From Treponema primitia ZAS-2 (GTDB taxonomy: Bacteria; Spirochaetota; Spirochaetia; Treponematales; Breznakiellaceae): DNA of 64,000 bases. The notes under the pieces were generated by a model. That model ran no database searches, was not told the DNA's origin, and saw only the letters and a program-made list of their open reading frames with translations. Positions 1 through 64,000 of this stretch are shown here, piece by piece. The stretch is from the NCBI RefSeq assembly GCF_000214375.1, contig NC_015578.1:930001-994000 (forward strand). The letters are read 5' to 3'. How positions within the stretch are numbered: the first letter of the stretch is position 1; the number at the start of each line of letters is the position of its first letter. The translations under genes were made by a program, and so were the position numbers.

Positions 1-2
1 TT

Positions 3-232
3 CACCGTACAAACCTGATAAACCCCTCATCAATACGAAGGGTCACAGTGCTGTCCTTTGGGGACAGGCTGGCCCGGGGTCCGGTTTCCACGGTGCAGGG
101 CAGGCCTCCGGGAAGTTCCAGTTCCAGGCTAAGCCGGTCCCCGGTGAATCCGCTGCCCCGGTAAACTGCGGTACAAGCAGCTTCCCCGGAAGCCGGCAGG
201 GCGGCGGCAGGCGGGTGAACGGTTAATGCGTC
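3..232 (-). pseudogene. 3' remnant of a thiQ-like ABC ATPase gene (duplicate)
   Basis: This stretch aligns without gaps to 3421-3650, the last ~76 codons of the intact minus-strand ATPase gene, at a constant offset of 3418 bp and with roughly one mismatch in ten. The frame and C-terminal residues (IRFVR followed by a stop) are preserved. Similarity stops abruptly near 232, and no Walker motifs lie upstream, so only the TOBE-like C-terminal end is present. I infer a duplication remnant; what lies left of position 1 is unknown. Confidence 0.8.
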
Positions 233-345
233 CGGGCACTTGCCACCTTGGGTGGAGGGTCCTATTCGAGTAAATCGTTTCTGACGCAGAATAGCACGAT
301 AAGCCGCTCCCTGATGGCATTCTTGAGGTAATTTTAAAATCGATT

Positions 346-363
346 CTAGTACTAAAGTACTAG
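346..363. promoter_or_regulatory. Perfect inverted repeat, operator candidate
   Basis: CTAGTACT and AGTACTAG form an 8-bp perfect inverted repeat with a 2-bp spacer. A related half-site (CAGTACTTT) follows at about 379. It lies ~120 bp before the hydrolase start and upstream of its candidate -10 box, a position suitable for a regulator. The regulator is not known. The rest of 233-484 shows no gene. Confidence 0.45.
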
Positions 364-439
364 ATATTTATCAGAAAACAGTACTTTGGTAACATTCGGT
401 GCGAAAGGACAGTTTTTCCTTTCCAATAAATGTAATCCG

Positions 440-448
440 TGGTATAAT
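440..448 (+). promoter_or_regulatory. Extended -10 promoter for the exported hydrolase
   Basis: The sequence TGGTATAAT is a perfect extended -10 element; the -35 region is poor. Transcription would start near 455, giving a ~30-nt leader with the ribosome-binding site GGAGGA just before the ATG at 485. Confidence 0.55.
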
Positions 449-484
449 TTAACTGGTTTTAATCAAATTTATTGGAGGAAAGAA

Positions 485-3067
485 ATGAAAAGAATTTGTA
501 TCGTTTTAGCATTGTTGTCGGCAGCTATTGCTGTGTTTGCTGGCCCTGCTAAGGACAACGAAAGTCGATCTGGCAGTGCAATCACCGGTATAACGGTTAA
601 TACAACCGTACACGGAGACGGGCAAAAGATTGAAAGTATCACTATTATTGCAGAAAACCAAAGGGTTTTGCAGGGACTTACCGCTGGAGATTTTAAATTC
701 ACCGGTAATACCGGCGGCTGGGGCAGTAATTTCCCCGTAGGCAGCGATCCCGCGGACCCGATGGCCTATGTAACCCTGTACGGAGCGAATCAGGCCAGCC
801 CTGAACGGACTCCGGTTATTGAACCCTTTACGCCGGATATAAGCGGCATCGCAGTTGATGGAAATAAAATTACCCTTAGGGTGTCAAATTTTTCTCCAAA
901 GCTTTATTATGTAAAGGATTTTACCATAGAGTGTACCAATAAGGATTTAAGCTTTTCCAACCGGATTCTGCCTGTACTTGATAATAGCGGCAGGTTTGGT
1001 AATTCCAACTCAAAAGTAACAGTGGTTACTCCCACGGCGGACGAATTTGCTTATATCAAGGTTTCCAAAAGCGGCTCGGAGCCGACGGACTATAATTACT
1101 TCCTGTTTACTCCCCGGGGAGCAGGCAGCAAACCCCTGCCCCTGGTTCTTTCGAATCATGGTTCGGGGGATCAGATGACTCTGGTTGCTAACCGGGTTAC
1201 CCTTGCCTGGGCGGAACCGGGAGTTCAGGCGGAAAACCCGTCCTATGTACTTGCGCCGGTTTATCCTCAGGGGGATTACGAAAATACCCAGGTGACGACC
1301 ATCGTTAGAACTATCGCCCTTATTGAACAATTAATAGCCCAGGGAAAAGTTGATCCTGCAAGAATATACATCGAAGGGAAATCCATGGGAGGGAAAAATA
1401 CGGTCAAAATTGCTTCGCTCTATCCGGATTTTTTTGCCGCCGCCCTGCCCCTTTGTCCGGCCAGTATTCTTCCCAATTCATCTTCCCAGGCAGAATATGC
1501 GGATGACTATAAAAAAATAGGAACCATCCTCAAGGACCTGCCCATATGGTTTGTTGTCGGTAGAAACGATGCCCTTTCCCCTCATAGTCAGGGTTATTAC
1601 AATGCCTTGACGGCGGCTGGAAGTTATAAGGCGAAACTATTGATGTACACCCCTGAACAAATGCTTGCCCGGGGTATATTCAAAGCCCATGATAATGAAA
1701 TTATCAGTCTGGAAGATTCCCGGTATTCCGACTGGTTGTTTGCCCAGAGGAAGGTAAATAAACAAACCGATGCTATTGATTACATCAGACTCAATACATG
1801 GTCTGCACCCCGGGGACACACTATCAAAACCATTGATATTTATGTAAATAATCCGGCGGTATTGTCAAACATCCGCAGCCCTGCGGATTTCGGCGGGAAA
1901 ATAACCGGTAACACCTACAATTACAGCAGTCGCAGTCTGCCCAACGGAGAATATCGGACTAATACGCTGGTCCCCTATGAAGCGAAGATCAATAACGTAG
2001 TCGTTTCCGGGAATAAAGTAACACTTACCCTGGATCCTATTAAAGGGTATATCGGGGATGATCTTTCACGGGGCATCGACAACGGCGTTGGAGGGTTCAA
2101 AAAGTTTTATTACGCAAAAGATATTACTCTTACCTGTACGGCAAATAATGCCCTGAGTTTTACCAGGGATCGCCGTATTGAGGAAAACACCGGCGGACTG
2201 GCGGTTAATGATATTACCACCGAAACTGCGGACAAATTCGCCCAATTCAGTTCAAAGCATACTGCGTCTTTTGATTATAATCTTTACGCTCCCGATGGCG
2301 TGGTTACCGGTTCCATAAACGATGTTAAAGCGGAACATCCTGCGCCGCTTGTCCTCGTTATGCATGGTTCCGGAGATCAGGGTACCCTTTTGGCAAACAG
2401 AATGGCTATTGCCATCGCAGAATCCCATCCGGAAGCTTATGTCCTTACGCCAATATATGTGAATCAGAATAGTGTCTCCGGAAAAACCGAAGACTCTGTG
2501 GCAAACCAATGGGTTACAACAGGGCAGTCCATTGATCTGATTAAACGTATGATTGATATTGGTTTGGTTGACAGTAAGCGGGTATACCTTATTGGTAAAT
2601 CAATGGGGGGTAAAAATGTTCAGCGTACCTATGTCAGGTATCCTGATTTTTTTGCCGCGACTATTTCTCTGTCCGGCAGCATCGCCCAGGAATTTGTCAA
2701 AGGAGATCCTGATACAACTAACGCTACCGCCGCTGATGTGACGGTTCCCGGTTTTGTAGATGTGTTGAAAAACAAGCCTTTCTACATTATATGCGCAGTC
2801 GGAGATCCCATAAACAGTTCCGACACTACTCCTAACGGCGGAAAAACTACCCAATCCCGTGCCTTGAGAGACGCTATAATTGCTGCCAATGGAGGAACCG
2901 CTCCGGGTACTTTTAAATATCAGGAATATTCCGCAGAAAATCTTACCAGGGACAATTTGACAAAAGACGGCTTATCGCCTTCAATAAAACCCCATGATGT
3001 GGAAATTATTTGTATGGAAGATCCGCAGTTCCTAAATTGGATGTTCTCTCAATCACTTTCCAGATAA
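485..3067 (+). CDS. Exported tandem alpha/beta-hydrolase (esterase/PHB-depolymerase-like), two catalytic modules
   Basis: The 860-residue protein starts at the ATG at 485, which has a GGAGGA site and begins a signal peptide (MKRICIVLALLSAAIAVFAG); the longer upstream reading lacks both. The protein is an internal duplication. Each half has a beta-rich segment of ~130 residues and then an alpha/beta-hydrolase domain with a conserved HGSGDQ oxyanion region, a GKSMGGKN nucleophile elbow (Ser300 and Ser706) and a late His (His402 in AHDNEI, His837 in PHDVEI). Both halves therefore look active. The fold suggests secreted ester or polysaccharide-ester hydrolysis; the substrate is unknown. It is monocistronic and closed by a terminator. 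It sits between two copies of the thiQ 3' end, which hints at insertion or rearrangement. Confidence 0.8.
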   Translation: MKRICIVLALLSAAIAVFAGPAKDNESRSGSAITGITVNTTVHGDGQKIESITIIAENQRVLQGLTAGDFKFTGNTGGWGSNFPVGSDPADPMAYVTLYGANQASPERTPVIEPFTPDISGIAVDGNKITLRVSNFSPKLYYVKDFTIECTNKDLSFSNRILPVLDNSGRFGNSNSKVTVVTPTADEFAYIKVSKSGSEPTDYNYFLFTPRGAGSKPLPLVLSNHGSGDQMTLVANRVTLAWAEPGVQAENPSYVLAPVYPQGDYENTQVTTIVRTIALIEQLIAQGKVDPARIYIEGKSMGGKNTVKIASLYPDFFAAALPLCPASILPNSSSQAEYADDYKKIGTILKDLPIWFVVGRNDALSPHSQGYYNALTAAGSYKAKLLMYTPEQMLARGIFKAHDNEIISLEDSRYSDWLFAQRKVNKQTDAIDYIRLNTWSAPRGHTIKTIDIYVNNPAVLSNIRSPADFGGKITGNTYNYSSRSLPNGEYRTNTLVPYEAKINNVVVSGNKVTLTLDPIKGYIGDDLSRGIDNGVGGFKKFYYAKDITLTCTANNALSFTRDRRIEENTGGLAVNDITTETADKFAQFSSKHTASFDYNLYAPDGVVTGSINDVKAEHPAPLVLVMHGSGDQGTLLANRMAIAIAESHPEAYVLTPIYVNQNSVSGKTEDSVANQWVTTGQSIDLIKRMIDIGLVDSKRVYLIGKSMGGKNVQRTYVRYPDFFAATISLSGSIAQEFVKGDPDTTNATAADVTVPGFVDVLKNKPFYIICAVGDPINSSDTTPNGGKTTQSRALRDAIIAANGGTAPGTFKYQEYSAENLTRDNLTKDGLSPSIKPHDVEIICMEDPQFLNWMFSQSLSR

Positions 3068-3116
3068 GCATAATAGATTATGGTGCCGGAGGCAAACTTC
3101 CGGCCCGTAATTTTTA

Positions 3117-3158
3117 AACGAAGAATCCCGCTGTTTGGTGGGGTTCTTCGTTTTGATT
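3117..3158 (+). terminator. Rho-independent terminator of the hydrolase gene
   Basis: AACGAAGAATCCC pairs with GGGGTTCTTCGTT around a short loop and is followed by a T-rich run (TTTTGATT). A smaller hairpin (GCCGGAGG...CTTCCGGC) precedes it at 3085-3104. Confidence 0.8.
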
Positions 3159-3419
3159 AGAAATGTTACCGGAAGTTCGGTCAAAGAAATGGCAAATAAG
3201 CAATATATTTGCTTATTGAATAAATTTCCTGTATTGACTATGATACTCCTATGTTTCTGGCAACGACAAACATAAAAGCAGACTTCCCGCGACGGCTCCC
3301 GGCTCCATTATGCTTTAGCTAAAAATCAGCAGGGTAGTTCAGTTATTAACATTTATCTGTCTGTTATTTTGTTTCAAGGGATAATTTGGCTTCAATCTGT
3401 TCCGGGGTGTATCCCTTTT
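3159..3419. other. Non-coding gap between convergent genes
   Basis: No gene seen. The only clear structure is a 9-bp inverted repeat (AATAAGCAA / TTGCTTATT) at 3195-3217 with a 5-nt loop, possibly a weak terminator for the minus-strand thi operon. Confidence 0.4.
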
Positions 3420-4490
3420 TTATCGGACAAACCTGATAAGCCCCTCATCAATACGAAGGATCACAGTGCTGTCCTTTTGGGGCAGACCGGCGCGAGGGCC
3501 GGTTTCCACGGTGCAGAGCGTACCCCCGGGAAGTTCCAGTTCCAGGCTAAGCCGGTCCCCGGTGAATCCGCTTCCCCGGTAAACGGCGGTACAAGCAGCT
3601 TCCCCGGAAGCCGGCTGGGCGGCGGCAGGCGGGTGAACGGTTAATGCATCCCGGGGTACAAAGAGCAGGGACCCTGCGGGGTCCCAGGTTGGCATATCAT
3701 CTGCAGCAGGGACACGCAGTTTTCCTAAGGGGGAGCTGACCAGGGTCCCATTCTGCCCGGTTTCAAGGATGGTGCAGTCCAGGACCAGGCCTGCCCCGAA
3801 GAAGCGGGCGCCAAATTCGGTTTTGGGGGAGAGGAAGAGTTCCCGGGGGGTGCCGGTTTCGACGATCCTGCCTGAAGACATGAGGGCGATACGGTCCCCC
3901 AGGGCGGCAGCTTCCTCCCGGTCATGGGTAACAAAAATACAGGGCACAGCGGTACGGGAAGGAATCAGGCGGAATTCTTCCCGCAGGGAACGGCGCAGGG
4001 GGGCGTCCAGGCTGGAGAAAGGTTCGTCCAGCAGCAGTGCCCGGGGCCTGGCTGCCAGGGCGCGGGCAATGGCGACCCGCTGCCGTTCGCCCCCGGAAAG
4101 GGTATCTATGCGCCGATTTTCATACCCGGATAGTTTTACTATTCCCAGTACTTCGGTGACAATACGCCGCCGTTCTGCCCGGGAAATGCCGTGGATAAAG
4201 GGGCCGTAGGCGATGTTCTTTCCCGCGCTTAGATGGGGGAAAAGGGCCAGGTCCTGAAAAACCACAGAAATACTGCGTTTCCAGGGAGGAAGTTCCCCTA
4301 TGTCCTCTCCGTCTATCAGTATATCCCCCGCCTCGGCCTGAATGATCCCCGCAATAAGACTGAGGGCAGTGGTTTTGCCGCATCCTGAGGGCCCGGCCAA
4401 TACCAGGGTTTCCCCTTCCTTAACGGAAAGGTCCAGGGTAACCGAAAAATCTTCATAGGATTTACGCAGTCCCCGTATTTCAATAGCCAT
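3420..4490 (-). CDS. thiQ: Thiamine-type ABC transporter ATP-binding protein
   Basis: The 356-residue ATPase energises import of thiamine or a thiamine phosphate. It shows Walker A GPSGCGKTT (about residues 34-42), signature LSGGERQRV, Walker B LLLDEPFSSLD and a switch His in FVTHDREEA. At ~356 residues it is longer than the enterobacterial ThiQ (~230); the extra C-terminal ~120 residues look like a TOBE-type regulatory domain as in FbpC/CysA ATPases. The start overlaps the permease stop by 11 bp, so translation is probably coupled. Thiamine specificity is inferred from the binding protein and the TPP riboswitch. Its 3' 230 bp are duplicated at the left end of the window. Confidence 0.85.
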   Translation of the reverse strand: MAIEIRGLRKSYEDFSVTLDLSVKEGETLVLAGPSGCGKTTALSLIAGIIQAEAGDILIDGEDIGELPPWKRSISVVFQDLALFPHLSAGKNIAYGPFIHGISRAERRRIVTEVLGIVKLSGYENRRIDTLSGGERQRVAIARALAARPRALLLDEPFSSLDAPLRRSLREEFRLIPSRTAVPCIFVTHDREEAAALGDRIALMSSGRIVETGTPRELFLSPKTEFGARFFGAGLVLDCTILETGQNGTLVSSPLGKLRVPAADDMPTWDPAGSLLFVPRDALTVHPPAAAQPASGEAACTAVYRGSGFTGDRLSLELELPGGTLCTVETGPRAGLPQKDSTVILRIDEGLIRFVR

Positions 4491-6267
4491 GGCTTCCCCC
4501 CTTCTGTTTTACCCCAAATTCCGACAAAAGAAAAGCGCCGGCGCAGGCGAGGATCAGCATGGTTCCCGCTGCGCAGGCAGTTCCGTAGCGGTAGGAATTT
4601 GCCGCCCGGTAGATAAGCAGGGGCAGGGTTTCCCAGTCCTCCAGGCCCAGCATCATGACGGCATTCAGTTCGCCCAGGCTGATGGCGGCTGAGAAGCCCC
4701 AGGCTGACCGGAGGCGTCCCATGCTCAGTGGTATCTCCACAGTAATGATGCGCTTCAGAGGGTTTGCCCCGAACACCGATGCTGCGTTAGAGGTATTCGG
4801 CGGTATGCTTTCCAGTCCCCGGGAAATTGAATTAAAAGCAAAGGGCAGGGCGGTAACCGCATGGAGTACCACCGCCGCCCAGAGTGACCGGGAATGATCC
4901 CTGCCGTAAAGACTGAGCCAGCCGAAACCCAGGACTATCCCGGATGAGGCCAGGGGCGCGGTGGCAAAGATACGGATCAGTGCTGCCAGGGGGGATTTTC
5001 CGTGGGCTTTGCCTGGGCTTTGGCTTACAAAGCGAAGATTCGATGCTGCCCCGGCGGCGAGTATTGCCAGGACGCTTGCCAGGGTTGCAGAAAGCCCCGC
5101 CAGGAGCAGGGACCGGAGCAGGGCGGGGAGTATGCGTTCCCCCAGGGAGAGCCACCACCGTGCCGAAACTTGGGGCAGGGCGGCCCGGGATGGTTTATAC
5201 AGAAAGGATTCCAGGGGTACTGAAAGAAGGGGACCCAGTACAAACAGGAATAGTAAGACCCCGTAGACAATCAGGGCGATATGCCCGCCGGCGCTTCGGC
5301 GCTCATCGGGGAAGCGGTCCCGGATTTCAAGGGTGTTCCCGGTACGCCTTTCAATACGAAGGTACAGCATAAATACTGCGCTGGCAATAAGGGTTTCTAT
5401 TAACGCAAGGGCCCCGGCATTTGAGTAATCCAGGGATAAGCGGGCATAGCGGTAAATTTCCACCGCCAGGGTTGTTGCCCCGGGGCCGCCCCCCAGGACC
5501 AATACCACAGCGAAACTGGTAAAGCTGTAAAGGAACACCAGCAAAGCCGCGGATAGTATTGATGGAAGCACCAGGGGAAACAGTATTGTTAAGCCGGTCA
5601 AAAAAGGTGTTGCCCCCATGGTTTCCGCTGCCGGGGCATAGGCTTTCCGGGCCCGGGCCATGCCGTCTCCAACCAGGCGTATCACCAGGGGGAAGTTATA
5701 GAAACCGTGGGCCAGGACAATGGCCCCGGGGCGGTACAGGATGCGTAAGGGCCCATCTTCAGCGCCGCCCAGGGCTGCAAGGAAGCGGTTTGCCCAGCCT
5801 GAGTTTCCGAAAAAGAGTACAAATCCTAATACCACCAGAATCGGCGGCATGGCAAAGGGAACGCTGGTCAGGGCCCGGATGAACCGGGTCCCCGGGGAGT
5901 TCTCCCGCAGCAGCCCGGATCCCAGGAGCCATGCTCCGGGAAGCCCCAGGCCCAGGGCCAGAAGGGCGCTCAATCCCGCCTGTCCCAGGGTAAAGAGGGT
6001 TATCCTCAGCAGGGCGGGGTTGGCCAGGGCGGAAAAAGCAGCCCCACCGGTTACCCCGGTTCCGGCAGACCCTGAGCTGCGGAAACCCGCGCTCAGGGCC
6101 GCCCCATAGGGCAGGATGAAGGCGAGCAGCACCGCTGCCAGGGGCAGCAGTGCAAAGAGAAGCGCCGCTTGCAACCCAGTATTGGTTTTAATACTATTCC
6201 GCCTACCGGTACCTATGGGGAAAATATTCCGCACTATTACTGTCCGCTGGAGAGAATCGCCGCCCAC
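4480..6267 (-). CDS. thiP: Thiamine ABC transporter permease, fused two-domain type
   Basis: The 595-residue membrane protein has two homologous binding-protein-dependent permease halves (about 12 membrane segments), the ThiP/FbpB arrangement in which one polypeptide forms the whole channel. EAA-like loops are visible in each half (AAETMGATPFLTGLTILFP and AASVFGANPLKRIITVEIP). It overlaps the binding-protein gene upstream by ~30 bp and thiQ downstream. The start is uncertain: the ATG at 6267 or a GTG at 6234 directly after the thiB stop; either leaves the first membrane segment intact. Confidence 0.85.
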   Translation of the reverse strand: MGGDSLQRTVIVRNIFPIGTGRRNSIKTNTGLQAALLFALLPLAAVLLAFILPYGAALSAGFRSSGSAGTGVTGGAAFSALANPALLRITLFTLGQAGLSALLALGLGLPGAWLLGSGLLRENSPGTRFIRALTSVPFAMPPILVVLGFVLFFGNSGWANRFLAALGGAEDGPLRILYRPGAIVLAHGFYNFPLVIRLVGDGMARARKAYAPAAETMGATPFLTGLTILFPLVLPSILSAALLVFLYSFTSFAVVLVLGGGPGATTLAVEIYRYARLSLDYSNAGALALIETLIASAVFMLYLRIERRTGNTLEIRDRFPDERRSAGGHIALIVYGVLLFLFVLGPLLSVPLESFLYKPSRAALPQVSARWWLSLGERILPALLRSLLLAGLSATLASVLAILAAGAASNLRFVSQSPGKAHGKSPLAALIRIFATAPLASSGIVLGFGWLSLYGRDHSRSLWAAVVLHAVTALPFAFNSISRGLESIPPNTSNAASVFGANPLKRIITVEIPLSMGRLRSAWGFSAAISLGELNAVMMLGLEDWETLPLLIYRAANSYRYGTACAAGTMLILACAGAFLLSEFGVKQKGGSHGY

Positions 6268-7283
6268 TGGTTCAAATCGGCATCCGTAGGCGCCGGAGGC
6301 CGCAGGGGCTTGTCGCTTTTAGGGTTGATCCGGTAGGAATCCGGCAGTGCCACCGGGGTAACCGGGTACATCCAATTGGTATGGGGCGCCGTATTCTGGA
6401 AAGCATCGCTGAGCATAAAGTCCAGGAACTTTTTGGCGTTACCCTTGTTTTTTGCTGAACCCAAAAGCCCCGCCACCTCAATCTGTATGGGGTGCCCCTC
6501 GGCAAATATCGCCGCCCGGTACCGGTCGCTGCTTTCGTATTCCAGGTGATACCCGGGGCTGGTGGTGTAGGAGAGCACCAGGGGCGCTTCCCCTTCGGTG
6601 TAGAGCCCGTAGCCGCTGCTCCAGCCCTCAGCAATGGTGAGGATAGAGGGCCTCAGGCGCCGCCAGTAATCCTGCCATCCGTCACCGTAGATAGCCTTAG
6701 TCCAGGTGAGGAAACCAAGCCCCGGGGATGATGTCCGGGGGTCCATTAGTATGAGTTTCCCCGCGTATTCCGGTCGGGTCAGTTCCTCCAGGCTGGCGGG
6801 AGGGTTGGGAAGCCGCTCGGAATCGTAGTTGATCGCAAAATAACTGTAATCCCAGGGGATGAGCCGGTAACTCTCATCAATGATAAGTTCAGGCAGTATA
6901 CGATCCGCCCCGGCTGGCTTGTATCCCTCAAGCAGCCCCGAACTGAGGGCCTTTTCCGCCATATTCTGATCCAGCCCCAGAATGATATCCGCTCCGGCGT
7001 CCTTTCCTTCCAGGAGCAGCCGGGAGAGGACTGCCCCGGCGTCTCCGTGGTTTACCCAGCGTATCGCAATTCCGGTTTCATCCTCAAATAGTTGGGATAG
7101 CTCCGGTCCGGGTCCCCACTCTGAGTTGAAGGAATCGTAAGTCCAGATAACCAGTTCCTTTGTTCCGTTACCCTCCGCTTTATTCCGGCTGCAGTCTGAA
7201 AAAAACAGAGAAACGGAAAGTGCTAACCCCAGGACCGCAAAAAGCGTCTTGGGACCGATGGATAAAACTTTTTTTCCACCCAT
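6237..7283 (-). CDS. thiB: Thiamine-binding periplasmic lipoprotein
   Basis: The 348-residue protein has an N-terminal export signal ending FFSDC, a spirochaetal lipobox. The mature part matches ThiB-type binding proteins: ELVIWTYDSF near the N-terminus, IILGLDQNM, and TSSPGLGFLTWT in the middle. It would capture thiamine in the periplasm and deliver it to ThiP/ThiQ. The ATG at 7283 is preceded by AAGGGG. It is the first gene of thiBPQ and lies directly behind a TPP riboswitch, which supports the substrate. Confidence 0.88.
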   Translation of the reverse strand: MGGKKVLSIGPKTLFAVLGLALSVSLFFSDCSRNKAEGNGTKELVIWTYDSFNSEWGPGPELSQLFEDETGIAIRWVNHGDAGAVLSRLLLEGKDAGADIILGLDQNMAEKALSSGLLEGYKPAGADRILPELIIDESYRLIPWDYSYFAINYDSERLPNPPASLEELTRPEYAGKLILMDPRTSSPGLGFLTWTKAIYGDGWQDYWRRLRPSILTIAEGWSSGYGLYTEGEAPLVLSYTTSPGYHLEYESSDRYRAAIFAEGHPIQIEVAGLLGSAKNKGNAKKFLDFMLSDAFQNTAPHTNWMYPVTPVALPDSYRINPKSDKPLRPPAPTDADLNQWAAILSSGQ

Positions 7284-7433
7284 GATGTTACCCCTTTGGG
7301 ACTTTAGTCCCGCCTGTCGGGGAGTATTACTGATCGGACCGCATTGTTTACAAACCCCGGGAGAACCCCGGTATGTTTATATAACCGTAGCCTGTCTGCA
7401 TGATTTGTTCATCATGGCAAAGGGCTGCGGCTG

Positions 7434-7553
7434 TGTTCCCTACGCCGGCATTATCCGGATCAGGTTCAGCGGGTATGATCTCAGGCATTCCGTCGGATAA
7501 ACAGGCCCCCAAAGGCCGGTGTTTCCGTAACGGTCAACCACCCCAGTACAGAT
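7434..7553 (-). promoter_or_regulatory. TPP (thi-box) riboswitch
   Basis: Read on the minus strand, the sequence carries the classic thi-box elements in order: ACTGGGGTG, CTGAGATCATACCCG, TGAACCTGATCCGGATAATG and CGTAGGGAA. There is an extended P3 arm between the first two. It controls thiBPQ. Between it and thiB a hairpin (GGGAC-TTTA-GTCCC, 7298-7311) abuts the ribosome-binding site (7291-7297), and a CTCCCC stretch (7319-7324) could pair with the AAGGGG. I infer translational control, but the platform is not proven. Confidence 0.95.
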
Positions 7554-7571
7554 AAGATTTCTACAATATAG

Positions 7572-7600
7572 AGTATAGGGATTAGGCGGGAAAATGTCAA
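7572..7600 (-). promoter_or_regulatory. Sigma-70-type promoter of the thi operon
   Basis: On the minus strand TTGACA (7600-7595), a 17-bp spacer and TATACT (7577-7572) form a near-consensus promoter. Transcription would begin ~15 nt before the riboswitch. Confidence 0.75.
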
Positions 7601-7611
7601 TGCAATGCTGC

Positions 7612-8325
7612 TTAGAGAATCGCTGCGGCGCCCTGGTTGATGAGATTCGCCTGGTATCCCGCGCCGAAACCATTGTCAATGTTTACCACCGAGATCCCCG
7701 GTGCGCAGGAGGTGATCATGCCCAGGAGCGCCGAGAGGCCCCCGAAAGAGGCGCCGTAGCCTACGCTGGTGGGGACCGCGATAACCGGCACGGAAATCTG
7801 CCCTGCCAGCACACCAGCTAGTGCTCCCTCCATACCCGCCACAGCCACCACTACCCGGGCCTTGCGTATATCAGGGAGACGGCGAAACAGGCGGTGTATC
7901 CCCGCAATGCCCACATCGTTGATCAGTTCTACTTTGCTGCCCAGGAATTCTGCGGACAGGGCGGCCTCTTTGGCGATGGGGAGGTCCGAGGTCCCTGCGG
8001 CTACCACCGCAATCAGGCCTTGCAAGTCGGTCTTGGGGCGGACCCTGCCCACCATGAGGATCCGGGAAATGGCGTCGTATTCGGTTTCGGGGAAACGGCT
8101 GAGTACCCGGTCCGCCAGGGCTTGGTCCGCCTTAGTACCCAGTACCGGGATGCCCTGCTCGCGCATCTTTACTATGATGGCCTCTGCCTGGTCCGTAGTT
8201 TTTCCTGAACAGAACACTACCTCGGGGTAACCGGTCCGCTTGTCCCGGTAGGTATCAATGACCGCGAAGCCCAGGGAGTCTTCGGTCCCGGAACTTTCAG
8301 GGTCTTTATTTTCCGGCAAATCCAT
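7612..8325 (-). CDS. larB: Nickel-pincer cofactor biosynthesis protein LarB
   Basis: LarB carboxylates and hydrolyses nicotinic acid adenine dinucleotide, the first step to the nickel-pincer nucleotide (established for the family). The PurE-like C-terminal domain is evident: VVAAGTSDLPIAKEA, VAVAGMEGALAGVLAG and PVIAVPTSVGYG. The chosen ATG at 8325 has GAGAGG upstream and gives 237 residues; a longer in-frame start at 8394 would lie deep inside larC. It overlaps larC by 20 bp and is the last gene of larECB. Confidence 0.93.
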   Translation of the reverse strand: MDLPENKDPESSGTEDSLGFAVIDTYRDKRTGYPEVVFCSGKTTDQAEAIIVKMREQGIPVLGTKADQALADRVLSRFPETEYDAISRILMVGRVRPKTDLQGLIAVVAAGTSDLPIAKEAALSAEFLGSKVELINDVGIAGIHRLFRRLPDIRKARVVVAVAGMEGALAGVLAGQISVPVIAVPTSVGYGASFGGLSALLGMITSCAPGISVVNIDNGFGAGYQANLINQGAAAIL

Positions 8326-9712
8326 CTTTGATGATCCTCTCAGCTTCTTCCAGTGATATATTCCGTTCCCGGGCCAGAGCGGCACGGTCTTCAAATTCTA
8401 CCTTTGAGCGCAGCTTTTCTGCGCCGTAAAAAACTGTTTTTCGCCGGGCGTTTCCCAGGTCCGGGCCAAGCTGGTCCTCTTCCCGGCGGAGGGAAAGCCG
8501 TCTGACCGGGGTTTCCCGGAACCCGATGGTGGTGGATTTACGGAACAGGGTTTCCCTGAGAGGGTTGAGCTTTTCCGGGCCGGTCAAAACCGAAACAATG
8601 GTCCCGGGCCGGGACTTTTTCATCACGCAGGGGGTGAAGGTTACATCCAGTGCACCGGCAGCAAAGAGGCTCTCCATGAGGAAGCCCAGGGCTTCGCCGC
8701 TCATGTCGTCGATGTTAGCCTCCATGAGGGTCAGTTCCTCGGTTTTCCAGGGCGCCGCCTCCGCATTTTGCAACGCAGTAATGGTGTTTTTGCCGGGATC
8801 CTCTTCCCTCAGGGAAATTCTGAGCAGGTTGGGCCGTTCCATTTTTCGGGTACCGATGCCGTAGCCGGTTTTGATTTCCCGGAAACTCCGGACATCCGTA
8901 AATTCATCCACCATGGAAGCCAGGATTGCCGCCCCGGTGGGGGTGGTCATTTCCTTATTGAAGCCCCCGGTTTTGACGGGCATTCCCCGGGTAAGGATCA
9001 CCGTGGCCGGGGCGGGTACCGGCAAAATCCCGTGGGCGCAGCGTACCGTGCCGCCCCCCAGTTCGACTTCCCCGCAGGTAACCCGGTCCGGCTTGATCAG
9101 GTCCAGGCATATTGCCGCGCCTACAATATCTATTATCGAATCCAGGGCGCCAACTTCGTGGAAGCTTACTTCTTCCACTGAGCGCCCATGTACCTGGGCT
9201 TCCGCTTCGGCAATACGGGTAAAAATGTCCAGGGCCCGCTTCTTTGCCCCTTCGCTCAGTGCGGAGCCCTGAATGATGGCCCGGATATCCTTCCAGGTCC
9301 TGCCGTGGCTGTGCTGGCCGCCCCCCCCATGGGTATGTTCCTGTGTAGGGTGAGGTACGTTAGTATGTGTATCGTCATGGGTATGCGAATGCGCGTCATT
9401 GTGAGTATGGTGATGGGTACCGTCATGTGTATGGGACTGTGCATCGCCATGTGTATGGGGTTGTGCACCGTCATGTGTATGGGAAGGTGCATCATCTTGG
9501 ACAAGGGGCGTTTCATCCCCAAGATCAACCACCGCATGGGTTCCGGAGATGCCTCCCCGCTGGTCCCGTTCAAAACGGAGTTCCCAGCCCTCAATGCCGA
9601 GCTTGCCCAGCTCTGTACGGAGCGCTTCTGGGTCGACCCCCAGGTCCATAAAGGCCCCCAGGGTCATATCCCCGGAAATACCGGCTGAACAGTCAAAATG
9701 AAGGGTTTTCAA
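8306..9712 (-). CDS. larC: Nickel insertion protein LarC with His-rich insert
   Basis: LarC is the CTP-dependent nickel cyclometallase that inserts Ni into the pincer cofactor. The N-terminus FDCSAGISGDM and the C-terminal SRPGTIVSVLTGP segment are typical. In Lactiplantibacillus LarC is made by a ribosomal frameshift between two ORFs; here it is one continuous 468-codon frame. Residues ~75-130 hold a low-complexity array of about eight HTHD/HTHG-like octapeptides, encoded by imperfect 24-bp repeats (about 9330-9500), a probable nickel store. It lies 9 bp after larE and overlaps larB. Confidence 0.93.
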   Translation of the reverse strand: MKTLHFDCSAGISGDMTLGAFMDLGVDPEALRTELGKLGIEGWELRFERDQRGGISGTHAVVDLGDETPLVQDDAPSHTHDGAQPHTHGDAQSHTHDGTHHHTHNDAHSHTHDDTHTNVPHPTQEHTHGGGGQHSHGRTWKDIRAIIQGSALSEGAKKRALDIFTRIAEAEAQVHGRSVEEVSFHEVGALDSIIDIVGAAICLDLIKPDRVTCGEVELGGGTVRCAHGILPVPAPATVILTRGMPVKTGGFNKEMTTPTGAAILASMVDEFTDVRSFREIKTGYGIGTRKMERPNLLRISLREEDPGKNTITALQNAEAAPWKTEELTLMEANIDDMSGEALGFLMESLFAAGALDVTFTPCVMKKSRPGTIVSVLTGPEKLNPLRETLFRKSTTIGFRETPVRRLSLRREEDQLGPDLGNARRKTVFYGAEKLRSKVEFEDRAALARERNISLEEAERIIKDGFAGK

Positions 9713-9721
9713 GGGTACTCC

Positions 9722-10564
9722 TTATGCCTGTACCTGGGCTATGGCCCGGTTCAGGTTTCCCATGACATAGCCCTCCAATTCTAGGGAAACATAGAGAAAA
9801 CCGTAAGATTTAAGGTCCCGGGAAATGCTGTCCAGGAGTTTTTCGTCAAAGAAACGGCGCCGTTCCTCCGGAGCCACCTCGATCCGGGCAGTATCCCCGT
9901 GGGACCGTACCCGAAACTGGCGGAATCCTGCTTCTTGCAGGCGTACTTCAGCCTTTTCTACCCGCGAAAGCTTGTCCCGGTCTATCCGCTCGCCGTAGGG
10001 GATCCGGGAGGCCAGACAGGCAAAGGCGGGCTTATCCCAGGTGGGCAGATCAAAACGCTTGGACAGGTCCCGGATTTCCTGCTTTCTGAGCCCCGCTTCC
10101 CGCAGGGGGCTGAAAATCTGAAGCTCCGACAGGGCCTTAAGCCCCGGCCGGTAATCCCCCAGATCATCCAGATTTGATCCGTCAAGAACCGTGTTGATCC
10201 CCCGCTTTTTCGCTTCCTGGAGGATATTGCCGAATTCTATCTTCTTGCAATAGTAGCAGCGCTCCTTAGGGTTCGCCGCCACCTCCTCATCGATCTCAGA
10301 TTCTTCTATTAGTATATGTTCAATCCCGACCTTTCCGGCCACCAATGTCGCCCCGTCGATTTCGCTCTTAGGAAGCATAGGGGATACCACAGTGATAGCG
10401 ATTGCCCGCTTTCCCAGGGCTGCGGTTGCTGCGTGGCAGAGGAAGGAACTGTCCACCCCGCCTGAAAAGGCCACCGCCACGGCGCCTTTTGCGGCGATCA
10501 TGGATAGGAGATCCGCGTATTTTTCATCCAGGGTTTTTTGAGATTCGGCCATAGTAATGCTCAT
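9722..10564 (-). CDS. larE: ATP-dependent sulfur transferase LarE, three-cysteine type
   Basis: LarE adds the two sulfurs of the pincer nucleotide. A PP-loop FSGGVDSS (about residues 33-40) adenylates the substrate. Cys183 in ACLASRIPYG corresponds to the sulfur-donating Cys of Lactiplantibacillus LarE. Cys103 and Cys106 (CYYC) are extra; together they match the three-cysteine LarE class reported to hold an Fe-S cluster and work catalytically instead of sacrificially. It is the first gene of larECB. No SD is visible; the ATG lies 6 nt after a candidate -10. No larA is present in the window. Confidence 0.92.
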   Translation of the reverse strand: MSITMAESQKTLDEKYADLLSMIAAKGAVAVAFSGGVDSSFLCHAATAALGKRAIAITVVSPMLPKSEIDGATLVAGKVGIEHILIEESEIDEEVAANPKERCYYCKKIEFGNILQEAKKRGINTVLDGSNLDDLGDYRPGLKALSELQIFSPLREAGLRKQEIRDLSKRFDLPTWDKPAFACLASRIPYGERIDRDKLSRVEKAEVRLQEAGFRQFRVRSHGDTARIEVAPEERRRFFDEKLLDSISRDLKSYGFLYVSLELEGYVMGNLNRAIAQVQA

Positions 10565-10570
10565 GTATTG

Positions 10571-10599
10571 GTAATAGCATTTTTATGGGATACCGTCAA
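10571..10599 (-). promoter_or_regulatory. Promoter of larECB, possibly giving a leaderless mRNA
   Basis: On the minus strand TTGACG (10599-10594), 17 bp, TATTAC (10576-10571). The larE ATG begins at 10564, so the expected transcription start coincides with the start codon. Confidence 0.5.
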
Positions 10600-10655
10600 T
10601 GAAAACTGTCCGTGTATAGCAATTCAGTTTATGATAGCTGTGTGGGGTAGTGACC

Positions 10656-10798
10656 GGGCGGGGTGGGGATTTCCCCCCTCCCCCTAACCTGTAGAATCCG
10701 CCTCCGTCAGCCCGCTACGCGGTCTGCTACGGCGGGGAATTCCAGAAAGAACCCACTTGCGTGGGGGAGGGGGGAGAGGGGAAATCCCCACCCCGCCC
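10656..10798 (+). repeat. Covarying hairpin repeat, copy A
   Basis: The outer arms (GGGCGGGGTGGGGATTTCCC against GGGAAATCCCCACCCCGCCC) are complementary over ~20 bp and more. The core contains TAACCTGTAGAATCCGCC, a TCCGTCAGC / GCTACGG inner stem with a CCCGCTACGCGG tip, and GGGGAATTCC. Unlike other copies it has an added small hairpin (CCCACTTGCGTGGG) in the 3' side. Confidence 0.85.
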
Positions 10799-10979
10799 TG
10801 CCTTTATCCTCATATAGGTACCTAAAAGCGGTTGCTATGCACAATCGCATGGAATGCCTGTTTTTCCAATGTTGACTTAAGGCGCCGTGGTTGGAGGGAT
10901 TGTCCGCCTGTCGCCTTTAGCCCAAGAGGTTGTTAAACACAATGGACAGAAGGCCTGTTTTCTCAATATTGACCCAAGG

Positions 10980-11108
10980 CTCCGGGAGGGGCGGGGATAC
11001 CTCTGGGGGCGTCTATGGAATTCCCCGCCGTAGCAGACCCGCGTAGCGGGGCTGACGGAGGCGGACTCAACATGTTAGCCCCCGGAGGTATCCCCGCCCC
11101 TCCCGGAG
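10980..11108 (-). repeat. Covarying hairpin repeat, copy B
   Basis: Outer arms CTCCGGGAGGGGCGGGGATA and TATCCCCGCCCCTCCCGGAG are perfectly complementary but differ in sequence from those of copy A. The core (GGAATTCCCCGCCGTAGCAG ... GCTGACGGAGGCGGACTC) is conserved, in reverse orientation relative to copy A. It ends 18 bp beyond the stop of the MFS gene and could also act as its terminator. Confidence 0.85.
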
Positions 11109-11126
11109 AATAGAGCCACCTATTGG

Positions 11127-12332
11127 TTAAACAGGTTTCTTAATAGTCGCCGCATACACCGAATTCAGTAACCCCAAAAAAGCCGAAATGGTAAAAAGCA
11201 CCTCGATACCCGTAACTTTCCAGATCCAGCCCCCCATAAGGGCGATAAAGATGCTGATCACGTGGTTTACGGATATCCCCGTGGAAAGGGTGGCGGTGAC
11301 TTCCTCCTGGCTGGAAGCGATATCCTGCACATAGACATTGGTTGCCATGCTGGCCAGGGAGATGATGGCGTCCAACACGTAGTTTGCGCAGACCACCATA
11401 AAGGCGATATCCCGGGGGAAGATCCGGTGGGCAAAACCGTAGAAGAAACAAACCACCACCAGGATCAGGGTGTCGCTGACCATGATGATTTTATACCCTA
11501 CCTTATCGATAAGTTTTCCGATCAGGGGGTTAAAGACGATGCCGAAGGCGGCGCTTACCGCCATGAGCAGGGAGATTACCGAGGCATCGGCGCCGTACTG
11601 GAGGATCAGCACATAGGGGGCAAAGGTGAGGAAGACCTGCTTCCGGGCGCCATAAAAGACCTCCAGCATATAGAACTTGGAGAATTTTTTGGCAAAGTAG
11701 AAACGCCGGCGCTGTACCTTTTCGGTGGATTCTTCCATGGGCAGCACAACCACCAGGGCGGCGGCCATAATGGCAAAGGATAGGGCAAAGACTACCCTGA
11801 AAAAGAGGCTATCGTTCCGGCTGTACCCCAGCTTGGCGAAGATGAAAAACAGGGCCGATACCAGGATGAACCCGGTGATCCTGCCTGCCTGATCCATGGC
11901 GCCGGTCACCCCCAGGGCCCTGCCCCCGGTTTCTTTTTTTGCCAGGTGCATTGATACGGTGCTCCGCAGGGGCAGGACAATGTGCTCCCCCATGCTGAAG
12001 AGGACCATGACAATTATCACCTGGACCTTTCCGGTTCCCACCAGGAGGAAGCTCCCCAGCCCGACAGTCAGGAATATAACCCCGATCTTGAACACCCGGT
12101 TTTCCGAAAGCCGGTACATCAGGGCAAAGATCAGTACCACCAAAAGCCCGGGGATTTCCCGGAAAAATTCCACCACCCCCCGTTCAAAGCTGGTAATGTG
12201 GACCAGTTCCGCCAGGTAATTATCCTGTATACCCCGGTACAAGCCATAGGCAATACCATATAACAGGATAACCGAAAGAAACCGGGTGTATTTAACCCCG
12301 GGACGATAAATATCTTTGAAGGATAGTTTCAT
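11127..12332 (-). CDS. Major facilitator superfamily transporter
   Basis: The 401-residue protein has 12 predicted membrane segments in two halves separated by a basic loop (EKVQRRRFYFAKKFSKF near residue 205). The substrate cannot be told from sequence. Its ATG overlaps the last base of the upstream stop (TAATG), so it is translated with the DUF3842 gene and the nitroreductase gene as one operon. Hairpin repeat B follows its stop. Confidence 0.85.
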   Translation of the reverse strand: MKLSFKDIYRPGVKYTRFLSVILLYGIAYGLYRGIQDNYLAELVHITSFERGVVEFFREIPGLLVVLIFALMYRLSENRVFKIGVIFLTVGLGSFLLVGTGKVQVIIVMVLFSMGEHIVLPLRSTVSMHLAKKETGGRALGVTGAMDQAGRITGFILVSALFFIFAKLGYSRNDSLFFRVVFALSFAIMAAALVVVLPMEESTEKVQRRRFYFAKKFSKFYMLEVFYGARKQVFLTFAPYVLILQYGADASVISLLMAVSAAFGIVFNPLIGKLIDKVGYKIIMVSDTLILVVVCFFYGFAHRIFPRDIAFMVVCANYVLDAIISLASMATNVYVQDIASSQEEVTATLSTGISVNHVISIFIALMGGWIWKVTGIEVLFTISAFLGLLNSVYAATIKKPV

Positions 12333-12793
12333 TATTTTGAACCTTTTGTTGCAATTTTTTCTGCCTGGCCCATCTTTTCTTTGAGTATTTCTACGGCCTT
12401 CTCCACCATCTTCCCCAGGGGCATTGGATCAAAGCCTGCCAGGGTAAAATGATCCTGCTGGATGGGGATCAGTATCCGTTCCCCCGGAGCGGCGAGCACC
12501 GCCTGGGCCATGGCGGGGCTTATCTCCCCCATGAGGCTGTTTGCCAGCACTATCCCGATAGGGCCCAGGATGAACTCCCCCATGCCCACGGAAACCTTCA
12601 CCGCATTTTCTCCGGTGGCCCCCCGGTGCGCCCCGGCCTTTACCATCCGTTCCGTGGCGGTGGAATTGGTTCCCAGGGCTACGATATCCCACTGCCCGGG
12701 CCAGTCCCGGTCAATGAGCTCCCGTATCTTACCGATGAGCTGCACCCCGATGCCGCCTCCCATGCCGTCTACAATGACAATGATGCGCTTCAT
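12332..12793 (-). CDS. DUF3842 family protein
   Basis: The 153-residue protein begins MKRIIVIVDGMGGGIGVQLI, a glycine-rich nucleotide-binding-like turn, and has conserved ALGTNSTATERMVKAGA and GPIGIVLANSLMGEI segments. These match my memory of DUF3842, a family common in firmicutes and spirochaetes with no known function. The ATG at 12793 sits 1 bp after the nitroreductase stop. Later residues (ERILIPIQQDHFTLAGF) suggest a small soluble sensor or enzyme domain. Function unknown. Confidence 0.75.
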   Translation of the reverse strand: MKRIIVIVDGMGGGIGVQLIGKIRELIDRDWPGQWDIVALGTNSTATERMVKAGAHRGATGENAVKVSVGMGEFILGPIGIVLANSLMGEISPAMAQAVLAAPGERILIPIQQDHFTLAGFDPMPLGKMVEKAVEILKEKMGQAEKIATKGSK

Positions 12794-12794
12794 G

Positions 12795-13319
12795 CTATTT
12801 TTGCGTTCCATAGACACCGTAATGGACCCGCCGGGGATCAAAACGGTCCGCCCCGTCCGCCTTTTTGGCGGGATACCCCAGGGGGATCACCGAAAAGGGC
12901 AGCACCGTAGGCGGAAACTTGAAACGATCCGCAAAGGCGCGGACCCGGTCCTTGTCCGGGTACCAGCCCAGCCATACCCCGCCCAGCCCTTCTTCGACAA
13001 TTTGGAGGAGTATGTTCTCCGTAACCGCCGAAAGGTCCTGGACCCACCAGGTATCCTCGGGGTTTTCAACGCCCCCCAGGTCCAGGTTGACGCAAACCCC
13101 GATGATCGCAGCGGCGGAGGCGGCCATCTTGGCGTAGGGGCTCATCCCGGCAATAGCCTGCCGATCCGCTTCCCCGGTAATGACGATAAACTCCCAGGGC
13201 CGCCGGTTATGGGCCGAGGGGGCCTCCATTCCAGCTCTGAGTATACGCTCTATCTTGTCATCTTCCACCGGCTTAGGAAGAAAACTCCGTACCGACCGGC
13301 GCTGAAAAATTGAGGACAT
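12795..13319 (-). CDS. Nitroreductase-family flavoprotein
   Basis: The 174-residue protein is a short FMN-dependent nitroreductase-like NAD(P)H oxidoreductase. It has RRSVRSFLPKPVEDDKIERI at the N-terminus, PSAHNRRPWEFIVIT (FMN-phosphate region) and EEGLGGVWLGWYPDKDRV in the second half. The ATG at 13319 has AAGGGGG upstream. It is first in the operon with DUF3842 and the MFS gene, and is divergent from the his operon. The physiological electron acceptor is unknown. Confidence 0.88.
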   Translation of the reverse strand: MSSIFQRRSVRSFLPKPVEDDKIERILRAGMEAPSAHNRRPWEFIVITGEADRQAIAGMSPYAKMAASAAAIIGVCVNLDLGGVENPEDTWWVQDLSAVTENILLQIVEEGLGGVWLGWYPDKDRVRAFADRFKFPPTVLPFSVIPLGYPAKKADGADRFDPRRVHYGVYGTQK

Positions 13320-13389
13320 GGTTACCCCCTTGTGGTTATACTATTTAAGCATAAAGAAGGGAATTTCTCTAGTCCCGCCTTTCGTTTAC

Positions 13390-13418
13390 TTGACAGTTTT
13401 TATCCTTTCAGCTACCCT
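13390..13418 (+). promoter_or_regulatory. Promoter of the his operon
   Basis: TTGACA (13390-13395), a 17-bp spacer and TACCCT (13413-13418). The expected start of transcription falls on or next to the leader-peptide ATG at 13425, which has no Shine-Dalgarno sequence. Confidence 0.6.
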
Positions 13419-13424
13419 TTCCCA

Positions 13425-13508
13425 ATGAACCGGATTTTCGCGGCCCTGGGCCATCACCACCATCATGGATACTCTTTGCCCCCGGAATCCGGCGGCTTCG
13501 CAAGGTAG
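13425..13508 (+). CDS. hisL: his operon leader peptide
   Basis: A 27-codon ORF (MNRIFAALG, then HHHHH, GYSLPPESGGFAR) has five consecutive His codons (CAT CAC CAC CAT CAT, 13452-13466). It sits between the his promoter and a strong terminator just before hisG. This is the classical architecture of amino-acid-starvation attenuation: ribosomes stall at the His codons when His-tRNA is scarce. It is too short for standard gene calling. Confidence 0.85.
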   Translation: MNRIFAALGHHHHHGYSLPPESGGFAR

Positions 13509-13571
13509 CTTGCGGAGACGTTTTAAGCGGTATTTTGACCGTGGATTCTCCGGAGTCCACGGTTTTTTTTT
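13482..13571 (+). terminator. his attenuator: antiterminator and intrinsic terminator
   Basis: The terminator is CCGTGGA / TCCACGG (13539-13562) followed by nine T residues (13563-13571), ending 10 nt before hisG. A competing arm CCGGAATCC (13482-13490) can pair with GGATTCTCCGG (13543-13553, with a 2-nt bulge), destroying the terminator. The competing arm lies 16 nt after the His codons: exposed when the ribosome stalls there, covered when it reaches the stop at 13508. A CGCAAG/CTTGCG hairpin lies between. Confidence 0.85.
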
Positions 13572-13581
13572 GGAGAAACGA

Positions 13582-14436
13582 ATGGAAAAACTGAGGATAC
13601 TGATCCCTAAGGGACGGATTTTTGACAATGTGGCGCGGCTCTTTTCCGAGGCGGGGTTTCCCATATCCCTGGCGGACCGGACTTACCGGCCGATTATCGG
13701 CGCGGACTGGCTGGATGCCAAGATCATGAAGCCCCAGAATGTGGGTGAACTGCTGGAACTGGGGAGCCATGATGCGGGGTTTACGGGCATCGACTGGATC
13801 AGGGAAAGCGGCGCCGATGTGGTGGAGCTGTTGGACCTGGGTATGGACAAGGTCCGCATTGTGGCGGCGGCGCCTGCCGGCATGGATGAGGGGGCGCTCA
13901 GAGCAAAGAAGCTGGTGGCGGCCACGGAATACGTGAACCTTGCCGGGGAATGGCTCAAACAGCAGGGCTACCAATACCGCATACTCCGTACCTATGGCGC
14001 TACCGAGGTTTTTCCCCCCGACGATGCGGACATGATCATCGACAATACTTCCTCGGGGCAAACCCTGAAGGATAACGGCCTGCGTATCGTTGCGGTGATC
14101 CTGGAATCCTCCACCCGCTTTGTGGCGTCCAGGGCGGCCATGGCTGACCCGGAGAAACGGCGGCGTATTGAGGAACTGGCCATGCTCTTTAAGGCGGTCC
14201 TGGACGGCCGGGACCGGGTGATGCTGGAAATGAACATCCCCAAGGACCGGTTTGCAGAAATTGTAGCCGGGCTTCCGGCCATGAAAAGCCCCACGGTTGC
14301 GCCCCTTTATGGGGACGAGGGCTATGCGGTGAAGATCGCGGTGAAGAAGCACGAGGTCCCGGATCTCATCCCCCGTTTAAAGAAACTCGGCGCAGGGGAT
14401 ATTGTGGAGTACGATTTGCGGAAGGTGGTTCCTTGA
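13582..14436 (+). CDS. hisG: ATP phosphoribosyltransferase, long form
   Basis: HisG catalyses the first step of histidine synthesis, ATP plus PRPP to phosphoribosyl-ATP. The 284-residue protein starts at MEKLRILIPKGRIF, with GGAG 8 nt before the ATG; upstream in-frame starts fall inside the attenuator. ADMIIDNTSSGQTLKDNGL is the PRPP-binding region, and the C-terminal ~75 residues (SPTVAPLYGDEGYAVKIAVK) form the ACT-like regulatory domain of the long form, which needs no HisZ and is feedback-inhibited by histidine. First structural gene of the operon. Confidence 0.95.
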   Translation: MEKLRILIPKGRIFDNVARLFSEAGFPISLADRTYRPIIGADWLDAKIMKPQNVGELLELGSHDAGFTGIDWIRESGADVVELLDLGMDKVRIVAAAPAGMDEGALRAKKLVAATEYVNLAGEWLKQQGYQYRILRTYGATEVFPPDDADMIIDNTSSGQTLKDNGLRIVAVILESSTRFVASRAAMADPEKRRRIEELAMLFKAVLDGRDRVMLEMNIPKDRFAEIVAGLPAMKSPTVAPLYGDEGYAVKIAVKKHEVPDLIPRLKKLGAGDIVEYDLRKVVP

Positions 14437-14473
14437 TAATGAGGAATTAGGAAGTAGTAATTAGGGGGCGGAT

Positions 14474-15100
14474 ATGGCGAGGATTGCTGAGATAACGAGG
14501 AAAACTAACGAGACGGATATTACCATAAAGTTGAACCTGGACGGGACCGGGGGGGCGCGGCTGAATTATCCTATAGGGTTTATGGGTCATATGCTCAATA
14601 CTTTTGCGCGGCACGGGCTTTTTGATCTGGAGGTCCGGGCTACGGGGGACCTGGAGGTGGATCAGCATCATCTGGTGGAGGACACAGGGATAGTGTTGGG
14701 CCAATGCTTCGCAAAAGCCCTGGGGGAGAAACGGGGGATACGGCGTGTGGGGAGCTGCCTCTACCCCATGGATGAAACCTTGGCCCGGGCTGCGGTGGAT
14801 ATTTCCGGGCGGCCCTTCCTGGTTTTTGATGCCCAGCTTTCCGGCATCCCCTTGGTGTCCGCGCCCTTGGGAGGCGGGGAGGGGACCGCCACCTTTCAGA
14901 CTGATACTGTAGAAGATTTCTGGCAGGGATTCAGCATTGCTGCGGGTTTCACCCTGCACCTGGATATACTTCGGGGCAGAAGCGATCACCACAAGATAGA
15001 AGCGCTGTTCAAAGCGGCAGCCCGGGCTTTCCGGGAGGCTGTGGAAATTGATCCCCGTTCAGCGGACAGTATTCCGTCCACAAAAGGGGTGCTGGTATGA
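14474..15100 (+). CDS. hisB: Imidazoleglycerol-phosphate dehydratase
   Basis: The 208-residue monofunctional HisB dehydrates imidazoleglycerol phosphate. The metal-binding His motifs are present: DQHHLVEDTG (about residues 70-80) and RGRSDHHKIEALFKA near the C-terminus, with GFMGHMLN earlier. It lacks the histidinol-phosphatase domain of the E. coli protein, and no other phosphatase for that step is in this operon. AGGGGG precedes the ATG. The short gap from hisG is made of purine-rich heptads. Confidence 0.95.
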   Translation: MARIAEITRKTNETDITIKLNLDGTGGARLNYPIGFMGHMLNTFARHGLFDLEVRATGDLEVDQHHLVEDTGIVLGQCFAKALGEKRGIRRVGSCLYPMDETLARAAVDISGRPFLVFDAQLSGIPLVSAPLGGGEGTATFQTDTVEDFWQGFSIAAGFTLHLDILRGRSDHHKIEALFKAAARAFREAVEIDPRSADSIPSTKGVLV

Positions 15101-15113
15101 CCGGGAGGGCAGT

Positions 15114-15743
15114 ATGATTGGGGTGATTGATTACGGCGCAGGAAACCTGGGTTCGGTGATGAATGCCCTGAAGCGGATGGGCTGCGAGGCCGAATTTGTC
15201 CGGGGCCCCGAGGAGCTGTCCGGCGGGTCCGGGGCTAAAGCGCCTTACGAAAAGGTGCTCTTCCCCGGGGACGGCCACTTTGCTACCGCCATGGCTTCCC
15301 TGAAAAAATCCGGTTATGCTGCGGCGCTCCAGGAATGGATTCAGGCGGACAAGCCTTTCCTGGGCATCTGTATCGGCCTTCAGCTCCTGTTCGATAGTTC
15401 TGAGGAAGCGCCGCCTGTGGACGGCAAACCTGTGCGCGGCCTGGGCGTAATCCCCGGCACCGTAAAACGCTTCCCGGGCCGCAAGGTCCCCCAAATCGGC
15501 TGGAACCAGACCCAGGCCAGGCCCGCATCAAAACTGTTTCGGGGCTTGCCGGAAAATTCATTTTTTTACTATATACATTCGTATTATGTGGACCCGGTGG
15601 ATGAATCGGCAGCCGCCGCCTGGGCCGAATACTACCTGCGCTACTGCTCTGTGGTGGAGCGGGGTGCTTTGGCAGCGGTTCAGTTTCACCCGGAAAAGTC
15701 CGGGGCTCTGGGGCTGCAGGTTTTGGAGAACTGGGCGCGGTAG
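15114..15743 (+). CDS. hisH: Imidazole glycerol phosphate synthase, glutaminase subunit
   Basis: HisH releases ammonia from glutamine for HisF. The 209-residue class I amidotransferase starts at MIGVIDYGAGNLGSV; the nucleophile Cys is in FLGICIGLQLL, and the His-Glu pair in VQFHPEKSG. The start overlaps no other gene and lies 13 bp after hisB. HisF is encoded next but one step away, 27 bp downstream, as expected for the heterodimer. Confidence 0.95.
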   Translation: MIGVIDYGAGNLGSVMNALKRMGCEAEFVRGPEELSGGSGAKAPYEKVLFPGDGHFATAMASLKKSGYAAALQEWIQADKPFLGICIGLQLLFDSSEEAPPVDGKPVRGLGVIPGTVKRFPGRKVPQIGWNQTQARPASKLFRGLPENSFFYYIHSYYVDPVDESAAAAWAEYYLRYCSVVERGALAAVQFHPEKSGALGLQVLENWAR

Positions 15744-15770
15744 AAGAACTGTGCCGAAGAGGAGGACGAT

Positions 15771-16571
15771 ATGCAAGCCAAGCGAATAATTCCCTGCCTG
15801 GACGTGGACGACGGCCGGGTGGTAAAGGGCGTCAAGTTCAAGGGCATACAGGACGCCGGGGACCCGGTGGAACTGGCCCGGCGTTACAACGATGATGGCG
15901 CCGACGAGCTGACCTTTCTGGACATCGGCGCTTCCTATAAAAGCCGGGCTACCCTGCTGGATGTTGTTCGCCAGGTAGCAGCAGAAGTGTTCATCCCCCT
16001 CTGCGTAGGCGGCGGTATACGGACCGTAGAAGATATGCGGGAAGCCATGAACGCCGGGGCCGATAAGGTTTCTGTTTGCACATCGGCTTTGCAGAACCCC
16101 GCCCTGCTCACCGAAATGGCCCGGGCTTATGGAAGTCAATGCGTGGTGCTGTCTATCGACGCCAAGCGGGTAGAGCATTCCGGAAGTGAAAAACCGAAAT
16201 GGAATGCCTATTCCCACGGCGGGCGGGAGGACACGGGCATTGATGCGGTGGAGTGGGCCATAAAGGCAGTGGAGCTGGGGGCGGGGGAAATACTCCTCAA
16301 TTCCATTGACGCGGATGGCACAGGGGCGGGCTATAATTTGGAACTGACCCGGGCCATCCTGGCGGCGGTTCCGGTTCCGGTGATAGCCTCAGGGGGCGCG
16401 GGTACCTTGGACCAGATAGCCAATGTGCTTCTGCCTCCGGGGGAGCAGGGTGGCGATCAATGGGGTAATGCCGACGCTGCCCTGGTAGCATCACTGTTAC
16501 ACTTTGGAAAAACTACGATACCGGAGATCAAGAAATACGCAGAATCAAAAGGAGTGTGTGTCAGATGGTAA
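15771..16571 (+). CDS. hisF: Imidazole glycerol phosphate synthase, cyclase subunit
   Basis: HisF is the beta/alpha-barrel that joins ammonia to PRFAR and releases IGP and AICAR. The 266-residue protein shows both half-barrel phosphate sites. Catalytic Asp residues are in [12 protein letters not shown] (N-terminal) and [11 protein letters not shown] (middle); [10 protein letters not shown] and [11 protein letters not shown] are the phosphate loops. Its stop overlaps the start of the next gene by 7 bp. Confidence 0.95.
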
Positions 16572-17881
16572 TCGCTTCAATAGATGTGCAAGACGGCAGG
16601 GTTGTTCAGCTTAAGCAGGGGGCGGAGCTGGTTTTGCACAGGGATAATGCGGCGGAACTGGCTGAAGAATTTGACCGCTATGGGGAAGTGGCGGTTATCG
16701 ATTTGGACGCCGCCATGGGAAAGGGTAGTAACCTTGAAATGATAAAACTCCTGCTTCGCAAAGCGGAATGCCGGGTGGGCGGGGGAATCAGAAATACTGA
16801 GCAGGCAAAGGAACTGGTGAGCCTGGGGGCCCGGAAGATTATCCTTGGGTCATCGGTATTCAGAAACCCTGACAAGAAGGGCGCGGGAATAGCCGGGGGC
16901 GAATTTGCCGTTAACGTTCCTTTTTTGGAGGCCATGGTTAAAAAAATTGGAAAGGAACGGATCATCGTCGCCGTGGACGCCAAAAGCTTTGCCGAAAGGG
17001 GCGGTGAGAAAAACTACGGGATAGTGGTGGATGGCTGGAAGACCCCAACCGGCCTTGACCTTATCGAAACGGCAAAGACGGTGGAGCCCTATGCCTCGGA
17101 ACTCCTCTTTACCTGTGTTGACCGGGAAGGCACCATGACCGGCATCGACCTGGAACCGGTAAAAAAACTACGCGAGGCGGTTTCCTGCGGCATCACCGCC
17201 GCCGGAGGGGTCTCTACCCTGGAAGAAATAGAATCACTGGCTGCCCTGGATTGCGATGTCCAGCTCGGTATGGCCCTGTACACCGGTAAGATCAGCCTAG
17301 CGGATGCCTTCACCGCTTCACTTAACTGGAAGAAAGGTACTCCGGCTTTGCCCGTGATCGCCCAGTCTCCGGACGGCCAGGTTCTGATGACCGGCTTTGC
17401 GGACAAAGAGGCGGTGGCGGAAACTTTTAAGCGGGGCAATCTCTGTTTCCACAGCCGCAGCCGGGACAAACTCTGGATGAAGGGCGAAAGTTCTGGGAAC
17501 ACACTAAGCCTGCGCCGCCTCAGGGCTGACTGTGACAGGGATGCTATTCTGGCGATAGTGGAGCCTGCCGGGCCGGTCTGCCATACCGGGGATTGGTCCT
17601 GTTTCGGGACTAACCGCCGCTATACCTGGGAATACCTCCAGTCGGTCATTGCTGAACGGTTCCGCAACCCCACTCCCGGCTCCTATACGGCGACCCTGGA
17701 CGACGAACTGGTCCGGGAAAAGGTGATGGAAGAGGCCGAAGAGGTCTGTACTGCCAAGACCCACGATGAAATTGTCTGGGAATCGGCGGACCTGCTCTAC
17801 TTCACCACCGCCCTTATCACCCGCTCCGGGGTAAACGTAGGGGAAGTGCTGGATGAATTGGACCGGAGGCACAAAAAGTGA
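16565..17881 (+). CDS. hisAIE: HisA-HisI-HisE trifunctional fusion
   Basis: The 438-residue protein joins three activities that are normally on two or three polypeptides. Residues ~1-240 are HisA (ProFAR isomerase barrel: [47 protein letters not shown]). Residues ~250-345 are HisI, PR-AMP cyclohydrolase ([35 protein letters not shown]). Residues ~350-438 are HisE, PR-ATP pyrophosphohydrolase ([25 protein letters not shown]). The order of reactions is E, I, A, so the fusion would channel three successive steps. The ATG at 16565 overlaps hisF; the stop overlaps hisC. Confidence 0.93.
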
Positions 17882-18939
17882 GCTCATACTGGAATCAACG
17901 CACACAAAAACTGTCCCCATATATACCCGGCGAACAGCCCCGGGACGGGGAATTTATCAAACTCAATACCAACGAGAATCCCTACCCGCCATCGCCTAAG
18001 GTTATTGAGGCGATTAAGGCTGCTGCTGCGGACACCATGCGGCTTTACCCGGACCCGGTTTGCGGGGAACTGCGAGAGGCTATTGCAGGCCGCTACGGGG
18101 TTACGCCGGAACAGGTCTTTGTAGGGAACGGGTCAGATGAGGTTTTGGCCTTTGCCTTTGGCGCGTTTTTTGACCAGGATATACTATTTCCGGATATCAC
18201 CTACAGTTTTTATCCGGTTTATGCTGGTTTGTGGGATATCAGTTTCCGCAGCATTCCTGTTAGCGATGATTTTTCTATCAATTACAAAGATTACCTGATT
18301 CCTAACGGTGGGATTATCTTTCCAAACCCCAATGCGCCTACCGGCAGGTCCCTGCCCCTGGAGGATATATTTGCCATTGCCAGTTACCAGGAAAAACTGG
18401 GTAAGGTACTGATAGTTGACGAAGCTTATGCAGCTTTTGCCGCCGGGAGAGTGTCTGCGGTTTCCTCAGGCGGACGGCACAACCTGCTCACGGTGCATAC
18501 CCTTTCTAAGGCGTTTTCCCTGGCGGGGCTCCGGGTGGGATTTGCCATCGGCAGTGAGGAACTTATTGAAGGGCTTAACCGGGTAAAGGACAGTTTTAAT
18601 TCCTATACCCTGGACAGGCTGGCCCAGGCCGGCGCTGCTGCCGCTATCAGGGACTCAGACTATTATGAGGGGATAACAGCAAAAGTAATTGCCACCCGAG
18701 AACGTGTTGTCGCCACTCTGATAGCTCAGGGTTTCACCGTAATTCCCTCGGAGGCAAACTTTCTCTTTATCCAGGCCCCGGGCAAACCGGGCCCCGAATT
18801 TTTAGTCGCCCTCCGTGAGCGGGGGATTTTGGTGCGTCATTTCAACAAACCCCGGATCGCAGATTACCTGCGGGTAAGCATCGGTACCGATGAGGAAATG
18901 GATGCGTTCCTTGCGGCTTGCGGGGAAATCGGGAAATAA
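17878..18939 (+). CDS. hisC: Histidinol-phosphate aminotransferase
   Basis: HisC transfers the amino group from glutamate to imidazole-acetol phosphate with PLP. The 353-residue fold-type I enzyme has KLNTNENPYPPSP at the N-terminus, VGNGSDEVLAFAF, FPNPNAPTG, VDEAYAAF and the PLP lysine in HTLSKAFSLAGLRVGF. The start is a GTG overlapping the preceding stop (GTGA), so it is translationally coupled. Confidence 0.94.
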   Translation: MSSYWNQRTQKLSPYIPGEQPRDGEFIKLNTNENPYPPSPKVIEAIKAAAADTMRLYPDPVCGELREAIAGRYGVTPEQVFVGNGSDEVLAFAFGAFFDQDILFPDITYSFYPVYAGLWDISFRSIPVSDDFSINYKDYLIPNGGIIFPNPNAPTGRSLPLEDIFAIASYQEKLGKVLIVDEAYAAFAAGRVSAVSSGGRHNLLTVHTLSKAFSLAGLRVGFAIGSEELIEGLNRVKDSFNSYTLDRLAQAGAAAAIRDSDYYEGITAKVIATRERVVATLIAQGFTVIPSEANFLFIQAPGKPGPEFLVALRERGILVRHFNKPRIADYLRVSIGTDEEMDAFLAACGEIGK

Positions 18940-21149
18940 TGGGGAGTGAGGAATCAGGGGTGACAAATGAGGAGCGAAGGGTGAGAATATTAGTGAGCGC
19001 CGATTTTGACAGCTACTGGGAGGGGCTTTCTGTTCCCGTTACTGATGAAGGGGTGTCCGCTGCGGTTAGGGAAGTTATCGCCGGGGTGCGGAAAGACGGT
19101 GATGCGGCGGTGCGCAGTTATGCTGCCCGATTTGACCGGAGTTCCCCGGAAACTCTGGAAGTGCCCATGTCCGCCCTTAAGGCTGCCTGGGAAAATCTCA
19201 GGGCCGAGGAGCCGGAATTGGCGGCGGCACTGGAACTGGCAGCGGGACATATAAGACGTTTTGCGGAAAAGCAGAAAGCTCAGTTCGGGGACTTTGAGTA
19301 TGAAATGAGCCCCGGGCTTTTTACAGGCCAGCGGGTTATCCCGGTTCAGCGGGCTGCCATCTATGTGCCCTCGGGGCGCTTTCCCCTGATCTCCACGGTC
19401 CTCATGGGGGCCATCCCCGCAGTCGTAGCCGGAGTCCCGGAAGTTATGGCAGTATCGGCGCCCCTGGAAGACGGCCTCCCGGATCGGCGCATCCTGGCCG
19501 CCGCATACATCGCCGGACTTCATCGGGTCTTCGCTATCGGCGGCGCCCAGGCCATAGCGGCCCTGGCCCTGGGTACCAAAACTGTTCCTCGCGTAGACAT
19601 CATCGCCGGTCCGGGCAACAAGTATGTGGCCGCCGCCAAGCGCCTCCTCTTCGGCGAAGTGGGCATAGACTTTGTGGCAGGCCCCACTGACGTGCTTATC
19701 ATCGCTGACGATACCGCCGATGTCCCGCGAACCGGCGTCTCCGGCGCAAGCAGTGCCATTGCTGTTACCGATGCTGCGGATCTTGCCGCCGCAGATATGC
19801 TGGCCCAGGCGGAACACGATCCTGATGCCCGCGCCCGGGTTTTGGTCCCCAACAGGGATTTTGCTGACCGGGTCGCCGTTGCTTTGGAAAAGCGCCTGGC
19901 GGTTTTGCCCACTGCGGAAACTGCCCGGGCATCCTTGGACGCCGGGGGGCTCATCATCGTTTATGAAACAAAAGACGAGGCCTTGCGCATTGCCAATACC
20001 ATTGCTCCTGAGCACCTGGAACTCCAGGTTGCCAATCCGGAAAGCTGGGTACCTGCACTGAAAAACTACGGCAGCCTCTTCATCGGGGATATGGCAGCGG
20101 AGGTGTTGGGGGATTATTCCGCAGGGATCAACCACACACTTCCCACCTCCGGGAGCGCCCGCTTTTCAGGCGGCCTTTCGGTGCGGCATTTCCTCAAAAC
20201 CGTCACCACCCTTCGTTGTGAAAAAGGTTCCGGCTTTGAGGAAGCTCGCTTGGCTGCGGAATGCATAGCTCAGGCGGAGGGCCTGATCGCCCACCGGGAA
20301 AGCGCCGCAGCCAGGAGTAAGCCATTGACCCCTGGTTCTATCGAAAACCACCGCAGCCGGGAAGGGGGCGCCCTGGTGTACCCAGTCTATTCCCGCCGAT
20401 CCCGGGGCCTGTCTGTGGGAATCAACCTCTTCCCTGATGAAAAAATCTGTACTTTTGACTGCCCCTACTGCGAGGTTTTTCCGTTTAAGACAGACATTAG
20501 TTTTTCTGTCCCCCTGATGGAGCAGACTTTGCGGGAGGTTCTTTCTCAGGCCCATTCCCAATCAATAGAAGTGAAGGATATTTGTTTTTCCGGCAATGGG
20601 GAGCCTACGATCTCTCCCCATTTTCCCGCTGCTCTGGAAGCGGCGCTCCGCATTCGGGATGAACTTGTTCCCTGGGCTGCCCTGGTGGTGATCACCAACG
20701 CCACAGGATTACTGAACGATCGGATCTTTGAATTATTGCGTTCTGCCGCTGCCGGAAAGGCCGCTCTCAGGATCTGGCTGAAACTGGACGCAGGGACCGA
20801 AGCCTGGTACTCCCGGATGGACCAATCTTCAGTCCCCTTCGACAGTCTCCGCGCCCGGATACGGGAGTTCGCCGCCCTGGCCCCCTTTACCGTGCAGACC
20901 ATGATCTGCGCCATAGACGGCGCCCCGCCATCGGCTGAGGAGGCCACAGCCTGGGAGCGCCTGGTTCTGGACCTTGCCGGGGGCGGTAAGATCCGCTCGG
21001 TGCAGATTTACGGCAAAGCCCGCCCAAGCCCTGGCGACCCCCAGGCTTCCCAACTGCCGCTATCCTTCCTTGAAGAACGGGCCGCGTCCCTCAGAACCGC
21101 CCTGGGCGGGTCCGGAAGGGACGCCATACCGGTGGAGGTTTTTCCCTGA
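18939..21149 (+). CDS. hisD: Histidinol dehydrogenase fused to a radical SAM domain
   Basis: Residues ~10-440 are a complete HisD, the NAD- and Zn-dependent last enzyme of histidine synthesis: VPSGRFPLISTVLM, AGPGNKYVAAAK, FVAGPTDVLI, EHDPDARARV, IAPEHLELQ (catalytic Glu-His) and INHTLPTSGSARFSGGLSV. After a ~30-residue linker the frame continues into a ~260-residue radical SAM domain. Its cluster motif is CTFDCPYC (CX3CX2C, encoded at 20448-20471), followed by FSGNGEPTISPHF and VVITNATGLL, like COG0731/Tyw1-type proteins. Normal HisD is ~430 residues; I see no stop or frameshift at the junction. The start is the ATG at 18939 (TAATG overlap) or a GTG at 18981 with GGAG upstream. The radical SAM substrate is unknown. 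Confidence 0.9.
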   Translation: MGSEESGVTNEERRVRILVSADFDSYWEGLSVPVTDEGVSAAVREVIAGVRKDGDAAVRSYAARFDRSSPETLEVPMSALKAAWENLRAEEPELAAALELAAGHIRRFAEKQKAQFGDFEYEMSPGLFTGQRVIPVQRAAIYVPSGRFPLISTVLMGAIPAVVAGVPEVMAVSAPLEDGLPDRRILAAAYIAGLHRVFAIGGAQAIAALALGTKTVPRVDIIAGPGNKYVAAAKRLLFGEVGIDFVAGPTDVLIIADDTADVPRTGVSGASSAIAVTDAADLAAADMLAQAEHDPDARARVLVPNRDFADRVAVALEKRLAVLPTAETARASLDAGGLIIVYETKDEALRIANTIAPEHLELQVANPESWVPALKNYGSLFIGDMAAEVLGDYSAGINHTLPTSGSARFSGGLSVRHFLKTVTTLRCEKGSGFEEARLAAECIAQAEGLIAHRESAAARSKPLTPGSIENHRSREGGALVYPVYSRRSRGLSVGINLFPDEKICTFDCPYCEVFPFKTDISFSVPLMEQTLREVLSQAHSQSIEVKDICFSGNGEPTISPHFPAALEAALRIRDELVPWAALVVITNATGLLNDRIFELLRSAAAGKAALRIWLKLDAGTEAWYSRMDQSSVPFDSLRARIREFAALAPFTVQTMICAIDGAPPSAEEATAWERLVLDLAGGGKIRSVQIYGKARPSPGDPQASQLPLSFLEERAASLRTALGGSGRDAIPVEVFP

Positions 21150-21151
21150 TA

Positions 21152-21652
21152 ATGCCCAAACCTAAGCCTGTAAAGACCAATGCCCAGCGGCTCCTTGACG
21201 CCGCGGGAATCCAATACACCATTGCGGAATACCAGGTGGATGAAGGGGACCTTTCCGGGGTCCATGCGGCGGAACTCTTGGGCATACCCGCGGAGCGGGT
21301 CTTTAAGACCCTGGTCTTACAGGGGGCAAGCGGCGCTTATATTGTGTGCTGCATCCCCGTGGCGGAGGAATTGGACCTGAAAAAGCTGGCCCGTCTGGCG
21401 GGTGAAAAAAAAGCCGACCTTATCCCCCAGGGAGAACTCCTTTCCATTACCGGGTACATCCGGGGCGGCTGCTCTCCCATAGGCATGAAAAAGCAATTCC
21501 CAACTTATATTGATGAAACTGCGGAACTTTTTGAAACCATCGCGGTCAGCGCCGGGGCTCGGGGCTGCCAACTCATCCTGGCCCCGGGGGATCTTATCCG
21601 CTATAGTGCCGGAAGCTTAGCGGATTTAAGCTTCCGGCCCGGACCTGGATGA
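21152..21652 (+). CDS. ybaK: Cys-tRNA(Pro) deacylase, YbaK/EbsC family
   Basis: The 166-residue protein edits mischarged Cys-tRNA(Pro). It shows the YbaK pattern: ERVFKTLVLQGASGAYIVCCIPVAEEL with the conserved Lys, then ITGYIRGGCSPIGMKKQFPT and AGARGCQLILAPGDLI. It starts 2 bp after hisD, so it is probably the last gene of the his transcript. An 11-bp perfect inverted repeat (21609-21637) lies inside its last codons. Confidence 0.92.
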   Translation: MPKPKPVKTNAQRLLDAAGIQYTIAEYQVDEGDLSGVHAAELLGIPAERVFKTLVLQGASGAYIVCCIPVAEELDLKKLARLAGEKKADLIPQGELLSITGYIRGGCSPIGMKKQFPTYIDETAELFETIAVSAGARGCQLILAPGDLIRYSAGSLADLSFRPGPG

Positions 21653-21676
21653 TATCCCCCTGCCTGTAAGGGGGAT
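21609..21676 (+). terminator. Paired hairpins at the end of the his-ybaK transcript
   Basis: CCGGAAGCTTA / TAAGCTTCCGG (21609-21637, 7-nt loop) lies within the ybaK 3' end, and ATCCCCCT / AGGGGGAT (21654-21676) follows the stop. Neither has a good U-tract, so termination may be weak or factor-dependent. Confidence 0.4.
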
Positions 21677-21785
21677 TCCCCATTCGGACAGAGTTTAGTA
21701 TTTTGTCATGTATCGATTCCGATTTTCCACAAAAAGTTGTAACATTTTTTCCCCATACTTCACCGGTGAAAAATGCGCCTTTATT

Positions 21786-21810
21786 TAATTCATTATATTA
21801 CAATGAATTA
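21786..21810. promoter_or_regulatory. Inverted repeat upstream of the porin promoter
   Basis: TAATTCATT / AATGAATTA, 9 bp perfect with a 7-bp spacer, lies ~60 bp before the porin -35 box in an AT-rich gap (21653-21973) that otherwise holds no gene. It is an operator candidate. Confidence 0.45.
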
Positions 21811-21867
21811 CATCTTGATAAAAAAAATCATAAAAATCCCTAAAAGCTTAAAAAAAAGGATAAAATC

Positions 21868-21897
21868 TTGACATAACAAAATACTTAAGGCTATACT
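21868..21897 (+). promoter_or_regulatory. Strong promoter of the porin gene
   Basis: TTGACA (21868-21873), an 18-bp spacer and TATACT (21892-21897), preceded by an A/T-rich upstream stretch like an UP element. The predicted leader is ~70 nt, ending in AGGAGG before the ATG at 21974. A high expression level is inferred. Confidence 0.75.
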
Positions 21898-21973
21898 GTA
21901 AACAAACGATAAAGGGACCACAGGTGATCGTAGATTACCTTCTCTTATCATATATAGGAGGATTTGACTAATT

Positions 21974-23170
21974 ATGAAGAAAACGTTAGTTGTTTTATTG
22001 ATCCTTGCGGTCGCAGGGAGTCTTTTTGCTCAGGAATTAAAATTGAGCGGGGATGTAAGTACCGGCTTCGAGTCAAGCTGGACTGAATATTCCAGTAGCA
22101 AAGCCTTGGAAGGCACAAATAAGAAGAAGGTCACCGATGAAAACGCAAGATTTTATAGCTATGCCGCCGACAATGACAGCGCCGCGTTGCGGGCTCGGCT
22201 CACCGGGGTTTATACCAATGGAAATGTCAGTGCCTATTTCCGCCTGAGGACCAAAGAAGCTGCTGGCTCTGAGACCACCCCTGAGCTGGCATATTTCTAT
22301 GCTAAGGCAAAGGCCTTTAATATCCTTGAGCTTTCCGCCGGTAATATCAACAATACTGCCTGGAACACCGGAGGCGAAAATGACGCCGATGTAGGTGAAG
22401 GCGTTGGCGTCCTGGCACAGCTTATCCCTATTAGCGGCCTTAACGTTGGTGCTGGTATTTATATGCCTAAAGCAGCTTACAGAGATCAGCTTGCCTATTC
22501 CAACTTTACCTACGGTATCGCTTATACGGCGCCGAAGCTTGTTAAGGTAGCCCTCAGCGGCCGTACCGCAGGGCAGGAATTTGATCGGCTTGATGCAGGT
22601 GTATCAGTTTTAGCTATCAATAACCTTGGGTTTATCGTGGAAGCCTTAAGTCATAACATTAATGCGGAGACCCCTGCTTGGCAGATTGACCAAGTGATTT
22701 CTTATAATATCGGTAAGCTTGATTTTGGTATTACGGTGTGTGAATTCCTCGGTAACTATGCTGACCCCGACATAGATTATTTCACACCCCTTGGTTTCGA
22801 CGAACCCTATGTTAATACTTTGTATGATGGCCTCGCTGATGATGGGGATTATAAATTAGGGTATAAATTCAACCCCTGGGTCTCCTATAATCTTGGTATA
22901 GTTGTTCCCAAGCTTTCAGTGGTCCTTGGCGGCGGTGGCATCAATAAGGAAACTGGCCGTGTTCCCGGGGATGTGAACTTCTTTACCTATAGCATAAACC
23001 CCAGTGTGCTCCTCCAGGTAGCTCCTACTGCTTCTGTTGAGTTTGGTTTTGATTATACCAATGCAAACTATGAATACGCTTGGAAATCCATTGGAACAAC
23101 CACTATTGAGCATCCCGATGTTACGGTTGGTAAGACCTCCTTTACTGTAGACTTCCGGTATACCTTCTAA
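21974..23170 (+). CDS. Outer-membrane beta-barrel porin
   Basis: The 398-residue protein starts with a signal peptide (MKKTLVVLLILAVAGSLFAQ) and continues as alternating amphipathic strands with aromatic girdles (AYFRLRTK, YAYFYAKAK-like, FTYGIAYTAPKLVKV). The last residues, SFTVDFRYTF, are the terminal beta-signal ending in Phe that BamA recognises. This is the general architecture of treponemal major outer-membrane proteins; the pore substrate is unknown. The strong promoter and AGGAGG site fit an abundant protein. It is monocistronic and followed by a terminator. Confidence 0.85.
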   Translation: MKKTLVVLLILAVAGSLFAQELKLSGDVSTGFESSWTEYSSSKALEGTNKKKVTDENARFYSYAADNDSAALRARLTGVYTNGNVSAYFRLRTKEAAGSETTPELAYFYAKAKAFNILELSAGNINNTAWNTGGENDADVGEGVGVLAQLIPISGLNVGAGIYMPKAAYRDQLAYSNFTYGIAYTAPKLVKVALSGRTAGQEFDRLDAGVSVLAINNLGFIVEALSHNINAETPAWQIDQVISYNIGKLDFGITVCEFLGNYADPDIDYFTPLGFDEPYVNTLYDGLADDGDYKLGYKFNPWVSYNLGIVVPKLSVVLGGGGINKETGRVPGDVNFFTYSINPSVLLQVAPTASVEFGFDYTNANYEYAWKSIGTTTIEHPDVTVGKTSFTVDFRYTF

Positions 23171-23188
23171 TCCTTGTAATACCTGAAT

Positions 23189-23222
23189 AAAAAAACCGGC
23201 CCATGTGGGCCGGTTTTTTTTC
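23189..23222. terminator. Bidirectional terminator between the porin gene and radA
   Basis: AAAAACCGGCCCA / TGGGCCGG followed by eight T residues, with an A-run on the other side. It can serve the plus-strand porin and the minus-strand radA. Confidence 0.92.
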
Positions 23223-23242
23223 CTCTTACCTGGTAGCTAATC

Positions 23243-24607
23243 TCATCCAAACAAAGCTTTTATCGCAGATTTTAAATCCCCCACTGCATTCAGCCCCCCG
23301 GTTTCCCCGCTTTCCTGACGGTCTATGGGGCCCAGGAACTGTTCGAAGCCCAGGCTTCGGGCCGTTTTGATCCGCCCCGGGAGGCGCCTGACCGGACGTA
23401 TCTCGCCGGCCAGAGACAATTCCCCGGCTATGGCAGCGTCTGAGGGGAGGGGAAGCCCGGTTCGGGCGGAGTAGAGGGCCATGGCCAGGGCCAGTTCTAC
23501 CCCGACCTCGGCGATCCGAATGCCCCCGGCCACATTGACGTACAGGTCGTGGTCCGAAAGCCGCAGATTCAGGTGCTTTTCCAGGGTGGCTGCCACCCTG
23601 GAGACCCGGGCAGAGTCGATGCGGTCGGAAAACACCCGGCTCATGGCGCCCTTGGCGGGTACTGCCAGGGCCTGAATCTCCACCAGCAGGGTCCGGGAAC
23701 CCTCCAGTACCGCAGCGGTGACCGTACCCGGGGGCAGTCCCCCCTCACGCTGTACCAGGAAGAGCAGGGAGGGGTCCGCCACCGGGGAAAGCCCCCGTTC
23801 ACCCATGACAAAAATGCCGATTTCGTCCACCGAGCCGAAGCGGTTCTTGGTCGCCCTGAGAAAGCGGCTGTCCCCTTCATTTGAGGCGGCCCCTTCAAAA
23901 TACAATACCGTGTCTACCATGTGTTCCAGAGTTTTGGGCCCTGAGATCAGCCCTTCCTTGGTCACATGGGCCACCAGAAACAGGGCGGCGTCATGCTCTT
24001 TGACCCAGGAGATGAGTTCCCAGGAACAGTACTTCATCTGGTTTACCGTGCCCGGTGCGGGGCCAGCTTCGTCGCTGTGCAGGGTCTGGGCGGAATCCAC
24101 CATGATGATCACCGGTTTAACCGCCTCCAGGATGGTTTCGATTTCCGAAAGCCTCCCGGTGCAGCAGATTTCGATATTGTCCCCTTTTAAACCCAGGCGG
24201 TCCGCCCGCATACGCACCTGCCCGGCGGATTCTTCCCCGGAAACATAGAGGACTCGGCCCCGGGTTTCAGCAGATGCCGCAGCCTGGAGCAGCAGTGTAG
24301 ACTTCCCAATCCCCGGTTCGCCCCCCACCAGGATGGCGGATCGTTTCATAATGCCCCCGCCCAGGACTCGGTCCAGTTCTCCGATACCACTGCCGATACG
24401 GGTCCCCTCCTGGGGATCCACCGACGACAGGGGGTAAGACTGGGGCGGCGCCGAGCGTCCCGGAGAACGGCTTCCCCCCTGGCCTGAGCTTACGGGTGTT
24501 TCAATAAGGGTATTCCACTCCCCGCATTCAGGACAGCGGCCCAGCCACTTGGGTTCCTCGTGGCCGCAGCCGGTACATTTGAAGATGAAGGCTTTCTGCT
24601 TTTTCAT
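23243..24607 (-). CDS. radA: DNA repair protein RadA
   Basis: RadA is a RecA-like branch-migration ATPase used in recombination repair. The 454-residue protein has an N-terminal zinc finger (CTGCG...CPECG, residues ~10-28), Walker A GGEPGIGKST, the RadA-specific KNRFGSVDEIG motif and a C-terminal Lon-type domain (DLYVNVAGGIRIAEVGVELA, AGELSLAGEIRPV). The ATG at 24607 begins MKKQKAF; longer in-frame starts lack the promoter geometry. No SD is visible, and the -10 lies 9 nt before the ATG. Confidence 0.95.
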   Translation of the reverse strand: MKKQKAFIFKCTGCGHEEPKWLGRCPECGEWNTLIETPVSSGQGGSRSPGRSAPPQSYPLSSVDPQEGTRIGSGIGELDRVLGGGIMKRSAILVGGEPGIGKSTLLLQAAASAETRGRVLYVSGEESAGQVRMRADRLGLKGDNIEICCTGRLSEIETILEAVKPVIIMVDSAQTLHSDEAGPAPGTVNQMKYCSWELISWVKEHDAALFLVAHVTKEGLISGPKTLEHMVDTVLYFEGAASNEGDSRFLRATKNRFGSVDEIGIFVMGERGLSPVADPSLLFLVQREGGLPPGTVTAAVLEGSRTLLVEIQALAVPAKGAMSRVFSDRIDSARVSRVAATLEKHLNLRLSDHDLYVNVAGGIRIAEVGVELALAMALYSARTGLPLPSDAAIAGELSLAGEIRPVRRLPGRIKTARSLGFEQFLGPIDRQESGETGGLNAVGDLKSAIKALFG

Positions 24608-24616
24608 AGCTGGGTT

Positions 24617-24646
24617 AGTATAGCAAGAAATTCCCAGTTTAACCAA
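24617..24646 (-). promoter_or_regulatory. radA promoter, possibly leaderless
   Basis: On the minus strand TTGGTT (24646-24641), 18 bp, TATACT (24622-24617), then 9 nt (AACCCAGCT) and the ATG. No ribosome-binding site lies between. Confidence 0.55.
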
Positions 24647-24658
24647 TAGCGGCTCTTC

Positions 24659-24787
24659 TCTCCAGGAGGGGCGTGGGCGATCCTAGGGGCTAACATGTTG
24701 AGTCCGCCTCCGTCAGCCCGCTATGCGGTCTGCTACGGCGGGGAATTCCATAGACGCCCCCAGGATCACCCCCGCCCCTCCTGGAGA
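24659..24787 (+). repeat. Covarying hairpin repeat, copy C
   Basis: Outer arms TCTCCAGGAGGGGCGTGGGC and CCCCGCCCCTCCTGGAGA pair with one or two irregularities. The core, TAACATGTTGAGTCCGCC ... GCTACGGCGGGGAATTCC, is almost identical to copy B reversed, while the arms differ by paired changes (for example CTCCAGG/CCTGGAG here, CTCCGGG/CCCGGAG in B). Confidence 0.85.
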
Positions 24788-25065
24788 CATGGGTCAACAT
24801 TGAAGGAAAAGGTATTCCGTACCATTGGGTATAGCCATCATTTGAAAGAATATTTTACAGTTATCCGCAGTAAAATTGTGCTATACAAACGGTAGGGGGT
24901 GCCGTAGACCACGGCTACACATAACGGTATGCAATACATGGGGGCTTTGGTTCAACATTGGGGAAACAGGTATTCCGTAGGTTGGGTGCAGCCTACCGAT
25001 TTAAGGCATCCCTTATAGTTACCTACAGCAATGTTTTTTAAGGTAGGTGTATGGGAATAGAGGCA

Positions 25066-25186
25066 GGGGCGGGAGGGCAATACCTCCGCCCCCCGTCTCT
25101 GGAATTCCTCCCCGGAGCAGACCCGCAGGGGCTGACGGAGGGGAATTCTACAGGTTAGGGGGGTGGGGGTATTGCCCTCCCGCCCC
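25066..25186 (-). repeat. Covarying hairpin repeat, copy D
   Basis: Outer arms GGGGCGGGAGGGCAATACC and GGTATTGCCCTCCCGCCCC are perfectly complementary and unlike those of the other copies. The core keeps GGAATTCC, AGCAGACC, GCTGACGGAGG and TCTACAGGTTAG. It ends 52 bp before the stop of the next minus-strand gene. Confidence 0.85.
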
Positions 25187-25238
25187 GGTCACTAACCCAA
25201 TACAGTCATCATAAACAGAATAGCTGTGAGAGAACGAG

Positions 25239-26414
25239 CTATTGACCCGCCGATACGCTCAGAGTATACCTGCTATCTTCCAGGGGGTCCTTATCAAGTG
25301 GGGTGATCCTGAGATAGTAAGTTCCCGGGCTGAGGGTGACCTTAAGATAAGCATCCCAGAACCCTCCTGAATCGTCGTCTTCGGTGATCTTCACCCCATC
25401 GGCATCCATCAGTTCAAGAAAGGTGTCCAGATAATTGTCCGCAGCGGTGGTGTGGATTTCGTAGGTTCCCTGGCGGGTAATTTGCAGCCGGACCCAATCC
25501 TCGTCAAAGGCATCAAGGAAGTTTCGCTCTTGGGAGGTGCCGATCTGTATATCCTTGGCCCGTGCCATGGTATCGTCGTTTTCATATTGATCGGCCTTAA
25601 CCGGGTCCCGGAATTCGCAATGGAGGGAGTACCGGCCCAGGGCGCCCTGGTAGGTGCTGACCATGATGTAGACCGTTCCCGGCGCCAGAATATCAACAAC
25701 AATTTTGGCATTTCCCTGGTCTCCGGAATCATCATCCTGGGCTATACGATCTTCCCAGTCATCGTAGACTGAAAGAAGGGTGTCCATGGTTCCTTCGGTG
25801 TAAATTGTAAGACGGCCCCTGCCGGGAATCGGGAGGCTGTACCAGTCGATGTCCTCGGGATAGGTGAAATAACCCGTTATGGCGGACCCCATGGTAATCG
25901 GCGTTGCTTCGTCCTTGGTGTTGTTCGGTTCCGTGGTATCTATCAGCAGGGTTTCCACCACATACCGGAAGCGGTAGGGGCCGGAGGCATTTTCCGTGGC
26001 TCCAGCCAGCCTGACCCCGGCTACCTTGATGGTATAGCTGATCCCGGGTTCGACAAAATATTCGATCCTAGCATTCTGATTATTCCCAACATCGTCATTT
26101 TCTTTTAGTAAGGTATCACCCCTGTAGAGTTCCATAACCGTATCGGTATTCCCGTCGGTTTCCGCTACCAGGAGCCCCTCAAAAGTGGGGGTAAGGCTAA
26201 ACCAGTCTTCATCATTTGTATGGAGGGTCCTTTCGAGCCACCTAAGGGGCTCGACTGGGACGGGCTTGTGTTTGCTGTCCGGTTCATAAAGATCCGGCGC
26301 TATCTCATTTTCTTCCCCAAGCTCGCTCCCGGGCTCTACCTGGGGAGTTCCTGCACAGTTCTGTAATAATAGCAAAAACAGTAAAGCAGTATATAATCCC
26401 ATCCTTTTGAGCAT
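25239..26414 (-). CDS. Lipoprotein with three pre-peptidase C-terminal (PPC-like) domains
   Basis: The 391-residue protein starts at the ATG at 26414 (TGGAG 6 nt upstream). A signal sequence ends LLLLQNCAG, a spirochaetal lipobox. The mature part has three ~100-residue beta-sandwich repeats, each with an acidic D-W-[FY] strand (NDEDWFSLTP, PEDIDWYSLPI, FDEDWVRLQI), a DT..ELYxGDTLLxENDD-type calcium-like loop, and a closing G..Y.LR(V/I) strand (GTYYLRITPLD). PPC domains usually accompany secreted enzymes; here no catalytic domain is present, so a surface binding or scaffold role is inferred. Confidence 0.75.
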   Translation of the reverse strand: MLKRMGLYTALLFLLLLQNCAGTPQVEPGSELGEENEIAPDLYEPDSKHKPVPVEPLRWLERTLHTNDEDWFSLTPTFEGLLVAETDGNTDTVMELYRGDTLLKENDDVGNNQNARIEYFVEPGISYTIKVAGVRLAGATENASGPYRFRYVVETLLIDTTEPNNTKDEATPITMGSAITGYFTYPEDIDWYSLPIPGRGRLTIYTEGTMDTLLSVYDDWEDRIAQDDDSGDQGNAKIVVDILAPGTVYIMVSTYQGALGRYSLHCEFRDPVKADQYENDDTMARAKDIQIGTSQERNFLDAFDEDWVRLQITRQGTYEIHTTAADNYLDTFLELMDADGVKITEDDDSGGFWDAYLKVTLSPGTYYLRITPLDKDPLEDSRYTLSVSAGQ

Positions 26415-26536
26415 GGTTTTCTCCATTTTTATCAAGGGCAAATTTCAGGACGGAATAAGGCGTCACTGTCGGATCTGTTCTTACAGATTATCGGCGAATT
26501 TTACTATATTATTGATAATTGCATGGTTTAACCGGG

Positions 26537-27205
26537 CTATTCTTCTTCGGCAATAACCGTAACCGGGGTGCTGTCCGCCCCGCCGATGAAAAAGGGCAGG
26601 GCAAATACCCGTTTTAAGGCGTTTTTATCCACAAGCCCCAGGTTTACGTCCTCAATGGGGCAAATAAAATGGCCCTTCTCACCCAGTAGTATGCGGTGGG
26701 CTTCATTGCCCGCCTCCTGATCCCGGTAGGAGGCGATGGAAACAAAATCTATGGCCAAGGCTTTGAGGCTCTCAAAGGCTGTTACCAGGTATTCGGCGCA
26801 GTCTGGGGTGATACAGGGCCCCTCGGCCCCATAGCGAGCCGGGTCCCTGTCCCGGTATTTTGAAAAGCCGGTCCGTAGCATCAAGAGGTCTGCCCGGGCC
26901 AGGGCATTTTCATGGGGGCGCAGGTCGGCGGCCCCGATTTTTTCATGTTCCGACTTGGGTATGTCCAGGAGCAGGGGTCGCTCATAGATGAAGTAATCCA
27001 GGGGAAGATCGGCAATCTTTGCCCCGCCGCTTATATAGTGGTTGGGCCCGTCAATATGGGTGCCGCTGTGGTTGTGAAAGTGAACCATGCAGGTGTTTGC
27101 CGCGTTTCCTTTGGCAAGGCTGGAGAATTCTTCCAGGGCCAGGGCCGGGTTCCCGGGCCAGCCGGGGGAGTCGCCGCTGAGAGTATATGAAAGCAGTTTA
27201 AACAT
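26537..27205 (-). CDS. Cyclase / kynurenine formamidase-like metal hydrolase
   Basis: The 222-residue protein belongs to the cyclase family of metal-dependent amide hydrolases. The metal-binding motif is HNHSGTHIDGPNHY (about residues 44-57); a second cluster of acidic and His residues is in SIASYRDQEAGNEAHRILL. Kynurenine formamidase itself is one member, but the substrate here is unknown. It lies directly after htpG with no gap, so it is co-transcribed; a promoter for the next gene lies in the 122-bp gap downstream. Confidence 0.8.
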   Translation of the reverse strand: MFKLLSYTLSGDSPGWPGNPALALEEFSSLAKGNAANTCMVHFHNHSGTHIDGPNHYISGGAKIADLPLDYFIYERPLLLDIPKSEHEKIGAADLRPHENALARADLLMLRTGFSKYRDRDPARYGAEGPCITPDCAEYLVTAFESLKALAIDFVSIASYRDQEAGNEAHRILLGEKGHFICPIEDVNLGLVDKNALKRVFALPFFIGGADSTPVTVIAEEE

Positions 27206-27206
27206 A

Positions 27207-29114
27207 TTAAACCAGCAAGCGGTTCAGCCGCTTTACAAAATCCGCAGGGTCCTTGATCTTGACCCCTTCCACTAACAGGGCCTGATCCAGAAGTACCCCG
27301 GACACATCGGCGATGCGCCCTTCGTCCTCGGTATCTTTCAGGGCGACTACGATGGGGTGGTCGCCGTTTACTTCCAGGATGGGCTTAATCTCCGGCATCT
27401 CGGCCTGGCCCATGGCCTTGAGCATCTGGGCCATCTGCATGGTGGGGTCGTTTTCGTCCGCTACGATACAGGAGGGGGAATCGTGGAGACGGCGGGAAAG
27501 TTTTACGTCCTTTACCCGGTCCCCCAGGGCCTTCTTGATCTTTTCGATCACCGGCTTGATTTCCTTTTCAGCGGCCTTGTCCTTCTTTTCGCCCAGCTCC
27601 TCGTCCGCCCCGGCCCGGTTCACCGCCTTGATATCCCAGTCCTTGTACTTGCCCACCGAAGGGATGACGATGTCGTCGATCTCGTCGTCCATGATCAGGA
27701 CTTCGATCTCCTTGGCCCGGTATGCTTCCAGCAGCGGGGATGCCTTGAGGGTTTTTTCGTCCCCCCCGGTAATATAGTAGATGTTCTTTTGGTCCGCCTT
27801 CATCCGGGAGGCGTAGTCTGCCAGGCTGGTCCAGCCTTCGGTGGTGGTGCTCTTGTAACGGACCAGTTCCAGGATCGCCTCGCGGTTGGCGTAGTCCTGG
27901 TAGAGCCCTTCCTTCAGGGGTCGGTTGAATTGGGAAATAAAGGTTTCCCACTTTTCTTTATTGTTATCCGAAAGGGTTTTGAATTCACCTAGTAGTTTTT
28001 TTACCGAACCGTTTTTAATGTTCAGGAGCACTTTGTTCTGCTGGAGTATCTCCCGGCTTACGTTCAGGGGGAGGTCCTCGGAATCGATAACACCCCGGAC
28101 AAAGCGCAGCCAGGTGGGCATGAGCTCCTTGTCGTCGTCGGTGATAAAGACCCGCTTTACATAGAGCTTGACCCCGGGTTTGTAGTCTGCATTGTACATA
28201 TCAAAGGGGGCTTTTTGGGGAATGTAGAACAGGGTGGAGTATTCCAGGGTCCCTTCAGCTTTTGTGTGAACATAGAACAGGGGTTCCTCGGTGTCGTGGC
28301 CCAGGGTTTTGTAAAATTCGTTGTAGTCCTCTTCCTTGAGCTCCGACTTGGACCGCCGCCAGATGGCGGTTCCGGAATTGATCCGGTCGGTCTTGGTTTT
28401 GGAGCCCTTTTCTTTGCCCTTGTCATCGTATTCTTTTTCGTCGTAGGTCAGGTAAATGGGGAAGGCCACATGGTTGGAGTAGCGCTTGATGATGTCCTCA
28501 ATGGACCAGCGGTTGGCGTACTCGGCCCCTTCCTCGGTGAGGTGGAGGATAACTGTGCTGCCCTGGGTATCCCGCTGGCTGGGCTCGATATCGTAGCCCT
28601 CTTTCCCGTCACTGGTCCACTTCCAGGCCTTGTCCTCCCCGGCCTTGCGGCTGATAACCTCGATTTTATCCGCCACCATAAAGGCTGAGTAGAAGCCCAC
28701 CCCGAACTGGCCGATAAGGTTGGAGTCCTTCTTGGCGTCCCCGGCCAGCTTTTCCAGGAAACTGCTGGTTCCCGACCGGGCTATGGTGCCCAGGGAATCC
28801 GCCAGATCCGCCTCGTTCATACCGATACCATTATCCGCGATGGTCAGGGTCGAACCGGTCTTGGGGGAGCTTGCGGCCGGCGAAGCTGGGTCCGAGGGGT
28901 CGGAGTTCACTTTATTGAAGGAAATGTCGATCCGGGGGTCAAAGCTGATGGATTTGTAGGCATCATCAGCCACGGTAAGGTATTTGAGCTTGTCCAGGGC
29001 GTCGGAAGCGTTGGAAACAATTTCCCGGAGAAAAATTTCCCGGTTGGAATAGAGGGAATGGATGATCAGATGCAAAAGCTTGCTGACTTCGGTCTGAAAC
29101 TGGTGCTGTGCCAT
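27207..29114 (-). CDS. htpG: Chaperone HtpG (Hsp90)
   Basis: The 635-residue cytosolic Hsp90 is an ATP-dependent chaperone. The N-terminal GHKL ATPase site is clear: REIVSNASDALDKLKYL, LTIADNGIGMNEADL, IGQFGVGFYSAFMVADK. The middle domain has RGVIDSEDLPLNVSREILQQ, and the C-terminal dimerisation domain follows. Compared with E. coli it has a small insert (SDPASPAASSPKTG) before the DNGIGM motif. AGGAG precedes the ATG. First gene of a pair with the cyclase. Confidence 0.97.
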   Translation of the reverse strand: MAQHQFQTEVSKLLHLIIHSLYSNREIFLREIVSNASDALDKLKYLTVADDAYKSISFDPRIDISFNKVNSDPSDPASPAASSPKTGSTLTIADNGIGMNEADLADSLGTIARSGTSSFLEKLAGDAKKDSNLIGQFGVGFYSAFMVADKIEVISRKAGEDKAWKWTSDGKEGYDIEPSQRDTQGSTVILHLTEEGAEYANRWSIEDIIKRYSNHVAFPIYLTYDEKEYDDKGKEKGSKTKTDRINSGTAIWRRSKSELKEEDYNEFYKTLGHDTEEPLFYVHTKAEGTLEYSTLFYIPQKAPFDMYNADYKPGVKLYVKRVFITDDDKELMPTWLRFVRGVIDSEDLPLNVSREILQQNKVLLNIKNGSVKKLLGEFKTLSDNNKEKWETFISQFNRPLKEGLYQDYANREAILELVRYKSTTTEGWTSLADYASRMKADQKNIYYITGGDEKTLKASPLLEAYRAKEIEVLIMDDEIDDIVIPSVGKYKDWDIKAVNRAGADEELGEKKDKAAEKEIKPVIEKIKKALGDRVKDVKLSRRLHDSPSCIVADENDPTMQMAQMLKAMGQAEMPEIKPILEVNGDHPIVVALKDTEDEGRIADVSGVLLDQALLVEGVKIKDPADFVKRLNRLLV

Positions 29115-29352
29115 AGGGAGACTCCTGTTTGTGATAGATATTTGAAAATGGTACTATTTTAGGGAATATACGTTCCTGATCATAAAATACTACAATCAGC
29201 CCGGTGGGGGCAAGAGAAAAATATGCGGTCCATATTGAGAAGGGAAGGCGGCTACTTGGGCTCAATATATAAATATATATCGATAGAAAAATATCAAATA
29301 TATGCGAATTATATTTTTACTATTAATATACTAATGTGCTGCACATACTCTA

Positions 29353-29382
29353 TTGCTTTCTATAATATTATAGGAATATACT
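29353..29382 (+). promoter_or_regulatory. Promoter of the haem-kinase/ccsBA operon, possibly leaderless
   Basis: TTGCTT (29353-29358), 18 bp, TATACT (29377-29382), then 7 nt (GAATAAA) before the ATG at 29390. Nothing resembling an SD lies in between. The whole gap from 29115 is very AT-rich and includes a small palindrome ATGTG-CTG-CACAT at 29334. Confidence 0.55.
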
Positions 29383-29389
29383 GAATAAA

Positions 29390-31825
29390 ATGGTACATGA
29401 ACAGAACCAAAAATTAAAAACCGCTCGCAAAATGGTTCCCCTCTATATTGCTGCGGTGATAGTTTTCTGGACCTTCAGTGTAGGGGTTTCCCTGTGGCTT
29501 AATATAAGCCGTACCTACGAACACGCCCGGGGCGCCGCCTTGATCCAGGCGCGGACGGCCTTTGAAAAGGACATCATGTACCGCCGCTGGGTTTCCGCCC
29601 TGGGCGGCGTCTATGGCAAGATCGGCGATGCCCTCCCCCCCAATCCCTATCTGTCCACGGATCCTACCAGGGATATACACGGGCCGAATAATGTCCCCAT
29701 GACCAAGATAAACCCTGCCTATATGACCCGGCTGGTGCATGAAATGGGGGAGCTGGCATCGGGGGTTAAAGGGCATATTACCAGTAATAACCCCATACGG
29801 CTGGGTAATGAACCGGACCCCTGGGAAAAAGAAGCCCTCTATGAGCTTGAAAACACGGGAAAAACTGAAGTAATCGCCGTACAGGAGCAGGATGGCAAGG
29901 AATATCTTCGTTTTATCGGGCCCCTGGTCACTGAAGAATCCTGCCTTTCCTGCCATGCCTTTCAGGGGTATAAGGCAGGGGAACAGCGCGGGGGGATCAG
30001 CGTAGCTGTACCTATGACCCCCTTTATACAGTCCGCCAACTCCACCGTAAGTTTTCTGTGCATTTCCCATGGAGCCCTCTGGTTTTTCGGCCTGGCGATT
30101 CTGCTTTTGTTAAATAAGCGGATTGTTATGCACATAGTGGCCCAGGATGAGGCGGAAGATCAGCTGCGCTCCCTGGCATCGGAGCTTGAAGACCGGGTAG
30201 AGGAGCGCACCAAGGAATTGCAGGTGAGCCAGCAGGCTGCGGAGCGGGCCAACATGGCTAAAAGCGAATTCCTTTCCAACATGAGCCACGAAATCCGTAC
30301 CCCCATGAACGCCATCATCGGCATGACTACCATAGGAGGGCGGGCAGCTAATACTGAACGGAAAGACTATGCCTTTGGAAAAATACAGGATGCTTCCCAA
30401 CACCTGCTGGGGGTTATTAACGAAATATTGGATATGTCAAAAATTGAAGCGAACAAACTGGAGCTATCCTTTTTGGAATTCAATTTTGAAAAGATGCTGC
30501 AAAAAGTTGTCAATGTTATTAACTTTAAGGTAGAAGAAAAGCATCAGATTTTTTCGATACACATTGATAAAGCCATTCCTCCCGTACTAATAGGGGACGA
30601 TCAACGGCTGGCCCAGGTCATTACCAACCTATTGGGCAATTCGGTAAAATTTACCCCCGAAGGGGGCGCCATTTCCCTGACCACCAAATTGATCGCCGGA
30701 GATGAAAGCCAGGGGGATGATGCTGAATACACGGTACAGATTGAAGTGCAGGACAGCGGCATTGGCATCAGCCCGGCACAGCAGGATAAACTTTTCACCT
30801 CCTTCCAACAGGCGGACAGCGGTACCTCCCGGAAATTCGGCGGTACCGGCTTGGGCCTGGCCATCTCAAAACGTATCGTCGAAATGATGGGCGGCCGTAT
30901 CTGGATAGAGTCGGAACTGGGCAAGGGTTCCACCTTTATCTTTACTGTTAAAGCCCGCCGGGGCAAGAGTGAATACAAATCTTCCCTGGCTCCGGGAAGG
31001 AATTGGGGCAATATACGGGTACTGGCGGTGGATGATGCGCCTGAAATCCGGGAGTATTTTGCGGAAATTGCCCAGCGCTTTGGATTTGCCTGCGATGTTG
31101 CCCCGGATGCCGAAGAAGCCCTCACCCTGATCCAAAAAAACGGCGTGTACGATATCTACTTTGTAGACTGGCAGATGCCCGGTATAAACGGTATAGAGCT
31201 TTCCCGGAAGATCAAGGAACATCAGGATTCTAAATCCGTAGTAATAATGATTTCTTCCACCGAATGGGACCTTATCCAGGATGAAGCTAAAAAAGCAGGG
31301 GTAGATAAATTTTTACCCAAGCCCCTGTTCCCTTCACCCATTGCAGATCTCATCACCGAATGCTTGGGCCAGGGGGCAGCTCCCAGCGGGGAAACAGGGA
31401 CGGAGGAAGCTGTTTCGTACAAAGGTCGCCGTATCCTTTTGGCGGAAGATGTGGATATTAACCAGGAAATTGTGCGTACCCTGCTTGAACCCACGGAACT
31501 GGAAATTGTCTGCGCCGGGAATGGGAAAGAAGCGCTGCGCATATTCAGTGAGGATCCCCTTGGTTTTAACATGATTTTTATGGATGTGCAGATGCCGGAA
31601 ATGGACGGCTTTGAAGCAACCCGCAGTATCCGTGCCCTTGAAAATGCTCCCAATGCCAAAACCATCCCCATAGTTGCCATGACCGCAAATGTATTCCGGG
31701 AAGATGTGGAACGCTGCCTTGCTTCGGGCATGAATGACCACGTAGGGAAACCCTTCGATTTTGAAGAGATTCTTGAAAAACTGCGAAAATACATTCCACC
31801 GGCTGCCCATAAAAAAGAATCCTGA
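29390..31825 (+). CDS. Hybrid sensor histidine kinase with haem-binding (DUF3365/Tll0287-like) sensor
   Basis: The 811-residue membrane kinase has one N-terminal membrane segment (~19-38), a periplasmic domain (~40-220) with the c-type haem motif CLSCH (Cys185, Cys188, His189), a second membrane segment (~222-242), a coiled coil, an H-box [12 protein letters not shown] (His300), N/G boxes ([29 protein letters not shown]) and two receiver domains (VLAVDDAPE ... YFVDWQMPG and [10 protein letters not shown] ... [12 protein letters not shown]). Extracytoplasmic DUF3365 domains commonly bind c-haem, so a redox or gas signal is inferred. The next two genes encode cytochrome c synthetase. The output partner is not in the window. 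Confidence 0.88.
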
Positions 31826-31827
31826 AA

Positions 31828-32538
31828 ATGGTAAAGAAGATCTTTGCCATCCTCAGATCCCTTAAACTTACTGCGGTATTAATTGGATATTTTATCATAA
31901 CAAGTGCGGTTTCGACTTTTATACCCCAGAAAAACTCCTTGGAAGGCCCCCAGCCACGGTTTTTCAGTTCCCCGGCTTTTCTAATTCCTGTGGTTTTGTT
32001 TTTTATCAACCTGCTTTCCTGCACGGTTTTCCGTTTCCGCCGGGAGTTGAAAAAAAGTAAACCAAATTTCGGCCCGGACCTGCTCCACGGAGGGCTGCTC
32101 CTTTTTATCATCGCCGCCTTTTTAAGCGGTTTTAACCGTATTGACGGATCAATTACCCTGTCCAAAGGCCAACAGGCTATTCTGCCCAACGGCAGCATCA
32201 TCTTTCTTGATGGGCTTGAATATGTGCAGGACGAAAACGGCAGACCCCAAGCCTGGAAAAGCTATCTTTCGGTGATTCAGGATCGTGAAGTGGCCATTGA
32301 ATCCTATCCGCTTGAGGTAAATCATCCCCTCAAGGTTGGGGGATTCTCACTGTACCAGTATTCCTACGGTGTTAATAGCGAAGGGGAATATACGGTTCTC
32401 CGGGCGGTGTGGGACCCCGGCTATGCCATGGTGGTGATTGCATTGTTTATATGCGCCGCCGGTATCTGCATTACCCTGTTTGTTAAAATGAAGAATTTTC
32501 ACCAAGGCCGGCAAAGGCCAAATTTTCAAGGAGAATAA
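31828..32538 (+). CDS. resB: Cytochrome c biogenesis protein ResB/CcsB (short form)
   Basis: ResB works with CcsA to attach haem to CxxCH apoproteins (System II). The 236-residue protein has membrane segments at ~10-30, 48-66, 85-103 and 198-220. Between the last two lies an extracytoplasmic region with GFNRIDGSITLSKGQQAILP and PLKVGGFSLYQYSYG, both typical of ResB. It is about half the length of Bacillus ResB but has the N- and C-terminal hallmarks, so I take it as a natural short form. It begins 2 bp after the kinase stop. Confidence 0.85.
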   Translation: MVKKIFAILRSLKLTAVLIGYFIITSAVSTFIPQKNSLEGPQPRFFSSPAFLIPVVLFFINLLSCTVFRFRRELKKSKPNFGPDLLHGGLLLFIIAAFLSGFNRIDGSITLSKGQQAILPNGSIIFLDGLEYVQDENGRPQAWKSYLSVIQDREVAIESYPLEVNHPLKVGGFSLYQYSYGVNSEGEYTVLRAVWDPGYAMVVIALFICAAGICITLFVKMKNFHQGRQRPNFQGE

Positions 32539-32542
32539 AAGT

Positions 32543-33328
32543 ATGACCATCATATCTACTGCCGCCTGTATTGTTTTGGCGATCGCCGTTATTATTCAAA
32601 TAGTTTTTCTGTTCAGAAAAAACGATGATGCTGTAAGCCGGTGGTTAGTGCTTCTGGCCGCCCTGCTGCTTTTGACCGTATCCATAATCAGGAGCATACA
32701 AATACGGTTTATAGCCCTTACCGGGACCTTTGAGTCCCTGATCTTTTATGCCGCAGTGATTTGCATAATTGCCTTTGTGTATAAAACCCAGCGGCGCATT
32801 CACCGGAGTAAAATTATCAGTTTTATTTCTGCGTTTATCGCCCTGGTGTTTCTGGCCATTGCCAGTTCCCCCCTGACCGGCAAGGAAGCTCTGCTGCCGG
32901 TTCCCAGTTTGAGATCCTCCTGGCTATTGCTCCATGTCTCTTTTGCATTTATCGGGGAATCCTTTTTTGTAGTATCCTTCGCCGCAGCCCTGGCTGCTCT
33001 CCTCACCAAAACAGAAGAAAAGCGCCTCTCATATGATAAGATTACCTATACTGCCATAGCGGTGGGTTATCCGGTGTTTACCGCCGGGGCGCTTATTTTT
33101 GGCGCTATCTGGGCTCAGAAAGCCTGGGGTATATGGTGGAGCTGGGACCCAAAAGAAACCTGGGCCCTTATTACCTGGCTTGTGTACACTTTCTATTTAC
33201 ACTTGCGCCTTATTTCCAAAAAAACCGGTAAAATTATTTCCCTTGTTGCGGTGATAGGTTTTCTGTGCACTGTTTTTACATTGTTCGGGGTTAATTATCT
33301 TTTACCGGGATTGCATAGCTATAAATAG
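32543..33328 (+). CDS. ccsA: Cytochrome c biogenesis protein CcsA/ResC
   Basis: The 261-residue integral membrane protein exports or presents haem for attachment. The diagnostic tryptophan-rich haem-handling motif WWSWDPKETW is at residues 198-207, with a conserved ligand His in LLHVSFAFIGES (His131) and further His (YLHLRL) after the motif. About eight membrane segments are predicted. AGGAG lies 11 nt before the ATG. With ResB it forms a minimal System II, co-transcribed with a kinase that carries a CxxCH site. Confidence 0.92.
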   Translation: MTIISTAACIVLAIAVIIQIVFLFRKNDDAVSRWLVLLAALLLLTVSIIRSIQIRFIALTGTFESLIFYAAVICIIAFVYKTQRRIHRSKIISFISAFIALVFLAIASSPLTGKEALLPVPSLRSSWLLLHVSFAFIGESFFVVSFAAALAALLTKTEEKRLSYDKITYTAIAVGYPVFTAGALIFGAIWAQKAWGIWWSWDPKETWALITWLVYTFYLHLRLISKKTGKIISLVAVIGFLCTVFTLFGVNYLLPGLHSYK

Positions 33329-33373
33329 GCGCTAAAATGTCTGTTCTGCTATAGGGCGGTTAAGCGCTTGGTG

Positions 33374-35803
33374 TCAATATACCACAAGCCCGCTGCTCCG
33401 TAAAATTTTCCAGGCTTTCTCTGTCGCTGTTCCCAGTATCTTTTCCAGCCGCCTGTAGAAGTCCTCCACGGCAAGCCCTTCCCCCCGGGCCGTTTCCTCC
33501 AGCAGGGTTTGTACCGCAGCGGCCTGTTTTCCGGTCCCGGTTTGTAGCCGCCGGTCCTCCAGGCGCCAGCGCCACCGGAGTGTGCTGTTTGCAACGCCGA
33601 CTTTAGTCGGATAGTTCCCGGGGCTATTTTTTTTACCGGCCTGGATCAGCGGCCGGGACCCCAGGAAAAGTGTCTGCTCAGCTCGATCCGCCGGAACTGC
33701 GGTATGCCGGTCTCCGGCGCCGCATTGTCCCGTTCCGGGGCTTCCCGGAACAGCCGCCCGGTCCCGGTCCCGGCTGCGGGCATATTCGTCCAGTAGTTTT
33801 TCTACGGTGTCTGGCGAGACCTCAGGTTTGGGGACCCTGAGCGGGGGGAATGCAAATTCCGGCGGCTCCTTGGCGTCCCCGGCCATCCAGGAGGAGAGGA
33901 GCCGGTCCAAGGGTTCGGTGAATTTGTCGAAGTTTTCTTCCCCCTCAAAGGACAGATCGTTCAGGGCGAAGATGTTCCGGATACTGTCCGTTTTGTTCCC
34001 CTCCACCTTAAGGCCCGGATGGAGGCCCCGCTCCCATTCGGTGTAGATCCGGGAATGCCGGGTGAGAACAAATTTGTGCCAGAAAGCCGAATCCAGGAGT
34101 CCTGCGGCGAAAAGCTGCCGCAGTATTTCTGCGGAGTCCATAATTTCTTTGTCACTCTGATCCCAATATCCGTAGATGAGGTAGGCATGGGTCAATATGC
34201 CCGCTTCCTTAAAAGCTGCGCAGGTCTTTACCAGGTCTCCCATGTTTATGCCCTTGCGGAGGCGCTTGAAACCCCCTTCGGTGGCCACCTCGATCCCCCC
34301 GGATACCCCCACCAGTCCCCCGGCGGCAAGAATGGCCGCAGTATCACTGTTAAAGCCCCGGTCAAAGCGGATGTTCCCCCAAAAAATCAGGGGCAGTCCT
34401 GCTTCCCGGTTCAGCAGCGCCAGGCGCAGCAGGGAAGCTGCCGGGGCAGCCTCGTCTACCAGGTGCAAACCCCGGACGCCGGTCTTTTCCGCCTGGTCCT
34501 TCAGGTGTCGGAACAGGGCGTCTGTATCCACAGGCTCAAAGCCCCGGATATAATCGAGCCCCACATCGCAGAAGGCGCAGGAATGCCAGTAACAGCCGTG
34601 GGCCAGGTAGGCTTTGAGCCAGTGCCCGTCGGACCAGAGCCGGTGCATGGGGTTGGCGTCATCCACCGGGCGGAGGTAGCGGGAAAAATCGATGCCCGCA
34701 TAATCGGGAAAGACGGTTTTCACAGAATCCCGGTCAAGAGCCTCGAAGCGGGCGGTATCGGCGGGGACAGAGCTTGTGGAGGTATCAGCGATTCCTGGCC
34801 CCCGAAGGATTCTGTCTCCTGGGCGGTATAGCGTTTTATACAGTAGGGCCTCTCCGCTGACTGTCCCCGGTTCAGCTCTGTCCCCAATCCCGGCGTGTTC
34901 CAGAATGGCTGCCAGGGAACCATAACCCCGGTCAAAGGAAAGGTAATCGAAGTAGTCAAAAACCCGTGGTTCTTCCATGAACCGCAGTTCCGTGTTGATA
35001 TAGCCGCCCCCGGCTATGGTAGTAACCCTGTCCCCATACCGGGCTTTGGCGGAAGCTGCACAGACCAGGGCGCCGGCCAGGCAGCCCGGGAAGGGGATGG
35101 TCATCCCGATTACCAGGGGCTCCCCAGCTCTGTCCCCAGCCGAGCCAATGAGGGTATCCAGGCTGTCCCACTGTTCCTCCAGCAGGGGCCGGTAGAATTC
35201 CCCCAGGATGTAGCCGTCCAGGCCCTGTTCAAGAGCCGTAAAATCCCGGAAACCGGCGCCGCCGCTTTGCCCGGAATAGCGGACCAGACTGAAGGAGGAA
35301 TCCAGGGTAACGGTGATAAAGTCCGCCATATCCTCCAGGAGCTTGGTGGCCAGCAAAGGAGCGGCGTCCGGTGAGGGGTTCCCGTCCAGGGCATCTAGGC
35401 AGGCATCGAACCGGGGGCCCCCGGGAAGAACCCCGTTTGCCAGGGCCAGGAGGTGGCCGAATTCCCGGTCCCTGCCGCGAAGAAAGTCACCAAGCCGGTC
35501 AATGCAGGAAAGCCAAAGTTCCTGTTCAGAGAGGAATCGTTCTATAATGCTGCGCGGGGAACTTGCCGACTGAAGTCGGCGTTGTAAGTAGCGCTTGCCC
35601 CCAGCTACAGTATCCGCCGAACCATCTGCGGCGGCGAAGATTTTTTTCAGCCCGGCCCGGCAGAAGATCCTTTCAAAAAGACCCATAGAGTGATCGAAGA
35701 CCAGGGCCTGGAAGCCCCGTTTTTCAAGAAAACTTTTCAGGTAGTAAGGCGCGGGGTAGGGGGAATTGAGCTGCACCAGGGGCGGCTGGATCAGGCAGAT
35801 CAT
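33374..35803 (-). CDS. B12-binding-like radical SAM protein, function unknown
   Basis: The 809-residue protein begins MICLIQPPLVQLNSPYPAPYYL, as in cobalamin-binding-domain radical SAM enzymes; there is GGGYINTELR in the Rossmann part but no clear DxHxxG. The radical SAM core starts near residue 400 with HGCYWHSCAFCDVG (CX4CX2C, an atypical spacing), followed by LHLVDEAAP, FWGNIRFDRG and SGGIEVATEGGFKRLRKG. The C-terminal ~130 residues are low-complexity and then helical. Three short repeated DNA segments and two copies of a 27-bp palindromic unit are embedded in frame. It is coupled to the small four-Cys gene by an ATGA overlap. The substrate is unknown. Confidence 0.75.
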   Translation of the reverse strand: MICLIQPPLVQLNSPYPAPYYLKSFLEKRGFQALVFDHSMGLFERIFCRAGLKKIFAAADGSADTVAGGKRYLQRRLQSASSPRSIIERFLSEQELWLSCIDRLGDFLRGRDREFGHLLALANGVLPGGPRFDACLDALDGNPSPDAAPLLATKLLEDMADFITVTLDSSFSLVRYSGQSGGAGFRDFTALEQGLDGYILGEFYRPLLEEQWDSLDTLIGSAGDRAGEPLVIGMTIPFPGCLAGALVCAASAKARYGDRVTTIAGGGYINTELRFMEEPRVFDYFDYLSFDRGYGSLAAILEHAGIGDRAEPGTVSGEALLYKTLYRPGDRILRGPGIADTSTSSVPADTARFEALDRDSVKTVFPDYAGIDFSRYLRPVDDANPMHRLWSDGHWLKAYLAHGCYWHSCAFCDVGLDYIRGFEPVDTDALFRHLKDQAEKTGVRGLHLVDEAAPAASLLRLALLNREAGLPLIFWGNIRFDRGFNSDTAAILAAGGLVGVSGGIEVATEGGFKRLRKGINMGDLVKTCAAFKEAGILTHAYLIYGYWDQSDKEIMDSAEILRQLFAAGLLDSAFWHKFVLTRHSRIYTEWERGLHPGLKVEGNKTDSIRNIFALNDLSFEGEENFDKFTEPLDRLLSSWMAGDAKEPPEFAFPPLRVPKPEVSPDTVEKLLDEYARSRDRDRAAVPGSPGTGQCGAGDRHTAVPADRAEQTLFLGSRPLIQAGKKNSPGNYPTKVGVANSTLRWRWRLEDRRLQTGTGKQAAAVQTLLEETARGEGLAVEDFYRRLEKILGTATEKAWKILRSSGLVVY

Positions 35804-36006
35804 GAGAAACCTTCCTTTAGCTGGAACGCAGGGCAGTGGCGACCGGTGGCCCGGAACACCTCAATCGAAGGCAGGTTCCGGCTCTTGATGCCAAAAACTC
35901 CGCAGGACCGAGGAAACGAGGGGTCCCAGCTCACCTTGAAGTAGACGCACTTGAGGCAGTCCGGGGCGCGGGGCTTGTCAACTGGGCGCTCATCGCCGTT
36001 TGGCAC
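35800..36006 (-). CDS. Small conserved four-cysteine protein
   Basis: The 68-residue protein is too short for confident family naming. It reads CLKCVYFKVSWDPSFPRSC then GVFGIKSRNLPSIEV and ATGRHCPAF, so four Cys (CxxC...C...C) could hold zinc or an Fe-S cluster. I chose the GTG at 36006 because AGGAGAG stands 8 nt upstream; a TTG at 36087 would give 95 residues without a ribosome-binding site. It ends in an ATGA overlap with the radical SAM gene, which suggests a joint role. Function unknown. Confidence 0.65.
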   Translation of the reverse strand: MPNGDERPVDKPRAPDCLKCVYFKVSWDPSFPRSCGVFGIKSRNLPSIEVFRATGRHCPAFQLKEGFS

Positions 36007-36099
36007 CTGAAAAACTCTCCTGTTATAGGGAGTATACCCATTATTGGTTCGGTTTTCTATTGCAAAAATAGCCCCATGCTTTGACAAGCTGCCACACCT

Positions 36100-36129
36100 T
36101 TGACATCCACCCCCATTCCGGGCTATCCT
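36100..36129 (+). promoter_or_regulatory. ptsI promoter, possibly leaderless
   Basis: TTGACA (36100-36105), 18 bp, TATCCT (36124-36129), then 8 nt before the ATG at 36138, without an SD. Another TTGACA lies at 36081-36086. Confidence 0.5.
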
Positions 36130-36137
36130 TCACTACC

Positions 36138-37877
36138 ATGAAAAAACTGAGCGGCGTTTCCGTCTCCCCGGGTATTGTTATCGGGAAGTCATTCCTGTAC
36201 CAGGGGAATGACTTTTCTGAAATCCCCCGGTATGCCATTGGGAAGACCCAGGTTGAAGCCGAATGGCGTCGTCTCCAGGCGGCCATTGAAGCGGCGGTGG
36301 CGGATGTGCGTGCCCTGCATGACAAGGCTTCCCGGGAAATGAGCAAGGAGAAGGCTGCCATTTTTGAGACCCACCTGCTCATGCTGGAGGACCCGGAGTT
36401 CCAGGATCAGATTAAGGGAAAGCTGGAGACAGACCGGGAAAACATCGAGTGGGTGGTCTGGGATGTTTCCCGGGAAATCAGTTCCAAGCTCATGGACTCC
36501 GGGGACGCCTATCTCCGGGAACGGGCGGTGGACATTGCAGACGTATCCCGCCGGCTGATGCACAAACTCCTGGGGATAAAGGAATTTTCCCTGGCGGATC
36601 TGGCCGAGGATGTGATCCTGGTGGCCCACGACCTCCTGCCCTCGGAAGTGCTGACCATGAACAAGGACCGGGTAAAGGGGATCGTGACGGATCTTGGGGG
36701 GCGCACTTCCCATACCGCCATTTTGGCCCGGGCCTTTGGGACCCCTGCCGTGCTGGGGCTTTCCACGGTTACCAAGGAAATCAACGCCGGAGATACCCTG
36801 ATTGTGGACGGCAGCGCCGGGCAGGTTATTATCAACCCCGGAAAGCCCGCCCTTACCAGATACCAGGATGCAATAAAACAGTACCACAAGTCCCGGGACA
36901 AATTCCTTTCCACCGTAGACCTGCCCGCGGAAACCAAAGACGGGCACCGGGTCAGCCTCAAGGCCAATATCGAGATCCCCGAAGAAGCCGCCCAGGTGAT
37001 ACGCTACGGCGCCGAGGGCATAGGGCTTTACCGATCGGAATTCCTCTTCCTTACCCCCGGTCAGGCGGCGGAGGAAGAGCGGCAGTACCAGGCCTACAGC
37101 GAGGTACTGAAAGCCATGGGGGAACTGCCCGTGACCATCCGTACCCTGGACGTGGGGGGGGACAAGGTATCCCCCAACTTCAAATCATCGGATGATAAGA
37201 ATCCTCTGCTGGGCTGGCGGGCCATTCGTATGTGCCTGGCCCTGCCGGACTTTTTCAAAATCCAGCTCCGGGCCATTTTACGGGCCAGCGTTTACGGGAA
37301 TGTGAAGATCATGTTCCCCATGATCTCCGGTGTTGAAGAGCTGGAGCAGGCCCTGGCTCTGCTGAAAGAGGCAAAGGCGGAACTCCGGCAAAAGAAACAA
37401 AAGTTTTCCAAAAAGATCGAAGTGGGGACCATGATTGAAATACCCTCCGCAGCCATGACCGCCGATGTCCTGGCCTGGAAGTCGGATTTTTTCTCCATAG
37501 GAACCAACGATCTCCTGCAATACACCCTGGCGGTTGACCGGGGCAATGAAAAGGTGAGCTACCTTGCCCAGCCCTTTCACCCGGCGGTGCTCCGGCTCCT
37601 GAAGATGACCATCGACGCCGCCCACGACAGAGGCATCAAGGCCGCCATGTGCGGGGAGCTTGCCGGGGCGACCTTTGCAGTTCCCATACTGCTGGGGCTG
37701 GGGCTGGATGAATTCAGCATGACCGCCTCCGCCATCCCCCTGGTCAAACAGATCGTCCGTGGAACAACCATGGAAAGCTGCCGGGCCCTGGCTGAAAAGG
37801 CTCTGGCCAGCAGTTCCTATAAACAAACAGAAACCCTGGTCAATTCCTGGCTGGCGGAACATTTTCCCAATAAGTGA
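36138..37877 (+). CDS. ptsI: Phosphoenolpyruvate-protein phosphotransferase (PTS enzyme I)
   Basis: Enzyme I takes phosphate from PEP and passes it to HPr. The 579-residue protein has the phospho-His in GGRTSHTAILARAF (His192), the PEP-binding barrel with LYRSEFLFL, TIRTLDVGGDK, GTMIEIPSA, FFSIGTNDLLQYTLAVDR and the Cys in AMCGELAG. No HPr or sugar-specific PTS gene is next to it, so the role may be regulatory, as suspected in other treponemes (inference). The start at MKKLSGVSVSPG matches the family; the upstream in-frame extension would cross the promoter. Confidence 0.95.
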   Translation: MKKLSGVSVSPGIVIGKSFLYQGNDFSEIPRYAIGKTQVEAEWRRLQAAIEAAVADVRALHDKASREMSKEKAAIFETHLLMLEDPEFQDQIKGKLETDRENIEWVVWDVSREISSKLMDSGDAYLRERAVDIADVSRRLMHKLLGIKEFSLADLAEDVILVAHDLLPSEVLTMNKDRVKGIVTDLGGRTSHTAILARAFGTPAVLGLSTVTKEINAGDTLIVDGSAGQVIINPGKPALTRYQDAIKQYHKSRDKFLSTVDLPAETKDGHRVSLKANIEIPEEAAQVIRYGAEGIGLYRSEFLFLTPGQAAEEERQYQAYSEVLKAMGELPVTIRTLDVGGDKVSPNFKSSDDKNPLLGWRAIRMCLALPDFFKIQLRAILRASVYGNVKIMFPMISGVEELEQALALLKEAKAELRQKKQKFSKKIEVGTMIEIPSAAMTADVLAWKSDFFSIGTNDLLQYTLAVDRGNEKVSYLAQPFHPAVLRLLKMTIDAAHDRGIKAAMCGELAGATFAVPILLGLGLDEFSMTASAIPLVKQIVRGTTMESCRALAEKALASSSYKQTETLVNSWLAEHFPNK

Positions 37878-37885
37878 AGGCCCCA

Positions 37886-39463
37886 ATGGAATTTAACCCC
37901 GATCTAAAATACCGGAAGCTCCCCACGGTGGTTCTTGCGGGCCGTCCCAATGTGGGGAAATCCACCCTTTTCAACCGTCTGCTGCACCAGCGCCGGGCCA
38001 TCACGGATCCTACCCCGGGAGTAACCAGGGACCCGGTTGGCATGGACACTTTTATTGCCGGCAAGCCCCTGCATCTGGTGGATACCGGGGGTTTTAAACT
38101 TGACAGAAAAGCTAATGGCGGCAGGGATGTTCCCGAGGACGCCCTGGACGATCTGGTGGTAGAAAAGACCATGGCTGCCCTGGAAAGCGCGGACCTGATC
38201 CTCCTGATCCTGGAAGCGGGTGAACTTACCCTGGAAGATGAGGAATTTATAGCATTATTGCGGCCCTATCAGAACAAGCTTCTGGCGCTGGTGAATAAAA
38301 CTGAGGGGGGCCGCCGGGAAAACGAATCCTGGAACATCCTGTCCTACGGCTTTGACAAGGTGATGATGATCTCCGCCGAACATGGGGATAATGTGGGGGA
38401 GCTGGAAGAGGCCATTGTCGGCGCCCTTGATTTTTCCAAGGTAGAAGAGGATGATCCGGACAAACGGCCCATCAGAATCGCTATTTTAGGAAAGCCCAAC
38501 ACCGGAAAGTCCACCCTGTCCAACCGGCTCACCGCCTCTGGGGCCTCCATCGTAAGCGATATACCCGGCACCACCCGTGACGTGGTGGAGGGTGTTTTCC
38601 GGTACAAGAACCGGGACTTCCAGGTCCTGGACACCGCAGGTATACGCCGCCGGAGCAAGGTTACTGAAAACATCGAATACTATTCGGTGAACCGGGCCAT
38701 CAAAACCCTGGACGATGCAGACATAGTGTTTCTCCTCATTGACGCTCAGGAGGGCCTCTCGGATCAGGATAAGAAAATTGCCGCCCTGATAGACGACCGG
38801 GGTCGGGGGGTAGTCATGGTCCTCAATAAATGGGACACCATGCCGGATCTTAAGAACACCTTTACTGCGGTCCAGGACCGGATACATTTCCTCTTTGGCC
38901 AGATGGAGTACGCACCTATAGTGCCGGTGAGCGCCTTGGACGGCGCCGGGGTGGACACCCTGCTGGACACGGCGATCAAGGTGTATGCCCAACTCAACCT
39001 GCATACCGATACCGGGCCCCTGAACCAGGCCCTGGAACGCTGGCTGACTGAGTCACCCCCGCCTTCGGGCCCCCAGAACCGCTTCAAGCTCAAGTACGCC
39101 GTCCAGGTTTCGGACAACCCGGTACGCTTTGTTATTTTCGCCTCCCGCCCCAAGGCGGTGAGTGAATCATATATCAGTTACCTCAGGAACAAGCTGCGCC
39201 GCGACCTGGGCTATTCCCTGATCCCCCTGGGCGTAGAAATCCGGCTTTCCGCCAAAAACGACCCGGCAAAGAAAAACGCCTCTGCCAAGGGTTCACCCCG
39301 GCGCGGGGCTAAGCCCGGCCTGTCCAAGGCTCATGCAAAGTCCAGTCGTTCCAGGGCCCAAGCGGAAAAGCCCCCCCGGTCCAAGGCTCAAGCAGAATCC
39401 GCCCAAGCGAAGTCCGCCGGCCCCAAGGCCCCGGTGAAACCCGCGCGGTCCAAAGGGAGCTGA
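37886..39463 (+). CDS. der: Ribosome-assembly GTPase Der (EngA) with repetitive C-terminal tail
   Basis: Der has two GTPase domains and assists 50S subunit maturation. G1 motifs are GRPNVGKS (~residue 20) and GKPNTGKS (~205); G3 DTGG and DTAG; G4 NKTE (degenerate) and NKWD. A KH-like domain follows (~360-450). The last ~75 residues are an added Ala/Lys/Ser/Pro-rich tail with PxRSKAQAE-like repeats, probably RNA-binding and disordered. Start: the ATG at 37886, or a GTG at 37874 overlapping the ptsI stop. Confidence 0.94.
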   Translation: MEFNPDLKYRKLPTVVLAGRPNVGKSTLFNRLLHQRRAITDPTPGVTRDPVGMDTFIAGKPLHLVDTGGFKLDRKANGGRDVPEDALDDLVVEKTMAALESADLILLILEAGELTLEDEEFIALLRPYQNKLLALVNKTEGGRRENESWNILSYGFDKVMMISAEHGDNVGELEEAIVGALDFSKVEEDDPDKRPIRIAILGKPNTGKSTLSNRLTASGASIVSDIPGTTRDVVEGVFRYKNRDFQVLDTAGIRRRSKVTENIEYYSVNRAIKTLDDADIVFLLIDAQEGLSDQDKKIAALIDDRGRGVVMVLNKWDTMPDLKNTFTAVQDRIHFLFGQMEYAPIVPVSALDGAGVDTLLDTAIKVYAQLNLHTDTGPLNQALERWLTESPPPSGPQNRFKLKYAVQVSDNPVRFVIFASRPKAVSESYISYLRNKLRRDLGYSLIPLGVEIRLSAKNDPAKKNASAKGSPRRGAKPGLSKAHAKSSRSRAQAEKPPRSKAQAESAQAKSAGPKAPVKPARSKGS

Positions 39464-39464
39464 C

Positions 39465-39806
39465 ATGGCGGCCTACGGGATTGGGGATATGGAAAAACTC
39501 CTGGGGGTTAAGGCCCACGTGATCCGCTATTGGGAAAAGGAGATCCCCCTGATCCAGCCCCGAAAAAATCCCGGAGGCCGGCGGGTATACGCCAAGCGGG
39601 ACTTGCTTATCCTTTTCCGCCTGAAGTACCTTCTCTACGAACGGCATTTTACCCTGGAAGGCGCCCGGGATCAGCTTTTCCGTGAACTCACCGGAGGCGG
39701 TGATGCCGGGGCTGCGGCAAAGCAGGACCTCAAGGCCCTTATCGAAGCCCTGCGCAGCGATCTGGTAGACCTGTACTTCCTGGTCCACAACAGGGAACAG
39801 CCCTGA
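39465..39806 (+). CDS. MerR-family DNA-binding regulator
   Basis: The 113-residue protein has a winged helix-turn-helix at residues ~3-70: YGIGDMEKLLGVKAHVIRYWEKEI, then RKNPGGRRVYAKRDLLILFRL. Only a short helical tail follows, with no effector-binding domain or metal cysteines, so the signal is not evident. It lies 1 bp after der and its stop overlaps the start of the methyltransferase gene, so all three share a transcript. Confidence 0.88.
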   Translation: MAAYGIGDMEKLLGVKAHVIRYWEKEIPLIQPRKNPGGRRVYAKRDLLILFRLKYLLYERHFTLEGARDQLFRELTGGGDAGAAAKQDLKALIEALRSDLVDLYFLVHNREQP

Positions 39807-41065
39807 TGGAAACCCTCTTTTCCCCCTTGCCGGAGGAAAGCTCCCGGCTCCTGGATTCACTTCCCGCACTTATCGACCAGGTCTTCCCGCTGCCGAGAAA
39901 ATTCCGCTCAGGGTTACCCGCGGATGTGGCGGAACTTTCCCGGCTTCTCACCAGCGGCCGGGGTGACCGGAACGAATCCTACCTTGGGGAACCCCGCTTC
40001 CTATCGGCGTACCTCCGTTACTTTCTCCCCTGGAATTGCTGCCGCCTTGCCCGGCTCCTCCCGGCTCTGACCCTGCCCTTTGGCGTCCGCAAAGTGCAAC
40101 GAAATTCTCCGCGCAGTAATACTGATGGTATTTCCCTGGGTAATGCTGATGACGTTTCTTCCGGTAATGAGGCAATTGCTATTACCGACCTGGGATCGGG
40201 TCCTCTGACCCTGCCCATGGCCCTCTGGATATCCCGGCCCGAGCTCCGGGAACTTCCCCTGGAATTCCGCTGCCTGGATCGCACCGGCCCTGTCCTGGAA
40301 GCTGGAAAGAAACTGTTCGCCGCCCTTGCCGGGAAGGACACACCCTGGCGCATTAAAACTATCAAGGCTTCCTTAGGCGATCCTATCCGCTTCCCCAAAG
40401 CAAACCTAGTTACCGCAGTAAATCTGTTCAATGAATTATTCTGGAAAATCCCCCAGGTAGATCACCGGACCCTTGCGGGCTTTACCGGAAAGAACGCCCG
40501 CCTACTTTCGTCCCTGGCCCTGGAGCAGGGTTCCATCCTGGTTGTTGAGCCGGGCGTCCCCCGGTGCGGGGAATTTATTTCCCTGCTCAGGACAACGTTT
40601 GCCGAAACGGGCAGACTCCCCCTTGCGCCCTGTCCCCACGGGGAGCCCTGCCCGGTCCCGGGGGACCAGGTAGGCGCCAGGTGGTGCCACTTTGCCTTCG
40701 ATAGCGGGGACGCCCCGGCTGACCTGCGCCGTCTGTCAGAAGCCGCCGGCCTCCCCAAAGAACGGGCCGCCCTGAGCTTCCTCCTAGCCGGCCCGGTAAG
40801 CGCCGCACCTGAACCCGCAGTAAAAGTGACTGAGACCCCTGGGTTAGAAACAGAAAAACTAACCCTGCGTATCATCTCGGATCAATTCTCTCTGTCCGGA
40901 GGAGGCGCCTGGGGCCGCTACGGCTGTTCTTCCAGAGGATTAGTTTTAGTATCAGGAAAAAAGCAAGAAACCGAGGGCCTGGAGTCAGGAACCCTGATAA
41001 GCCTAGCTGTCCGGGGTCCGGAGCGGCGGGATGGGAAGAGCGGCGCTTTGGTGTTGCAGCTTTAG
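39806..41065 (+). CDS. Rsm22-like SAM-dependent methyltransferase
   Basis: The 419-residue protein has a class I methyltransferase core (ITDLGSGPLTLPMALWI for SAM, FRCLDRTGPVLEAGKKLF after it) and the diagnostic cysteine segment LAPCPHGEPCPVPG, which in Rsm22/METTL17 family proteins contributes to an Fe-S or zinc site. The family acts on the small ribosomal subunit. Before the SAM motif is a ~25-residue low-complexity insert (NSPRSNTDGISLGNADDVSS) encoded by unusual A/T-rich DNA, probably a small inserted sequence. The start is an ATG overlapping the preceding stop. Confidence 0.78.
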   Translation: METLFSPLPEESSRLLDSLPALIDQVFPLPRKFRSGLPADVAELSRLLTSGRGDRNESYLGEPRFLSAYLRYFLPWNCCRLARLLPALTLPFGVRKVQRNSPRSNTDGISLGNADDVSSGNEAIAITDLGSGPLTLPMALWISRPELRELPLEFRCLDRTGPVLEAGKKLFAALAGKDTPWRIKTIKASLGDPIRFPKANLVTAVNLFNELFWKIPQVDHRTLAGFTGKNARLLSSLALEQGSILVVEPGVPRCGEFISLLRTTFAETGRLPLAPCPHGEPCPVPGDQVGARWCHFAFDSGDAPADLRRLSEAAGLPKERAALSFLLAGPVSAAPEPAVKVTETPGLETEKLTLRIISDQFSLSGGGAWGRYGCSSRGLVLVSGKKQETEGLESGTLISLAVRGPERRDGKSGALVLQL

Positions 41066-41126
41066 CCATAAAACCGCCCATCGACCAAGCGCCTCCTACA
41101 GCCCAGTAATACCATTGAACCAAGGT

Positions 41127-41248
41127 GCCGGGGGGGTGGGGATATCCTTCGGGGGCGTCTCTGGAATTCCCTGCTGGAGGAGACCTACCGGGCTCCGTAA
41201 GCAGACTCTACAGGTTAGCCCCCGATGGATATCCCCGCCCCCCCCGGC
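41127..41248 (-). repeat. Covarying hairpin repeat, solo copy E
   Basis: Outer arms GCCGGGGGGGTGGGGATATC and GATATCCCCGCCCCCCCCGGC pair almost perfectly. The core keeps GGAATTCC and ACTCTACAGGTTAG but has diverged in the inner stem (GGAGGAGACC / GGCTCCGTAAGC). Part of the linked ~42-bp unit (CCATTGAACCAAGG, 41112-41125) precedes it. It lies between the convergent stops of the Rsm22-like gene and znuB and could terminate both. Confidence 0.8.
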
Positions 41249-41268
41249 ATTTCGGGTTTACTGTCCCA

Positions 41269-42114
41269 TTACCGACGCCGTAAAACCCCTCGAACCGCCC
41301 CGGTAATAAGAAACACCGCCCCTGCCAGCATTACTGTTATGGCTCCCACCGGAAGATCAAAGCTCCATCCCAAAGCAAGCCCGCCGGCTGAGAACAGGGC
41401 TGAAAAAACGCAGCTTAGGATCATCATCCCTGAAAGGCTTTTAGCCGAGTACCCTGCGGTTCCGGCCGGCAGGGTTAGCATGGCGATTACCATTACTATT
41501 CCTACAAAGGTCTGGAGCAGCACTATTGCTACGGCAGTAACCGTAAGCAGTATCAGAAAGAGTGTCGTGGTGGGAACACCCCGGACCCGGGCGAATTCTT
41601 CGTCAAAGGAAGATGCTTCAAGCTGGGGGTAAAAGCGCCAGGCCAGGAAGAGGACCAGAATGTCTAGTATAGCCATGAGGATAAGATCCCTGGTAGAGAT
41701 GAGGAGTATGTTGCCGAAGAGGTAACTTGAGGGGTCCGTGTAGCCCGCCGTCTTGGCCATGAAGAGTACCCCGGCGCTCATCCCGATGGCCCAGATGGAA
41801 TTGATCACCGTGTCCTCCCGCTGCTTGGCCTTGAGGGACACCACCCCGATGAGGCCCGCTGAGATGACCGCGAAGATCAGCGCCCCCGCCATGGGGGGAA
41901 AGCCCGGAACCAGGCCTGAGGCGGAAAGGTACAGGGCCATGCCTATGCCCCCCAGGACCGCATGGGAAACCGCCCCGGCCAGGCTGGCAATGCGCCTGAC
42001 TGTTACGATGGAGCCCAGCACCCCGAAGAGCACCGATGAGAGGAGCCCCGCTAAAAGGGCGTTCCTGATAAAGGGGAAGGCTGGGTTAAGCAGGGCCTCG
42101 ATAAAATCGCTCAT
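41269..42114 (-). CDS. znuB: Zinc/manganese ABC transporter permease
   Basis: The 281-residue protein is an ABC-3 family metal permease with 8-9 membrane segments (ALLAGLLSSVLFGVLGSIVTVRR at the start; AGAVSHAVLGGIGMALYLS; PAGTAGYSAKSLSGMMIL). It pairs with the ATPase and metal-binding protein encoded upstream. It overlaps the ATPase stop by 4 bp (ATGA). Repeat E follows its stop. Confidence 0.93.
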   Translation of the reverse strand: MSDFIEALLNPAFPFIRNALLAGLLSSVLFGVLGSIVTVRRIASLAGAVSHAVLGGIGMALYLSASGLVPGFPPMAGALIFAVISAGLIGVVSLKAKQREDTVINSIWAIGMSAGVLFMAKTAGYTDPSSYLFGNILLISTRDLILMAILDILVLFLAWRFYPQLEASSFDEEFARVRGVPTTTLFLILLTVTAVAIVLLQTFVGIVMVIAMLTLPAGTAGYSAKSLSGMMILSCVFSALFSAGGLALGWSFDLPVGAITVMLAGAVFLITGAVRGVLRRR

Positions 42115-42980
42115 TTGTGTATTTCCTCTTCGTCGCAGATATCCCCAGGGAGGCTTTCCCCATGGACGATCCGGGCGCCTAGGGCTCCGGCGTCATGACC
42201 TTCCCCGGCAACTTCGGTGCGGTGCTGGACTATGCCGTATTCCGCCCCGGCTTCCCGGCTTCCCATGCAGAGTACCCGGTCGGTCAGTGAGGAGACAAAG
42301 CCTGTGTCGTGGGTCACGATGAGGATGGTAGTAATTCTGCCCCCTTCGCCGGCCTTGAGTTTTCCCAGGGTGGCAAAGAGACGTTCTTCGCTTTCCCTGT
42401 CCATGTTGGCGGTGGGCTCGTCCAGGATGAGAATTTCCGGCTTGGCAGCCAGGGCCCGGGCAACCAAAACCCGCCGCCGTTGGCCGCCGGATAGGGCGGT
42501 GTAGGACCGTTCTGCCAGATCCGCTATCTCGGCCTGTTCCAGGGCTTCTTCCACCGCGGCCTGATCCACAGCGCCGAATTTCCGGGACAGTGGGGACAGG
42601 CGGCCCATCTTCACCGCTTCCCGTACCGTAATGGGGAAGCTCTGGTCGTTGGCGGCCTGCTGGGGCACATAGCCCACCCGGTTCCGCGCTCCCGGAGTGA
42701 AGCGGGCGCCGAAAAGTTCGATCCGCCCTCCCTGGGGCTGCTCCAGGCCCAGGAGCAGTTTTAGTACCGTGGTTTTTCCCGAACCGTTGGGGCCCACCAG
42801 GGCGATGAACTCCCCCTGGTGTATATGGAAGCTGGCGTTTTCCAGCACCTTCCGACTGGAAGGCTCCTTCCTACCGGAAGACGCCTTCCGGCTGTCCGAA
42901 GCACCGCCGTAGGAAAAGGATACCCGGTCAAAGCGCAGGCTTATCTGCCGATCCCGGGGATGAGTAAGATGGCTGTTCAC
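42111..42980 (-). CDS. znuC: Zinc/manganese ABC transporter ATPase
   Basis: The 289-residue ATPase powers metal uptake. It has Walker A GPNGSGKTT, Q-loop YVPQQAAND, signature LSGGQRRRV, Walker B ILILDEPTANMD and switch His IVTHDTGFV. A Ser/Arg/Lys-rich insert (SDSRKASSGRKEPSSRK) near residue 30 is unusual, and a short acidic/His C-terminus (EEIHK) follows. ATGA overlaps on both sides show tight coupling. Confidence 0.93.
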   Translation of the reverse strand: MNSHLTHPRDRQISLRFDRVSFSYGGASDSRKASSGRKEPSSRKVLENASFHIHQGEFIALVGPNGSGKTTVLKLLLGLEQPQGGRIELFGARFTPGARNRVGYVPQQAANDQSFPITVREAVKMGRLSPLSRKFGAVDQAAVEEALEQAEIADLAERSYTALSGGQRRRVLVARALAAKPEILILDEPTANMDRESEERLFATLGKLKAGEGGRITTILIVTHDTGFVSSLTDRVLCMGSREAGAEYGIVQHRTEVAGEGHDAGALGARIVHGESLPGDICDEEEIHK

Positions 42981-43954
42981 TTTTTTGCCTCCTCAAGGGA
43001 TTTTAGCAGCAGGTCACCCATGTCACGGATATTGGCGAGCCAGTCCGGGGCCAGGGGGTCCAGGGCTGCGATCACCGCCCCCGCTGCGGCGGCCACGGTC
43101 CGGGCGCTTGCCACCGGGAATTGGGCCTGGACAAAGATCGCCGCGGCCCCTTCGCGCCGGGCCTTTTCTATTAAAGCGTTCAGTACCCGGGGAGTGGGCT
43201 CCTTGCCGCCGGTTTCTACCGCCTCCTGGGTAATGCCGAATTCGTCCAGGAAGTACCCGAAGGCTGGGTGGTACACAAAAACTGTTCTCCCTCGCAAAGG
43301 GGCAAGTTTGATCCCCAGCTCCGCGAACTCCTGGTCTATATCTGCAATCAGTTCCTCGTAGTTTTTCTGATAGTAGGCGGTGCCATCCCCGTCTATGGCA
43401 ATGCAGGCTTCCAGTATATGCCCAGCCATGATCTTGGCAGGCTCCTGCCCAAGCCAGGTGTGGCGGTCCAGGCTTCCCTCATCGACATGATCGACGTCTC
43501 CATCATCATGGGCTTCCAGGGTTCTGAACCGTACCCCCGCAGTACCGTTGATGATCCGGAGATTGGGAAACAGGGCTTCTATTTTGGGCTTGAGGCTCAG
43601 TTCAAATTCTGTGCCTGAAAGAACCCAGGCCCGGGCGGCGGCCAGGTCCGCCATCTGCTTGGGCCCGGGCTCGTAGCTGTGGGGATTTTGTCCCGGGCCA
43701 ACCAGGGTCAGTATCCGCAGCCGGTCTGTGCTGGAAACTTCGTTGCACGTTCCGGAGACCCGGCGGGCAAACCACTCTTGGGGGATGGTGCTCACCGCCA
43801 GCACCGGCGTGTCAGGGGCGGGGGCTTTTTTTTGGGCGCCCTTTGTAGTATTTTCTCCACAGCCGTTGAGGGTGAGAATTATTAGAAAGCAGAAAAGCGA
43901 AAATCGGGTTACGATTGTAGTACGCCCTCGCACTGCGAGTAAAGGAAGGTTCAT
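42977..43954 (-). CDS. znuA: Zinc/manganese-binding lipoprotein
   Basis: The 325-residue cluster A-I binding protein captures zinc or manganese in the periplasm. A signal sequence ends LTLNGCGEN (lipobox). Metal-ligand His are in PGQNPHSYEP and DRHTWLGQEPAKIMA, with an acidic/His loop EAHDDGDVDHVDEGS typical of zinc-type ZnuA; a later His (FVYHPAFGYFLDEF) and Asp complete the site. The ATG at 43954 has AAGGA upstream. It starts 1 bp after the acyltransferase gene. Confidence 0.92.
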   Translation of the reverse strand: MNLPLLAVRGRTTIVTRFSLFCFLIILTLNGCGENTTKGAQKKAPAPDTPVLAVSTIPQEWFARRVSGTCNEVSSTDRLRILTLVGPGQNPHSYEPGPKQMADLAAARAWVLSGTEFELSLKPKIEALFPNLRIINGTAGVRFRTLEAHDDGDVDHVDEGSLDRHTWLGQEPAKIMAGHILEACIAIDGDGTAYYQKNYEELIADIDQEFAELGIKLAPLRGRTVFVYHPAFGYFLDEFGITQEAVETGGKEPTPRVLNALIEKARREGAAAIFVQAQFPVASARTVAAAAGAVIAALDPLAPDWLANIRDMGDLLLKSLEEAKK

Positions 43955-43955
43955 A

Positions 43956-45326
43956 CTATTCCTTTTCGGTTTCATTCACTTCCTTGATACAGTTCAGGTA
44001 GGACTGTAGCAGATCATCCATCGCCGTTTGAATAGTTGCCTTCCGGTCCTTCTGGTAAGCGGGAAGCCGTTCCGTTAAATTGATGGGCGCCGCCGCCTGG
44101 ATGATCACCCGCCGGGGATAGATATTAATATTGCGGGTCGCGTAGGAGCCCCCCATGGTACGGTTTGCAAAGTCCCAAAGGTTTTGGGCAAATTCTATCT
44201 TTTCGTGAAGCGGAGCGTTTTCCTCAGGCAGGGCGGAATGGAAATACCAGATAAAGTCCACCACTTCTGTGTGACGACAGGCATGCCAGGCTTCCCCCGC
44301 AGCAAGATCAAGCTGGGCCCGTTCAAGTCGGGGCAGCCCTTTGAGGGTATCCCTGCCGGGCAGAAATATCCGGTCCCAGCAGATCTGGCGGATCAGGTAC
44401 AGCCGGGATATGGTCTCCCCGCTGGTGGGCTTTATTCCCAGGATCTGTTCCGCCCTTCTCAAACCGGCTTCGATAATAAGGGTAATCCGATCCGGGACGG
44501 TCCTGTTTTCATCCCTGGCAATCCCGTAGCGGCTTTCATTTTTCGCGATAAGGTAATCCCGGCAGTTCCGCAGCCTAGTGGTAAAATCAGGGACCTCCTC
44601 TTTTTTATACAAAGCGCTGAAACCGGTAAACTTTTCAATCCGCTTCATCAGCCATTTGAGACAGATTTTCCCCCATATTCCATAACGGAAATGGATGGAT
44701 ACCGGCAGAATCTCTACGGGGAAGGATTTCCCCGCCTGTATAAGCCGTTCCGCCACGCTAAAACCAATGCGCATGGTTCCCTGCTCAAGGTTTAATACCC
44801 TTTCCACATTGTAGGTGACCTGCCCCTCCGGCGCCATGGCCAGGGGATAGGGGCCGCTCAAAAGGTCCTGGTAGATTCGGCCCAAGCCCTGGGAATCTAT
44901 TTTTGCATGGTAGATTGGCATGGCCCCCAACCCGGGCATTACCAGCCGGGCCACCCAGCCCCCCCAGCGAAGCACCTCGTAGCCGTAGATAAAGAGGGCT
45001 CGGGGACGTTTTGCAAAGGCAATCCCCTCTTTTTTGGCCAGAGCGCCAAGCCGGAAGAGGATAAACCAGGTCAGCAACTGAGGTTCCCCTCCATTGGGGT
45101 GCCGGAATGCCATGATACACCGGGTGTCCCCCCGGAGCGCCCGCTCAAAGGCTCCAAAAAAGTGTTTTTTTCCCCCCAGGAACACCCGGGCTACGCCAAA
45201 GAAAAGAAACAAATAGGGCCGCATAAGAATTTTCATGAGAAAAGTTATCAATTTGGAAAAGTTTGGCTCGGACACTTTTATATCAGGAAAGGCCTGTATT
45301 ACCGGCATCGTATAGGGCTTATACAT
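43956..45326 (-). CDS. Lysophospholipid acyltransferase-like protein (PlsC fold)
   Basis: The 456-residue protein has a PlsC-type acyltransferase domain in its first half: FRHPNGGEPQLL (an HX4-type block I with Glu in place of Asp), AMPIYHAK and LAMAPEGQVTYN (block III, PEG). It is preceded by a membrane-anchoring helix (~residues 30-50). The C-terminal ~220 residues are helical and unassigned. A role in membrane lipid or glycolipid acylation is inferred. It is first in a transcript with znuACB. The ATG at 45326 has no SD and lies 10 nt after a -10 box. Confidence 0.75.
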   Translation of the reverse strand: MYKPYTMPVIQAFPDIKVSEPNFSKLITFLMKILMRPYLFLFFGVARVFLGGKKHFFGAFERALRGDTRCIMAFRHPNGGEPQLLTWFILFRLGALAKKEGIAFAKRPRALFIYGYEVLRWGGWVARLVMPGLGAMPIYHAKIDSQGLGRIYQDLLSGPYPLAMAPEGQVTYNVERVLNLEQGTMRIGFSVAERLIQAGKSFPVEILPVSIHFRYGIWGKICLKWLMKRIEKFTGFSALYKKEEVPDFTTRLRNCRDYLIAKNESRYGIARDENRTVPDRITLIIEAGLRRAEQILGIKPTSGETISRLYLIRQICWDRIFLPGRDTLKGLPRLERAQLDLAAGEAWHACRHTEVVDFIWYFHSALPEENAPLHEKIEFAQNLWDFANRTMGGSYATRNINIYPRRVIIQAAAPINLTERLPAYQKDRKATIQTAMDDLLQSYLNCIKEVNETEKE

Positions 45327-45336
45327 ATTTATCCAT

Positions 45337-45364
45337 AGTATATCAGGAAATGGCGCTTCTTCAA
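45337..45364 (-). promoter_or_regulatory. Promoter of the acyltransferase-znuACB transcript, possibly leaderless
   Basis: On the minus strand TTGAAG (45364-45359), 16 bp, TATACT (45342-45337), then 10 nt without an SD to the ATG. Confidence 0.5.
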
Positions 45365-45377
45365 GCGATTCTTTGCA

Positions 45378-46325
45378 TCAAAATCCCAGTAAACCGCCAA
45401 TATCCCCCAGGTTCCGGATCACTGCGGCGGGTCGGGTGTTTCCTGCCAGAGGGTGGCCCTCCCGTAGGCGCAGGGAACGGGCATCCCCGGCGAAAAGCAG
45501 GGCCGTAAAGCCCGCCCGGGCTGCGGCGTACACATCGTTGAGCATATCGTTTCCAATGTAGAGGGCGTGCCGGGTATCCAGGCCCAGGGATTCCAGGCAG
45601 CGGACCGGGGGGGTAAAAAGAGCGGGGGAAGGTTTTGCCTCCCCCAGTTCATAGGAGTAGATCAGCAGATCCGGATCAAAGCCCAGTTTTTCCGGGAGGG
45701 CGCCGAAGAAGGCTTCGAACAGGAGGGGGGTAAAGAACTGGGCGTTGGAGATGAGGCCCAGCCTGATTCCCCGGGCTTTCAACATTTTCAAGGTTTCCCC
45801 GGCGCCGGGCATGGGGGAAACCGGATTGACCGCCAGTTCATAACGCAGTGCCAGTTCCCGGGCTGACAGGGGCAGCTTCTCTGCCCCGGCAAGACCGCCG
45901 GCAGCTCTGTCCCCGGCGGGGCCGCCGGCGGGGCCGTTGCACCGGTTTAGGAAATCCGCCCAGATTTCCTCCACCCGTACTTCCGGGTAGGGAGTTTTTT
46001 CGCCCAGCTCCCCATGCAGGCGTTGTACTTCCCGGTGGAAATGGTCCCCTAGTTCCTGGGCGGTGCAGCCCAATTCCCGGGCAAGGGCTTCCAGACGCTC
46101 ATTACTGGCAGCTCTGTCCCCGGCGCCGGAAATATCCCCCGCTGCTGAGCTGAATAGGGTCCCGTATACATCGAAGATCACCGTGTGAATACCTTTGAAG
46201 GGGAAGGCGCCGCCGGCCCTGGGGGGGAACAATAGGGCTTCCAGATCCGCCGGCAGGGTGGGGGGCGGAAGCGCCGGGGGAACCGGGCTTTCCCGGATCA
46301 GGCGTAAGAGGCCGGGATCAGCCAT
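45378..46325 (-). CDS. HAD-superfamily hydrolase
   Basis: The 315-residue phosphatase-like protein has HAD motif I FDVYGTLF (Asp nucleophile and DxYGT acid), motif II LISNAQF, motif III Lys in ELGEAKPSP and motif IV IGNDMLNDVYAA. Its N-terminal ~45 residues are Pro/Leu-rich. Two short repeats encoding AGDRAA occur in frame (near 45902 and 46109), in likely loops. It follows the glycosyltransferase gene with a 4-bp overlap, so it may dephosphorylate that enzyme's product (inference). Substrate unknown. Confidence 0.8.
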   Translation of the reverse strand: MADPGLLRLIRESPVPPALPPPTLPADLEALLFPPRAGGAFPFKGIHTVIFDVYGTLFSSAAGDISGAGDRAASNERLEALARELGCTAQELGDHFHREVQRLHGELGEKTPYPEVRVEEIWADFLNRCNGPAGGPAGDRAAGGLAGAEKLPLSARELALRYELAVNPVSPMPGAGETLKMLKARGIRLGLISNAQFFTPLLFEAFFGALPEKLGFDPDLLIYSYELGEAKPSPALFTPPVRCLESLGLDTRHALYIGNDMLNDVYAAARAGFTALLFAGDARSLRLREGHPLAGNTRPAAVIRNLGDIGGLLGF

Positions 46326-46327
46326 GG

Positions 46328-47761
46328 TCAATCATGGCCAACCCCTACCAGGGAGAGCCGCAGGGGATCCAGGTAGAGTTCGAGCAATATGGATTTTGAG
46401 ATTTTATGGGTCACCTGGGTATCCAGGACCGAACGGTAAGTTTCCCGCAGCAGTTCAAGGATGGTCTGCCTCCCGTAGGAATCCAGGATATGGAGACGGT
46501 TTGCCTCGATCAGATCTTCATCCGGGCGCCAGCTTTCCAGTTCTCCCAGGAAGGGATTCACATCCGCGATATCCCGAAACACCGACTTGTTGGCATCCAG
46601 CACCCGGATGATGCCCTCCTGGGTTTTTTCGTCCAGCCTGCTAAAATCCACCAGGTCCCGGGAAAGCAGATCGTTTCCCAGCATATTGATGGTATGCCGG
46701 GGCGGCACAATCCCGAAGGACTTATAGACCGAACTCATGGCATATTCCATCTTTTCCCGGAGTATGCTCGGGGAGATATACACCATGGGAATGTTCAAAG
46801 CGGAATACAGGGAGTTGAAGCGTACCCCGGAACTTTCAAAATCCTTGCAAACATAGTCGATCCGTCTGCCCAGAACAGCCCTGCCCGCAGTCCAGGGTTC
46901 CAGGAAGCTGAAGCCGAAACCCTCCTTTACCGAGCAGCTGATCACCCCCTCGGCGCTGCCGTAGAGGTCCTCCAATGAACTGTCCTGGCCCGCGTTGAAT
47001 TCCACGGGCAATCCCAATTCCCGGGCAAAGTTCACCCAGGCATTGTAAATTTGAAAGTCCTTTTCCATGGTGGGGGGCAGGGTGATGGCTACGGTTTTCC
47101 CCTTGGGGATAAACAGCGAAAGGAGCAGGGCTTCCCCCAAGTTTTTGCGCTGAATCCCCCGGACCGGGTACAGATAGCGCTTCCGCTCCAGGCCAGGTGT
47201 AGCCTTAATGGGGTGGACCTCATTGGGCAGCAGGTGGAGCCCCTCGGTTTTGAGCCCCGACCGGTGCAGAAAGGAATAATCCCGGCTGTTTATCACCGCA
47301 TAATGGCAATTTGCGGGGTATTCTTCTTTGCCCACATACACATCGGGCCGGAAATCCTCGGCCAAATCGTGGTTTTGCAGCAAAAGCCCCCCATACCGCT
47401 CTTGCAACAGGGCCAGAGCCGGGAGCAGGGCTGTATTTTTCCGTAAAAGGGGGTTATGGACATGGATAATATCCGCCTCCCGCCCCCAATGGGCCTGCAT
47501 GGCCCGGGTAATAGCCGCAGCCAGGACTACCCCACGATCCTTCAGCCATTGTTCCTGGCCTTCAGGGGGGGGAAGCGGCTGTTCCCGGTCATAGCGGAGT
47601 TCCTCCACCAGCACCTGGTTCAGATCCGGCGCGTCCGGGTTCAGCACCCCGGTGATAATCAGCGCATCATCCCCGCCCTCTATCAGGGCCCGGGCCTGAT
47701 TCAGAATCACCGAAGTAACTCCCCCCCGGCGCAGATGATAGTGGATTAAAGCGATTCGCAC
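46328..47761 (-). CDS. GT-B glycosyltransferase (family 4-like)
   Basis: The 477-residue protein starts MRIALIHYHLRRGGVTSVIL, with a GG loop typical of the acceptor domain of GT4 enzymes. IIHVHNPLLRKN follows, and the donor domain has PVRGIQRKNLGEAL (R/K phosphate-binding) and SVKEGFGFSFLEPWTAGRAVLG, the E-F-G-F-x-x-x-E signature for NDP-sugar. The acceptor is unknown; with the coupled HAD phosphatase it may make a phospho-sugar-derived glycoside or compatible solute. A GCCGG-rich hairpin and AGGAG precede the start. Confidence 0.75.
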   Translation of the reverse strand: MRIALIHYHLRRGGVTSVILNQARALIEGGDDALIITGVLNPDAPDLNQVLVEELRYDREQPLPPPEGQEQWLKDRGVVLAAAITRAMQAHWGREADIIHVHNPLLRKNTALLPALALLQERYGGLLLQNHDLAEDFRPDVYVGKEEYPANCHYAVINSRDYSFLHRSGLKTEGLHLLPNEVHPIKATPGLERKRYLYPVRGIQRKNLGEALLLSLFIPKGKTVAITLPPTMEKDFQIYNAWVNFARELGLPVEFNAGQDSSLEDLYGSAEGVISCSVKEGFGFSFLEPWTAGRAVLGRRIDYVCKDFESSGVRFNSLYSALNIPMVYISPSILREKMEYAMSSVYKSFGIVPPRHTINMLGNDLLSRDLVDFSRLDEKTQEGIIRVLDANKSVFRDIADVNPFLGELESWRPDEDLIEANRLHILDSYGRQTILELLRETYRSVLDTQVTHKISKSILLELYLDPLRLSLVGVGHD

Positions 47762-47850
47762 CCCGGCTCCTTTGCCGGTTTCAGGCCGGCTTTCTTAACA
47801 TTGTATGCTATGTATGGGAAGCGGACAATTAGGATTCGCTTTTTTGTCGC

Positions 47851-47892
47851 CATTAAGGCAAATTTTCCAACCCATTAAAGCAAATTTGCCAA
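47851..47892. repeat. Two 20-bp direct repeats, operator candidate
   Basis: CATTAAGGCAAATTTTCCAA (47851-47870) and CATTAAAGCAAATTTGCCAA (47873-47892) repeat with a 22-bp period, i.e. two helical turns, 33 bp before the Rpn-like gene. The second copy contains GCAAATTTGC, a palindrome. No regulator is identified. Confidence 0.6.
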
Positions 47893-47924
47893 ACACCCCC
47901 TAACCCTGGTATAGGGGGACTTCT

Positions 47925-48812
47925 ATGCCCAGGCCAAGAAACAGCAAAAAAGAGAAATCCTCAGGCAGGAATCCGGGGTCCCGGGTTTCAGGATCGAAGC
48001 TCAACTGGCACTCCGCTTTTTTCCAGGCCATACAGCGTGAACTGGCGGACTACAAGGATGCCCTGGAGTTCAGGCATGAGTACCAGCTCACCGCCGAGCC
48101 CCTCAGGATAGATATGGTCATAATAAAGAAACCGCCGGCCCTCGCTATCAGCAAAAACATTGCCCGGATATTCCGCGCGGAAAACTTGGTGGAGTACAAA
48201 AGCCCCGGGGACTACCTTTCGGTCAGGGATTTCCATAAAGTGTACGCCTACGCCAACCTCTATGCCGCTATTACCCCGGGGATACGTTTTTCCGACTTGA
48301 CAATCACCTTTGTGGAAAAGCGGCATCCCCGGGAACTCATCAGGTACCTCACCAATGAACGCCATTACACCATAGAGGAACCCTGGCCAGGCATTCACCT
48401 GGTACAGGGGGATTATCTCCCCATTCAGATCATCGAGTCCAAAAAACTCTCCCCCCGGGAGAACCTCTGGCTGAAATCTTTAAGCGATGACTTGGAAACT
48501 GAGGAGGCCCATGCTATACTGAGGGAAGATGTAACGCAGGATATAGGCTTGGATGCATACCTACAGATTTTGTACCAGGCTAACTCTAAATCTTTTTGGG
48601 AGGCAACTGAAATGCCAAAAAAAGAAACATTTGAAGAATTCTTTACTAAAGTCGGTCTTATCCCTGAATGGCTGGAACGGGGCAGGGAACAGGGGGCTAT
48701 AAAGATAGCCCAAAACCTCTTGAAGGAAGGGATGTCCGTTGAAAAAACGGCAAAGATAGCGGAGCTGCCTGTCGAAAAGGTCCGTTCTTTGAAACTCCCG
48801 GCTAAGGTTTAG
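47925..48812 (+). CDS. Rpn-like PD-(D/E)XK nuclease-family protein
   Basis: The 295-residue protein resembles the recombination-promoting-nuclease/transposase-like PD-(D/E)XK proteins that are multicopy in treponemes. The nuclease-like core is RIDMVIIKKPP ... ENLVEYKSPGDYLSVRDFHKVYAYANLY, where D and the E-x-K of VEYKSP supply the active site. A helical C-terminus (GAIKIAQNLLKEGMSVEKTAKIAELPVEKVRSL) is typical of these proteins. A basic N-terminal tail (RPRNSKKEKSSGRN) may bind DNA. GGGGG precedes the ATG. The last 52 bp are duplicated just downstream. Confidence 0.7.
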   Translation: MPRPRNSKKEKSSGRNPGSRVSGSKLNWHSAFFQAIQRELADYKDALEFRHEYQLTAEPLRIDMVIIKKPPALAISKNIARIFRAENLVEYKSPGDYLSVRDFHKVYAYANLYAAITPGIRFSDLTITFVEKRHPRELIRYLTNERHYTIEEPWPGIHLVQGDYLPIQIIESKKLSPRENLWLKSLSDDLETEEAHAILREDVTQDIGLDAYLQILYQANSKSFWEATEMPKKETFEEFFTKVGLIPEWLERGREQGAIKIAQNLLKEGMSVEKTAKIAELPVEKVRSLKLPAKV

Positions 48813-48836
48813 GATACCCGGAGGCAGCTGAAATGC

Positions 48837-48888
48837 GGAGCTGCCTGTCGAAAAAATCCGTTCTTTGAAAGTCCCGACAAAAGCTTAG
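48837..48888 (+). pseudogene. Duplicated 3' tail of the Rpn-like gene
   Basis: 48837-48888 matches 48761-48812 (the last 17 codons and stop) with 8 differences in 52 and no gap, offset by 76 bp, including the final TAG. Only the tail is present. It points to an earlier tandem copy reduced by deletion, or slippage. Confidence 0.8.
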
Positions 48889-48909
48889 TACAAAAACCCT
48901 CCTAGCGTC

Positions 48910-48977
48910 TTGAGCATACCCCTTATATAGTGTATCATGTAAAAAAGTTACACCATATATATAGCCCTATATATGGT
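48910..48977 (+). promoter_or_regulatory. nrdJ promoter with tandem NrdR-like boxes
   Basis: A promoter TTGAGC (48910-48915), 17 bp, TATCAT (48933-48938) overlaps box 1, ACCCCTTATATAGTGT (48918-48933). Box 2, ACACCATATATATAGC (48950-48965), follows after exactly 16 bp. Both approximate the NrdR consensus ACACWATATATWGTGT, and paired boxes two to three turns apart are the rule for NrdR. Box 2 is also part of a 10-bp perfect palindrome, ACCATATATA / TATATATGGT (48952-48977). Confidence 0.7.
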
Positions 48978-48988
48978 AGGGAGGGATA

Positions 48989-51900
48989 ATGAACTATCAA
49001 AGGCTGTTTACGGAGCCCCGGAGCGGGCCCTATAAAGATATACAATGGGAAAAACGGCGGAGTGAAATCCGCAACCCCGATGGTAAGGCCATCTTCGAAG
49101 AAGATACGGTGATCGTGCCCTCCTTCTGGAGCCAGATCGCCACGGACATTATCGCCCAGAAATACTTCCGCAAGGCCGGGGTCCCGGCGGATAAGGCTTC
49201 GGCGTGGAAGGACTGGGCCGGTGATAGTCCCGGCTTCCCCCTGCCCGAAGACGGCGCGGAACACGACAGCCGCCAGGTTTTCCACCGCCTGGCCTATACC
49301 TGGATGGACTGGGGCAAAAAGAACCGCTACTTTGACAGCGATGAAGATGCTCGTACCTTCTACGATGAAACCTGCTATATGCTGGCCCATCAGTTGGCGG
49401 CCCCGAACAGCCCCCAGTGGTTCAACACCGGGCTTTACGCGGTCTACGGCATAGACGGCCCCGCCCAGGGGCACTACTACTTTGATCCGGAAGATCAAAA
49501 ACTGAAAAAATCCGATAGCGCCTACAAGCGGCCCCAGCCACATGCGTGTTTCATCCTCTCCATCGAGGACGACCTGGTCAATGAAGGGGGCATCATGGAC
49601 CTGGTGACCACCGAGGCCCGGCTTTTTAAGTACGGTTCCGGCACGGGGTCCAACTTTTCCCGGCTCCGGGCGGCGGAGGAGAAGCTCTCCGGCGGCGGGG
49701 TGTCCTCGGGGCTCCTGTCTTTCCTTAAAATCGGGGATCGGTCTGCCTCGGCGATCAAGTCCGGGGGCACCACCCGTAGGGCTGCCAAGATGGTCATCCT
49801 GGATGCGGACCACCCGGATGTGGAGAAGTACGTGGAATGGAAGGCCGGGGAGGAACACAAGGTAGCCTCAATGGTGACCGGATCGGCGGTGGTGAAAAAG
49901 CGCCTGGAAGGCATAAAAAAGGCCCTCTCCGATTTCCGGGGTCCCGATGCGGATGCCTTCAATGCCGAAAAGAACCACGAACTGGCTGCGGCGATCCGCA
50001 ATGCCCTGAACGACAAGATACCCCCCACTTACCTTTACCAGCTTTTGGGGCAGCTTGAGCAGGGCGACCAGGGGGTGAACCCCAAGCTCTTCACCACCGC
50101 TTGGGACGACGAGGCTTACAATACCGTGTCCGGCCAATCCTCCAACAACAGCCTCCGGGTCAGCGATGGCTTTATGCAGGCCGTGACGGAGGATGATGAC
50201 TGGAACCTGGTCAGCCGTACCAGCCGGAAGCCCGTGAAAACCATCAAGGCCCGGCAGCTCTGGGACCAGGTCGCCCGCTCTGCCTGGCAATGCGCCGACC
50301 CCGGTCTCCAGTACCACACCACCATCAACGACTGGCACACCTGCCCGGCGGGCGGGGAAATTCGCGGCTCCAACCCCTGTTCGGAGTATATGTTCCTGGA
50401 CGACACGGCCTGTAACCTGGCGTCGATCAACCTGGCGGCCCTCTATAACCGGGAAACCAGGGAATTTAATGTGGAAGGCTACCTCCACGCCATCCGAATA
50501 TGGACCAGTATTCTGGAAATTTCTGTGGTCATGGCCCAGTTCCCGGCGCCGAAGATCGCCCAGCTTTCCTACGAGTACCGGACCCTGGGGCTGGGCTACG
50601 CCAACCTGGGGACCCTGCTGATGCTCATGGGCCTGGCCTATGACTCCGCGGAAGGCCGTGCCCTGGCCGGGGCCTTTTCGGCCCTCCTCTCCGGTGAAGC
50701 CTACGCCCAGTCAGCCCGTATGGCCGCGAACCTGGGTCCCTTCCTCCATTACGCCGACAACAAGGACGCCATGCTCCGGGTGATCCGCAACCACCGCCGG
50801 GCCGCCTACAATGCCCCTGCCGCAGATTACGAAGTCATCCACACCCCGCCCATGGGCATCGATCCCGCAGCCTGCCCCGTCTATCTTCTGGAAGCCGCCA
50901 AGGCCGCCTGGGACCGCGCCCTGGAATTGGGAAGCGCCCACGGGTTCCGGAATGCCCAGGTCAGCGCCATAGCCCCCACCGGGACCATCGGCCTCCTCAT
51001 GGATTGCGACACCACCGGGGTGGAACCGGACTTTGCCCTGGTCAAGTTCAAAAAACTCGCCGGCGGGGGCTACTTCAAGATTATCAACCAGTCGGTTCCC
51101 CCGGCATTGGAAGCCCTGGGCTACAGTCCCGAGCAGATCGACGGGATCATCGCCTACGCCACGGGTCGGAAAACCCTGTCAGGCGCCCCGGCCATTTCCC
51201 CGGAGGCCTTGACGGAAAAGGGCTTCACCCCGGAAGCCCTGGCCGCCGCAGAGGATGCGGTCAAGACCGCATTGGGCCTGGACGGGGTCTTTAACCCCTG
51301 GATACTGGGAAAAGATTTTGTGGAAAAGACCCTCAAGGTGCCCGAATCGACCTGGTCCCTCCTGGGTTTCAGCCTCCTCAAGCACCTGGGTTTCAGCGAC
51401 GAAGATATCGCCGGGGCGGAACTCTACGCATGCGGGACCATGGGCCTTGAAGGGGCTCCCCATTTGAAGCAGGAGCACCTATCAGTTTTTGACACCGCTA
51501 CCCCTTCGGGCAAAAACGGCCGGCGATCCATACCCTGGACCGCCCACATCGGCATGATGGCCGCCGCCCAGCCCTTCATTTCCGGGGCCATCTCCAAGAC
51601 CATCAACATGCCCAACAACTCAGGCTACGAGGACGTCAAGGGTGCCTATATGCTTTCCTGGAAAAGCGCCCTCAAGGCGGTGGCCCTGTACCGGGATGGC
51701 TCAAAACTCTCCCAGCCCCTGTCCTCCTTTGCCCCGGGCACGGATCCCCTGGCGGATACCATCCTCGCGGTGGAGCGGGGCCTTGAAAACCCGGCCCTGG
51801 CTGAGGAACGCAAATTCCCTGCAGCAGGGGAGGGCGCTTCCGGCAGCCGGAGCAAACGCAAGCCCCTGCCTAATCGCCGGGTAGGCTATACCCAGAAGGC

Positions 51901-52519
51901 AAAGCTCGGCGGCCATTCGATCTTTATCCGCACCGGGGAATACGACGACGGCGCTCTAGGTGAAATTTTCCTGGATATGCACAAAGAAGGCGCCGCCTTC
52001 CGCAGCCTCCTCAACAGTTTTGCTATCGCTGTATCCCTGGGCCTCCAGTACGGGGTGCCCCTGGAAGAATACGTGGACGCCTTCACCTTCAGCCGCTTTG
52101 AGCCCAATGGCATGGTCCAAGGCCACGACTATGTGAAGATGGCCACCAGTGTTATTGATTATATTTTTCGGGACCTGGCCATCAGCTACCTCAAGCGCAC
52201 CGACCTGGGGCAGATCAAGCCAGAAGACATCGATGACAACAACAGTCCTAAAAACGAGGCCCCTGCAAATTCCGCCGGCCGCCATATCAACAGTAAAATT
52301 ATGCGGGGAGCTTCGTCGCAAGCAGCGCACCGGGACAGCCCGGCCAAAGCTGTCGTCCCGGGTCCCAGCCTCCAGGACACCGGAGCTATCAAAATCGCCC
52401 AGGCCCGGATCAAGGGCTACGAAGGCGACCCTTGCCCCACCTGTGGTTCCTTCACCCTGGTCCGCAACGGGACCTGCATGAAGTGCGATACTTGTGGAGG
52501 GACCACCGGCTGTAGCTAA
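48989..52519 (+). CDS. nrdJ: Adenosylcobalamin-dependent (class II) ribonucleotide reductase
   Basis: The 1176-residue enzyme makes deoxyribonucleotides with coenzyme B12 and needs no oxygen. The active-site loop [21 protein letters not shown] carries the conserved Asn, Cys and Glu (around residues 462-466) and a reducible Cys follows. [19 protein letters not shown] and a TSCP-like C-terminal tail with CPTC...[13 protein letters not shown] (thioredoxin-reducible, zinc-ribbon-like) fit the long NrdJ class. GGGAGGG precedes the ATG. I see no cobalamin riboswitch in the 176-bp upstream gap. It may be the main dNTP source. Confidence 0.96.
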
Positions 52520-52541
52520 ACTGAATCGCTGAAAATCCATC

Positions 52542-52600
52542 TTGACAAGCTGGTAAAACGGTACTAAAATAATACCAGGTATTAAATAATGATTTAATAC
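52542..52600 (+). promoter_or_regulatory. Promoter and operator of the FMN-enzyme gene
   Basis: TTGACA (52542-52547), 17 bp, TAAAAT (52565-52570). Just downstream, GTATTAAAT / ATTTAATAC (52579-52600) is a 9-bp perfect inverted repeat with a 4-bp spacer, in a typical roadblock or repressor position around +2 to +25. Confidence 0.65.
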
Positions 52601-52627
52601 TAATCGGACACTTAAAGGAGAAAGGTG

Positions 52628-53527
52628 ATGGGTGAAGGCGATAAGGTACAAACCTCTGTGGAAACTCTACGGGATTATTTTGATTCCCTCCTGGTGGAAC
52701 TGCGGGTAATTGATTCGGTTGAGGCATCAACCGGAATGACCCTCTATGGACATTCCTTTGCCACCCCTGTAATGGAGGCGGCGTTGTCGGGATTGGATAA
52801 GGTCCGCCCGAACGGCACGGTGGAAGCCGCGAAGGGGGTTGCCGCTGCCGGGGCCGTTATGTGGACCGGAATCGGCAGCGAGGAAGAGTTGGAATCCATC
52901 ATTGCCGCCGGGGCTAAGACCATCAAGATTATTAAACCCTATGCGGATAAGGATTTGATTTTCAAAAAAATCGAACACGCTGAAAAGGCCGGGGCCATAG
53001 CAGTTGGTATGGATATTGACTTTGTATTCGGCGGCAAAAGCAAAAAAGGTTTTGCCATGGAATACCCGGTCAGCCCAAAAACCCTGGATGATGTCAAAAG
53101 TTTTGTTAAGGCAACAAAGCTCCCCTTCATTTTGAAAGGTATCCTGAGCGAAAGGGATGCGGAAAAGGCCCTGGAGGCAGGGGCCGGGGGTATCGTGGTT
53201 TCCCATCATGGTGGCATCGTGGATTGTGCAGTCCCGCCGCTCCAAATACTGCCCCGCATCACAAAGCTTATTAAGCGCAGGATTCCTATTTTTGTAGACT
53301 GCGGAATTACCAGGGGAACCGATGTTTTTAAGGCCCTGGCCCTGGGAGCTACCGCTGTTTCCGTTGGCAAGGTGATAATGCCGGCCCTGAAAAATGACGG
53401 CGCCCCGGGGGTGCAAAAAGTGTTTGAAGAAATAACTGCGGGACTCAATTGGGTTATGAGTTTAACCGGGTCCCGTGACCTTGAGCATATTGATCCCGCA
53501 GTATTATGGAATAAGCTTACGCAGTAA
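52628..53527 (+). CDS. FMN-dependent alpha-hydroxy-acid dehydrogenase-like protein
   Basis: The 299-residue beta/alpha-barrel protein belongs to the FMN-dependent alpha-hydroxy-acid oxidase family (lactate or glycolate oxidation). It has YGHSFATPVMEAALSG early, FILKGILSERDAEKALEAGAGGIVVSHHGG (FMN and substrate loop) and IFVDCGITRGTDVFKALALGATAVSVGKV (FMN phosphate). The family motif SNHGGRQLD reads SHHGGIVDC here: the substrate-binding Arg is missing, and the protein is ~60 residues shorter than lactate oxidase, so the substrate may be different. AGGAG precedes the ATG. It has its own promoter and palindrome. Confidence 0.78.
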   Translation: MGEGDKVQTSVETLRDYFDSLLVELRVIDSVEASTGMTLYGHSFATPVMEAALSGLDKVRPNGTVEAAKGVAAAGAVMWTGIGSEEELESIIAAGAKTIKIIKPYADKDLIFKKIEHAEKAGAIAVGMDIDFVFGGKSKKGFAMEYPVSPKTLDDVKSFVKATKLPFILKGILSERDAEKALEAGAGGIVVSHHGGIVDCAVPPLQILPRITKLIKRRIPIFVDCGITRGTDVFKALALGATAVSVGKVIMPALKNDGAPGVQKVFEEITAGLNWVMSLTGSRDLEHIDPAVLWNKLTQ

Positions 53528-53546
53528 TAGTAATACGATTTGCTGT

Positions 53547-54023
53547 CTAATCCGGGTAGTTCAGGTTTTCCTTGCCCGGGTTTTTCAGCACCGCCGCATA
53601 GCGCCGGGCTTCCCATTTGGCTATGTTCAGGTTCTGCTCCGAATAGTTCCCGCACTCCGCCGGGGCTGCCCCGGGGATATCCCCCTCAAAGGCGATGATC
53701 CAGTCCAGCAATTCCCGGATCAGGGGCAGGACTTTCTGGGAATCCCAGTCCCCTTCAAGGATCACGTAGCAGCCGGTACGGCAGCCCATGGGGCCAAAGT
53801 AGACCGTCTTGGGGGCCCATTCTTTATGGGAGCGCAGGAAGGTCGCGCCCAGATGTTCTATGGTGTGCAGGGCCGGCACGTCGATGACCGGCTCCTTATT
53901 GGGTTCCTTGAACCGCAGGTCGAAGGTGGTCAGAATGGTGCTACCGAATTTGTCCTTTCTGGAAACATACAGACCCGGCTTGAGCCGGAGGTGGTCCACC
54001 TGAAAACTGGCAATTTTTTCCAT
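53547..54023 (-). CDS. luxS: S-ribosylhomocysteine lyase
   Basis: LuxS splits S-ribosylhomocysteine into homocysteine and DPD, the AI-2 precursor. The 158-residue protein has the zinc site His53/His57 in ALHTIEH and Cys124 in PAECGNY, plus the catalytic Cys81 in GPMGCRTGCY. AAGGAG precedes the ATG. It is monocistronic and converges on the FMN-enzyme gene with only a 19-bp gap. It is upstream of, and divergent from, the lipoprotein cassette. Confidence 0.97.
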   Translation of the reverse strand: MEKIASFQVDHLRLKPGLYVSRKDKFGSTILTTFDLRFKEPNKEPVIDVPALHTIEHLGATFLRSHKEWAPKTVYFGPMGCRTGCYVILEGDWDSQKVLPLIRELLDWIIAFEGDIPGAAPAECGNYSEQNLNIAKWEARRYAAVLKNPGKENLNYPD

Positions 54024-54107
54024 GATACGCTCCTTGCTGTAAAATACAGCTATATTTTACAGCAGTTGCTTAAATAATGCTATCCGCCATGGGCAGTCCC
54101 CCTCGCC

Positions 54108-54246
54108 AAAAAAGGGCGCCTGGCGCCGTTACCATAAACGCACGTGTTTTTTGTGTGTAAATTCACGTTTTTCCGGATCTTGTAAAATTGGTAAAATCTT
54201 TCGAAAATTTGTGTAAAAAACGAAAATTTATGATAAAATTCGACTT
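54108..54246 (+). promoter_or_regulatory. Shared upstream region of lipoprotein cassette 1, with tandem repeats
   Basis: AAAAAAGGGCGCCTGGCGC (54108-54126) is identical to 60800-60818 before cassette 2. Then come direct repeats AAACGCACG...TTTGTGTGT (54136-54158) and AAATTCACGTTTTT (from 54159), 23 bp apart, also shared. A candidate -10 TATGAT (54229-54234) lies 12 nt before the ATG, and there is no SD. Confidence 0.7.
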
Positions 54247-56280
54247 ATGAATATAAGGGTGAAGTGCTTTTTTGCCGGTCTCCGGCTCCTTGCGGCGCTC
54301 GTTCTTACGGCGTTGTTTAGCGCCTGTCCCCAGGTGGAGGGTGTAAAGGCTTCCGATAACCGGCTCCTGTCGATTACTGCGTCCCGGGGTGATTTGTCCC
54401 CCTTGTTTAACCCGGATTATACGGATTATGAGCTTTTGGTCCCCTTTGATGCGGAAAGCGTCCGGCTGGAGGCGGTTCCCGGTGACGGAGGCGCCCGGGT
54501 GAGCCCCGGTAGGGTGGTGGAAAAACCCCTCGGCCCGGTGGACACGGTGGTGGTGTTTACCGTATACCCCCAGGACTGGTCGGCGGTCAGAGACTATACG
54601 GTTACGGTCAGGCGGAAAAGCCCGGTTTCCAAAAACACGAACCTGGCCTCGGTGTGGGTAGCGGATAAGGACGGGAACAAATGGCCTTTTTCCGACTATC
54701 ACAATGACAATGATGAACCCCTGGCTTTTTCTCCGGGGCTAACTGCATATACCGTGAAGGTCCCCAATTCCATGGAGCGGATTGCCCTGATCTGCACGCC
54801 AACCAATGAAAACGCCGCTGTAAGTGATACGGGACATTATAAAAAAACCGCTGAATATACCTATACAGAGCTTGCGGTGGGCATTCCTGAGGAGATTAAC
54901 GTTACTGTCACCTCAGAGGACAGGACGGAAACAAAGACCTATACCTTTACCGTCACCAGGGCGGCCCCTGATCCGGGGAACAATCGGCTGCGGAGGCTTT
55001 GGATTAACGGCAAGCTTGCGGCGGATTTTAAAGGCTCGGACGCCGCATATACCGCCAATGTCTCCTGGGCAGATTCAGTAACCCTAAAAGCGGAGGCGGA
55101 AGAACTGGGAGCAAGGATTTATGATAGCACTGATACTGCGATAAACCCGGAAGGCAGCGCTGTAACTGCGGTGCAGGATCTTCCTTTCTCCGGGGCGGGC
55201 GTAATCACCTATACCCTCAGGGTTGCGTCGGTGGACGGATCCGATATGGCTTATACCATAACCCTTACCCGCCTGTCCAAAGATGCCAGCTTGGGCAGTA
55301 TTACGGTGACTGCGACTGCGGCTGGGAGCCTTGAAACCTGGACACCGGCTCTGATCGATTTTCTTCCAACCGATGATAGATCCTGGGCTTACGGCACTGA
55401 AGAAACCCCTTTAATTACCACCCAATCCGCAAACATTACGGTGACCGGGACCCTTCCGACAGGTTCTCTTGCACAGATAAGTTCTCCTTTGGAAAACACC
55501 CTGTCTGAGGGGGTGCATTGCCTGACCCTGACGGTCACCGCCCAGGACACCACGGTCCGTCACACCTACAGTATCTGGCTTGAGCGGCTGCCCGTGGACA
55601 GCAATGCTGATCTGTCGAACCTTCAGGTGCAAGCCGGAGGAATGACCCACACCTTGATCTCATCCTCTCCCTCGCCTGAAACCAATTATTCCCTGTCCAT
55701 ACCGGCGGCAACTGCCGGCGTTACTATTACTGCAACCCCCGCCTCTTCCCTTGCAAAAACCCTGACCGTGAAAGGGAGCAACGTTAGTTTCGGGGCTTCC
55801 CGGAACGTGACTGAAATATCCCCGGGTATAACTACCATTCCTGTGGTGGTTACCGCCCAGGACGGGACCACAAAGACCTATGTGATCACCCTCTACAAGC
55901 CGGGAACTGCGGGCCTCTCCATTACCCTGCTTCTCTCCGATGGGGGTGATTTCATAACTATAGATCGGGACCTGCCGGATTCCAATATATTTATCTATCA
56001 GAATGGCATCGCATCGGGCGCCGGGCATCAGGATCTGCCCAGGACGGTGGAATTTTCCTTCACCGGGGAAACCGGGTATTGGTGGTATGTGGATGGAAAG
56101 AAAAAGGGGAATAATAACGAGTCCCTTCTCATCGACGCCCTTAACTATTCTCTGACAAAACACCGGGTAACCCTGATGGTTCAGCAGGGGGACATTATTA
56201 TTTCCAGAGAAATATTCTTTACCGTTACCATGAATGTTGTGGAGGATGGATTTGATGACTTGCCATCGTATTCTTATTAA
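54247..56280 (+). CDS. Surface lipoprotein with cadherin-like beta-sandwich repeats (cassette 1)
   Basis: The 677-residue protein has a signal sequence ending LTALFSACPQ (lipobox Cys ~28). It is followed by four or five repeats of the cadherin-like beta-sandwich type, each with an L..L.(I/V)..G.L.P.F.P....Y....P pattern and closing (Y)T(I/F)TV.R strands (TYTFTVTRAAPDPGNN, AYTITLTRLSKDAS, TYVITLYKPGTAG). The C-terminal ~100 residues (TGYWWYVDGKKKGNNNESL) form a further sandwich. It is paralogous to the gene at 60978. Adhesion or matrix binding is plausible but unproven. It begins a transcript of three lipoprotein genes. Confidence 0.75.
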   Translation: MNIRVKCFFAGLRLLAALVLTALFSACPQVEGVKASDNRLLSITASRGDLSPLFNPDYTDYELLVPFDAESVRLEAVPGDGGARVSPGRVVEKPLGPVDTVVVFTVYPQDWSAVRDYTVTVRRKSPVSKNTNLASVWVADKDGNKWPFSDYHNDNDEPLAFSPGLTAYTVKVPNSMERIALICTPTNENAAVSDTGHYKKTAEYTYTELAVGIPEEINVTVTSEDRTETKTYTFTVTRAAPDPGNNRLRRLWINGKLAADFKGSDAAYTANVSWADSVTLKAEAEELGARIYDSTDTAINPEGSAVTAVQDLPFSGAGVITYTLRVASVDGSDMAYTITLTRLSKDASLGSITVTATAAGSLETWTPALIDFLPTDDRSWAYGTEETPLITTQSANITVTGTLPTGSLAQISSPLENTLSEGVHCLTLTVTAQDTTVRHTYSIWLERLPVDSNADLSNLQVQAGGMTHTLISSSPSPETNYSLSIPAATAGVTITATPASSLAKTLTVKGSNVSFGASRNVTEISPGITTIPVVVTAQDGTTKTYVITLYKPGTAGLSITLLLSDGGDFITIDRDLPDSNIFIYQNGIASGAGHQDLPRTVEFSFTGETGYWWYVDGKKKGNNNESLLIDALNYSLTKHRVTLMVQQGDIIISREIFFTVTMNVVEDGFDDLPSYSY

Positions 56281-59200
56281 GCTTATACCCTTACTGATAA
56301 TTTCAGCGCTTTTCTTGCCCCGCTGTTCCAACATTTTGGCCTCCCGGGACATTCAGGGTGAAGAAGCCGCCATCCCCCCGGACATGGGCCTGGTCAGGCT
56401 GAACCTGGATAACGGTTCGCCCCTGAACAGAAGTCTGCTGCCTAACCCGGTTTTTGCCTATTACGAACTGGTTTTTACCGATGCGGGGAACAGCGACAAC
56501 AGTATTACTGAGACCATCACCGGTAAAAACACTGCTGTCAGTATAAAAGCGGGGGTATGGAACCTTGCAGTCACCGCCTTTGTAAGGAGGGCGGGGCAAG
56601 ACTTTTCTGCGGCGGCGGGGGAAAGCTCTTCTCCCCTGGTGGTGGAAGCGGGGGGGACTACCAGTGCGGAAATTTTCCTGTATGCCCGCACCGATGGGAA
56701 GGGCAGCTTCTCCTATACCGCCAGCTTTCCCTGGGGATTGGACAAGGCGGAGCTTACCCTTCAGTCCTTTGCTGATCCATCGGTGGAAAAGAAGGTGGAC
56801 CTTCTTGCGTCCCCGGGGCTGACCAATCCCGGTTCCTTTGATGAGCTGCCTTCCGGTTTTTACCTGCTTTTTCTTAGTCTGGAAAAGGATGGGCAGGTCG
56901 CGGGAAAAACCGAAGCGGTCCATATTTATGACAACCTGGATACCCGGGCGGATTATGCCTTTACCGCCTCCGATTTTGCCAAGGCGGCCTTTTTCAGCGG
57001 TACGGTGAGCATGAGTGACGCGCTGTCCGCCGACTATACCATCACCGCTGTCTATCTGTTCAGCTCCGATGGAAATGAGATTTCCTATATGTATGACACT
57101 ACTATTGAATGGCCGGATTGGACCATAAGGGCGCGGGCCTATTCCGGGCCGGCGTACTTTAAGGTAGAGCTTGGTAAGGATACTGATTCTGACGGGAGTC
57201 CTGATATATTCCGCCTGAGCAAATCCCAGCCTATAAACTTGTCCACAGAAGGCAAAAGCGGTATAGTGCTAACGGTTGAGAAGTATGCTATAACCGGGAT
57301 TAGTAGTGTTGTGACGCCGGACCTTACCGAAGCCTTTGAAGGGGATAAAATTACCCTTAATATTGCCCCTGCCACAGGGAAACAGCTTGAAGGGGGTACT
57401 CTGGGCTATACCTACGGCAGCACTACGGTCAAGCTGGATGAATTGGCGGCCGTCCCCTCCTTTACTATGCCCGGAGCGGATATAAGCATTGTTGCGGGAT
57501 TTGAAGATGTCCCTGATGCCGGACTTATTGTGGATGGCGTTCCTGTGACCCCTGCCCCTACTGGCTTGACTACAGCCTTGGCCAATATTGCTACCGATGT
57601 TACAGGTGGTTCATATCCATCTGCTGGCAAGCAGTACACCATCGTTCTTGGGGCTAATGAAGCTATTGGTCCCCAACAGCTTATCTATCCTGGCAAAACT
57701 GTAACCATAACCATTAAAGGCAGCGGAGCGCCCCGCACTGTAAGCCTGTCCACCCCATCAAGCAGCCTTTTTGCCCTGGGAAACGGGGTTACCCTTATCC
57801 TGGATGACAAGATCATCCTGCAAGGTATACACAATAATAATGCTCCATTGGTTGTAGTTAATTCCGGCGCTGTCTTTGAAATGCACGAAAGCACCGGACT
57901 GATAGATAATATCTTTAATGCCACCGGAACACTCGACGGCGGCGGTGGGGTGTATGTAGCTTCCGGCGGTACGTTTACCATGACAGGCGGAACCATTGCC
58001 GATAGCGGCGCTCTTTCCGGCGGCGGCGTGTATGTAGCTTCCGGTGGTAAGTTTGACATGAGTGGCGGGACCATCAGTAGTAATAGTTCTCAACGTGGCG
58101 GCGGCGTGTATGTGGCGTCTGCTGTAACTCCCAGCAGTGGGTTTACCATGACGGGTGGAAGCATATTCGGTAATCATATCAATATATCCAACTTCGGCGG
58201 CGGCGGGGTGTATGTAGCTTCTGGCGGAGAGTTTGTTATGGATGGGGAAAGCACTATCAACGGTAATGGCAACATTTTTGACAATGGTGGCGGGGTGTAT
58301 GTAGCTTCCGGTGGAAAGCTTACCATGAAAGGGAAAAGCAGCATCAGCGGTAATGAAGCCGATGAACGTGGTGGCGGGGTGTATGTAGCTTCCAGCGGAG
58401 AGTTCGTTATGGAGGGTGAAAGTACCATTAGGGGCAATAAGTCTACCGCTGATGGCGGCGGCGGCGGGGTGTATGTTCATTCCGGTGGAGAGTTCGCTAT
58501 GAACGGAGGGATAATCAATAGTAACACTGCCCTTGAAAACGGCGGCGGAGTGTATATGACAGGTGGCGACTTTACCATGAATGGCGGAACCATCAGCGGC
58601 AATACTGCTGCCTCTACCGGCGGCGGAGTGTATATGACAGGTGGCGGCTTTATCATGAATGGCGGAACCATCAGCGGCAATCAAGCCGCCTCTAGCGGCG
58701 GCGGGGTGTCTGTGCCAGGTGGCGTGTTTACCCTGGATGGAGGGACTATCAGCGCCAATACTGTCGACGATGGCTTGAGTGGCGGCTTGGGCGGCGGGGT
58801 GTCTGTGACAACGGGGCTGACGACGTGGGGTAAGTTTGTCATGAAGACAGGAAGCATCGGCGGTAATCAAGCCACATCTAGCGGCGGCGGGGTGTATGTG
58901 AAGGGATTGAATACCGACTTTACCATGGAAGGCGGAACCATCAGCGGTAATACCGCCCCTAATGGCGGCGGGGTATATGCCGGTAGTTGGTTTACCATGG
59001 AGGGGGGAAGTATCAGTGTTAATATCGCCTCCGCTTCCGGCGGCGGGGTATATGTCAAGGAAATCTTCACCTTGACAGGGGGAACCATAACCGGGAATAC
59101 CGCACCCGCAGGCAGCGGGGTGTTTGTAGTATACGACTTTGTTATGGGCGCCGATGCAAGGGTGGCTGCGGATAATCGTGTTTTTATATCAAATAATGTA

Positions 59201-59479
59201 ACGGCTGGTACGGATCCCGGTATTATTGAACTCTCCGGATCCGCTGGGACTGATCCCATAGCCGTAATAGACCTGGACGTTAATTCGGGTTTTGCCGCCG
59301 AGCAATGGGCTGGAAAAACTCTGCTTGAGAGGGGAGGAGGTTTCGGGATGGCAACCCCCCTTCCCCGGAGCCGTTTTATCCTGGGAAATTTTGTTAATCC
59401 CCAGACCCCGTCTGTATCGGTCCCCATCGACCCGGCTCATTATAGTATAGATGCCACCGGGCGTTTGCGGAGACAGTAA
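56255..59479 (+). CDS. Large lipoprotein with parallel beta-helix repeat array (cassette 1)
   Basis: The 1074-residue protein starts at the ATG at 56255 (GGAGG 9 nt upstream), overlapping the previous gene by 26 bp. A signal sequence ends LFLPRCSN. Residues ~25-420 are beta-sandwich domains paralogous to the gene at 62760. Residues ~560-980 are about 15 repeats of the type GGGVYVASGGxFTMxGGTISGNxA, the polymorphic-membrane-protein/right-handed beta-helix pattern found in surface adhesins. At DNA level the repeats are ~70-bp near-identical units (57940-59100). No autotransporter barrel follows, so anchoring is by lipid. Confidence 0.78.
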   Translation: MTCHRILIKLIPLLIISALFLPRCSNILASRDIQGEEAAIPPDMGLVRLNLDNGSPLNRSLLPNPVFAYYELVFTDAGNSDNSITETITGKNTAVSIKAGVWNLAVTAFVRRAGQDFSAAAGESSSPLVVEAGGTTSAEIFLYARTDGKGSFSYTASFPWGLDKAELTLQSFADPSVEKKVDLLASPGLTNPGSFDELPSGFYLLFLSLEKDGQVAGKTEAVHIYDNLDTRADYAFTASDFAKAAFFSGTVSMSDALSADYTITAVYLFSSDGNEISYMYDTTIEWPDWTIRARAYSGPAYFKVELGKDTDSDGSPDIFRLSKSQPINLSTEGKSGIVLTVEKYAITGISSVVTPDLTEAFEGDKITLNIAPATGKQLEGGTLGYTYGSTTVKLDELAAVPSFTMPGADISIVAGFEDVPDAGLIVDGVPVTPAPTGLTTALANIATDVTGGSYPSAGKQYTIVLGANEAIGPQQLIYPGKTVTITIKGSGAPRTVSLSTPSSSLFALGNGVTLILDDKIILQGIHNNNAPLVVVNSGAVFEMHESTGLIDNIFNATGTLDGGGGVYVASGGTFTMTGGTIADSGALSGGGVYVASGGKFDMSGGTISSNSSQRGGGVYVASAVTPSSGFTMTGGSIFGNHINISNFGGGGVYVASGGEFVMDGESTINGNGNIFDNGGGVYVASGGKLTMKGKSSISGNEADERGGGVYVASSGEFVMEGESTIRGNKSTADGGGGGVYVHSGGEFAMNGGIINSNTALENGGGVYMTGGDFTMNGGTISGNTAASTGGGVYMTGGGFIMNGGTISGNQAASSGGGVSVPGGVFTLDGGTISANTVDDGLSGGLGGGVSVTTGLTTWGKFVMKTGSIGGNQATSSGGGVYVKGLNTDFTMEGGTISGNTAPNGGGVYAGSWFTMEGGSISVNIASASGGGVYVKEIFTLTGGTITGNTAPAGSGVFVVYDFVMGADARVAADNRVFISNNVTAGTDPGIIELSGSAGTDPIAVIDLDVNSGFAAEQWAGKTLLERGGGFGMATPLPRSRFILGNFVNPQTPSVSVPIDPAHYSIDATGRLRRQ

Positions 59480-59492
59480 AAGTGAGGCCTTT

Positions 59493-60779
59493 ATGAGTTG
59501 CTTAAAAAACAAAAGCCCCGGCCTCTTCACTGCGGCCCTGGCCCTTTCCGCTTTGCTGTCTGTTTCCTGTGAGCAGCCGGAAACAGACATCCTGGCCCTG
59601 GTGGACCAAAAGGTCTGGGAAGCCAATGCCCCCAGGATTCAGGTGTCCTATGAGGTGGATTCCGATAAGGGGCTTACTATCCCTTCGGTGTCCAGCGAGG
59701 CTAAACAGCGTTTGCCCTTTACGGTAAGTTACACTCCTATAAACCAGGAATGGGCCTTTGCCCAATGGACGGCTTATCATGATTCGACGCCTTTGACTTC
59801 CGGGGATATTTACTTTGAAAATAGCAGTAATACTGTTACTCAGGTTATCATCCTTACGGATAAGTATGATCGGATCACGTTGAAACCCCAGTTGGAGGAA
59901 CGGCTCCGGGTTTGGGACTGGCGCCCCAACGGGGGTACGGATACCCCGCTGGTTAAGAATACCTCCATCGTGGTGCGCTTTACCCAGAACATTGCAGGTG
60001 AATCCTTTATCATCAGAAACGAACAGGGGCGGCTTCAATACGATGAAAACTATGAGCCCGTATACCGGGCTGCTGGCGAGTTCAGAAATATTACCATCCT
60101 GGGCAGCTCCTACGGAAACGAGCCGGTAAATTTCGCCCGGTACTTTAACGATCCGGTGATACAGGGGGATACCCTGAGGCTGGAGCCCAATCCCCTTGAT
60201 GCCATACCATCCTACAGTTATATTACGGTAATACTTGGCCAGGGGATAAACAGCTCCGGAACCCAGGTAACCCTGTCGGCGCCTTTCCTGTTCCAATACG
60301 CAGTGAGTAATAAATTCGATGATGAAGGCCCGCACATCCTGTTCTTCGGCGTTAGCGGGGACGATGGGGAAACCCTGAGCTTCGCGGCGGTGGGGGAGGA
60401 GGATGCCCCCGTCGGGGACTTTACCCTGCACCCGGGGGTCCCCCTGTACTTTATGGTTTCCGCCAATGATACAATATCCGGGATGAATATCGGGCAAATC
60501 CGCATCACCGAAATTGCTGAAGGCGTCTCCTATCCGCCCCAGGCCCACTGGTACACCGGGGATTACAATGATCCCCTGCGGCAAAACCTGATAAAAAATG
60601 CGGAAAAGATATACGACAGCAGCGGAACCAATAAGCTGGAGGGAATACACATTTTCTCCTACACCCCCCTGGCCCGGACCGAGACTTACGACTATACCGG
60701 CCCCATGGAACTACAGGTCGATGTATTGGATCCCCAGGGTAATAGTACTACCCGGAGCTACCCGGTTTACCGGGAATAG
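59493..60779 (+). CDS. Lipoprotein with Ig-like domains (cassette 1, third gene)
   Basis: The 428-residue protein starts at the ATG at 59493 after GTGAGG, 13 bp beyond the beta-helix gene. The signal sequence ends ALLSVSCEQ. The mature part looks like bacterial Ig-like sandwiches: IQVSYEVDSDKGLTIPS, FTVSYTPINQEWAFAQWTAY, NTSIVVRFTQNIAGESF and YSYITVILGQGINSSGTQVTL. A protein of this kind is not seen after cassette 2 within the window, which ends first. Function unknown; probably part of the same surface structure. Confidence 0.72.
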   Translation: MSCLKNKSPGLFTAALALSALLSVSCEQPETDILALVDQKVWEANAPRIQVSYEVDSDKGLTIPSVSSEAKQRLPFTVSYTPINQEWAFAQWTAYHDSTPLTSGDIYFENSSNTVTQVIILTDKYDRITLKPQLEERLRVWDWRPNGGTDTPLVKNTSIVVRFTQNIAGESFIIRNEQGRLQYDENYEPVYRAAGEFRNITILGSSYGNEPVNFARYFNDPVIQGDTLRLEPNPLDAIPSYSYITVILGQGINSSGTQVTLSAPFLFQYAVSNKFDDEGPHILFFGVSGDDGETLSFAAVGEEDAPVGDFTLHPGVPLYFMVSANDTISGMNIGQIRITEIAEGVSYPPQAHWYTGDYNDPLRQNLIKNAEKIYDSSGTNKLEGIHIFSYTPLARTETYDYTGPMELQVDVLDPQGNSTTRSYPVYRE

Positions 60780-60799
60780 GGGAGAGTTTTGCTCGTTGC

Positions 60800-60977
60800 A
60801 AAAAAGGGCGCCTGGCGCTATTTTGGTGAAGCTTACCTAACTCACAGCTCAAACGCACGAGTATTTGTGTGTAAACGCACGTTTTCTGTTTTGTGTGTAT
60901 TGCACAGGTTTTTGAGTCTAAATGCACTATTTCTGTTGATCTTGCAAAGCTGCAAAAGAATACATAAAATCGTATCT
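60800..60977 (+). promoter_or_regulatory. Shared upstream region of lipoprotein cassette 2, with tandem repeats
   Basis: The first 19 bp are identical to 54108-54126. Four direct repeats follow: AAACGCACGAGTATTTGTGTGT (60851), AAACGCACGTTTTCTGTTTT (60873), ATTGCACAGGTTTTTGAGTCT (60899) and AAATGCACTATTTCTGTTGA (60920), spaced 22, 26 and 21 bp. A -10 candidate TACATA (60961-60966) lies 11 nt before the ATG, and there is no SD. Confidence 0.7.
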
Positions 60978-62747
60978 ATGAAAAAGCGAGGGAAGGTTTT
61001 TTTCAGCGGGCTCCTGCTTGCGGCGGGGATCCTGGTCAGCGCCTGTAACCAGGCGGTGGGGTCCGAAAACTCGGGGGATCTTTTGCAGACTATCCTGGTT
61101 TATGGGGGGACCGAGGTGCTTCAGCTCCAGGGGGTTCACCGGGAGTGGCCGGGCTTTGATCCCCGGGAAACCGAATACACCCTGGCAGTCCCAGCGCATA
61201 TAGAGAGCATAACTCTGGAAGCGGCGCCCCGGGACATCAGTGTCCGAATCAGCCCCCAGAAGCAAATAGAGAAACATTTTTCCTACGGCGAAAGCGCGGA
61301 GATCACCTTTACGGTATACTCTGCGGACTGGGGCTCGGTGCAGACCTATACAATAACGGCGTCCCGGGAAAGCCCGGTATCCCGCAATGCGGCGCTTGCG
61401 GAAGTATGGGTGCGGGATCAGAACGGGAACCAGTGGCCCTTTTCCGATTATACTGGGGAAGACGGCAAAAATTTGAATTTTTTCCCGAGCGTAACGAGTT
61501 ATTTCCTGAAAGCGCCCAGTACCATGAGCCAAATCGCCCTGGTCTGTACCCCTGCGGACACCAAGGCCGAAATAAGCGGGACTGAAACCTATCCCCTGAG
61601 TTTCGACGGTCCCCGGGAGATACCCATACGGGTAACTGCCCAGGATGGGACCGGGGAAACCTACACCTTTACGGTTACCCGAACTGCCCCGGACCCGGAA
61701 AACAACACCCTGCGGCATCTGTGGGTAAACGGCCTGGTGATTGATGAATCCGACGACAAGGTAAGCGTAAGCACCGGTCCGGAAGGGAATCTGGTTTATA
61801 CAATAAAGGTACCCTACAATGAAAAAGCGACCCTCCGTGCGGAAGCGGCGGAATACGGGGCAACCATAGCCGATGGGGCCGGAGCCGGACTGACTTCCGG
61901 AGACAGCGCAGTAACCGAAGAAAGGGAACTCAGCTTTGATGGGACGGATACCCTGAGCTATACCATGAAGGTCCAGTCCGAAGGCGGGAGCCAGGAGTAC
62001 ACGGTCAACTTGGTCCGTATGTCCATCGATGCAGAACTTTCCGGTATCAGCATAAACGGCGCGCCCCTGTCAGGATTTGACCGGACCATTATGAGCTACG
62101 GCAGTTCCACAACACCAAAAATTACCACCACTGCTGAAACAATAAATGTGTCCGGCACGCTTTCTGATCCTAATGGGGCGGTGAACGCCCTGGACAATCA
62201 TCCCCTGGCCCTGGGATCAAACCGGCTGACCCTGACGGTAAATGCCGAGGACCCCGGATACCGCAATACCTATACTATCTGGGTAAGGCGCAACTCCATC
62301 CCCGGCACTGGAAGCGAGCCTGGTGGTGGAACTGACCCCGGTGGTGGAACCGATCCTGGCGGTGGGACTGACCCCGGTGGCGGGACTGACCCTGGCGGTG
62401 GAACCGACTCCGGTAGCGGCGGTGCTGCGCCGGCCTTTACCCTTTCTCTGCCTACGGAAATAACGGGTATCACAGGTAGTCCTGCGGATGGAACGGCGCT
62501 TATCTATAAACAGGGGACTGTGGGTGATTCCGACAAACCCCGCAGCTTTACGGTAAGCGTACCTACCGGGCAGGGACTTACCGTATATGGCTGGTATGTG
62601 GATGGGCTGCAACGAGGCAGTGAATATTCCTTCAATGTGGACGCGGTAAGCTACCCGCTGGGGACTCATAGGGTGAGTGTTATCATCCTTAAGAATGGGA
62701 AACACTATTCCTATGAAAAGACCTTTACTGTTCATTATGATAAGTAG
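60978..62747 (+). CDS. Surface lipoprotein with cadherin-like repeats (cassette 2)
   Basis: The 589-residue paralogue of the gene at 54247 starts at the ATG at 60978; the upstream in-frame extension covers the repeat region. A signal ends GILVSACNQ. The same order of cadherin-like sandwiches is present (EYTLAVPAHIESITLEA, QTYTITASRESPVSRN, NQWPFSDYTGEDG, TYTFTVTRTAPDPENN). Before the last domain is a hinge of about six GTDPGG hexapeptides (18-bp repeats, 62320-62420), absent from the first copy. Similarity to cassette 1 is strongest in VSRNAALAEVWVRDQNGN / VSKNTNLASVWVADKDGN. Confidence 0.75.
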   Translation: MKKRGKVFFSGLLLAAGILVSACNQAVGSENSGDLLQTILVYGGTEVLQLQGVHREWPGFDPRETEYTLAVPAHIESITLEAAPRDISVRISPQKQIEKHFSYGESAEITFTVYSADWGSVQTYTITASRESPVSRNAALAEVWVRDQNGNQWPFSDYTGEDGKNLNFFPSVTSYFLKAPSTMSQIALVCTPADTKAEISGTETYPLSFDGPREIPIRVTAQDGTGETYTFTVTRTAPDPENNTLRHLWVNGLVIDESDDKVSVSTGPEGNLVYTIKVPYNEKATLRAEAAEYGATIADGAGAGLTSGDSAVTEERELSFDGTDTLSYTMKVQSEGGSQEYTVNLVRMSIDAELSGISINGAPLSGFDRTIMSYGSSTTPKITTTAETINVSGTLSDPNGAVNALDNHPLALGSNRLTLTVNAEDPGYRNTYTIWVRRNSIPGTGSEPGGGTDPGGGTDPGGGTDPGGGTDPGGGTDSGSGGAAPAFTLSLPTEITGITGSPADGTALIYKQGTVGDSDKPRSFTVSVPTGQGLTVYGWYVDGLQRGSEYSFNVDAVSYPLGTHRVSVIILKNGKHYSYEKTFTVHYDK

Positions 62748-62759
62748 GGGGAGGAAATA

Positions 62760-64000
62760 ATGAAAAAAGCCAATCGAATAATTATTCTGTGGGCCCTGGT
62801 ATGTATCTTTCTCCTCTGGGGATGTTCCGATATATTAAAAGAATCGGTAAATTTTGAGCTGCCTGAAAACAAGGGCCTGGTCCTGGTAATCATCAACGGT
62901 TCTGATGGTGCGGGGCGTACCTTGCTGCCCAAAGCCCCGGATTTTGTCCGCTACGATCTGGTCTTTACCAAAGGCGCCGCTGAGGAATCCTATCCGGATT
63001 GGAAAACCACTGATGTAATAAGCCTGAACGTGGGGGAGTGGGCCCTGGAACTTACCGCCTATGTGGCCGGAGCTGCATTGCCCCTGGCTGCCGCCAAGGG
63101 CAATGCCACAGTAACGGTAAGCCCAAGCGCCCCCGCCACAGTAAACGTAAGCCTCTATGCCCTTACCGGCGGACAGGGGACCCTTAGTTACAATATCACG
63201 CTGCCCACAGATTTGAGTTCCGCCCAAATGATTGTGAGCCCCTTTGCCGGGGGAAGCGATCAAACGGTGGATTTACTGCTTAGCGGCGCTTCCGGTTCCC
63301 TGCCCCTAGCATCGGGAGATTATCGTTTAACCCTGACCCTGAATAAGGACGGACTCCCTGCGGGAAAAACCGTTGCCCTGCAGATCTACGACAATCTAGT
63401 GACCGAAGCGACGTATGAATTTAAAGATGCCGACTTTAGTTCCGCAGTAACCATAAGCGGCCCGGTTCCAACAAAAACGGGGTATACGGTAACGGAGATA
63501 TATATTTATAGCAGCGCCGGTCAGAAGATTGATGCAGCAGTTGGGGGTATAAACACGGCAAAAACCGCATGGTCCTTCACGGTGCCATCGGGGTATGAAT
63601 CGGTGTATTTTAAGGTGGAAGTGTGTAAAGATGGAACCCTTGCCCCAAAATTTCTCAGCAAACCCATTGCCCTTGACCAACTGCAAAGCCATGATGGGGA
63701 GGGAGCAATAGCGCTGGACTTTACGTATGCTATTACCATTCCCACAAGTTTAAGCGGCGGCAGTGTTACTGCGGTCCCTGTGGAAGCCTTTGAGGGGCAG
63801 ACCGTTACCCTTACGATGCACCCGGATAGCGGTAAGCAGTTTAAGGGGGGGAGCCTGAAATACAAGGGTATCACCCAGGAAAAGGGTGTCATTCTGGAAA
63901 CACAGACGGTTTCTGGTGATGAAACTGCGTCCTTTGTCATGCCTGCGGAGGATGTGGGCATTGCTGCGGAGTTTAAAACGCCGCTTACGGCAGGGTTGTT
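62760..64000 (+). CDS. Lipoprotein, paralogue of the beta-helix lipoprotein; runs off the window
   Basis: The frame is open from the ATG at 62760 (GGGGGAGG upstream) to the end of the window, at least 413 codons. The signal sequence ends FLLWGCSD. The mature part follows the same plan as the gene at 56255: KGLVLVIINGSDGAGRTLLP / GLVRLNLDNGSPLNRSLLP, AGKTVALQIYDNLVTEATYEF / AGKTEAVHIYDNLDTRADYAF, and VPVEAFEGQTVTLTMHPDSGKQFKGG / DLTEAFEGDKITLNIAPATGKQLEGG (pairs cut to short parts). Whether the beta-helix array follows cannot be seen. It is the second gene of cassette 2. Confidence 0.75.
   Translation, partial: MKKANRIIILWALVCIFLLWGCSDILKESVNFELPENKGLVLVIINGSDGAGRTLLPKAPDFVRYDLVFTKGAAEESYPDWKTTDVISLNVGEWALELTAYVAGAALPLAAAKGNATVTVSPSAPATVNVSLYALTGGQGTLSYNITLPTDLSSAQMIVSPFAGGSDQTVDLLLSGASGSLPLASGDYRLTLTLNKDGLPAGKTVALQIYDNLVTEATYEFKDADFSSAVTISGPVPTKTGYTVTEIYIYSSAGQKIDAAVGGINTAKTAWSFTVPSGYESVYFKVEVCKDGTLAPKFLSKPIALDQLQSHDGEGAIALDFTYAITIPTSLSGGSVTAVPVEAFEGQTVTLTMHPDSGKQFKGGSLKYKGITQEKGVILETQTVSGDETASFVMPAEDVGIAAEFKTPLTAGL

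Follow-up and report, generated by a model that had tools for sequence, protein, structure and literature searches.

Paired inverted hairpins with conserved cores and freely varying arms in Treponema primitia ZAS-2 look like a small mobile element

We analyzed a 64-kb stretch, from base 930001 to base 994000, of the chromosome of Treponema primitia ZAS-2, a termite-gut spirochaete; "the window" refers to this whole stretch. It contains five hairpins. The sense strand of a hairpin is defined as the strand that carries the core as it reads in copy 2. In the following list, coordinates are those of the window, energies are from folding, and bit scores are from a covariance model of the hairpin (R1) unless stated otherwise.

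10602..11131 (limits approximate), no strand: insertion A, a minus-strand hairpin, a spacer, and a plus-strand hairpin; congeners lack it at this site
10656..10798, minus strand: hairpin copy 1; -104.8 kcal/mol; 66 bits; has an extra nested mini-hairpin, AAGAACCCACTTGCGTGGGGGAGG
10799..10979, no strand: spacer of pair A, non-coding by sequence (no ORF called), with degraded repeats of flank sequence
10980..11108, plus strand: hairpin copy 2; -100.2 kcal/mol; 125 bits
11011..11078, plus strand: conserved core of copy 2, GTCTATGGAATTCC..CATGTTAG; 70 bits with nhmmer
24578..25252 (limits approximate), no strand: insertion B, a minus-strand hairpin, a spacer, and a plus-strand hairpin; about 50-60 bp at this site in congeners G154, G039, and G156
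24659..24787, minus strand: hairpin copy 3; -95.5 kcal/mol; 114.8 bits
24788..25065, no strand: spacer of pair B, non-coding by sequence (no ORF called)
25066..25186, plus strand: hairpin copy 4; -90.3 kcal/mol; 109.2 bits; core found by nhmmer on the plus strand
41127..41248, plus strand: hairpin copy 5, solitary, with a GGAG/CTCC core variant; -88.6 kcal/mol; 102.9 bits

The five hairpins had been predicted at these positions from the sequence. Folding confirmed all five (-89 to -105 kcal/mol), and the covariance model has exactly five matches in the window, at chromosomal positions 940669 (-), 940989 (+), 954668 (-), 955073 (+), and 971135 (+). As also predicted, the arms of the five are unlike between copies and nearly perfectly complementary within each copy, and they share a conserved core, of which 41127-41248 carries a variant (GGAGGAGACC..GGGCTCC instead of GCAGACC..GCTGACGG). 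The original prediction took the free-standing hairpin as the unit, which misses a mobile insertion that is often an inverted pair: copies 1 to 4 form two such pairs (10656-11108 and 24659-25186), each within one insertion. The window has other repeats as well: a 236-nt direct repeat with 91% identity (1-236 and 3419-3654); short in-frame repeats at 9329-9508, inside the ORF at 8306-9712, which possibly encode a histidine-rich stretch; and many tandem repeats of 66-78 nt at 57941-59131, inside a long ORF (56234-59479).

Comparisons to congeners, whose assemblies are incomplete, revealed insertion at two sites in this one genome. At site A, the alignment of congener G039 stops at position 10601 and starts again at 11131, the two parts being separated by 1 bp; congener G074 is alike, with a separation of 11 bp. 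At site B, where this genome has about 670 bp, the three congeners have about 50-60 bp. Because both pairs are missing from the same site in congeners, each pair is one insertion. The junctions at both sites are too diverged from the congeners to define a target-site duplication. The two flanks of the solitary copy at 41127 match different contigs in congeners, so they gave no readable empty site.

Further copies had been expected elsewhere in the genome and in relatives, and both were found. A first DNA search of the chromosome gave 52 candidates, of which 40 were scored; combining the DNA search, a profile of the core, and the covariance model yields about 49 copies on the 4.06-Mb chromosome. 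Within the same family, 47 of 200 genomes, spanning 17 of 57 genera, have matches to the covariance model, with matches counted up to 19 per genome; for congeners and most other genomes, the copy totals are lower bounds, as the assemblies are incomplete and contigs break at repeats. Of 393 genomes sampled across the phylum, just four match at 1e-6, all of them from the same family, and no match was found in about 376 other spirochaete genomes. Matches to a strict pattern for the core were confined, among genome contigs, to Treponema and Spirochaetaceae MAGs, whose isolate codes suggest an origin in the termite gut; viral contigs had no match to this pattern. Copies in other genera have a similar core, with arms that reach about 45 bp and differ greatly in sequence. 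No orthologous copies that could date single events were found in other genera among the sampled loci.

The pairs have a fixed layout. Where two cores lie on opposite strands less than about 600 bp apart, the minus-strand one always precedes the plus-strand one, with the hairpins facing outward; this holds in 11 of 11 cases in this genome and in 9 of 9 in other genera, which additionally show four same-strand neighbors. The flanks fall into three types (T1, T2, and T3), and 6 of the 11 pairs join a T1 end and a T2 end. The outer ends are imperfect and share short sequences such as TAAAC(T/A)G. Beside seven solitary copies, the opposite outer end is retained without its core, and we propose that some of the single hairpins derive from pairs. 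According to gene calls from a codon-usage script, all copies are intergenic except for one weak copy that overlaps a low-scoring ORF call.

Pairing in this family is far above chance. We aligned 31 copies and set a structure of 40 pairs by hand. In this alignment, 97.5% of cells pair, as compared to 72.2 ± 0.9% when columns are shuffled and at most 56% with slid partners; 267 cells are changed on both sides, versus 73 in the shuffles. The arm helix has 22 pairs, and 99% of its cells are paired. The prediction that changes in the arms are compensatory is upheld in this larger set: 21 of the 22 arm pairs have changes on both sides. The core comprises a GTC/TTA 3x3 loop; a short helix that includes a T.G wobble; a large loop, GGAATTC / CTC(A/T)AC; a helix of five pairs that covaries (CCGCC/GGCGG, CTGCC/GGCAG, TCCCC/GGGGA, among others); and an apical stem-loop whose length differs between copies. 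It does not seem to be a known RNA family, as had been suspected: no Rfam family in the libraries searched matches the window at its gathering score, and a loose-threshold search with hairpins from eight loci gave only sub-threshold matches of the microRNA type. A search of the literature found no paper on such a hairpin family.

The pairing is not symmetric between the strands. We aligned the arms to each other with symmetric scoring and considered the first 29 pairs of 40 copies. On the sense strand of the core, there are 1,068 Watson-Crick pairs, 44 G.T, and 7 A.C (p = 1e-7, with the 40 copies being related). The excess of G.T over A.C holds in both chromosomal orientations (24:1 and 20:6). 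These counts are from related copies; across 16 independent close pairs of copies, single changes led to 19 G.T versus 2 A.C (p = 2e-4). In other genomes the total is 97:45, which may be slightly affected by a preference of the covariance search for G.U, and the bias is reversed in G048 (7:18) and G016 (4:9). Thus the family has significant covariation and tolerates G.U on one strand, as expected for a structured RNA, with these two genomes as exceptions. The T.G wobble beside the 3x3 loop is present in 31 of 31 copies here and in 84 of 85 elsewhere, and the pair adjacent to it varies (C-G, T-A, or A-T). This conserved wobble is a firmer sign of a one-strand fold than the mismatch bias is, and together they fit a fold that is selected on one strand, as RNA or as single-stranded DNA. 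It had been proposed that a folded RNA or cruciform DNA is the target of selection: the asymmetry is consistent with the one-strand form of that idea, and a symmetric cruciform offers no explanation for it.

The other process that had been proposed was arm-by-arm conversion. Between close copies, there are 67 double changes from one Watson-Crick pair to another, versus 26 single changes. In pairs of copies with at least 80% identical arms, 12 of 23 double changes are transversions; these cannot pass through G.U, so they fit a concerted rewriting of the two arms. Also, among copies with identical 45-nt cores, the arms are mostly 30-75% alike (means of 0.51 and 0.64; 48% for shuffled arms), and the flanks are about 50% alike. 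Given these divergent arms around identical cores, as well as the double changes, the arms evolve separately from the core and jointly with each other, which also fits rewriting of both arms in concert. Template switching, described as making and maintaining perfect stems (PMC8794818), can change arms in this way. We did not find a multi-base footprint of it: 12 double changes are adjacent, versus 10.6 expected (P = 0.37). Lasting mismatches are mostly G.U, yet at least half of the double changes are transversions, which suggests that other mismatches are removed, in addition to the copying of arms. The data point to both of the proposed processes, selection on the fold and conversion of the arms, and partly support the original interpretation.

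We believe that these hairpins are the ends of a small non-autonomous mobile element of termite-gut spirochaetes, recognized by structure and with arms that are kept complementary by copying; we give this reading a probability of about 0.6. In the full unit, which would insert into intergenic DNA, a non-coding spacer of 100-450 bp would separate two hairpins in inverted orientation, each about 120-145 nt long (about 200-240 bp if the imperfect outer flanks are included). Each hairpin would consist of an apical core, with fixed internal loops and the T.G wobble, on a 25-45 bp stem of largely free sequence. We infer that a protein supplied in trans reads the hairpin by its shape and its conserved loops, on one strand only, either as RNA or as single-stranded DNA. 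One arm would be copied intramolecularly from the other, during replication or transposition, by template-switch correction, with G.U tolerated in the stem and other mismatches removed. In a more specific version, which we hold tentatively and consider somewhat unlikely, a recombinase reads the ends as folded RNA or single-stranded DNA, and cycles of transposition or replication resynthesize one arm from the other, so that the stem is free and inheritance is limited to the shape and a few loops of the core. Several results count against a mobile element: no autonomous copy or associated transposase was found, no target-site duplication could be defined, the bias is reversed in G048 and G016, and the double changes are not clustered. 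As for the first two, the stretches that we inspected between more distant neighboring copies contain ordinary genes, and no associated transposase was found near the copies.

Could the hairpins be structured RNAs that work for the host? An insulator, 3'-end stabilizer, or attenuator might have spread by insertion and been kept for its effect on neighboring genes; this would account for the strand-specific fold, the conserved internal loops, and the invariant wobble. The placement of the intergenic copies is also suggestive: the 3' side of the hairpin is mostly 30-150 bp from the facing gene, and where a gene ends at the hairpin, the hairpin begins about 20 nt past the stop codon. However, either the start or the end of the facing gene may lie at the hairpin, which therefore keeps no constant sense with respect to that gene. 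About 10 co-directional copies have a TTGAC-like -35 promoter (identified by eye) between the hairpin and the start codon, and hence would lie upstream of that mRNA and outside it. Two sites are empty in congeners, and the distribution is patchy, which also speak against a host role, and we consider such a role unlikely. Nor is there a U-tract after the 3' arm, whose 3' flanks read GGTCACTAACCC, GAGAATGAGCC, and similar. As intrinsic terminators require a U-tract, this rules them out.

Alternatively, there might be no selection on the fold: the hairpins would be quasi-palindromes that template-switch replication alone keeps perfect, within an ordinary MITE recognized by its outer sequence. The concerted rewriting of arms, transversions included, their free divergence around identical cores, and the short sequence shared by outer ends all favor this account. 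But under pure copying, the T.G wobble should be lost to a Watson-Crick pair, and it persists in 115 of 116 copies; G.T should equal A.C, in contrast to 44:7 in this genome; and the internal loops are conserved across genera. We therefore view pure template switching as quite improbable. An element of the REPIN/BIME type, moved by a REP-associated tyrosine transposase (RAYT), would match the inverted doublets and the intergenic location, and that system is known to recognize hairpins on one strand (PMC8266576, PMC3116915). The genome also encodes three Y1_Tnp (RAYT) genes. However, none of these has a copy of the hairpin within about 1.5-2 kb, and the presence of RAYT does not track that of the element: none was seen in the (incomplete) assemblies of the high-copy genomes G016, G020, G145, G146, and G180. 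RAYT was thus rejected as the mobilizer. The units here are also several times larger, and a conserved center with free arms is the reverse of a REPIN, which makes this explanation very improbable indeed.

Returning to the mobile element recognized by structure, it has partial parallels. Bacterial MITEs (such as RU/ERIC or Correia) are non-coding and intergenic, with inverted ends, and their insertion is shown by empty sites. The hairpin element shares all of these features, with empty sites at A and B, but its ends are conserved more as structure than as sequence, and no parent transposase or target duplication was found. Integron attC sites, which have conserved outer boxes and a variable tip, are recognized as a folded single strand in a strand-specific manner; the hairpin element likewise has variable arms and seems to be read on one folded strand, but its tip is conserved, and its copies lie outside cassette arrays. 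REPINs and BIMEs, with their RAYTs, are also short non-coding intergenic palindromes in many copies and inverted doublets, whose hairpins are recognized as single strands and reportedly show compensatory changes in their variable part (PMC3116915, PMC8266576). In REPINs the ends are conserved and the middle varies (PMC3116915), whereas here the center is conserved and the arms vary: the outer arms and ends hold no conserved GTAG-type REP of 20-50 nt. The hairpins here are also 120-145 nt with stems of up to 45 bp, no RAYT is linked, and they occur in just one spirochaete family. Template-switch RNA hairpins also have perfect stems and double changes that need no G.U step, but they were described in RNA genes and microRNAs (PMC8794818), not in dispersed repeats with dozens of paralogues per genome. 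In the actively maintained inverted repeats of Caenorhabditis, the inverted-repeat structure is far more conserved than the sequence, as it is here, but those are long gene-bearing arms in a eukaryote (PMC1803023) rather than a dispersed bacterial hairpin. Overall, the hairpin-pair inserts seem to represent a previously undescribed type of small mobile element; they point to a mobilizer that reads structure more than sequence.

Perfect long stems with double changes have been held to be the best evidence for RNA structure, yet copying of the arms can also maintain them. With about 49 paralogues in one genome, many more across genera, and the conserved wobble as an internal control, the shares of selection and of copying are directly measurable, and the pairs are a natural test of how long hairpins retain their pairing.

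We also noticed some irregular copies. Near chromosomal position 1269108, a hairpin whose 3' arm is truncated has its core about 30 bp from the end of an IS110-family transposase gene (L294:305-1441; Pfam Transposase_20 and DEDD_Tnp_IS110), so this hairpin may have been interrupted by an IS insertion. In another copy (L003, chromosome ~2822072-2822215), about 35 G/C in a row stand in place of one outer arm, probably through slippage or an assembly artefact. The spacers of the pairs at 1414580-1415037 and 1488931-1489505 of the chromosome hold tandem repeats, which in the first of these are repeats of flank sequence. Finally, the nested mini-hairpin, about 24 nt long (AAGAACCCACTTGCGTGGGGGAGG or AAAAACTCGCTTGCGCGAGGGAGG), is present in 10656-10798 and in the copies at chromosomal positions 1034007, 1498126, 2518381, and 2577724, and it may be a second, smaller repeat.

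Follow-up and report, generated by a model that had tools for sequence, protein, structure and literature searches.

The his attenuator of enteric bacteria has a leader gene with a ribosome-binding site, and its first arm lies at the His codons. The mechanism it exemplifies, ribosome-mediated transcription attenuation, is already known. According to the part of their paper available to us, the leader peptides known to Naville and Gautheret (2010) were confined to Proteobacteria and Actinobacteria until their study added those of bacilli (PMC2965389), and in the accessible portion of a later report further His leaders come from Firmicutes (PMC9413887). These precede hisS/hisZ in bacilli and the his operon in the B. 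cereus group, Erysipelotrichales and others, and combine 3-5 consecutive His codons with a terminator and an antiterminator; they belong to another phylum, and we liken them to the leader described here by description, the available excerpts containing no mention of a leaderless start (PMC2965389, PMC9413887). Leader-peptide attenuators that are leaderless are described in Actinobacteria for C. glutamicum ilvL and for S. lividans trpL, leuL and ilvL. In the text accessible to us, their leader ORF begins at or one base from the +1 without a ribosome-binding site and, in the C. glutamicum model, a first hairpin shields the initiation site (PMC11857589, PMC8079986). They concern other amino acids and another phylum, and the excerpt available of an actinobacterial survey reports no conserved RNA structure before histidine operons (PMC1262725). 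Likewise, in the alphaproteobacterium Sinorhizobium meliloti, the 5' end of the attenuated trpL RNA, a tryptophan case, is the leader ORF ATG (PMC7298713, partial text). No spirochaete attenuation or leader-peptide case was found in the open-access literature, in agreement with an earlier note that was aware of none, and a subscription paper may exist.

The same note had read the sequence upstream of hisG in Treponema primitia ZAS-2 as a his attenuator. Our analysis supports this reading well and adds its breadth among spirochaetes, covariation, a protector arm in leader codons 3-4 and a leaderless layout. The window, that is, the whole 64,000-nt stretch that was analysed, belongs to a genome assembled as a single contig of 4,059,867 bases. 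Its features of interest are as follows.

13390..13418, + strand: promoter, with TTGACA at 13390-13395, a 17-nt spacer and TACCCT at 13413-13418; predicted +1 at 13425, with the 6-7 nt layout from the -10 box to the start seen in relatives
13425..13508, + strand: leader peptide gene MNRIFAALGHHHHHGYSLPPESGGFAR, ATG at 13425, stop TAG at 13506-13508, 27 amino acids, without a Shine-Dalgarno-like site
13431..13436, + strand: arm 1, the protector (CGGATT, leader codons 3-4), pairing with 13486-13491 (6/6 pairs); helix 87.3% paired in 21 sequences
13452..13466, + strand: control codons, five consecutive His, read directly and compared with a shuffled null in relatives
13484..13491, + strand: arm 2 (GGAATCCG), 5' arm of the antiterminator, within the leader ORF, assessed by covariation tests
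13528..13530, + strand: CGG, able to form an auxiliary 3-pair helix with 13539-13541 in the antiterminator state; 96.8% paired, nearly invariant
13537..13571, + strand: intrinsic terminator hairpin, with arm 4 at 13552-13558 and nine T at 13563-13571; listed by the terminator scan
13543..13549, + strand: arm 3 (GGATTCT), 3' arm of the antiterminator and 5' arm of the terminator; 7/7 pairs with arm 2 and 7/7 with arm 4
13582..14436, + strand: hisG (PF01634, PF08029), first gene of the controlled operon, with GGAG at 13572-13575
14474..21149, + strand: rest of the his operon, namely hisB, hisH, hisF, a hisA-hisIE fusion, hisC and a hisD-radical SAM fusion, named from Pfam matches and gene order

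Direct reading confirmed the promoter and the 27-residue leader with five His codons proposed by the earlier note. Its antiterminator pairing also holds, as GGAATCC (13484-13490) is complementary to GGATTCT (13543-13549), and the nine-T terminator that it placed just before hisG (ATG at 13582) was recovered by the terminator scan. Arm 1 was absent from it, as was the spacing by which the predicted +1 coincides with the first base of the leader AUG. The -10 box is weak, with three of six bases matching TATAAT, and because of this the promoter fell below the threshold of the promoter-pattern scan (9 of 12 matches) and was not listed. The terminator scan scored the his terminator with 12 pairs, one of two terminator-like sites in the region against 1.3 expected. 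The auxiliary helix has little covariation support because it is nearly invariant. The fold of the T. primitia leader outscored 200 of 200 shuffles (z -2.9). The genome contains seven separate 5-His sites, and the six others were rejected as leaders, since the his leader site alone is a short ORF of the leader kind.

The T. primitia leader resembles the enteric hisL attenuator (Rfam RF00514, His_leader) in its His-run peptide, its exclusive antiterminator and terminator and the position of the terminator before hisG. In contrast, its leader gene seems to be leaderless, and arm 1 precedes the His run, falling in codons 3-4. RF00514 itself is not matched: the leader reaches 17.4 bits where 49 are required (E = 1), and the window holds no match at the gathering threshold. 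Although its proposed mode of action is that of the enteric his attenuator, the spirochaete element falls outside the RF00514 sequence family.

To follow the leader among spirochaetes, regions upstream of hisG were collected from the family, the order (60 of the listed places), the class and the phylum; close relatives were recorded as Treponema sp., Spirochaetia bacterium, Gracilinema caldarium and Breznakiella homolactica (Breznakiellaceae, Treponematales), and strain RmG30 of the last carries the leader (L047/L157). Below, f1-f4 denote families of one order and f12 a family elsewhere in the class Spirochaetia. A leader was defined as an ORF of 6-60 codons that ends before hisG and contains a run of three His or three His within six residues. 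The 162 f1 entries collapsed to 123 distinct regions, and one further f1 locus (L262) came from the order set. By this definition 104 regions carried a leader, of which 99 were left after five doubtful His matches (L086, L108, L186, L284 and L287) were dropped by eye; these five are still counted in the 104 and in the 77 scored promoters discussed below. His-rich leaders preceded hisG in 44 of 124 f1, 6 of 33 f2, 14 of 14 f3, 12 of 12 f4 and 23 of 25 f12 loci, the last figure combining 23 of 24 in the criterion set with L030, found without a leader in the class and phylum survey. A terminator was scored in 92 of the 99 leaders, and the seven lacking one by our filter were excluded from the folding tests.

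In f1 these runs go beyond chance: runs of at least four His occurred in 31 of the 123 distinct regions and in none of 20 shuffled sets, while the loose definition returned 47 regions against a mean of 3.3 and a maximum of 7 in 20 shuffled sets. The remaining 80 of the 124 f1 hisG genes have no detected leader, and many of them lie closely behind another ORF or lack a promoter match. No run of at least three His was found before hisG in the 84 non-f12 loci of the 89-locus phylum and class survey, an absence lightly tested as many of these loci belong to the low-G+C family f29 and most other families are represented by one or few genomes. The earlier note would have abandoned its reading had neither the His run nor the competing stems been kept in sister species; both are conserved, with covariation. 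On this comparison, what had been one example is a conserved system across related spirochaetes.

Leaders at three f1 loci look altered or in decay: in L206 the His run is clear but no stop codon comes before the terminator, and L104 and L106 keep the arms and the terminator with few, scattered His codons.

A typical f1 leader begins ATG-AAR/AAY-CGG-ATT, in which CGGATT is arm 1. This arm is complementary to the bases that follow the His run (arm 2, e.g. GGAATCCG), and arm 2 in turn repeats the 3' half of the terminator and pairs with its 5' half (arm 3). The sequences vary between species while the complementarity stays, as illustrated by L036, L042, L100 and L198; in f3, f4 and f12 the arm sequences differ and the order of the arms is the same. 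In fixed register and with kinship uncorrected, f1 pairing exceeded that obtained with permuted partners for arms 2 and 3 (0.888 vs 0.837, reached in 0 of 2000 permutations; 32 of 37 sequences, five with gaps being excluded), for arms 3 and 4 (0.938 vs 0.855, 0 of 2000; 30 sequences) and for arms 1 and 2 (0.807 vs 0.767, 19 of 2000). Furthermore, in an alignment of 21 sequences the antiterminator was 94.7% paired, and at most 52.4% when slid by 1-3 columns. In the same number of sequences, the protector and terminator together were 92.0% paired, with 16 double-change cells against 5.6 in shuffled alignments (0 of 500; kinship again uncorrected). Taken one leader at a time, the duplex of arms 2 and 3 was more stable than its shuffles (duplex energy, p<=0.05) in just 29 of 92 cases; such per-sequence tests are too weak in G+C-rich leaders, and the permutation, fixed-register and slide controls were therefore used. 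By pairing and covariation, the antiterminator and the terminator are mutually exclusive, and across the aligned leaders three competing helices are kept with compensatory changes.

We then considered how the leader gene is started. Promoters were sought over a wide range before the His codons, and the distance to the next in-frame start codon was recorded. A promoter was scored for 77 leaders; the gap between the end of its -10 box and the start codon was 6 nt in 44 of them and 7 nt in 17. When the first in-frame ATG was chosen blind to the promoter, 65 of 95 leaders had a TTGAC starting 34-38 nt upstream of that codon, compared with 0.7 in shuffled sequences. Shine-Dalgarno-like tetramers preceded 7 of 95 leaders and 57 of 95 hisG starts. 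The leader gene looks leaderless because of this spacing (61 of 77) and the rarity of Shine-Dalgarno-like motifs, and its transcript probably begins at or within one base of the leader AUG. The same attenuation could operate on a leadered transcript, with the true +1 upstream and the 6-7 nt spacing marking something else. Such an arrangement would suit three leaders with a scored promoter 28-35 nt away from the start codon, and also f4, where fewer promoters (4 of 12) conform to the leaderless spacing. However, the sharp 6-7 nt mode, the contrast between leaders and hisG in Shine-Dalgarno-like motifs and the abundance of leaderless mRNAs in another spirochaete, Leptospira interrogans, described in the accessible part of PMC5243855, make it unlikely. 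The apparently leaderless start also qualifies the word "classical" applied in the earlier note: the his attenuation design and its conserved competing arms stand, but the leader has no Shine-Dalgarno-like site, and it is the initiation region, not the control codons, that contains the protector arm.

T. primitia may have many leaderless genes, as the pattern TTGAC-N17-19-TANNNT-N5-7-ATG occurs at 66 sites in its genome against 22 for a reversed control. By eye, these sites include full-length genes resembling murA and a ParA-type ATPase. Among 30 of the 66 sites that were read, only the his leader has an amino-acid run together with a terminator. A separate search for Trp-rich short ORFs at nine trpE loci (8 of 12 genomes had such a locus) gave no convincing leader before trpE.

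The earlier note had suggested folding the leader with and without a stalled ribosome. Transcripts of the 92 leaders with a scored terminator were cut before arm 4 and folded in three states: ribosome-free, stalled with the first His codon occupied by a ribosome, and with a ribosome at the stop codon. The pairing of arm 3 with upstream RNA rose by 0.253 from the at-stop to the stalled state, against 0.065 (sd 0.022) in flank-shuffled leaders (z 8.4), and by 0.198 from the ribosome-free to the stalled state, against -0.012 (sd 0.018; z 11.6). The stalled-minus-stop excess was clear in f1 (z 4.5) and f12 (z 6.3) and weak in f2, f3 and f4 (z 2.0, 1.3 and 2.3, respectively). These results support the view that, in the model, a ribosome stalled at the His codons leaves the antiterminator arm more accessible than it is in shuffled leaders. 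This holds across the 92 leaders but not for the T. primitia leader by itself, in which pairing was 0.47 without a ribosome, 0.79 when stalled and 0.56 at the stop, a shift that is not significant as 5-6 of 40 shuffles equalled it. For this reason, the comparative evidence rather than a single fold carries the attenuator claim.

The T. primitia leader has a His-rich short ORF, an intrinsic terminator between this ORF and the first gene and an exclusive antiterminator, three features of a ribosome-mediated attenuator. It also lacks a Shine-Dalgarno-like site and has a spacing that puts the predicted +1 at or next to the AUG, which places it with the leaderless attenuators as judged from promoter spacing and motif counts only. 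Given the ORF, its conserved His codons, the three competing helices with their covariation, the terminator and the promoter-to-AUG spacing, the his operon is very probably controlled by ribosome-mediated transcription attenuation on a leaderless leader transcript. From the predicted +1, leader translation, stalling and the response to histidine would run as follows. A ribosome would load on the 5'-terminal AUG with RNA polymerase still within the leader. When charged tRNA-His is ample, it would reach the stop codon and cover arm 2, and arms 3 and 4 would pair as the terminator ahead of hisG, giving a leader RNA of about 147 nt. Under a shortage of charged tRNA-His, the ribosome would stall on the His codons and cover arm 1, so that arm 2 could pair with arm 3; terminator formation would then be prevented and the operon would be read. 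Without a loaded ribosome, the terminator would form by default and the initiation region would be closed, because arm 1 would pair with arm 2.

Control of a real terminator without a ribosome, by a protein or small molecule that picks the RNA form, or a constitutive terminator with an incidental His ORF, would draw on the fact that translation of the leader ORF is a prediction only. Against it, His runs exceed chance by far in f1 and appear again, amid other flanking sequence, in four further families; a ribosome at the stop codon would cover arm 2, which is inside the ORF or directly behind it; and no Rfam family, T-box or riboswitch included, reaches its gathering score in the window. We regard it as very unlikely.

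On the attenuation reading, the position of arm 1 at nucleotides 7-12 of a leaderless mRNA means that the protector hairpin would close the sole ribosome entry site, so that each transcript would get one early chance of ribosome loading and otherwise terminate. Since f1-f4, all of one order, and f12 share the plan with different arm sequences, it is possible, at somewhat less than even odds, that the leaderless his attenuator is old in the class Spirochaetia and that its protector hairpin acts as a timing gate atop the histidine sensor. Peptide-leader attenuation would be extended to a phylum for which the open-access literature yielded no case, implying a transcription-translation coupling tight enough in these spirochaetes to run it. 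By joining a His sensor with leaderless translation, initiation on leaderless mRNA would become part of the control. The several versions of the arms before the same gene offer a natural set for studying how attenuators originate, persist and are lost.

A covariance model built on f1 leaders matched once in the T. primitia genome, and 38 of the 98 genomes of the family had a match. In total, 38 of its 40 matches precede hisG and one precedes hisB in genome G472; the element therefore belongs to the head of the his operon and not to hisG as such. The last match (G262:C3, E 0.006) was rejected as spurious, as it resembles an ordinary terminator. That 39 of the 40 matches lie at his genes also bears on whether the ORF encodes a functional His-rich, metal-binding small protein found before hisG by coincidence. 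The peptide is indeed His-rich, but mainly the run and the arm bases are kept among relatives, the rest of the peptide being variable, and we consider this explanation extremely improbable.

In G472, the attenuator (L418, 533-652; leader MRFFPAMYHYHHLF) stands directly before hisB-hisH-hisF, and hisG is on another contig. In G404, whose match is counted among the 38 before hisG, an ORF that by eye resembles a group II intron reverse transcriptase (L420, 1044-2474) lies between the his attenuator and hisG, with the upstream terminator intact.

The Pfam content of the T. primitia operon comprises HisG with its C-terminal domain, IGPD (hisB), a glutamine amidotransferase (hisH), an aminotransferase (hisC), histidinol dehydrogenase (hisD) and two His_biosynth proteins, one being hisF and the other hisA joined to two hisI domains. 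This hisA fusion with both hisI domains (PRA-CH and PRA-PH) is one 441-aa ORF (16556-17881), and in a 743-aa ORF (18918-21149) histidinol dehydrogenase (PF00815) is followed by a C-terminal radical SAM domain (PF04055, barely above the cutoff). The hisG frame is open back to an in-frame ATG at 13465 (13465-14436), at which automatic annotation could begin hisG and hide the leader. This start was rejected, as 13465 falls within the leader and alignments with HisG relatives begin at 13582. Elsewhere in the window, three adjoining ORFs on the minus strand (7612-10564) resemble, by eye, larB, larC (with a long His-rich stretch) and larE of lactate racemase maturation.
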